From the IMG/VR virus record IMGVR_UViG_3300027881_000073, positions 1 through 24,266 of that record: 24,266 nucleotides of DNA. One strand, given 5' to 3'. The notes under the pieces were generated by a model. It searched no databases. It was not told the DNA's origin and saw only the letters and a program-made list of their open reading frames with translations. The first letter of the stretch is position 1, and every line of letters begins with the position of its first letter. The DNA is from a virus. Positions 1-24,266 of this stretch are shown here, one piece after another. The position numbers and the translations under genes were made by a program.

Positions 1-1
1 A

Positions 2-193
2 AGTGAATGGGTAGCAGCACTGCTGCTGATCGCAGTCATACTATTCATCTTCCTAATCAGTGGGGTGTTAGTGACCTCGCTCTTTATCATCGTGTGCATA
101 TTTGCGGTGGTCGGATGGGTCTCCTCTCTTTTCCCTTCGACGAAGGAGAAGGGAAAGAGAGAGGAGGAGAGTGATGGTTCGAGTCAAGATTGA
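2..193 (+). CDS. Small two-helix membrane protein, 5' end outside window
   Basis: The frame is open from base 2 to a TGA at 191-193, so the start lies upstream of the window. The visible 63 residues begin with two hydrophobic stretches (about residues 4-20 and 23-42), separated by a short Ser-Gly turn. A highly charged tail rich in Lys, Arg and Glu follows. This topology suits a small inner-membrane protein with a cytoplasmic tail. It could be an accessory membrane protein or a holin-like protein, but nothing identifies a family and the lysis cassette lies elsewhere. It overlaps the next gene by 20 bases. The assignment as coding rests on the hydrophobic pattern and the good ribosome site inside its 3' end that serves the next gene. 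Confidence 0.6.
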   Translation, partial: SEWVAALLLIAVILFIFLISGVLVTSLFIIVCIFAVVGWVSSLFPSTKEKGKREEESDGSSQD

Positions 194-515
194 GTGCCGG
201 GACAACAACCAAGCTGAAGCTAGACATTTCCACGTAGCTGCTGGCTCACCGTGGTGTGATGTACTAGAGTATGGATCAGGTGGTGCGCTGAAGGCATGTG
301 ATATATGCCTGTCCTTAGTGACAGGTCCGAAGGAGACATATGATGATAAGCTCCAAGCTGTACACAAGAAGCTGGCAAGGACAGGAGCTACGTCCAGTGG
401 TATGGACACTGTTCTTCCAGTGGAAGAACAAGCACCGTATGTTCCGAGAACACACCGAGCAGGTAGACCCAAGCAAGTCCCTCTCACTTTCATTAGCCTT
501 GAGGAAACGACATGA
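174..515 (+). CDS. Hypothetical protein, 113 aa
   Basis: I chose ATG 174 because a strong purine-rich site (GGAGGAGAG) ends just before it. An earlier in-frame ATG at 102 would add 24 Arg-rich residues lying over the upstream membrane protein. The protein is soluble, with one Cys-x2-Cys pair near residue 43 and a basic, Pro-containing C-terminus. I recognise no family. Its stop overlaps the next ATG in an ATGA junction at 512-515, which suggests translational coupling. A second ORF with a convincing zinc-ribbon pattern runs through its 3' third in another frame, so the true gene structure here is uncertain. Confidence 0.55.
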   Translation: MVRVKIECRDNNQAEARHFHVAAGSPWCDVLEYGSGGALKACDICLSLVTGPKETYDDKLQAVHKKLARTGATSSGMDTVLPVEEQAPYVPRTHRAGRPKQVPLTFISLEETT

Positions 516-648
516 ACATAGTACCCGACAAGCCTGTCCAGTATGTGGGTATGGACAGATCAGTAGACGACACGACGGAGTCAAGTCAGTGTCAGTGTGC
601 CAACAGTGCAAAACTAACTTCGCGCTCCAATGGAACAAGTCTTACTAA
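340..648 (+). CDS. Possible zinc-ribbon protein overlapping its neighbours (alternative frame)
   Basis: This frame encodes 102 residues ending in a CPVCG motif, a basic spacer of about 17 residues and a CQQC pair, the layout of a four-cysteine zinc ribbon. An AAGGAG site sits just before ATG 340 and ATG 343. ATG 439 is a shorter alternative that would reduce the overlap with the upstream gene. The cysteine pattern argues that at least the C-terminal half is real. Against it, the frame overlaps two other plausible ORFs (174-515 and 512-805) over most of its length, which is unusual even for a compact phage. A frameshift joining the 174-515 frame to this one is a further possibility. Function would be unknown, perhaps nucleic-acid binding. 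Confidence 0.4.
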   Translation: MMISSKLYTRSWQGQELRPVVWTLFFQWKNKHRMFREHTEQVDPSKSLSLSLALRKRHEHSTRQACPVCGYGQISRRHDGVKSVSVCQQCKTNFALQWNKSY

Positions 649-805
649 CTACAGTGGTAGTCGGAGAGACTTAGAGATGGAGAACTTTGACCTGATAGCC
701 AAGGTCAAGGAGCTACTGACGACACATAATTTATGGGGTCCAGATGGTACGTACACCTTCGAAGATGGTGAACGCTGGGCTAAACTAGAAGGAGAAGATG
801 AATGA
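512..805 (+). CDS. Hypothetical small protein (core start may be ATG 677)
   Basis: ATG 512 overlaps the upstream stop as ATGA and has a GAGG site seven bases upstream, giving 97 residues. The first half is rich in Ser, Thr and Cys and overlaps the zinc-ribbon frame. The second half, from an internal ATG at 677 with GGAGAG upstream, reads as a well-formed short protein of 42 residues: an amphipathic helix followed by an aromatic, acidic tail. Either the long form is translated, or the real gene is only 677-805 and follows the zinc-ribbon gene. No family was recognised. Its stop overlaps the next start as ATGA. Confidence 0.5.
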   Translation: MNIVPDKPVQYVGMDRSVDDTTESSQCQCANSAKLTSRSNGTSLTNYSGSRRDLEMENFDLIAKVKELLTTHNLWGPDGTYTFEDGERWAKLEGEDE

Positions 806-1032
806 GTACTGGTGATGTAGTAGTCACAGACATCGGGCTTGCCAATGAGCTGACGATGGACAGTCTGGTACGTACGGTAATAGCCCAGATGTTTGAGAAC
901 GACAACGACGTAGCTACCCTTGAGGTAGTGCTGAATGGTACTGATGCCAAGGAACCACCCAAGCTGGAGCTTGAGTTGCGCCTCGTTAGTATCAATGGAC
1001 AACCGACAAGGAGAGACGAAGATGCCAGCTAG
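802..1032 (+). CDS. Hypothetical protein, 76 aa
   Basis: ATG 802 overlaps the preceding stop (ATGA) and is preceded by GGAGAAG. The product is acidic, begins with a beta-rich stretch and an amphipathic helix (about residues 12-35), and ends in a strand-rich segment with alternating Leu and Glu. No signal peptide, membrane span or catalytic motif is visible. Its 3' end overlaps the start of the AAA+ ATPase gene by 11 bases, so it is part of the same transcription unit. I do not recognise the family and assign no function. Confidence 0.65.
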   Translation: MSTGDVVVTDIGLANELTMDSLVRTVIAQMFENDNDVATLEVVLNGTDAKEPPKLELELRLVSINGQPTRRDEDAS

Positions 1033-2155
1033 TGGTAGTAAGGCACCCAAAGGAGCCTCACTGAAGGGGCTGTATGATTCGGACATCATTGACTCCATCG
1101 TCCAACATAAGAAGGATGAGATAGAGGCAGTGAAGGAGGACCCCTATGTAATAGACAAGGGGTACCAATTCAATAAGACAGAGGGTACTGTCATGTTCAG
1201 TGAGGTGTTCTGGAAACCTAAGGACATACCTGACATACCACTGCCCATGTTTAAGGCAGAGGACTGGCATGAAGAAGCACAGCTACATATACCAGACAAG
1301 GACCCCAACTGGGTATGGAATAAGGGAGTCACTGAACGCGTGGCTCTGGCGTTATACTGCGGAGACACCACCCTACTGCATGGACTACAAGGCACTGGTA
1401 AATCGTGTCTTGCTGAGCAGTGGTGTGCTACATTTATCATTCCGTTCTGGAGGATGTCATGTAACGTCGAGACAAGAGAGGCACACTTCTTAGGTAGTGC
1501 GTCCATTGATTACGAGGAGATAAATGGTGAAGCCAAGATGTTCATTAAGCAAGAGCCAACGATCCTCACTGACAGTCTCAAGTACGGCGGCATGTTCTGC
1601 GAGGACGAGGCATTTAGGCACAACTCAGCACTCGTCTTGCAGTCACTGCGTGAGAAAAATACACGGACAGTACTGCTTCCTGATGCTCCGGGCCGTACCG
1701 CAGATGAGCGTAGACTCGTTGCTCCTGAAGGTAGATGGTGGTACATACTCACTGATAACACATGTGGAACTGGCGACGAAACGGGTGTCTTTGACGCTCA
1801 AGTACAAGACGCGTCCACACTGGACCGCATCGGTGCTTGTATCGAAGTACGGTACTTGGGCAAGAGCGATGAGAAAGATATTATGGGCAGGCACACGGAT
1901 CTTAGCGACTCACAGATCTCAGGTATCATCGACTTCGCCAAGCTAGTACGTAAGGCGTTCGAGCAACAGACCCTACTGTGTACCTTCAGTGTCCGGTCAC
2001 TGCTAGCATGGGGTGAGAAGGCAATGATGACACAGGACATGGAGCTAGCACTGCGTCTTACGTGGTACGAGAAGCTGTGTACTGATGACAAGGCTACAGC
2101 TAGGGACATGTACCATCAGGTATTCGCTCGCCAATTGGTGAAGGCTAGTGGCTAA
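1022..2155 (+). CDS. MoxR/CobS-type AAA+ ATPase
   Basis: The 377-residue product carries the full AAA+ set: Walker A GLQGTGKS (residues 121-128), Walker B ending in D195-E196, a sensor 1 Asn at about 246 and a candidate arginine finger at R269. The layout is that of the MoxR/CobS branch, ring ATPases that usually remodel targets together with a VWA-domain partner. Such a partner is encoded by the next gene, which overlaps this one by 8 bases. ATG 1022 was preferred to ATG 935 because AAGGAGAG lies upstream and the longer form would overprint the previous gene. Phage members are often labelled cobaltochelatase CobS, but nothing here points to cobalamin synthesis. The role in infection is unknown; chaperone-like remodelling is inference. 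Confidence 0.88.
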   Translation: MPASGSKAPKGASLKGLYDSDIIDSIVQHKKDEIEAVKEDPYVIDKGYQFNKTEGTVMFSEVFWKPKDIPDIPLPMFKAEDWHEEAQLHIPDKDPNWVWNKGVTERVALALYCGDTTLLHGLQGTGKSCLAEQWCATFIIPFWRMSCNVETREAHFLGSASIDYEEINGEAKMFIKQEPTILTDSLKYGGMFCEDEAFRHNSALVLQSLREKNTRTVLLPDAPGRTADERRLVAPEGRWWYILTDNTCGTGDETGVFDAQVQDASTLDRIGACIEVRYLGKSDEKDIMGRHTDLSDSQISGIIDFAKLVRKAFEQQTLLCTFSVRSLLAWGEKAMMTQDMELALRLTWYEKLCTDDKATARDMYHQVFARQLVKASG

Positions 2156-3980
2156 GAAGACAACGATCCTTGAGTTAGATCGCATCCAATCGGTACTGAA
2201 CCGTAGGTGTGAGTCAATGAACGTCAACTTAACGTGGTCCAAGCAAGCTAAGACAGCCATGACCAATGGCAAGGAGATAATCATACCATCACCCAAGCAC
2301 CCTGTTACTGTGGATGCTATGGATAAGCTGTATGGATTCGTGATCCATGAGTGTGGGCACCACAGTAGGCCGGATGCTTTCAAGATCCTAGCTGCACTGA
2401 AGGACCCACCTCAAGAACTGTGTGCCTTGTTCAACATATGTGAAGACGATGGTATGGAGCGTGAGGTAGCCAACTCATACATAGGTGATGCCGTAGGCTT
2501 AGGCAAAGCCAACTCGGTCATACTAGGTGAGCTAGTAGAGGAGTGGAAGACAGTTGAGTACCCACCCAATGTAACAGAGCAGCAGGTAGCACCCATCTCA
2601 GTGTGTGGACTAGCACAACTGTCTCGATTAGAGTGGGATGCGGTGTCTAATGCCAGCCGCAATGCTTTCTTCGCTAGTATGCACCCTACTGCACAGAAGC
2701 TGATCAATGCACTGCACCAAGAGGGCTACGTTGATAAGCTACTGGCTACCGAGGATGAGCATGACACATGGGACCTAGCTGTTGACCTATACAAGCGGCT
2801 ATTCCCAGAGAGGGATCAAGATGAAGCAGAACAGCACCGTAAGGACGGACATTCTATGGAACCGGCACCACCCGATGAATCTAATGAATCTGAGTCCAAT
2901 GCTGGATCAGATACAGCTGATAAGCAGGACGGGGATGTCGGAGAAAGTGACCTTCAAGACGGGGAGGACGATGATTCTGAGGCTACTAAGCAGGAAGGTA
3001 CCGTCGTCAGTTGGAAGGATGCGGTCCTCAGTGAGCATAACGAATGGAAACCCAAGGAGGATGGTGAAATAGCAGGCAACGTAGGCATAGACTGGACTGA
3101 CTACACACAGGGTGAGGTAGCACTCATGCCACAGAACATGGTCAATGTCATTGACTGTCGTAGCCGTGACCTAGATGTGGAGCATAGCGATTCATGTGCT
3201 ACACCGGAGGCTTTCTTGCCTGACAACACAGGTTCCCGCGCCTTTGGCAATCAGATCAGACGTTACCTCCAAGCACAGCGGCGTACTAGGGTACGACGAG
3301 AGAGATACCACGGTAGACTGGACAAGTCCAGCATCACAAGGCTAGCTATGCCACCCATTGATGGTGGTGAGTGGAACAAGAAATTGTTTTACGACATGAC
3401 ACAGCGCAAGGAACTGAACACTGCTGTCCATGTACTGACTGACTGGTCAGGCTCAATGCAAGGGACCAAGATGGTACATGCTGCTGATGCTAGTGGTAGG
3501 CTAGTGCATGTGTTCGACAGGGTGCTACGTGTGCCAGTACAACTGGCTGCGTTCACCAATGGTAGGACACGGTGTGACATTGGTCTCATCAAGGCGTTCA
3601 ATGACAGGAGCATAAGCCCACGTATGATAGCCGAGAACTTCTCCAAGTTCTACAAGTTCAGCTCAGCTAACAACGACGCTGACTCATTGATGTGGGCATA
3701 CAACCAACTGATGAAGCGAGATGAAGAACGTAAGATCCTGATGGTACTCAGTGATGGGTGTCCAGCAGGTGCATGGGCTGGCTCAAGTAGCTCGAACCTT
3801 CGGCATGTGTGCAATCAGATAGAGAAGGAAGGTAAGGTAGAGCTGTATGGTGTGGGCATATGCTCGGATGCAGTTGCCGACTACTACAGCAACTACAAGA
3901 TACTTAACGACAGCAGTGAGATCAACAACACACTGTTCGACATCATTAAAGCAGGAGCATACCGCAATGAAAGACGATAA
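2148..3980 (+). CDS. Predicted metallopeptidase-VWA protein (CobT/DUF2201-like), partner of the AAA+ ATPase
   Basis: Translation begins at GTG 2148, overlapping the ATPase gene by 8 bases. The 610-residue product has an N-terminal domain with an HECGH zinc-peptidase motif (H67, E68, H71) and, about 28 residues later, an acidic NICEDD stretch that could supply a further ligand. An acidic low-complexity linker follows (about 223-285). A C-terminal VWA domain carries the metal-ion-dependent adhesion site D432-x-S434-x-S436 and a later Asp at 536. This order matches the DUF2201 arrangement of a putative metallopeptidase domain followed by a VWA-like domain, and CobT-like proteins. VWA proteins of this kind act as substrate adaptors for MoxR-type ATPases. 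The target is unknown, and peptidase activity is predicted from the motif only. Confidence 0.85.
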   Translation: MAKKTTILELDRIQSVLNRRCESMNVNLTWSKQAKTAMTNGKEIIIPSPKHPVTVDAMDKLYGFVIHECGHHSRPDAFKILAALKDPPQELCALFNICEDDGMEREVANSYIGDAVGLGKANSVILGELVEEWKTVEYPPNVTEQQVAPISVCGLAQLSRLEWDAVSNASRNAFFASMHPTAQKLINALHQEGYVDKLLATEDEHDTWDLAVDLYKRLFPERDQDEAEQHRKDGHSMEPAPPDESNESESNAGSDTADKQDGDVGESDLQDGEDDDSEATKQEGTVVSWKDAVLSEHNEWKPKEDGEIAGNVGIDWTDYTQGEVALMPQNMVNVIDCRSRDLDVEHSDSCATPEAFLPDNTGSRAFGNQIRRYLQAQRRTRVRRERYHGRLDKSSITRLAMPPIDGGEWNKKLFYDMTQRKELNTAVHVLTDWSGSMQGTKMVHAADASGRLVHVFDRVLRVPVQLAAFTNGRTRCDIGLIKAFNDRSISPRMIAENFSKFYKFSSANNDADSLMWAYNQLMKRDEERKILMVLSDGCPAGAWAGSSSSNLRHVCNQIEKEGKVELYGVGICSDAVADYYSNYKILNDSSEINNTLFDIIKAGAYRNERR

Positions 3981-4344
3981 AATTCTCCAAGAAAATTTTA
4001 CAGAGGAAGCACGTAAGGCAATAGCTGAAGGCAGAGCCTTTGCTATTAGGATGCCAGAACCCGCTATCAGTGCTAGGTTGTTCACTATTGCACTGGCCTT
4101 CTTAGTGGTAGGCATGGCTGCTCCACTGTACATGGGCATCAGTACTTTTATCTACTATGGTGGCTTGATAGGTGCTGTTGGTTGGCTCTCGCTAGCCAAG
4201 ATGTATGCTAATAAGATAGCCCAGCTGCAAGCTGAGAATGAAATCAGCATAGGCATGTTCAAGATACTGGCTGACTCAGCAAGGAAACTTGTTGAGAAAC
4301 AAGAGGATACAAGCAAGGAAAATGGGGAACTTTCGGACGGTTAA
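3967..4344 (+). CDS. Two-helix membrane protein with C-terminal coiled coil
   Basis: I chose ATG 3967, with GGAG about 10 bases upstream and a 14-base overlap with the VWA gene. An ATG far upstream in the same frame would lie deep inside that gene. The 125-residue product has a charged N-terminal helix, two hydrophobic spans (about 37-56 and 58-77), then a helical tail with heptad-like spacing of Leu, Ile and Ala and many Glu and Lys residues. It should be an inner-membrane protein with both ends on the same side. It directly follows the AAA+/VWA pair and may anchor or be acted on by it, but that is inferred only from position. Confidence 0.7.
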   Translation: MKDDKILQENFTEEARKAIAEGRAFAIRMPEPAISARLFTIALAFLVVGMAAPLYMGISTFIYYGGLIGAVGWLSLAKMYANKIAQLQAENEISIGMFKILADSARKLVEKQEDTSKENGELSDG

Positions 4345-4378
4345 ATTGTCTTACTCTTACACGTACTAGAGAAATGAA

Positions 4379-4395
4379 TGTACCGGAGAGGTACA
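4379..4395 (+). promoter_or_regulatory. Hairpin holding the ribosome-binding site of the 4400 gene
   Basis: The largest gap between early genes (4345-4399) contains a perfect inverted repeat: TGTACC, loop GGAGA, GGTACA. The loop is the purine-rich ribosome site of the gene starting at 4400. Presenting or hiding this site in a small hairpin could tune translation. Six-base stems occur by chance in a window this size, so the meaning rests on its position. Confidence 0.35.
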
Positions 4396-4399
4396 AGAG

Positions 4400-4675
4400 A
4401 TGAAGAAAAAAGATTACAAAGTACCAATGCAAGACCTAGGAATTAAGACGCTACCTACACCGGATGAAGTGTTTGATTGGTTCCATAAACAGGGAAGGTA
4501 CCTGAAGACTGAAAGGAACGACGACTATGATGGCAGTGCAGAAGGTAGCTTAGCCATTACGAAGAACACATCAGTCGAGTATGCTATACCTGAACATGAA
4601 CCCATTGAACATGGGCCAGTGAAAGAGTACACTCCGGAGGAGATAGCTGAGTACGAGGAGAGCAGGAATGATTGA
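4400..4675 (+). CDS. Hypothetical acidic protein, 91 aa
   Basis: ATG 4400 follows a GGAGAGG site. The product starts basic, has a short helical region containing Trp and Phe near residues 24-30, and finishes in a long acidic, Pro- and Glu-rich tail that looks disordered. There is no membrane span or known motif. It overlaps the primase gene by 8 bases and heads the replication block, so it may be an accessory factor, but I do not recognise it. Confidence 0.65.
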   Translation: MKKKDYKVPMQDLGIKTLPTPDEVFDWFHKQGRYLKTERNDDYDGSAEGSLAITKNTSVEYAIPEHEPIEHGPVKEYTPEEIAEYEESRND

Positions 4676-5546
4676 CATGCGAGATTGGGAGACTGAGTGT
4701 GGTATGGTTAAACGTGGTCAGACACTGCGCTTCAATCACACTGACTGTCCTGCTGGACAGGACAACAGACGTAGGCTGTACCTCACTCGCCCTGCTAGCT
4801 CAGCTGGCATGGTGGTAGCGTACTGTCACAACTGTCAAGACAAGGGTGTAGTAAGTGATGACTCTAATCTGTTCAGAGACTTTGATAAGTGCGTCCCTTC
4901 CACACATGACAAGCGTGTAGCATTTGCTGAACCAACAGCACTGATCACTGATCCACATACGTGGCCTAGTGAGGCTACCATCTGGCGTATGCAGAAGGGG
5001 CTGTCACCCAAGCAATGCAAGGCAGCAGACATAGCGTATGACCCTGATACACACAGGGTGTACTTGCCTATGTATGACAAGGTGGATGCCAATGGCGCAC
5101 CGTTCATAGAGACAGAGCTACAAGGCTTTCAACTACGTAGACTGAGTGGAACCGGACCCAAGTACCTCAACGCATACAAGGACAACGAGGTCAAGCCTTA
5201 CACTAGGTTCGAACCTGATTGGAAATCAATGGTCCTCTTAGTAGAGGACTTTGCTAGTGCCATGATGTTGAGCTTCACCCTTGCAGACGAGAGCATTGGG
5301 GTAGTGTGTAACTATGGTGTGAAGTGTACACCTGAGGTACTGTATGCCAACAGAGACTTTGGAGTGGGAGTGGTGTGGTTGGACAACGACAGTGAGCATG
5401 TGGTTGACCAAGCACACATGATTGCAAAGACGTGGCAGTTAATCAGTGGCAACTCATGCTATGTAGAGGACAGACAAGATGATCCGAAGGATTGCACAAG
5501 TGACGAGATCTATGAAGTCTACTGCAACTGGAGGGTACCGGAATGA
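4668..5546 (+). CDS. DNA primase, zinc-binding and TOPRIM domains
   Basis: The 292-residue protein begins with a zinc-binding module: H24-x2-C27 and C53-x2-C56, with the CPAGQDNRR stretch typical of phage primases. The TOPRIM-like half shows the conserved Glu (E193 in VEDFASAM) and the D239-x-D241 pair in WLDNDS. It would make RNA primers for lagging-strand synthesis. Here primase and helicase are separate genes rather than a T7 gp4-like fusion. ATG 4668 has a GAGGAG site upstream and overlaps the previous gene. The helicase gene starts 4 bases before this one ends, suggesting coupled expression and a shared complex. Confidence 0.82.
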   Translation: MIDMRDWETECGMVKRGQTLRFNHTDCPAGQDNRRRLYLTRPASSAGMVVAYCHNCQDKGVVSDDSNLFRDFDKCVPSTHDKRVAFAEPTALITDPHTWPSEATIWRMQKGLSPKQCKAADIAYDPDTHRVYLPMYDKVDANGAPFIETELQGFQLRRLSGTGPKYLNAYKDNEVKPYTRFEPDWKSMVLLVEDFASAMMLSFTLADESIGVVCNYGVKCTPEVLYANRDFGVGVVWLDNDSEHVVDQAHMIAKTWQLISGNSCYVEDRQDDPKDCTSDEIYEVYCNWRVPE

Positions 5547-6823
5547 TGGAAGGAATCGACCTTGATCTACTGAAGTACATGTCGAACAGAGACAACTACT
5601 TCACCTACAGGGATGTGATACACAAGGGTCTGTGTACTAGGGAATCATGGACATTGATCGGAGACTACGGCAAGTACTTCAATGAGTATCCTACACAACA
5701 GGAGATAGACAGTGACTTCGAACTGTGGTTCAGGGTTACCGGGCACCCCGGATGGAAACCGGACGAACACAAAATCTACAGCACGATTATTGGTAACGTC
5801 GCAACGAGATCAGTGCCCTGCGGTAACGTCTTTCACGATCAACTGGAGCGCCTTCGATTTGAAGCAGTACTCAAAGAGTCATCAGACAATTTTAAGAAAG
5901 GTACTTCCGACGTTAGTGATGTGCTATCCCAGCTCACTCAAGCTGGGGCATCTAGCCCAACGCAGGGGGATAAGATCTATACCTTCGATCTCAACGATCT
6001 TGCTCAGAATCAACGATCAGATGACGGTCTCTACTGGAGGCTTGAGGACCTCAACAAGAGCATCGGGCCGATCAGGAAGGGTGACTTCTGCGTCGTGGGT
6101 AAGCGACCCGAAATAGGAGGCACCTCCTTCATATGCTCAGAGATGAGCTTCATGTTGGAACAACTACCTAAGGGTGGCAGAGTAGCACTGTTCAACAACG
6201 AGGAGGCTCCGGACAAGGTAGCCACTCGTATGGTAGGTGCTGCACTAGGTACTGACTACCGTACTATGATGTCAGCTGAGAAGCTGTACCAACAGAAGTA
6301 TGAGAAGTGGTTAGACACACACGAATGGGACTTGATACATGACACATCAATGGACATCAGTAGCATCCACACCGCACTACGTGCTAGAGAATACGACCTC
6401 ATCGGGATCAATGTCCTCCTTAAAGTGGGAGGGACAGGTGCTAAAGAGGACCATGATAAGTTCCAAGCTCTCGGTGAGGAGATGCGTCGTATCGCACAGG
6501 AGTATGGGCCTGTGCTGGCAGTTGTACAGGCTGACCCGTCTGCTGAAGGTATGCAGTACATACCGCAAGATAGAATTTACAAATCTAAGACTGCTCTCCA
6601 AGGTGAGGCAGACATCCAGATCATGATAGGGTACGACGACAACGGACCAGTGGATAGTAGGTATATCCATGTGGCAAAGAACAAGATACCACCTGCACCA
6701 TGCTGTGACCTCTCGGTGAAGCACATCAAGAGTGAGGTCGGGTTCGACCTAGGCACAGGTAGGTTCTCGTCGAGGAACTACCGAGGCAATAGCAGGGGAG
6801 GCAAAATGAAATGTACGACCTAG
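5543..6823 (+). CDS. DnaB-like replicative helicase with altered Walker A and B motifs
   Basis: The 426-residue product has a helical N-terminal domain (about 1-125), a linker and a RecA-like core. The core is recognisable from GPIRKGDF, the NNEE stretch with the catalytic Glu at 220/221, VVQAD with a conserved Gln at 329, SKTALQGEADIQIMIG, and AKNK near the C-terminus. The P-loop reads GKRPEIGGTS (186-195), where relatives have GxRPExGKT. The Walker lysine is replaced by Gly193, and a Lys appears instead at 187. Walker B ends in N290 where Asp is expected. Its place between primase and polymerase fits a replicative helicase, but ATP use may be changed or lost. It could instead be a helicase-derived structural or loading factor. 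Confidence 0.8.
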   Translation: MMEGIDLDLLKYMSNRDNYFTYRDVIHKGLCTRESWTLIGDYGKYFNEYPTQQEIDSDFELWFRVTGHPGWKPDEHKIYSTIIGNVATRSVPCGNVFHDQLERLRFEAVLKESSDNFKKGTSDVSDVLSQLTQAGASSPTQGDKIYTFDLNDLAQNQRSDDGLYWRLEDLNKSIGPIRKGDFCVVGKRPEIGGTSFICSEMSFMLEQLPKGGRVALFNNEEAPDKVATRMVGAALGTDYRTMMSAEKLYQQKYEKWLDTHEWDLIHDTSMDISSIHTALRAREYDLIGINVLLKVGGTGAKEDHDKFQALGEEMRRIAQEYGPVLAVVQADPSAEGMQYIPQDRIYKSKTALQGEADIQIMIGYDDNGPVDSRYIHVAKNKIPPAPCCDLSVKHIKSEVGFDLGTGRFSSRNYRGNSRGGKMKCTT

Positions 6824-8709
6824 TACTAGACCTAGAGACCACCGCTAACGGTGGCGTAGGCAAGGATAATCCGGAGGCACACTACCCTAACAACAGGGTA
6901 CTGCTGTATGGTTGGATAGGACATGCTGGCATTAAGAGCAGCAGCAAGAGTGACGATCTATTTGAACTTATTGAGAATGTACCCAAGCAAGGTGAGATAC
7001 TCCGCATCATTGGACACAACCTCAAGTTCGACCTCAAGTACCTGATTAAGGAACGTCCGGACTTACCGTGGCATCAGTTCGAGTACTACTGCACCATGTA
7101 CGGTGAGTACAGGCAGAGTGGACACAGGTTCAGGTTCTCCTCACTGGTGGACTCATGTACGAGACACAACATCAAGTTCTCGAAGGGACTGGACCTCGGT
7201 GCTATACTGGCTAGTGGTCTGAAGATGGAAGACATCCCACGCACTGACCTTGAGCCTTACTTGAGGGACGACGTAGGTGCTACCTTCCAACTGTTCCAAG
7301 CACAGCTAGCACACACTGGCTATGATGAGTACATGCACCAGCATGTGCTGCCCCTAGCACACATGGAACTGATCGGACTGAGGGTGGACGTACCGAAGAC
7401 AGCACTACAGATGGGCCAACTGGTAGCTACGGAGAGTTTGCTTAACAAAGAGCTATTCAAGTGGGCCTTCGATAGCTTGCAATGGGACGACGGTACCCCA
7501 CTGGGTGTCAACGACATCAAGTTCACAGCACCACGGTGCGTGTCTTACCTGCTCACTGGTGAGCCAGCAGCAGGGTTCGTCAAGGGTAAGAAGTCAGTGC
7601 AGTTCAAGCCCGGTAAGAATCGTATGCTTGGACCCAAGGCGGTAGCTAAGCTATGGCCCAATGCCAAGGTGACTAACCTTGGATACCCAATGGCTAAGGG
7701 TGTGCTGAATGACATGCCTACTGGTAGCAGGGCAGAAAAATATGTAGAAAAATTATTGGAGTATCGTGCAGCAATAAAACTGTCAAGCACGTACTTCGGC
7801 CCCTTCTTAGAGGAGGCTACACTGGACTATGCCCACCCATATGTACATCCGAAGATGAACATGTGTCAGACAGTGACAGGTAGGCTGAGTAGTAGCAAGC
7901 CCAATGGACAGAACATGCCACCTGAGGCGCGAGAGGTATTCATATCAGAGAATGGTTTGATGATGGAGATTGACTTCAGACAACTGGAGGTGGTGGCACT
8001 CGCTCACTTGAGCAAGGACCCGCAGCTACTGGCTGACATACAGGCAGGAGAGGACATCCACTTCAATACAGGTAAGCATGTCATGGGCTGGAAGGTATCA
8101 GCAGACATGACGAAGCAACAGCGCACGATAGTGAAGAACGTGAACTTCGGACTGATCTATGGGGGTGGTGCGAAGGGACTAGCCGCTAGTACTGGGCAAC
8201 CAGTGAAGCTGATCAAGCAACTGATCAAGGCGTTCTATGATCGCTACCCCGGTGTGTCAGTGTGGCAACGACAGTACTACACTGACATGGTAGGCTTGAT
8301 GAAGCCCTCTCACCTAGAGAACGGCGAGCAAGTGTACTCCTCACTGACACGTGACGGTGTGAGTGGACGCAAGTTCTACTTCACAGAGGGTAGGTCACCT
8401 CAGTGGATACGAGCTAAGACAGGACGAGGCTTCTCATTCAAGCCTACTGAAACAAAGAATTACCCAGTGCAAGGATTTGCAGGTGGGGACATAGTAATGA
8501 CAGCACTGTGGGAGTTGTACTTCCGCATTGCTGGATTGGATCGTACACAGATACGGATGACTGTGCATGATAGCATACTGGTAGACACAGACATGGATCA
8601 ACAACAAGTAGTAGTGATGATGCAAGATGTCTGCGCCGATATTGAACAGCTGTTCGGTCTACCTTTCAAACTGGACTTCGATATACAGTCGGGTCTTTAC
8701 TGGCAGTAA
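6811..8709 (+). CDS. Family A DNA polymerase with 3'-5' exonuclease
   Basis: The 632-residue enzyme has an N-terminal proofreading domain with Exo I DLE (D7, E9), Exo II HNLKFD (D74) and Exo III Y150-x3-D154. The polymerase domain has TGRLSSS (about 356-362), motif A DFRQLE (388-393), the O-helix R438-x3-K442-x3-F446-x3-Y450-G, and motif C HDS (586-588). All catalytic residues are in place. The E. coli position 762 equivalent is Phe (F446). A 5'-3' exonuclease domain is absent, as is usual for phage T7-type enzymes. ATG 6811 has a strong GGGGAGG site and overlaps the helicase gene by 13 bases. This is the replicative polymerase of the phage. Confidence 0.96.
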   Translation: MYDLVLDLETTANGGVGKDNPEAHYPNNRVLLYGWIGHAGIKSSSKSDDLFELIENVPKQGEILRIIGHNLKFDLKYLIKERPDLPWHQFEYYCTMYGEYRQSGHRFRFSSLVDSCTRHNIKFSKGLDLGAILASGLKMEDIPRTDLEPYLRDDVGATFQLFQAQLAHTGYDEYMHQHVLPLAHMELIGLRVDVPKTALQMGQLVATESLLNKELFKWAFDSLQWDDGTPLGVNDIKFTAPRCVSYLLTGEPAAGFVKGKKSVQFKPGKNRMLGPKAVAKLWPNAKVTNLGYPMAKGVLNDMPTGSRAEKYVEKLLEYRAAIKLSSTYFGPFLEEATLDYAHPYVHPKMNMCQTVTGRLSSSKPNGQNMPPEAREVFISENGLMMEIDFRQLEVVALAHLSKDPQLLADIQAGEDIHFNTGKHVMGWKVSADMTKQQRTIVKNVNFGLIYGGGAKGLAASTGQPVKLIKQLIKAFYDRYPGVSVWQRQYYTDMVGLMKPSHLENGEQVYSSLTRDGVSGRKFYFTEGRSPQWIRAKTGRGFSFKPTETKNYPVQGFAGGDIVMTALWELYFRIAGLDRTQIRMTVHDSILVDTDMDQQQVVVMMQDVCADIEQLFGLPFKLDFDIQSGLYWQ

Positions 8710-8720
8710 GAGGAAAGAAA

Positions 8721-9227
8721 ATGCAAGAGCAATTGACAGGTACTATTGATAGTATCTACACCAAGATGGTGAACACCAAGTACGGTGAGAAACCAGTGTA
8801 CCATGCCATGATCAATGGCTTTGATATTAACCTCGGGTTCAAGAACCCGTATGCTGAAGGCGAAACAGTTACCGTAACAGTGGAGAATGGTAAGTATGGA
8901 TACGAGCTGGCTAAAAACCCGCAAGCTGGGGCTACAGCTATCACAGCACCAGCTCAACCAACTGGCCCTAGCGTCGGTCCTAACAGAGCGCCGCCAGCAC
9001 CAGATTTTCCTGTCGCTAAGAACACCAAGGGGATCACGATTGCGAGGCAGAATAGCGGAGGCCACGCATCAAGGATGGTGACAGCACTAATTCATGAGGG
9101 TATAATTAAGAATGAGACGGAGGCAATGCGAGTGTTCTTCGAGTTTGCTTACCAGATCACTGACTTCGCAACGGGACACCGTGAGGTGAAACAAGCTGAA
9201 GCCATCGCAAACTACGAGGGGAAGTAA
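8721..9227 (+). CDS. Replication-associated protein, possible single-strand DNA-binding protein
   Basis: The 168-residue product starts at ATG 8721 after AGAGGAAAG. Residues 1-65 are beta-rich with alternating hydrophobic and Thr/Val residues, compatible with a small OB-fold. Residues 66-100 are a Pro/Ala/Gly-rich flexible linker, and the rest is a helical domain. Position immediately after the polymerase and before a recombination-type nuclease is where phages often keep their single-strand-binding or processivity factor. No acidic C-terminal tip is present, so a classical SSB is not proven. The fold and role are inferences from composition and location. Confidence 0.5.
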   Translation: MQEQLTGTIDSIYTKMVNTKYGEKPVYHAMINGFDINLGFKNPYAEGETVTVTVENGKYGYELAKNPQAGATAITAPAQPTGPSVGPNRAPPAPDFPVAKNTKGITIARQNSGGHASRMVTALIHEGIIKNETEAMRVFFEFAYQITDFATGHREVKQAEAIANYEGK

Positions 9228-9230
9228 GAC

Positions 9231-10130
9231 ATGAAGCCCATAGCTAATCTCACTGACGACATCTATGCCGTACTCGACAGTACGCAAGACCACGAACCTA
9301 GCCCAGACCTAGCAGCAGAGTATGCAATGCGCATAGGTGGGGAGTTTGCAAAGGCTACCCTGAAGCGAGATAAGCCACGAGAGAAGGGCAAGCTGTGGGC
9401 TTCAGACTTAGGTAAGCCCTGCATGAGGCAACATTGGTACAAGTTCAACATGCCTCAAGCAGGTGCTGGCCTTACTGGTAACACCAAGTTCAAGTTCCTC
9501 TACGGTAACATACTAGAGGAGGCCGTGTTGTACATGGCAGAGGAGGCAGGACATGATGTACAAGAGGCCCAGACAAGGGTCGAAGGTGACGTGGAGCGTC
9601 CCAATGGACCCGACTGGGTGGTCTCAGGACGCATTGACTGCATCCTTGATGGTCACCTCGTCGATGTCAAGTCCACCAGTAGTTTCGGATACCAACGCTA
9701 CAAGGATGGTATCCATGCTGGCAATGACTCGTTCGGTTACCTCTGGCAACTCGGGTTCTACTCTAAGTTCGGAGACTTTAAGCATGCTCCGCGTAATAAG
9801 GGATTCGTTTGGATCGACAAGCAGAACGGACACATCAAGTATACGCCATGTTCTACTCCAGACAGAGAGGAGATTCTGCAACGGGCAAGGGACATTGCTG
9901 ATGCTGTGGAGTCAGAGTCCGAACTTGGCATCAGTAGGCATTATGGTCCCGAACCATATGGGAAGTCAGGGAACCTCATACTACCAACAGCCTGCTCTTA
10001 CTGCGACTTTAAGAAAGAGTGTTGGAAAGACAGTAACGGTTCACAAGGACTGCGTACGTTTGCCTACAACCATAAGCCGATTCACTTTGTCAAAGTGATA
10101 CGGGAACCTAAAGTACCGGAGATCAAGTGA
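9231..10130 (+). CDS. Cas4/RecB-type PD-(D/E)XK exonuclease with predicted iron-sulfur cluster
   Basis: The 299-residue protein shows the nuclease core: a conserved Glu in GNILEE (about 96), D136 in SGRIDCILDG, D145-V-K147 and QLGFY with Q173. Four cysteines are placed as in Cas4 and AddB proteins: C64 before the core, and C255-x2-C258-x5-C264 near the C-terminus. These would hold a 4Fe-4S cluster. It probably resects DNA ends during replication, recombination or host DNA breakdown. It lies 3 bases after the previous gene with GAGGGGAAG as its ribosome site. No CRISPR array is present in the window, so a spacer-acquisition role has no local support. Confidence 0.82.
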   Translation: MKPIANLTDDIYAVLDSTQDHEPSPDLAAEYAMRIGGEFAKATLKRDKPREKGKLWASDLGKPCMRQHWYKFNMPQAGAGLTGNTKFKFLYGNILEEAVLYMAEEAGHDVQEAQTRVEGDVERPNGPDWVVSGRIDCILDGHLVDVKSTSSFGYQRYKDGIHAGNDSFGYLWQLGFYSKFGDFKHAPRNKGFVWIDKQNGHIKYTPCSTPDREEILQRARDIADAVESESELGISRHYGPEPYGKSGNLILPTACSYCDFKKECWKDSNGSQGLRTFAYNHKPIHFVKVIREPKVPEIK

Positions 10131-10131
10131 G

Positions 10132-10512
10132 ATGTTAGATGGAAAACAATTCAGAGATGAGAATGAGGAAGCGCAGTACCGCAAGGAGCGCCCTATTGCG
10201 AGAGGATGCTTGGACTACTTTCCAGAGGCGCTGCTGGAAGTGGCGCATTGCTCATTCATTGGCAATCAACAGCACCACGACGACGCACCTCTCCATTGGG
10301 ATAAGGCCAAGAGTACAGATGAAGCAGACGCTCTCGTCCGTCACCTTATGGACCGGGGTGAACGGGATACCGATGGCGTTCGACACTCAGCCAAGGTAGC
10401 ATGGAGAGCACTGGCTATGCTGCAACGTGAGATAGAGGCAGAGCAAGGCAGAGAGAGGTTGAACAAACTAATGCACACGGCACCGCCGTGGGAGGAAGAA
10501 GGTGAAGCGTAA
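10132..10512 (+). CDS. dATP/dGTP diphosphohydrolase-like protein (DUF5664 type)
   Basis: The 126-residue helical protein carries the hallmarks I associate with the phage family named dATP/dGTP diphosphohydrolase N-terminal domain (formerly DUF5664). These are ARGCLDYFPEALLEVA at about 23-38, an HWDKAKST segment near 55, RHLMDRG at 70-76, and D-x-DGVRHSAKVAW at 79-91. Acidic residues E32, E36, D79 and D81 could bind metal as in MazG-type all-alpha pyrophosphatases. It would hydrolyse purine deoxynucleotides and shape the nucleotide pool. Relatives called MazZ serve 2-aminoadenine genomes, but no PurZ is visible here and the family is common without it. The final tail is acidic and overlaps the next gene. 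Confidence 0.75.
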   Translation: MLDGKQFRDENEEAQYRKERPIARGCLDYFPEALLEVAHCSFIGNQQHHDDAPLHWDKAKSTDEADALVRHLMDRGERDTDGVRHSAKVAWRALAMLQREIEAEQGRERLNKLMHTAPPWEEEGEA

Positions 10513-10942
10513 TGTACGAGCATCGGCGCGTCGTAGCAAATTCGAAGATAGAGTGGCTGACTATCTTACAAGCAAGGGAATGTCGTTTACATATGAGACG
10601 TACTCCTATGAGTACGACGAGCCACTACGAAAGAATCTCGCCCGATGTGGTGACTGCGGTAGTACAACCCTACTTCGAACTGGGTGGTACACACCGGATT
10701 TTTTCTTGGCGAACGGCGTTATCATTGAAAGTAAGGGGCGTTTTACCGCATCAGACCGACGGAAAATGGTTGCCGTGCAAGAAAGCCACCCTGATCTTAA
10801 CATCAAAATGTTGTTCATGAGGGACAACAAGATACACAAGAACAGTACGACACTGTACTCGGACTGGTGTATGCAAAACAATTACGAGTTCGCAATAGGC
10901 GAGCCCTTAGCGGAGTGGTTACATGAAAAAGAGTTGGACTAA
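10502..10942 (+). CDS. T7 endonuclease I-like Holliday-junction resolvase
   Basis: A GTG start at 10502 with GGAGG six bases before it gives 146 residues. The PD-(D/E)XK site matches T7 endonuclease I in spacing: an N-terminal Glu (E15), D66 in YTPDF, then E76-S-K78, with ten residues between Asp and Glu and one between Glu and Lys. A basic helix, RFTASDRRKM, follows as in the family. It should resolve branched DNA before packaging and may help break down host DNA. One unusual point is a CGDCG pair at about 49-53 in a longer stretch between E15 and D66. It overlaps both neighbours slightly. Confidence 0.88.
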   Translation: MKRNVRASARRSKFEDRVADYLTSKGMSFTYETYSYEYDEPLRKNLARCGDCGSTTLLRTGWYTPDFFLANGVIIESKGRFTASDRRKMVAVQESHPDLNIKMLFMRDNKIHKNSTTLYSDWCMQNNYEFAIGEPLAEWLHEKELD

Positions 10943-11258
10943 ACGAAACACAACGTTCCTGAATACACCCAGCAGTGGATGTATGGCAGGTGTAATGTGG
11001 AGGGTGGAGTACCATGCACCTAAGGCCATTAAGAAAAGTGAGGAAGATTTCTACGATGCCATTGAGTTGCTCAACAAGAACAGAGCCAAGGCCCGCATGA
11101 ATGGCAGCATCAGGATAAACACCGAAGCACAAGAACACTACGTACACAGCAAGGGCAACCTCAAAGTCTTGCGTAACATGAGAAGGGAACTTGATGCGTT
11201 CGAGGGTTGCTGTGAGCAAGCCTTACTGGACGTGGAGGAAGCAAATGCCGAGAGTTAA
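10923..11258 (+). CDS. Hypothetical protein, 111 aa
   Basis: ATG 10923 lies within the end of the resolvase gene, with a GGAG site upstream. The product is basic in its first half and helical from about residue 37 on, with Glu, Lys and Leu-rich segments suggesting paired helices. No catalytic motif, membrane span or zinc site is evident. It sits between two nucleases and overlaps the second by 14 bases, so it may be a small DNA-metabolism accessory. The family is not recognised. Confidence 0.6.
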   Translation: MKKSWTKRNTTFLNTPSSGCMAGVMWRVEYHAPKAIKKSEEDFYDAIELLNKNRAKARMNGSIRINTEAQEHYVHSKGNLKVLRNMRRELDAFEGCCEQALLDVEEANAES

Positions 11259-12012
11259 ACTACCGATTAAGATGTTGTACTTGGACATAGAGACGACGCC
11301 CCATGAGGGGACGTTCTGGAATCTCTTTCCCAAGTACATCCCGATTAACCAATTGACCAAGTCAACGGAGGTCCTATGCTGGGCAGCTAAGTGGGAGGGT
11401 GAGCGTGAAGTAATCTTCAGACGTACTGGAGACGACGACTTCATTGAGAAGATGCACGAACTCTTGAACGAAGCTGATGCAGTGTGTCACTACAATGGAA
11501 AGTCATTCGACATTAAGCATCTCAACAGGGAGTTTGCCTTGCGAGGTCTATTACCTCCCAGCCCATACGCGCAGGTTGATCTGCTCACTGCTGTACGGCA
11601 ATCCTTCAGGCTTGCCTCGAACAAACTCGACTTCGTTTGTCGCTACTTCGGTCTCGGTGTCAAGGTCAAGCACGTTGGTATAGAGCTGTGGTATGGGTGC
11701 ATGGAAGGTAACGAATCTGATTGGAAGATGATGGAACGGTACAACAAGCGTGACGTAGTGCTGCTACCTCAGCTGTACAAGTTCATGCGTCCTTGGATCA
11801 AGGGACACCCTAACATGGGGCTGCACACTGACCCAGCAGTTGGCAAGCGTACGTGTCCGACCTGTGCTAGTACGAACGTCCAATCAAGGGGCACGTACCG
11901 CACCAAGATATGTAGCTACCGTAGGTACTTCTGTACTGGGTGTGGCACATGGTCAAGGGAACGTAAGCAAGGGTACCCAACAAACGACAACGTATTGACG
12001 AGGGCAAACTAA
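11245..12012 (+). CDS. DEDD-type 3'-5' exonuclease with C-terminal zinc ribbon
   Basis: The 255-residue protein has all RNase H-fold exonuclease motifs: D14-x-E16 in YLDIETT, HYNGKSFD with D89, and Y166-x3-D170 (YNKRD). This is the YprB/predicted 3'-5' exonuclease pattern. Residues 204-233 form a zinc ribbon, C204-x2-C207 and C230-x2-C233, joined by a basic stretch likely to touch nucleic acid. ATG 11245 was chosen over an ATG at 11191 because GGAGGAA sits just upstream and the motifs start soon after. It is separate from the proofreading domain of the polymerase, so it may trim DNA or RNA in a repair or host-degradation step. Confidence 0.83.
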   Translation: MPRVKLPIKMLYLDIETTPHEGTFWNLFPKYIPINQLTKSTEVLCWAAKWEGEREVIFRRTGDDDFIEKMHELLNEADAVCHYNGKSFDIKHLNREFALRGLLPPSPYAQVDLLTAVRQSFRLASNKLDFVCRYFGLGVKVKHVGIELWYGCMEGNESDWKMMERYNKRDVVLLPQLYKFMRPWIKGHPNMGLHTDPAVGKRTCPTCASTNVQSRGTYRTKICSYRRYFCTGCGTWSRERKQGYPTNDNVLTRAN

Positions 12013-12167
12013 TGAGCTTAACTGGACCTGATTGGGTATATCATTGGGATAACCTGAAAGCGTTGGACCCAGATCAACTGGTGTCTGACTTGGATTTAAC
12101 AACAGAACAAATACTGGATGCGTTCCATGAGAAAGCGGAAGAGTTCATCCAAAAGGAGTTCGGATGA
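12012..12167 (+). CDS. Small acidic protein, 51 aa
   Basis: This gene joins its neighbours by TAATG at the start (12010-12014) and ATGA at the end (12164-12167), filling the gap exactly. That is the best argument that it is real. The product is acidic, with a Trp-rich N-terminus and a C-terminal amphipathic helix (DLTTEQILDAFHEKAEEFI region). Short phage proteins with a similar helix are common, but I cannot name a family or a function. Confidence 0.72.
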   Translation: MSLTGPDWVYHWDNLKALDPDQLVSDLDLTTEQILDAFHEKAEEFIQKEFG

Positions 12168-12721
12168 GTCATGTATATTTCATAGGAGACATACACTTTG
12201 GACACTCAGGCATTGAACGCTATAGGACCCAGTTCCCATCTGAAGCAGTCCACCGACAGTACATCATGGATACGTGGAATGACCTCATTACAAAAAGGGA
12301 CGTTGTGTGGGTTATGGGGGATGCCGCGTTCACTCAGGCAGGACTCGACTCACTACACTCGCTATCTGGCAGGAAGATTCTCGTCAGGGGGAACCACGAC
12401 ACACTCCCCACTGAGTCTTACCTTAGGACTTTCGAAGAAGTCCACGGTATCGTCTGCTGGAAAGGACTGTGGCTAACTCATGCGCCTATCCATCCGACCG
12501 AACTGTACGGGCGTTCCAATGTTCATGGACACTGTCACAGGGGAGGCCCTACAGAAGTTGTTTCGAATCTTTCCACCTTTAGGGGTGTCCAACTGGGTCA
12601 GAAAGCGACCTACTTTAACACTTGTGCTGAGCATCTACCAACGAAGTTCGAACCAATAGAGTACCATGCTATGGTAGAGATCATCAAAGGAAGGATCAGA
12701 GATGACACACTCTCGATTTAA
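12164..12721 (+). CDS. Calcineurin-like metallophosphoesterase
   Basis: The 185-residue protein carries the full metallophosphoesterase signature in order: GDIHFGH with D9 and H11, GDAAF with D53, GNHD with N77, H78 and D79, THAPIH with H106, and HGHCH with H121, H123 and H125. These bind two metal ions and hydrolyse phosphoesters. The size matches small phage single-domain phosphoesterases, which are thought to act on nucleotides, RNA ends or phosphoproteins. The substrate cannot be read from sequence. It lies directly after the exonuclease and a 51-residue protein, and overlaps the next gene by 20 bases. Confidence 0.9.
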   Translation: MSHVYFIGDIHFGHSGIERYRTQFPSEAVHRQYIMDTWNDLITKRDVVWVMGDAAFTQAGLDSLHSLSGRKILVRGNHDTLPTESYLRTFEEVHGIVCWKGLWLTHAPIHPTELYGRSNVHGHCHRGGPTEVVSNLSTFRGVQLGQKATYFNTCAEHLPTKFEPIEYHAMVEIIKGRIRDDTLSI

Positions 12722-12962
12722 GTGTGAGAGGCTACGGATAGACCGTGACCATGTGAGGTTCAAGCGCATCTTTGAGATGCGTCAGATAAACACATTGGAA
12801 ACGGTCTTGCTCATGATGGGCATACCTGAAGAATATCGTATGCATTTCGGCCCTGTGTGCAGCATCTCATTCAGTGAGGACTCATACAATGGGTCGTATG
12901 ATGCGTACCAAACATTGACACACCAGAGATTTCAACTGAGGATAAAGATACATGCAAACTAA
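12702..12962 (+). CDS. Hypothetical protein, 86 aa
   Basis: ATG 12702 has an AAGGAAGG site upstream and lies inside the end of the phosphoesterase gene. The product is basic at the N-terminus with helical segments, followed by a mixed, aromatic, beta-like stretch. No motif or membrane span is seen. It is linked by short overlaps to both neighbours in the accessory cluster. I do not recognise it. Confidence 0.6.
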   Translation: MTHSRFKCERLRIDRDHVRFKRIFEMRQINTLETVLLMMGIPEEYRMHFGPVCSISFSEDSYNGSYDAYQTLTHQRFQLRIKIHAN

Positions 12963-13335
12963 GAAATGGTCCATGATAGAGACAGGGACGCAGTTCCTGC
13001 GGGGGCTGCTGACCAGTTTCTTGTCTTATCAATTCGTGTTGCCGTGGTGGGGTATTACCATACCCATTGCGGTCAACCTACAACTGACAGCATACTTTGC
13101 CATCACATCCATTGTGATTGGCTACCTAATAAGGAGGGCTTTCAATGCCTATCTTCGACCTGAGATGCCTAGAGGAAGGGTGCAATCACCAGTGGGCAGC
13201 ATCCAAAGCCTTCAACGAAAGCATACTGTGCCCGATCTGTTACAGCGGGAACACCAAGACACTGATGCCCCGAGTGCAAGGTTTACCTTTGGAACAAGAC
13301 GCGACGAGAGTGGGAAACATCGACAAGAAGATTAA
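12952..13335 (+). CDS. DUF7220-like small membrane protein with overprinted C-terminal tail
   Basis: The first 64 residues fit the phage DUF7220 pattern: a basic start, an SMIETGTQF-type amphipathic helix, a first span near 17-35 with Pro-Trp-Trp-Gly, a second span near 44-60 and an IRRAF end. Family members normally stop there. This frame continues for another 63 hydrophilic, Arg-rich residues. That extension lies exactly over the start of an FmdB-like zinc-ribbon gene in a different frame (from 13145). The membrane half is likely real. The tail may be translated by default with no function of its own. The role is unknown; family members occur widely in phages and prophages. Confidence 0.72.
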   Translation: MQTKKWSMIETGTQFLRGLLTSFLSYQFVLPWWGITIPIAVNLQLTAYFAITSIVIGYLIRRAFNAYLRPEMPRGRVQSPVGSIQSLQRKHTVPDLLQREHQDTDAPSARFTFGTRRDESGKHRQED

Positions 13336-13381
13336 GTCATTCGCCCATGACCGTAGGAAGGGCGGTAAGGACACATCGTGA
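13145..13381 (+). CDS. FmdB-like zinc-ribbon protein
   Basis: The 78-residue product starts with MPIFDLRC and contains C8, C13, C29-x2-C32, followed by a stretch corresponding to the usual end of the ribbon. This is the FmdB regulatory zinc-ribbon layout, with two extra residues in the first knuckle (C-x4-C rather than C-x2-C). The rest is a basic, flexible tail. Such proteins are small nucleic-acid or protein adaptors of uncertain role, and phages often carry them. It overlaps the membrane protein gene by 191 bases in another frame. AAGGAGG just upstream of ATG 13145 supports its translation. Confidence 0.78.
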   Translation: MPIFDLRCLEEGCNHQWAASKAFNESILCPICYSGNTKTLMPRVQGLPLEQDATRVGNIDKKIKSFAHDRRKGGKDTS

Positions 13382-13572
13382 ATACGATCAAGGTAGTCAA
13401 GGGACCACGGTTCAGACAGTCAGTGATAAACAGTAAGGTGGCTTGTGGTTTCTACTGGCCTCCGGAACAATGTATTAAAACATCATCATCATACAGATTG
13501 CACATAAGGAATCGTAATGCGGATAATGAGTTTGATTGGGATATTGTTAATCAGTGCTGGGTGCACGGGTAG
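13378..13572 (+). CDS. Hypothetical protein, 64 aa
   Basis: A GTG start at 13378 overlaps the previous stop (GTGA), with a purine-rich site about 10 bases upstream. The protein is basic, with two Cys residues in the middle and a Trp-containing acidic end. It lacks any recognisable motif. It overlaps the following gene by 56 bases. Coding status rests on the junction and spacing, so confidence is moderate. Confidence 0.5.
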   Translation: MNTIKVVKGPRFRQSVINSKVACGFYWPPEQCIKTSSSYRLHIRNRNADNEFDWDIVNQCWVHG

Positions 13573-13759
13573 CACCAGTATGGCTGAGATAGAGACTGCC
13601 TTCACAGTGTTGGCATCAGACTGTGCCTTCACTCAAGGCATCCTGTACGTCCCACGTAAGCGTGTAGCTAACGCACCACCCACAGTGTGGGAGAAGAAGG
13701 GTGCTATCTGCTGGTACGCTGATGGTACACCACCAAGGGTCATGTCATGGGACAGGTGA
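13517..13759 (+). CDS. Small exported protein, possible lipoprotein
   Basis: ATG 13517 has AAGGA seven bases upstream. The 80-residue product begins with a short positive end, a hydrophobic stretch and ISAGC at residues 12-16, which resembles a lipoprotein signal with Cys16 as the modified residue. The -3 position is Ser rather than Leu, so the lipobox is imperfect. The mature part is about 64 residues with two further Cys and is otherwise unremarkable. Being in the early/middle block and not with the lysis genes, it might act at the cell envelope, for example in superinfection exclusion, but that is speculative. Confidence 0.55.
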   Translation: MRIMSLIGILLISAGCTGSTSMAEIETAFTVLASDCAFTQGILYVPRKRVANAPPTVWEKKGAICWYADGTPPRVMSWDR

Positions 13760-14133
13760 CACTCCGTATGACAGTGGGTAGACCCAACCAATGTGTTGGT
13801 GAGTTGAAGGGTATGTGCGAGTACGTATTCTACAAGCCATATAGCTGGTCGTACTATGACCCTAGCATACACACGATGACGATACGACAGATCATCAAGG
13901 AACCACGAGACCTCATGTACTACCGCTTACGTGGTGTGATACGTGGTTGGACGGGGTTCCACAAAGGGATGCTGCATTGCAGCGTCGTCGGTCCAGAGAT
14001 ACAAGGACACAATTCAAAGATAGAGGTGCTGTACAATGCCTCCTCAATGACATATTCATTCAACATGCGCTGGAAAGCGTACTCAATTAGCGAGAAGCTA
14101 ACACAAAGAGAAATACAGGAGAGATTCAAATGA
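13747..14133 (+). CDS. Hypothetical protein, 128 aa
   Basis: ATG 13747 follows AAGGG and overlaps the preceding gene by 13 bases. The product is rich in aromatic residues (many Tyr and Trp) with a beta-strand-like pattern through its length and a short helical, charged C-terminus. No membrane span, signal or catalytic motif is seen. It ends in an ATGA junction with the next gene. Family unknown. Confidence 0.6.
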   Translation: MGQVTLRMTVGRPNQCVGELKGMCEYVFYKPYSWSYYDPSIHTMTIRQIIKEPRDLMYYRLRGVIRGWTGFHKGMLHCSVVGPEIQGHNSKIEVLYNASSMTYSFNMRWKAYSISEKLTQREIQERFK

Positions 14134-14432
14134 ACAAAGAAGTAATCAGTGACTCATTCATCATCACATTGGCTGATGGTACCGAGAAAGAGTACATCAA
14201 GGAAGGCAACGTCGAGTACATCTGGTCATTGACACCAGCAGGTGACGTGCTCGTGTACTTGAAAGAGTACCACGGTACATTCCAGATGGCAGCAGTACGT
14301 GACGAGCGTCACTGTGCGTATGCCAAGGGTACATGGACGTACATTGTATCACGTCCAGACCTCAACCAGAAGAAGGAGGAAGGGAATGAACGGGAAGAAA
14401 GCGAAGTTCCTGCGTCAGCAATTATCCATTAA
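14130..14432 (+). CDS. Hypothetical protein, 100 aa
   Basis: ATG 14130 follows a GGAGAGATT site and overlaps the previous stop. Residues 1-75 look like a small beta-rich domain with alternating hydrophobic positions. The last 25 residues are a charged, Glu/Lys-rich tail lying over the start of the next gene. No family is recognised. Confidence 0.62.
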   Translation: MNKEVISDSFIITLADGTEKEYIKEGNVEYIWSLTPAGDVLVYLKEYHGTFQMAAVRDERHCAYAKGTWTYIVSRPDLNQKKEEGNEREESEVPASAIIH

Positions 14433-14577
14433 GAAACCCACTGAGGCTACCGAGAGTGGCATCCTGTACACTAGGGATGCCTACGGTAACCAAGTAGCTA
14501 AGTTTCACAGACGTAGTAATCCGGACATGCGCTACTATCGACATGTCAAGAGAGTACTTACGAGGGGATGGAGATGA
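14386..14577 (+). CDS. Small basic protein, 63 aa
   Basis: ATG 14386 has an excellent AAGGAGGAAGGG site. An earlier ATG at 14299 in the same frame would fully overlap the previous gene. The product is strongly basic, with a KKAK..LR start and several Arg, Lys and Tyr residues near the end, suggesting nucleic-acid contact. It overlaps the previous gene by 47 bases and the next by 4. Function unknown. Confidence 0.62.
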   Translation: MNGKKAKFLRQQLSIKKPTEATESGILYTRDAYGNQVAKFHRRSNPDMRYYRHVKRVLTRGWR

Positions 14578-14828
14578 AGGTGCGGGAGATAATCTTGAGT
14601 GTTGTCTGCGGCTTGGTCATATCAGGTGGTATGGTATACGCAGCACACCTACTGCATGATGCATGGTTCCAGCGTAGTTGTGACTCTGCGTTCGATGTAG
14701 ATGTGGGTGTTACCATGTGCATCGAGAAGGCTGGTTGCTTCTACGATGCGGACAACTTTGTGCAGCTACGACAAGCTGAACAGTCTACTCGACAGTGTAA
14801 GCTAGAGGGGTGGACACCTACTCGGTAG
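14574..14828 (+). CDS. Single-span membrane or exported protein, last rightward gene
   Basis: I prefer ATG 14574, because the GAGGGG site sits six bases before it but directly abuts the alternative ATG at 14568. The 84-residue product has one hydrophobic segment (about 6-24) that could be a signal anchor or cleavable signal, then a soluble part with four or more Cys that could form disulfides outside the cytoplasm. It ends at TAG 14826-14828 inside a hairpin shared with the converging gene. No family is recognised. Confidence 0.62.
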   Translation: MKVREIILSVVCGLVISGGMVYAAHLLHDAWFQRSCDSAFDVDVGVTMCIEKAGCFYDADNFVQLRQAEQSTRQCKLEGWTPTR

Positions 14829-14832
14829 GTGT
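14814..14832. terminator. Perfect hairpin at the convergent junction, candidate terminator
   Basis: The inverted repeat ACACCTAC, loop TCG, GTAGGTGT has an 8-base perfect stem. Flanking GGTG and CACC can extend it with a small bulge. It lies where rightward and leftward genes meet and contains both stop codons (TAG 14826-14828 on +, TAG at 14820-14818 on -). Only a short T run follows on the + side and none on the - side, so it is a weak or factor-aided terminator at best. Confidence 0.5.
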
Positions 14833-15117
14833 TTCACCACTAGTCTGCATGTATTGTAACAGGACGTTGGCAAGTGCATCTATCTTGTCTTCGTCCTTGT
14901 TCAGTTTAGTCCAACCTAATGTGAAGCATATCGCGTGGCATAGCTCGTGATAGAACGAGTGCCACATGAGGTGAGGGTCAGGGTCCATCTTGACTCTGAT
15001 CTTACAGGTAGTGTTGTCACAGTCACCATACATATCGGGGTCACCGTCAAGCATGGCAAAGAATCCAACCTTCCAAGTACGTCCACCTAGTTGGAACTGC
15101 TTGGGAATACGAATCAT
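14818..15117 (-). CDS. Small HExxH zinc metallopeptidase-like protein
   Basis: The 99-residue product contains HELCH (H57, E58, H61) in a helix that starts WHSFYHELCHAI, followed by an acidic KDEDKIDALANVLLQ helix at about 74-88 that may give the third zinc ligand. This matches the short phage metallopeptidase-like proteins related to SprT/ImmA folds. It is the last gene of the leftward operon, after the spanins. The substrate is unknown; possible roles are processing of virion proteins or acting on a host repressor. Its stop sits in the convergent hairpin. Confidence 0.72.
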   Translation of the reverse strand: MIRIPKQFQLGGRTWKVGFFAMLDGDPDMYGDCDNTTCKIRVKMDPDPHLMWHSFYHELCHAICFTLGWTKLNKDEDKIDALANVLLQYMQTSGETPTE

Positions 15118-15180
15118 TGAGAATCTCTATGGATAATGATGAATGGGATCAGGAGTACTCCCAGTGGGACTGGGTAGAAG

Positions 15181-15522
15181 CTACTCACAGCTACCTAAAG
15201 GTAGGTCGTGCTCGCGTATCATATCCTCGAACAGTAACACATGCTGTTTCAGAGTGGCATCATTCGTTGATACCCGCAGTAGAAGATCAGGAGACACCTC
15301 ACGAATTGCCTCTTGTTCTGACACTAAGATGTCTTCCAAGACAGGTCGTAAAGGGACACACAGTGGCGATTCCAAAGGCAATGTTGAAGCACAAGAACAT
15401 AACAGCATCAGAGATAAGAGCAGCGCGGAAAAAGCTGAGCGAGAAGAAAATACAAGGCCGGTACATCTACTGGATGATACTGGATGACCTCGACCCGGAG
15501 TACTTTGAATATTAGTAGTCAT
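15181..15522 (-). CDS. Outer-membrane spanin-like lipoprotein (Rz1-type)
   Basis: ATG 15522 overlaps the inner-spanin stop by 11 bases, the usual embedded or overlapping Rz/Rz1 layout. After a basic, roughly 30-residue N-region comes a hydrophobic stretch ending LLCSC near residues 40-44, a likely though imperfect lipobox. The mature part is short, starts with Pro-rich PLRPVLE, and continues with a helical segment (SPDLLLRVSTNDATLKQH region) ending in FEDMIREH. This resembles the periplasmic part of phage outer spanins I know. It would link to the inner spanin and fuse the membranes at lysis. A 132-residue ORF lies antisense to it, which keeps confidence below high. Confidence 0.68.
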   Translation of the reverse strand: MTTNIQSTPGRGHPVSSSRCTGLVFSSRSAFSALLLSLMLLCSCASTLPLESPLCVPLRPVLEDILVSEQEAIREVSPDLLLRVSTNDATLKQHVLLFEDMIREHDLPLGSCE

Positions 15523-15793
15523 TGGAATCTGTCAAGTTGTCAACACCCTTGAACTCCTCCTTCGGTTTCGAGATCTCCTTTCGGATCTCAACCTTCTTCT
15601 TTGATAGTTCTTTTTCGTTCTTTCTTTTGATCTTCTTTTGAACTACAGCAACATGATGACGTGCCTTAAGCACGTCTCTCTGTTGTTGTGCTTTGTCTCT
15701 TTGGTTCTTCACAACCTGTAGTCGAGTGAAGAAAGCAAGCACTGCTAACAGTGCTGCTCCAAGAGCCATCAGCTTAGCCTGTAATCCAAACAT
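15512..15793 (-). CDS. Inner-membrane spanin-like protein (Rz-type)
   Basis: The 93-residue product has an N-terminal hydrophobic span (about 7-23), then a long charged coiled coil rich in Lys, Gln and Glu, and a short tail. This topology, an inner-membrane anchor with a periplasmic coiled coil, is that of Rz-type spanins. ATG 15793 overlaps the holin stop as TAATG, and AAGGAG lies ten bases upstream. It should pair with the overlapping lipoprotein gene to disrupt the outer membrane. The Lys-rich coiled coil gives the DNA a visibly A/T-rich patch unlike its neighbours. Confidence 0.78.
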   Translation of the reverse strand: MFGLQAKLMALGAALLAVLAFFTRLQVVKNQRDKAQQQRDVLKARHHVAVVQKKIKRKNEKELSKKKVEIRKEISKPKEEFKGVDNLTDSNDY

Positions 15794-15984
15794 TACGCTT
15801 CTACTCCTTGTTCTGTCAATAGCCTGAGACCTACGTTGGCTACGCCAACCACTGTCAACAGGACAGCATAGAACAACGGGTTCACTAAGCCACTGAAGTT
15901 AGCAACCAGTGGTCCTCCCCCAGCTACGACCGTAGCGATATTCAACCACACCGTTCTACTCTTATACCATTTCTTCTTTTGCAT
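15793..15984 (-). CDS. Holin
   Basis: ATG 15984, with GGAG about seven bases upstream, is preferred to GTG 15987. The product, about 63 residues, has the KKWYKSRTVWLNI start of a common phage holin family. Two hydrophobic spans follow (about 13-31 and 36-53) and then an N-x2-LR-x-LT end with a charged tail. It would form the inner-membrane lesions that release the endolysin. It sits before the spanins and after the tail-fibre genes, making a lysis cassette split from the endolysin by three genes. Confidence 0.85.
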   Translation of the reverse strand: MQKKKWYKSRTVWLNIATVVAGGGPLVANFSGLVNPLFYAVLLTVVGVANVGLRLLTEQGVEA

Positions 15985-15994
15985 CACCTATCTC

Positions 15995-16435
15995 CTAGGG
16001 TTCACATGTGGCAGTACATACACACGAAGCTGTGTCAATGTCAGCACCACCACCAGTGGGCCGTATTTCTAACGTGCCCCTTAATTGTTTCTCACCTGTG
16101 CCTTCTACTGTGACATACCAAGCTCTAGTGGTACTCATTTGATACCAAGTATCATAGTCAAGACTACCACTAGTGAGTGTATCCCCACCCAAGTTATCCT
16201 CAAGCCTTACGTCATAGTCAGTAGCAGTGAACGTGCCTGTTGCCCAATAGCTGTGGTTGTTTACTGTACCATCTGAGGTGAGCCAGTCCATGCTGCCATC
16301 AGCATCAAGCTCTATTCCACATATGGCATCTTTAGGCCAAATTGTGAAGTCTAGCTTCGCATAGCCAGATTGCAAGAAGCCAATGTTATCACCCGGCGTT
16401 GAGTCTAGTGTAGCGTACAGTTGTTGTAAACTCAT
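15995..16435 (-). CDS. Appendage-like structural protein, 146 aa
   Basis: ATG 16435 forms a TAATG junction with the tail-fibre stop; an in-frame GTG at 16468 would add 11 residues. The product is acidic, rich in Gly, Thr, Asp and Trp with a continuous beta-strand pattern, and ends in a Cys-rich C-terminus (four Cys in the last 20 residues). Such composition fits a tail-fibre tip, cap or chaperone-like adhesin. Its place directly after the fibre gene supports a role in host binding. No family was recognised. Confidence 0.65.
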   Translation of the reverse strand: MSLQQLYATLDSTPGDNIGFLQSGYAKLDFTIWPKDAICGIELDADGSMDWLTSDGTVNNHSYWATGTFTATDYDVRLEDNLGGDTLTSGSLDYDTWYQMSTTRAWYVTVEGTGEKQLRGTLEIRPTGGGADIDTASCVCTATCEP

Positions 16436-17535
16436 TATGTCATCAACGCTGAGCCAGCGACCTTCCACTTGGTAGAGGCAACCTTCTTAATCACCGCTGA
16501 AGTACCCGCTGCCATCGTCCTACTACCTGTCGTGTTGTCTTTTGACCACGTCAGTGTGTCTGAAGTGATAGCCAGTGTAACAGCTACTGTCCCATCATTC
16601 TCAATTCCAATCATCGTACCTATCGGGTAGTCTACCGACGCTTCAGCCGGTATCGTATATGTCTGTGCTACTGTACCACCAGTGTATCGAATCGTCTTGC
16701 CCTTATCCCCTATGAGGAACGTGTAGCTAGCCGACTGGTTGTTGACTGGAGATACCGAAGGATCAAGAAGTTGATCAGTGCCGTTCTCATCAGTGTAGTA
16801 CAGGGTAGTAGGACTGTCACTCTTTACCCAGACCTGTCCAGTACTACCAACATCAGCATTTGCACTGGCAGTCTCCTTGAGGTACAGTGTATCGAAGTTG
16901 AAGCGCATTGAGACTTGCCCTGCATCACTGCCTAATGCACCCATTGAACAGTACGTGGCATTGTGATCGAGATACACATAGTCATCACCGTCTGCATCAT
17001 AGACACGGAGAGTGTTACCACTGAGAAGATTGACGTACCCATTCTCAATGGAGAACTCCGCACCATTGACAGAAAAGACAAACGAAGTAGAACCAGCACC
17101 AGAGTCAAAGTTCCAGTCAGTGATACTAGTGGCTACCATGTTGATGTCAGTGCCATCAAGTGTTACGCTTAGCTGGTCAGCCGCACCACCTACCTCTTGT
17201 ACGATAAAATTCTCGTGGTAAGATGCACCTTCGAAGGTCCATGTGTTGGTTAGTGTGTAGGGCAGGGCTACATTGAAGTCACCGCTCCCACCTGCTACTG
17301 CAACAACAAGATCATCCACATAGCTCTTAGTAGTTGCGTGTTGTGCATGAGTAGGATCAGGTAGATTTGTAAGGAACTGGGAGTTCATGTCCAAAACACC
17401 ACTCATCGTATTCGGAGTAGTGCCATCTCTGGACACTGTGTTCTCTAACGCTGCCTCGATCAAGTCATTGTTCGCATTGAACGTAGCGACCAATGCGTAA
17501 CCAGCAGAGATAGGTGTGAGTGCGAGTTTAGCCAT
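16435..17535 (-). CDS. Tail fibre protein
   Basis: The 366-residue product has an N-terminal segment with the phage-fibre repeat style MSGVLDMNSQFLTNLPDP then HATTKSYVDD at about 44-75, which marks many tail fibres and spikes. A long beta-rich region follows, full of Gly, Ser, Thr, Asp and Asn and short strands, typical of trimeric fibres. It should form or join the receptor-binding appendage. ATG 17535 has an AAGG site and overlaps the upstream stop as TAATG. Its own stop overlaps the next gene in the same way. Confidence 0.82.
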   Translation of the reverse strand: MAKLALTPISAGYALVATFNANNDLIEAALENTVSRDGTTPNTMSGVLDMNSQFLTNLPDPTHAQHATTKSYVDDLVVAVAGGSGDFNVALPYTLTNTWTFEGASYHENFIVQEVGGAADQLSVTLDGTDINMVATSITDWNFDSGAGSTSFVFSVNGAEFSIENGYVNLLSGNTLRVYDADGDDYVYLDHNATYCSMGALGSDAGQVSMRFNFDTLYLKETASANADVGSTGQVWVKSDSPTTLYYTDENGTDQLLDPSVSPVNNQSASYTFLIGDKGKTIRYTGGTVAQTYTIPAEASVDYPIGTMIGIENDGTVAVTLAITSDTLTWSKDNTTGSRTMAAGTSAVIKKVASTKWKVAGSALMT

Positions 17536-17750
17536 TATTTTACCTTGTCGTAGATCATATCAATTTTTGTTTCGAGGGAACCCAATCGTTCACCTACCTT
17601 GACGCGCTGTTCTTGCGCCCCTAGTTCGTTTGCTTCGATGTCGTCGAGTCGTCTCTTGGTGCCGTTGATCGACACCTTAACACCACCCAGTATCACGCCT
17701 CCGGTGAATACTGCGGAAGCAATGCTCCAAAGTATAGGTCCTTCTATCAT
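17535..17750 (-). CDS. Membrane-anchored coiled-coil protein (XhlA-like)
   Basis: The 71-residue product has one N-terminal hydrophobic span (about 7-25) and then a coiled coil with regularly spaced Leu, Ile and Val and many Glu, Arg and Lys. This topology resembles small XhlA-type or holin-accessory proteins. It lies directly after the endolysin gene and before the fibre. A role in lysis timing or as a second holin-like factor is plausible but unproven. Confidence 0.62.
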   Translation of the reverse strand: MIEGPILWSIASAVFTGGVILGGVKVSINGTKRRLDDIEANELGAQEQRVKVGERLGSLETKIDMIYDKVK

Positions 17751-18139
17751 GTCATCTTCTCAAAGTGTGCCCAGTCTCGGTCATACTCCCCTCGACCAGT
17801 GTAGTTTTTCCAATGCCCGCCCCATCGTATGGGTACTCCATACTTGGATGCTGCTGCGTATACGTACGTTGCCATCTCATAGAACTCATCGTTCGTAGCG
17901 TCGTATCCACCCGGATACGGGACTATGTCGAACGCTATAGATGGTAGCGCATTGTGCTTAGATGTAGGCCACCGCTTCTGTGACTTACCATCCTTAAAGG
18001 CTGTGTTCTGGTCCTCCATTCCCCTGTGTGTCCATATAACAGAGAAATCGAAGTGCAGAATAGCCTCGTTGAGGACTAGCTGAAGCTCCTCATCAAGCTC
18101 CTCTAGCCTACGTTTGCTAGTTGTTCCGAATGTCGCCAT
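17747..18139 (-). CDS. Endolysin, M15-type L-alanyl-D-glutamate peptidase
   Basis: The 130-residue protein shows the VanY/M15 zinc-peptidase pattern: SKHN with H62, AFDIVPYP with D71, and DWAHFE with H125 as the third ligand, plus the conserved IRWGGHW at about 104-110. Small phage endolysins of this family (the T5-like type) cut the peptide stem of peptidoglycan. There is no signal sequence, so export depends on the holin. It follows the 741-residue virion gene through a TAATG junction and overlaps the coiled-coil gene by 4 bases. Confidence 0.9.
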   Translation of the reverse strand: MATFGTTSKRRLEELDEELQLVLNEAILHFDFSVIWTHRGMEDQNTAFKDGKSQKRWPTSKHNALPSIAFDIVPYPGGYDATNDEFYEMATYVYAAASKYGVPIRWGGHWKNYTGRGEYDRDWAHFEKMT

Positions 18140-20364
18140 TATCGCACCTTCACTCCTTCTTGCCTCAGTGTACCGAACACCAAGTCAAGTGGGATACCAT
18201 CCACATCAGTAAAGTCATCATCATAGTTGTATCTCATGCCTGTCTTCTTGATGACATCATCATGCAGTGCATCTTCAGCGTCCCATATGTAGTAGTTACC
18301 CTCTACATCAGTGATTACACGTACCTCTGCCTCCCAACCTTCATCGAACGTCCGTCCTCTGAAGTGCTTTCTATGCCACCTCTGGAAGTCCAGCTCTGTT
18401 GGGTTCATAAGCATCTCTACCCTCTGCTTACCCTTCTTGGCACCGTGCAGGGTGCTCTCTATGTACAGGTCATTCACTCCATTGGTGTAATCTGCCATGT
18501 TCTTCCTGTTCTCTTGGATTCTACGGACATGGTCTTTGCCTACCGACACAAGTTCTGCTTCCGTCAAGTCAGGGTCACTCCTTCGAGCGTCCCTCTTAGC
18601 TCGCTGGAACGCAACTTCGTCACTCATACGATGTACCTCTGCGTTCCTCGAAGCCTTCCCCATTACGTCTGCTTCTGTGAGTGGTGTCGGTGGCTCTGGT
18701 AGTATGCCCTTCTGGGCATTAGCTATATCCTCCTCAGTAGCACCATTCTTCATGGCCCTCCTTCCCCACTCTCTCATGTCATCTGCCAACCGGCTTAGCT
18801 TTTCCTGTGCCTGCTCTACTGCGAAGGCGCTTGACTTAGGATCATTAAGAGTTTTGAGATAGCGTGGGATAGCCTTCTGGCTTATCGCCGCTACTTGCTC
18901 AAGGTTGTTCTGCCCTATGAAATCCAACTCCTTCACTGACTCAGGTAGCTGTGTGACATTACTAGGCCGCGTACCAGCGGCTATCACATCATATGCCGAG
19001 TTGGTAGCTACTTGGTGGCCCGTTGGTTGTCCATGTCGGCCCATCGTAGGCTTGTACAGGTTCTGGTAGTTGGCCTCATCGAACAGTACAATAGAGATGA
19101 CACCGTTGTCCTCTCCATTGTTGACGTACACTAGGTGATCGTACCCATCCTCACGTAGCATGTCACGTAGGGCTACGTTCTGTGCTGCGTTGTCCTGCAT
19201 ACCTAGGATAGCCTCTAGTTCATCGTCAGGGAAGATGCCCCGTCCTTGCAGATTCTCAGCTATACCGGCTGCTGTGTTCTTTGGTCCGAGATCCTGCACA
19301 AACAACCCCTTCTTGACGTTGGTCATGACTGGATGCTGCACTGGATCTAGGCTTAGCCTCATAGCTTGGGACAGCTGTGTCTTAAACGCGTCCACATTCT
19401 CTATCTCAGCTAGTCCTCGTGCTCCCTTCTCCTTTGCCAGTGCCTTTAGCTCATTGAAGAAGTCGTCAACCAGCTCATCGAACACTGCCTTGTTGGGAGT
19501 AGCGAATGGGTCCTCCCCGTACCTGAGGAACATGTTGGTTCGAGACTCAGCAAGAGCCTCGTCGTACAGTTGCCTAGCCCTAGGGTCTTTATTAGCTAGC
19601 TCGTCGAACATGCCCCTGATTCGGGTCATTTTGTCCTTGTTGGCAGCTATGCCCTGTGGCGTAATGATACCACCTCCTGCTTTCTTGGAGCCAAGGTGCA
19701 TGCCGAACTGATTAGCGTTAGGATCGAACTGTATAGGGGACAGATCTGCTCTCGGATCTGCCCTGATGTCCATTCGATAGAAAACTACAGGATCACCCGG
19801 ATTCTCAACATTCTCTCCGAAGACGCGGCCTCGTGTGTAGGCCCCTTCCTTACCCCATTGCATCAACTCATCGTTGCTTCGAACCACCGCTAGTACGGGG
19901 GCTTGATCCACCTCCCATACCTTGTACTTCTCACCGATCTCCATGCCATACTGACGTGGATCTGCAATGTTCGCATCAATCCTGCCATTCTCTATCGCGT
20001 TGACCGCGAACGACTGGTCTGTTAGAGACTGTACACGTCCACCGAACTCCTCAGGGCTAGTAACCTGTGCGTTCCAGTCAGCTACCTTGGTCTCAGGGCT
20101 CACTGATACCACTCTAGCGGCCTCTGCTTGCTCTAGCTCCTTTGCAGTGACCTCGTCTCGTGCTGCCTTAGCACCAGCTCCACCACCAGAAGCGTCAGCA
20201 GCAAGCTCTGCCTCCTTATTGACAGTAGCTGTGCTCTGCGCGTACTCATCGAAGACATCAAAAGTATTAGGAGTGGTGGCATCCTCTAGGGGACCACCGA
20301 TCCTATTAGCTCCCTCAGTAGCCTTGAGTATCTTCGGGTCTATTAGTTTACTGAGCTTCCCCAT
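18139..20364 (-). CDS. Large virion-associated protein with ADP-ribosyltransferase-like domain
   Basis: The 741-residue protein starts with an Ala/Gly-rich, likely flexible region (1-90). Residues 190-230 contain VVFYRMD and FGMHLGSKKA, and residues 397-437 contain GYDHLVYVNNGEDNG then IVLFDE. Together these resemble the ART fold found in phage polyvalent proteins, with Y196-R197, H223 and E418 as candidate active-site positions. A helical insert of about 160 residues separates the halves. Near the C-terminus, VRVITD..GNYYIWDAEDALH resembles another small domain common in such proteins. It is probably packaged and ejected into the host. ATG 20364 follows AGGAGACATC. Catalytic competence cannot be judged from sequence alone. 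Confidence 0.65.
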   Translation of the reverse strand: MGKLSKLIDPKILKATEGANRIGGPLEDATTPNTFDVFDEYAQSTATVNKEAELAADASGGGAGAKAARDEVTAKELEQAEAARVVSVSPETKVADWNAQVTSPEEFGGRVQSLTDQSFAVNAIENGRIDANIADPRQYGMEIGEKYKVWEVDQAPVLAVVRSNDELMQWGKEGAYTRGRVFGENVENPGDPVVFYRMDIRADPRADLSPIQFDPNANQFGMHLGSKKAGGGIITPQGIAANKDKMTRIRGMFDELANKDPRARQLYDEALAESRTNMFLRYGEDPFATPNKAVFDELVDDFFNELKALAKEKGARGLAEIENVDAFKTQLSQAMRLSLDPVQHPVMTNVKKGLFVQDLGPKNTAAGIAENLQGRGIFPDDELEAILGMQDNAAQNVALRDMLREDGYDHLVYVNNGEDNGVISIVLFDEANYQNLYKPTMGRHGQPTGHQVATNSAYDVIAAGTRPSNVTQLPESVKELDFIGQNNLEQVAAISQKAIPRYLKTLNDPKSSAFAVEQAQEKLSRLADDMREWGRRAMKNGATEEDIANAQKGILPEPPTPLTEADVMGKASRNAEVHRMSDEVAFQRAKRDARRSDPDLTEAELVSVGKDHVRRIQENRKNMADYTNGVNDLYIESTLHGAKKGKQRVEMLMNPTELDFQRWHRKHFRGRTFDEGWEAEVRVITDVEGNYYIWDAEDALHDDVIKKTGMRYNYDDDFTDVDGIPLDLVFGTLRQEGVKVR

Positions 20365-22369
20365 TCTCGATGTCTCCTACTTTTGCTCTCATACTGGATT
20401 CCCAAGTGCCCACATAATCAGGAATGAAGGTCTGGTCCCATGTTGCTTGTATGTTACTTATCCATGCCAATTGCAAGTTGATCTCAGCAGCTAGCTCATT
20501 AGCCTTGACCTGAGCCCTTCTGAAGTGCTGCTCTGGCTGTCCTTTTAAGCCTCTTGATGCCATCGGTGCAGTAGCCAGCACCTTGGCCCTGTCTAAGACG
20601 AAGCTGACCTTGCCATCACTCTCCAGCTTAGAGGCATCAATGCTCTTAATAGCCTGCCCTAATGACAAAGGCTCAGAAGCACCTATGTTTTGACCTAGCA
20701 GGGATTCCAGTTGTTTCTCCCTAGTGTCATTATACCTGTTCATCATCAAGCCTACCTGTTGCATCGTGGCCTCGACCATATTTGGTTGGTCACTTCGGTT
20801 AGATTTCTTAGCCAAGTCAAAGTTAGCTGGATCTTTCCAGACTTGCAGCATCTCTTTAGCACCATCTGACCTGAATGTACCTGTGGTCAAGTAGATATTG
20901 GCTCGCATACCTTCAGCAGAGAACATAGCTGCGGCTGCAACTGGTGCTACTGCTTCGTCCAGTGCTAGATCTAAGTACTCAGGCTTACTCGTTAGCAGGC
21001 TTGATTGTGCAGTGGCTGCTTGTATGCCCTCCGGTGTAGTGTCACCAGTATTGTACAAGTCTTGGTTCTGGACACGTACAACACTCCACTGACTGGTGAT
21101 CCCCTCTACTGAGGCTCCCACAGGGAGGCCATCAATCTGTGACATGCCAAGGTCTTGGCCTATCAGGGTTGACAAGCCACCCTCTAGTATCTTACCTACA
21201 AAGTGGTTTAGCCGTGCGCCTGTGTCGTCGAACGTCTCTGAAGCAGCCTCTAAACCCGGAGCCATCTCGTTAAGGATGCGTAGCTGTTGAGCAATAACAG
21301 GGTTCTCTCGTTCAAACTGAATAAGTTTGGCAGTAGTGTAGCCATTCCATACTTCAACTAGTGACGGATCGTTGGTTTGGATAGCCGTGATCAAAGTGTC
21401 AACAGCTGCCATGTTCTCGTCGTACTGTATCTTAGCTGATGCGAACTTGGCATTGTCTCTGTATCGCACTGGCATGGTATTAAGAACACTTGCCATCTCA
21501 TACCGCAGCATCGCCACTTCTCTCAGTGCTTGATCTCGACCACCATTCTCCCACATGTTCTTGAGTTCAAGACTGCCTCCCGCTGTGGGATCACGCATGG
21601 CTTTCTGTACATTCTTTAAGCCCTCGTGCATAGTATTGTATGCCTCTCGTATGTCACTAGCTTTACCTTGCAGCTTCGCATTGAAGGTGACAAGGTGGGT
21701 ATCAATACTCAAGTCCTGCTCTGACTCTTGTGATGCCAGCAGCTGCTCATTAACAATCCTAGCTTGGTGGTGTTCTTCTCTCTTGACGTATTCAATAGCA
21801 AACTCCTTGGTACCATACCTGTGTGCAGTACGGCTGAGCCCTAAATCATCGTATGCGTAGTCTTTCAGCGCGGCTGTATCTGCTTGAGCAATCGCTATTG
21901 CAGCATCGGCGCGTTCATCCCGTAGTGCCATTGCTGCTAGCTCTGGGTCTGTCGCTACGAAGCGACCGAACTCAGATCTGAGGAGATTCTTCATACCGGG
22001 ATGCTTGTCTGAAGCATCACTTATGACTGTTCGCATCTCTAGTTCAATACGACCACGCAGATTAGACCCTGCTCCTTCAGCACTTGTCCTCAATCTACGT
22101 ACTTCATCCAATACCACCCACTCTGGTGAGTCCTTCTCAAATGGTATTGCCTCCTCATCAAGCGGCTGAGCAGTCACCGCCCTGTCTGCTGCTATGGCCT
22201 GATCCACAACTGTATTAAGATCCTCGGTTGCGCCTCCTGTGACATGGTCTTGGACCATTTGACCAGCAATACCACCGAGTTCAGTCAGTGTACGTCCGAC
22301 ATCGTGAGCACCACGCTGTGTAGATGGTGCTCTCTCTTGTTCAATTGTTCCTAAGTCCTTCGTTGCCAT
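20348..22369 (-). CDS. Large virion/ejection protein, 673 aa, unknown
   Basis: The 673-residue product is almost entirely helical and rich in Ala, Glu, Gln and Leu, with no signal peptide and no strong membrane span. This composition is usual for phage internal core or ejection proteins. It lies between two other large proteins in the late operon, overlapping the downstream one by 17 bases and joined to the upstream one by TAATG. No catalytic motif is recognised. Assignment as a structural or ejection protein is from size, composition and position only. Confidence 0.6.
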   Translation of the reverse strand: MATKDLGTIEQERAPSTQRGAHDVGRTLTELGGIAGQMVQDHVTGGATEDLNTVVDQAIAADRAVTAQPLDEEAIPFEKDSPEWVVLDEVRRLRTSAEGAGSNLRGRIELEMRTVISDASDKHPGMKNLLRSEFGRFVATDPELAAMALRDERADAAIAIAQADTAALKDYAYDDLGLSRTAHRYGTKEFAIEYVKREEHHQARIVNEQLLASQESEQDLSIDTHLVTFNAKLQGKASDIREAYNTMHEGLKNVQKAMRDPTAGGSLELKNMWENGGRDQALREVAMLRYEMASVLNTMPVRYRDNAKFASAKIQYDENMAAVDTLITAIQTNDPSLVEVWNGYTTAKLIQFERENPVIAQQLRILNEMAPGLEAASETFDDTGARLNHFVGKILEGGLSTLIGQDLGMSQIDGLPVGASVEGITSQWSVVRVQNQDLYNTGDTTPEGIQAATAQSSLLTSKPEYLDLALDEAVAPVAAAAMFSAEGMRANIYLTTGTFRSDGAKEMLQVWKDPANFDLAKKSNRSDQPNMVEATMQQVGLMMNRYNDTREKQLESLLGQNIGASEPLSLGQAIKSIDASKLESDGKVSFVLDRAKVLATAPMASRGLKGQPEQHFRRAQVKANELAAEINLQLAWISNIQATWDQTFIPDYVGTWESSMRAKVGDIENGEAQ

Positions 22370-24266
22370 TATTCACTCTCGTCTATTGCGGTTTTTGCTA
22401 CGCCTTCTGCGTAGACACGTCCATCATGTGCATCTGCGATGAACTGTTTGAGTTCTTCACGTTTCTTCTCTGGAATGGTAAGCATCTGGTCGATTTCGTT
22501 AAGGATCTTCGTCGAGTCTATTCGACGATTCTTCATAACATCTATTAGTTGATGATATACCGTAGGAGATTGGCTGTCGTTCTGCTGGTAGTCCATAATA
22601 TCACGCATCAGCTGCAAACGTACGCCTTCCGGCCAGTCTTCCCATAGATTAGACACAGCAGCTAGGTTACGGTGTGCAGCTTCGGTATCTAGGGTACCAT
22701 TACCGAGCTGTGATACCACTGATGCAAAGTGCCTAGCCGTAGTCTCTACGATATTGTCGTAGTTCTGGGTTTGCTCCCATATCTTGCTCTGCATGCGGTA
22801 GTAACTCATCTCCTCCCTAGTCCTCACTCCAAGCGTAGCTCTGGCTAGCATGGTAGTCATCGTAGGTTCGAGCATCAGAGGCTTGTTGGACTGCGAATAC
22901 CACTGATTCATCTGGTATGCTTGGTAGGTCTTCACTGCATCGTTGTACTGCGGGAAGAAGCCACCTAGCAAAGCATTTGAGGTGAGCATGAACTTGTCAG
23001 ATGGATCTAGGTCAGGCATGCCCTCGTGTATTGTGCTCACGAAGTCATATGACTGCATCATCCTGCTAGCGATGTTGCCGAAAGGACCGAATGCAGCCTT
23101 GGTAGGCTGGTTGATAATGGTTCTCAGCTGCATCTCCCACATACGCCCTATGTCTAAGCCCGGTGCGAACGGTGAGATGTCAAGAGGCTTGTAGTCGTCT
23201 ATCGTCATGTTGCCTAGAGCAGTGAACATGTTATCAACTATGCCAGCTGAGATCACATCGACGAGTGAGACTCCAGTATTAGGGATCTCTCTATCCGATA
23301 CACCTATTGCCTTCAGCTGCTCCTCTGCAAAATCTCTAGCACCGTACATATTGGCACCATACAAGAGGTAGGTACCCAGTACGATCCTTAATGAGTCGGA
23401 ACCCTTGATGGCTGGGTTGGCACCCAGCAGGCCAAGTGCAGCCTTATGCGAGAAGGCCATGAACTGAGTGGATACACTCAGCAGGCCAGTCTGGTATCCG
23501 AAGTTATTAGGCCGTATCATGCCAAGGGATAGGTTGGAGGCGTCTAAGCGCAGCTTATCCCAATCCTGCCTGCTCATGTCGAGCAGTGAATCGTAGCCAT
23601 TCTCCTTCATAGCCCTACGGAGGGCTAGGTTGTACGTGAACGTGAGGTTATTACGCTCACCGAAGTTGAATCCCCACTTCTGGGCGAAGTCTCTTACACC
23701 TCTGCCCATCTGCCTACCCCGGTAGCCAATGGAACCAAGGGTGCTGTCGTTGGTAGGTAGTGCGGTCTTGCGGAACCTACTGGCTCCACCAGCGAATGAG
23801 TGGACATCAACTAGATCGAGCACACCGGACCTATCGAACTCCCGTAAGAGGACCCGATACTCGTTCTCAGTTATGCCCATTTGCTTGGCCAAGCCCTTGA
23901 CACTGAAACCGTCGTCAAACGCCCCCAGACGCAGCTGAGCGAGCCCTCTCCTGAGGGCGAAGGCGTCACTAAAGATCTTGGTGCTTCCTACGTACAGAGG
24001 ATCTAGTGCAGCGAGGTAGGAGATCTGACTCGACTGGAGCAGTGCCTGCCTGACCGGACGGAATACCATGAATGCATTGAACGCAACCGAGCGCATAGCG
24101 CGGAGTGGGTCCATCTGCATAGCAAAGGACTCCAGTCTCTTGGACTTAAGGCCAGTCATGTTGTTGATAGCCACTGCTACCGATAGGGCAAGCTCTCTCA
24201 TCTTGGGTATAATGAAGGTTTCGGTACCTTCGATGAGTCTTAGGTAATCTATAAGCTCTTTTCCCT
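22369..24266 (-). CDS. C-terminal part of a large virion/ejection protein, truncated by window edge
   Basis: The frame stays open past the first ATG (24201) to the end of the window, reading on as GKELIDYLRLIEG and beyond, with no ribosome site at that ATG. The true start therefore lies outside. The visible 632 or so residues are helical with several moderately hydrophobic stretches, including GTYLLYGANMYG and a TQFMAFSHKAALGLLGANP segment. These resemble the C-terminal part of giant phage internal proteins that form or cross the ejection channel. The tail (about the last 130 residues) is charged and helical. No enzymatic motif is visible in this portion. Confidence 0.65.
   Translation of the reverse strand, partial: GKELIDYLRLIEGTETFIIPKMRELALSVAVAINNMTGLKSKRLESFAMQMDPLRAMRSVAFNAFMVFRPVRQALLQSSQISYLAALDPLYVGSTKIFSDAFALRRGLAQLRLGAFDDGFSVKGLAKQMGITENEYRVLLREFDRSGVLDLVDVHSFAGGASRFRKTALPTNDSTLGSIGYRGRQMGRGVRDFAQKWGFNFGERNNLTFTYNLALRRAMKENGYDSLLDMSRQDWDKLRLDASNLSLGMIRPNNFGYQTGLLSVSTQFMAFSHKAALGLLGANPAIKGSDSLRIVLGTYLLYGANMYGARDFAEEQLKAIGVSDREIPNTGVSLVDVISAGIVDNMFTALGNMTIDDYKPLDISPFAPGLDIGRMWEMQLRTIINQPTKAAFGPFGNIASRMMQSYDFVSTIHEGMPDLDPSDKFMLTSNALLGGFFPQYNDAVKTYQAYQMNQWYSQSNKPLMLEPTMTTMLARATLGVRTREEMSYYRMQSKIWEQTQNYDNIVETTARHFASVVSQLGNGTLDTEAAHRNLAAVSNLWEDWPEGVRLQLMRDIMDYQQNDSQSPTVYHQLIDVMKNRRIDSTKILNEIDQMLTIPEKKREELKQFIADAHDGRVYAEGVAKTAIDESE

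Follow-up and report, generated by a model that had tools for sequence, protein, structure and literature searches.

The DnaB-like helicases of the Vibrio phage ICP2 (Zobellviridae) and of related podoviruses are the closest described counterparts of a helicase encoded in the IMG/VR virus record IMGVR_UViG_3300027881_000073, whose 24,266 analysed nucleotides are referred to here as the window. In the DnaB family, the Walker A motif follows the pattern ARP[GS]xGK[TS], with alanine at position 1 (PMC8421360). The ICP2-type enzymes are full-length homologues of the window helicase (about 26% identity) with the same fold, and both carry a KNK finger and the sequence NNEE; however, the ICP2-type proteins read ARPNAGKT and VIDQ, with the canonical lysine and the Walker B aspartate. 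No published DnaB-family helicase without the Walker A lysine was found in the open-access literature.

ParA/MinD proteins (KGGxxGKT) resemble the window helicase in carrying an additional lysine near the start of the P-loop, but this signature lysine stands at position 2, the canonical lysine is retained and the fold class is different. Phage large terminases differ in being packaging ATPases of another ASCE family, and those with a deviant Walker A motif have, as far as we are aware, a normal Walker B aspartate. Mu gp28 has L70 at the canonical position, and K64 was proposed as the replacement (Mitchell and Rao 2004, as cited in PMC7363723); the spacing of six residues equals that between K187 and G193 of the window helicase and provides an exact positional precedent. 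In HK97 TerL, an extra upstream lysine, K57 (canonical K60), is essential and was modelled touching the gamma phosphate. Lambda gpA lacks a lysine where one is expected and has one on the N-terminal side of that site (PMC9410871). The STAND-like NTPases of the SAMD9 family share GGT/S in place of GKT/S with the window helicase; they differ in their unrelated function and in that a conserved upstream histidine, not a lysine, was proposed as the substitute (PMC5445408).

Helicase Identity and ATP Site

The open reading frame is uninterrupted over its 426 codons, as the original prediction had stated. Its product matches Pfam DnaB_C at 1.2e-8, over the family cut-off, and PHROG 19 'DnaB-like replicative helicase' at 2.1e-26, while a phmmer search returned a weak match to solved DnaBs (1.2e-4); homology to the RecA-like core of DnaB-like (SF4) replicative helicases is thereby present. 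An AlphaFold2 model built on a 23-sequence clade alignment reached a mean pLDDT of 83.5, with block means of 88–96 over the P-loop and Walker B. In Foldseek, this model has the DnaB fold and matches the E. coli and V. cholerae DnaB at an E-value of 1.9e-19 and a full-length TM of about 0.5, a value that probably reflects domain orientation; among the viral models of BFVD, the ICP2 helicase is the top match.

The window protein is a DnaB-like helicase by homology and fold, yet it lies outside the Walker A and Walker B signatures of the family. Its P-loop reads V-G-K187-R-P-E-I-G192-G193-T194-S where canonical relatives read ARPExGKT, so that KRPEIGGT departs from the family pattern, and the Walker B aspartate is replaced by Asn290. 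Numbered along the DnaB motif ([AG]RPxxGK[ST]), Lys187 corresponds to position 1 and Gly193 to position 7. The phmmer alignment with solved DnaBs pairs Gly193 with the Walker A lysine, Asn290 with the Walker B aspartate and Glu220 with the catalytic glutamate after strand 2; in H. pylori DnaB, the partner of Glu220 is the glutamate of FSLEM. Both predicted losses are confirmed by this alignment and by the 32 distinct helicases of the clade, the window protein included. The modelled P-loop is of canonical form, with a strand (182–187), a loop (188–192) and a helix (193–205), and its mean pLDDT is about 90 or higher. The H3 glutamine (Gln329) and the basic finger (K379-N-K381) are present as in GKT relatives. 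The rest of the core had been described as well kept, and Glu220, Gln329 and KNK are indeed conserved, although KNK is ordinary, occurring also in relatives with a normal GKT and aspartate. The features are collected in Table 1.

Table 1. Helicase, ATP-site residues and neighbouring replication genes in the window
Feature	Position	Strand	Evidence or conservation
Split TOPRIM primase, 4-base overlap with helicase start	4668..5546	+	PHROG 47 DNA primase, 3.6e-19; syntenic in K/G/N and A/K/N phages
DnaB-like replicative helicase with shifted Walker A lysine and Walker B Asn	5543..6823	+	426 aa; Pfam, PHROG, AlphaFold2/Foldseek
Walker A region, residues 186-196, G-K-R-P-E-I-G-G-T-S-F	6098..6130	+	KRPExGGT in 32/32 clade members
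Lys187 at Walker A position 1, putative substitute for the ATP-phosphate lysine	6101..6103 (AAG)	+	32/32 clade; Ala/Gly/Ser in 90/90 others
Gly193, canonical Walker A lysine position (7)	6119..6121 (GGC)	+	32/32 clade; Lys in 90/90 others
Glu220 (FNNEE), expected catalytic glutamate	6200..6202	+	Invariant, 122/122 aligned sequences
Walker B strand, residues 286-291 (LIGINV)	6398..6415	+	Asn290 = AAT, 6410-6412; Asn in 41/41 N clade, Asp in 81/81 others
Gln329, motif H3	6527..6529	+	Invariant, 41/41 of the N clade
Lys381 of KNK, expected trans-acting finger region	6683..6685	+	Invariant across all aligned sequences
Family A DNA polymerase	6811..8709	+	Pfam DNA_pol_A, 1.1e-53; syntenic
Cas4-like exonuclease, same replication module	9231..10130	+	PHROG 1990, 6.3e-33
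Endonuclease I (Holliday junction resolvase type)	10502..10942	+	Pfam Phage_endo_I, 2e-31

Recurrence in Relatives

A first scan of viral contigs returned ten more unbroken homologous open reading frames (55–81% identity), all ten with a KRPE-V/I-GGTSF P-loop and IN in Walker B. The set was then enlarged by a KRPExGGT pattern scan and two profile scans to 122 aligned helicases, with duplicates removed and the window included. By the residues at position 1, position 7 and the Walker B site, these fall into 32 K1/G7/N, nine A1/K7/N and 81 x1/K7/D sequences (K/G/N, A/K/N and D-type, respectively). The combinations K1/K7, G7 without K1, and K1 with D are absent from the 122. The 32 K/G/N helicases are distinct, come from separate contigs and all carry K187, G193 and N290, so the paired GG and IN changes, whose recurrence in a clade had been proposed as a check, do recur. 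All 90 relatives outside this clade have lysine at position 7, and none has it at position 1.

Within the K/G/N set, the lowest pairwise core identity is 35%, with KRPExGGT unchanged. Thr194, Glu220, Gln329 and Lys381 are invariant throughout, and the codons for K, G, N and T each occur in several synonymous forms, which indicates that selection preserves the amino acids. Errors of sequencing or assembly, or gene decay confined to one contig, were considered as an alternative, and one near copy does carry a frameshift: in L010 (4971–6250), a helicase whose start is nearly identical to that of L003 is split into two open reading frames (195 and 304 aa), probably by a sequencing or assembly indel. 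The probability of error or decay is nonetheless negligible and the explanation is refuted by the relatives, given that the motif is common to 32 distinct homologues and that the synonymous variation reflects purifying selection.

Of 426 columns, only 187 and 193 hold residues that are fixed in the K/G/N clade and seldom or never occur elsewhere; as the sole separating columns, they indicate that the lysine swapped position. The terminase-type deviant Walker A pattern (lysine at position 1, none at 7) is accordingly present in all 32, as a likeness of motif only, and Pfam and PHROG returned no terminase family match that would indicate homology of the window helicase to the terminase ATPase-nuclease. 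The analogy with ParA/MinD was rejected on register, position 2 of the window protein being Arg188 and position 7 Gly193.

A scan for KRPExGKT, with both lysines, matched seven viral contigs, none of them with a helicase homologue. The pattern method found no prophage copies of the clade helicase in 84,980 prokaryote genomes. Among the cultured phages of INPHARED no clade member was seen, the best full-length match having 30% identity; the best matches there to the P-loop peptide reached about 60% identity and were canonical-type helicases wherever the sequence was read. A single-sequence search with L084 returned L084 alone.

Order of the Two Changes

The nine A/K/N helicases (L071, L074, L077, L085, L096, L115, L142, L143 and L156) come from uncultured viruses and share the Walker B asparagine and the operon order with the K/G/N clade, from which they differ by an ordinary ARPExGKT. 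In a maximum-likelihood tree of 87 helicases, calculated with the three trait columns removed, the K/G/N set groups as a single clade (99/93) that lies within the A/K/N helicases, a paraphyletic grade beside it; the two sets together form one clade (92/98) inside the D-type relatives. Under parsimony, the Walker B residue and the lysine each changed once, as they do in 922 and 986 of 1000 bootstrap trees, respectively. Tree and parsimony thus place the change from aspartate to asparagine earlier and the lysine shift later, solely in the asparagine background. As reconstructed from these sequences, the order is a single Asp-to-Asn change followed by a single shift of the lysine from position 7 to position 1 as a linked swap. 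The nine helicases with asparagine and an ordinary GKT are surviving intermediates. Two A/K/N sequences sit on long branches with uncertain placement; the order needs only that the asparagine helicases form one clade. The long-branch A/K/N helicases L142 and L156 also depart from NNEE (NPEE and SNEE, respectively), and L142 has a six-residue insert following Walker B.

The original prediction had spoken of two independent key changes. The tree instead shows the Walker B change coming first and once, and the lysine swap later as one linked event. Since the K/G/N clade arose once, the pairing of K and G is one event inherited by descent and not repeated covariation. The wider asparagine clade is marked by Asn290 and by Pro383 (window 6689–6691; KNK-x-P), the sole other nearly fixed residue, which lies two residues past the KNK finger, is present in 40 of the 41 members and does not occur in D-type relatives. 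Pro383 and the Walker B change may be coupled.

Gene Context and the Search for Another Helicase

The gene order primase–helicase–PolA–Cas4–EndoI is common to K/G/N and A/K/N phages. Upstream of the primase, positions 935–3980 of the window encode a CobS-like AAA+ ATPase and, after it, a CobT-like VWA protein. Most K/G/N phages and several A/K/N phages have this pair in synteny, and it may form a module of the MoxR-VWA type and not serve cobalamin synthesis. Scans for tRNAs and repeats across the window gave nothing relevant.

Loss of both residues had led to the proposal that, failing a new way of using ATP, another helicase must exist in the genome. The gene content speaks against it. Each of twelve related records has one DnaB_C match, and a PHROGs scan of 30 of the larger proteins of a 49.5-kb sister record (L003/G002), which encodes a terminase, head-tail adaptor, major head and tail genes, found no second helicase. 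The only other strict GK[ST] P-loops among the proteins of the window and of three close sisters belong to the CobS-like AAA+ ATPase and, in the window, to a motif of the Cas4-like protein that is probably there by chance. As the related records are not certified complete, the absence of a second helicase is strong, not absolute. In another sister phage, the large terminase (L226, 9624–11165) reads PRDHQKST in its P-loop region, without glycine before the lysine, and has another non-standard Walker A.

These observations bear on whether the protein is a helicase-derived ring that binds nucleotide without hydrolysis, leaving DNA unwinding to a host or other helicase. Both textbook residues are absent, and Walker B changes usually abolish ATPase activity. 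Changes of the Walker A lysine usually do so as well, and for SAMD9 proteins, which have GGT/S in the P-loop, it was suggested that they may only bind nucleotide (PMC5445408). We nevertheless consider such a ring unlikely. The catalytic glutamate, the glutamine and the KNK finger are invariant in the clade, as is the new lysine at position 1, and this conservation argues against a ring that no longer hydrolyses ATP. In addition, the gene occupies the operon slot of the A/K/N relatives, which keep GKT, and no other phage helicase was found in the records described above.

Proposed Mechanism

From the conservation pattern, the protein is probably a working, ATP-driven helicase, the sole replicative helicase of a group of podovirus-like phages, with Lys187 taking over from the Walker A lysine. 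The phosphate-contacting lysine would have been relocated from position 7, now Gly193, to position 1 at the end of strand beta-1, from where the side chain of Lys187 would reach the beta and gamma phosphates. Thr194 and Asn290, the latter in place of the Walker B aspartate, would hold the metal, and hydrolysis would proceed via Glu220, Gln329 and the KNK finger contributed by the adjacent subunit, presumably driving DNA unwinding by NTP hydrolysis. The invariance of Thr194, Glu220, Gln329 and Lys381 argues that hydrolysis is retained. Lys187 as a stand-in, already suggested in the original prediction, is the best-supported reading; the parallel it drew with ParA/MinD does not hold, the lysine being at position 1 instead of 2 and those proteins keeping the canonical one.

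Alternatively, the protein could be an active ATPase in which Lys187 is structural and the charge comes from backbone amides and a residue of the neighbouring subunit, such as the KNK lysines or Arg188, both conserved throughout. At high ATP, fungal Kti12 remains catalytically active when its lysine is changed to leucine (K14L), although no other lysine takes its place (PMC7363723). GKT relatives conserve Arg188 and KNK to the same degree, so neither is a new feature, whereas Lys187 alone appears alongside the loss of the canonical lysine; we regard this alternative as very unlikely.

Replacement of the lysine by Lys187 would have been reached in two steps, with the Walker B aspartate first changing to asparagine while GKT was retained, and the lysine then being swapped on the asparagine background. 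Losing the Walker B aspartate normally harms ATPases. Asn290 may grip the metal shell more weakly and may have made the canonical lysine replaceable. Whether the asparagine altered metal or nucleotide handling, made the canonical lysine dispensable and so let a position-1 lysine replace it, giving nucleotide or metal use or coupling unlike that of every DnaB studied, is a more tentative matter, to which we would give slightly less than an even chance.

Implications

The Walker A lysine and the Walker B aspartate are the residues by which P-loop motors are annotated and, by mutation, killed. That a lineage has lost both while its protein is the sole helicase found in the phages suggests that a hexameric replication motor can trade these residues and that not even its most conserved ATPase motif is beyond rebuilding. 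It also cautions against labelling GGT P-loops as dead. With living intermediates of the D/K7, N/K7 and N/K1 types, the evolvability of the P-loop becomes testable, and, if the reading of a rebuilt site is true, the surviving intermediates would let the pathway be replayed in the laboratory.
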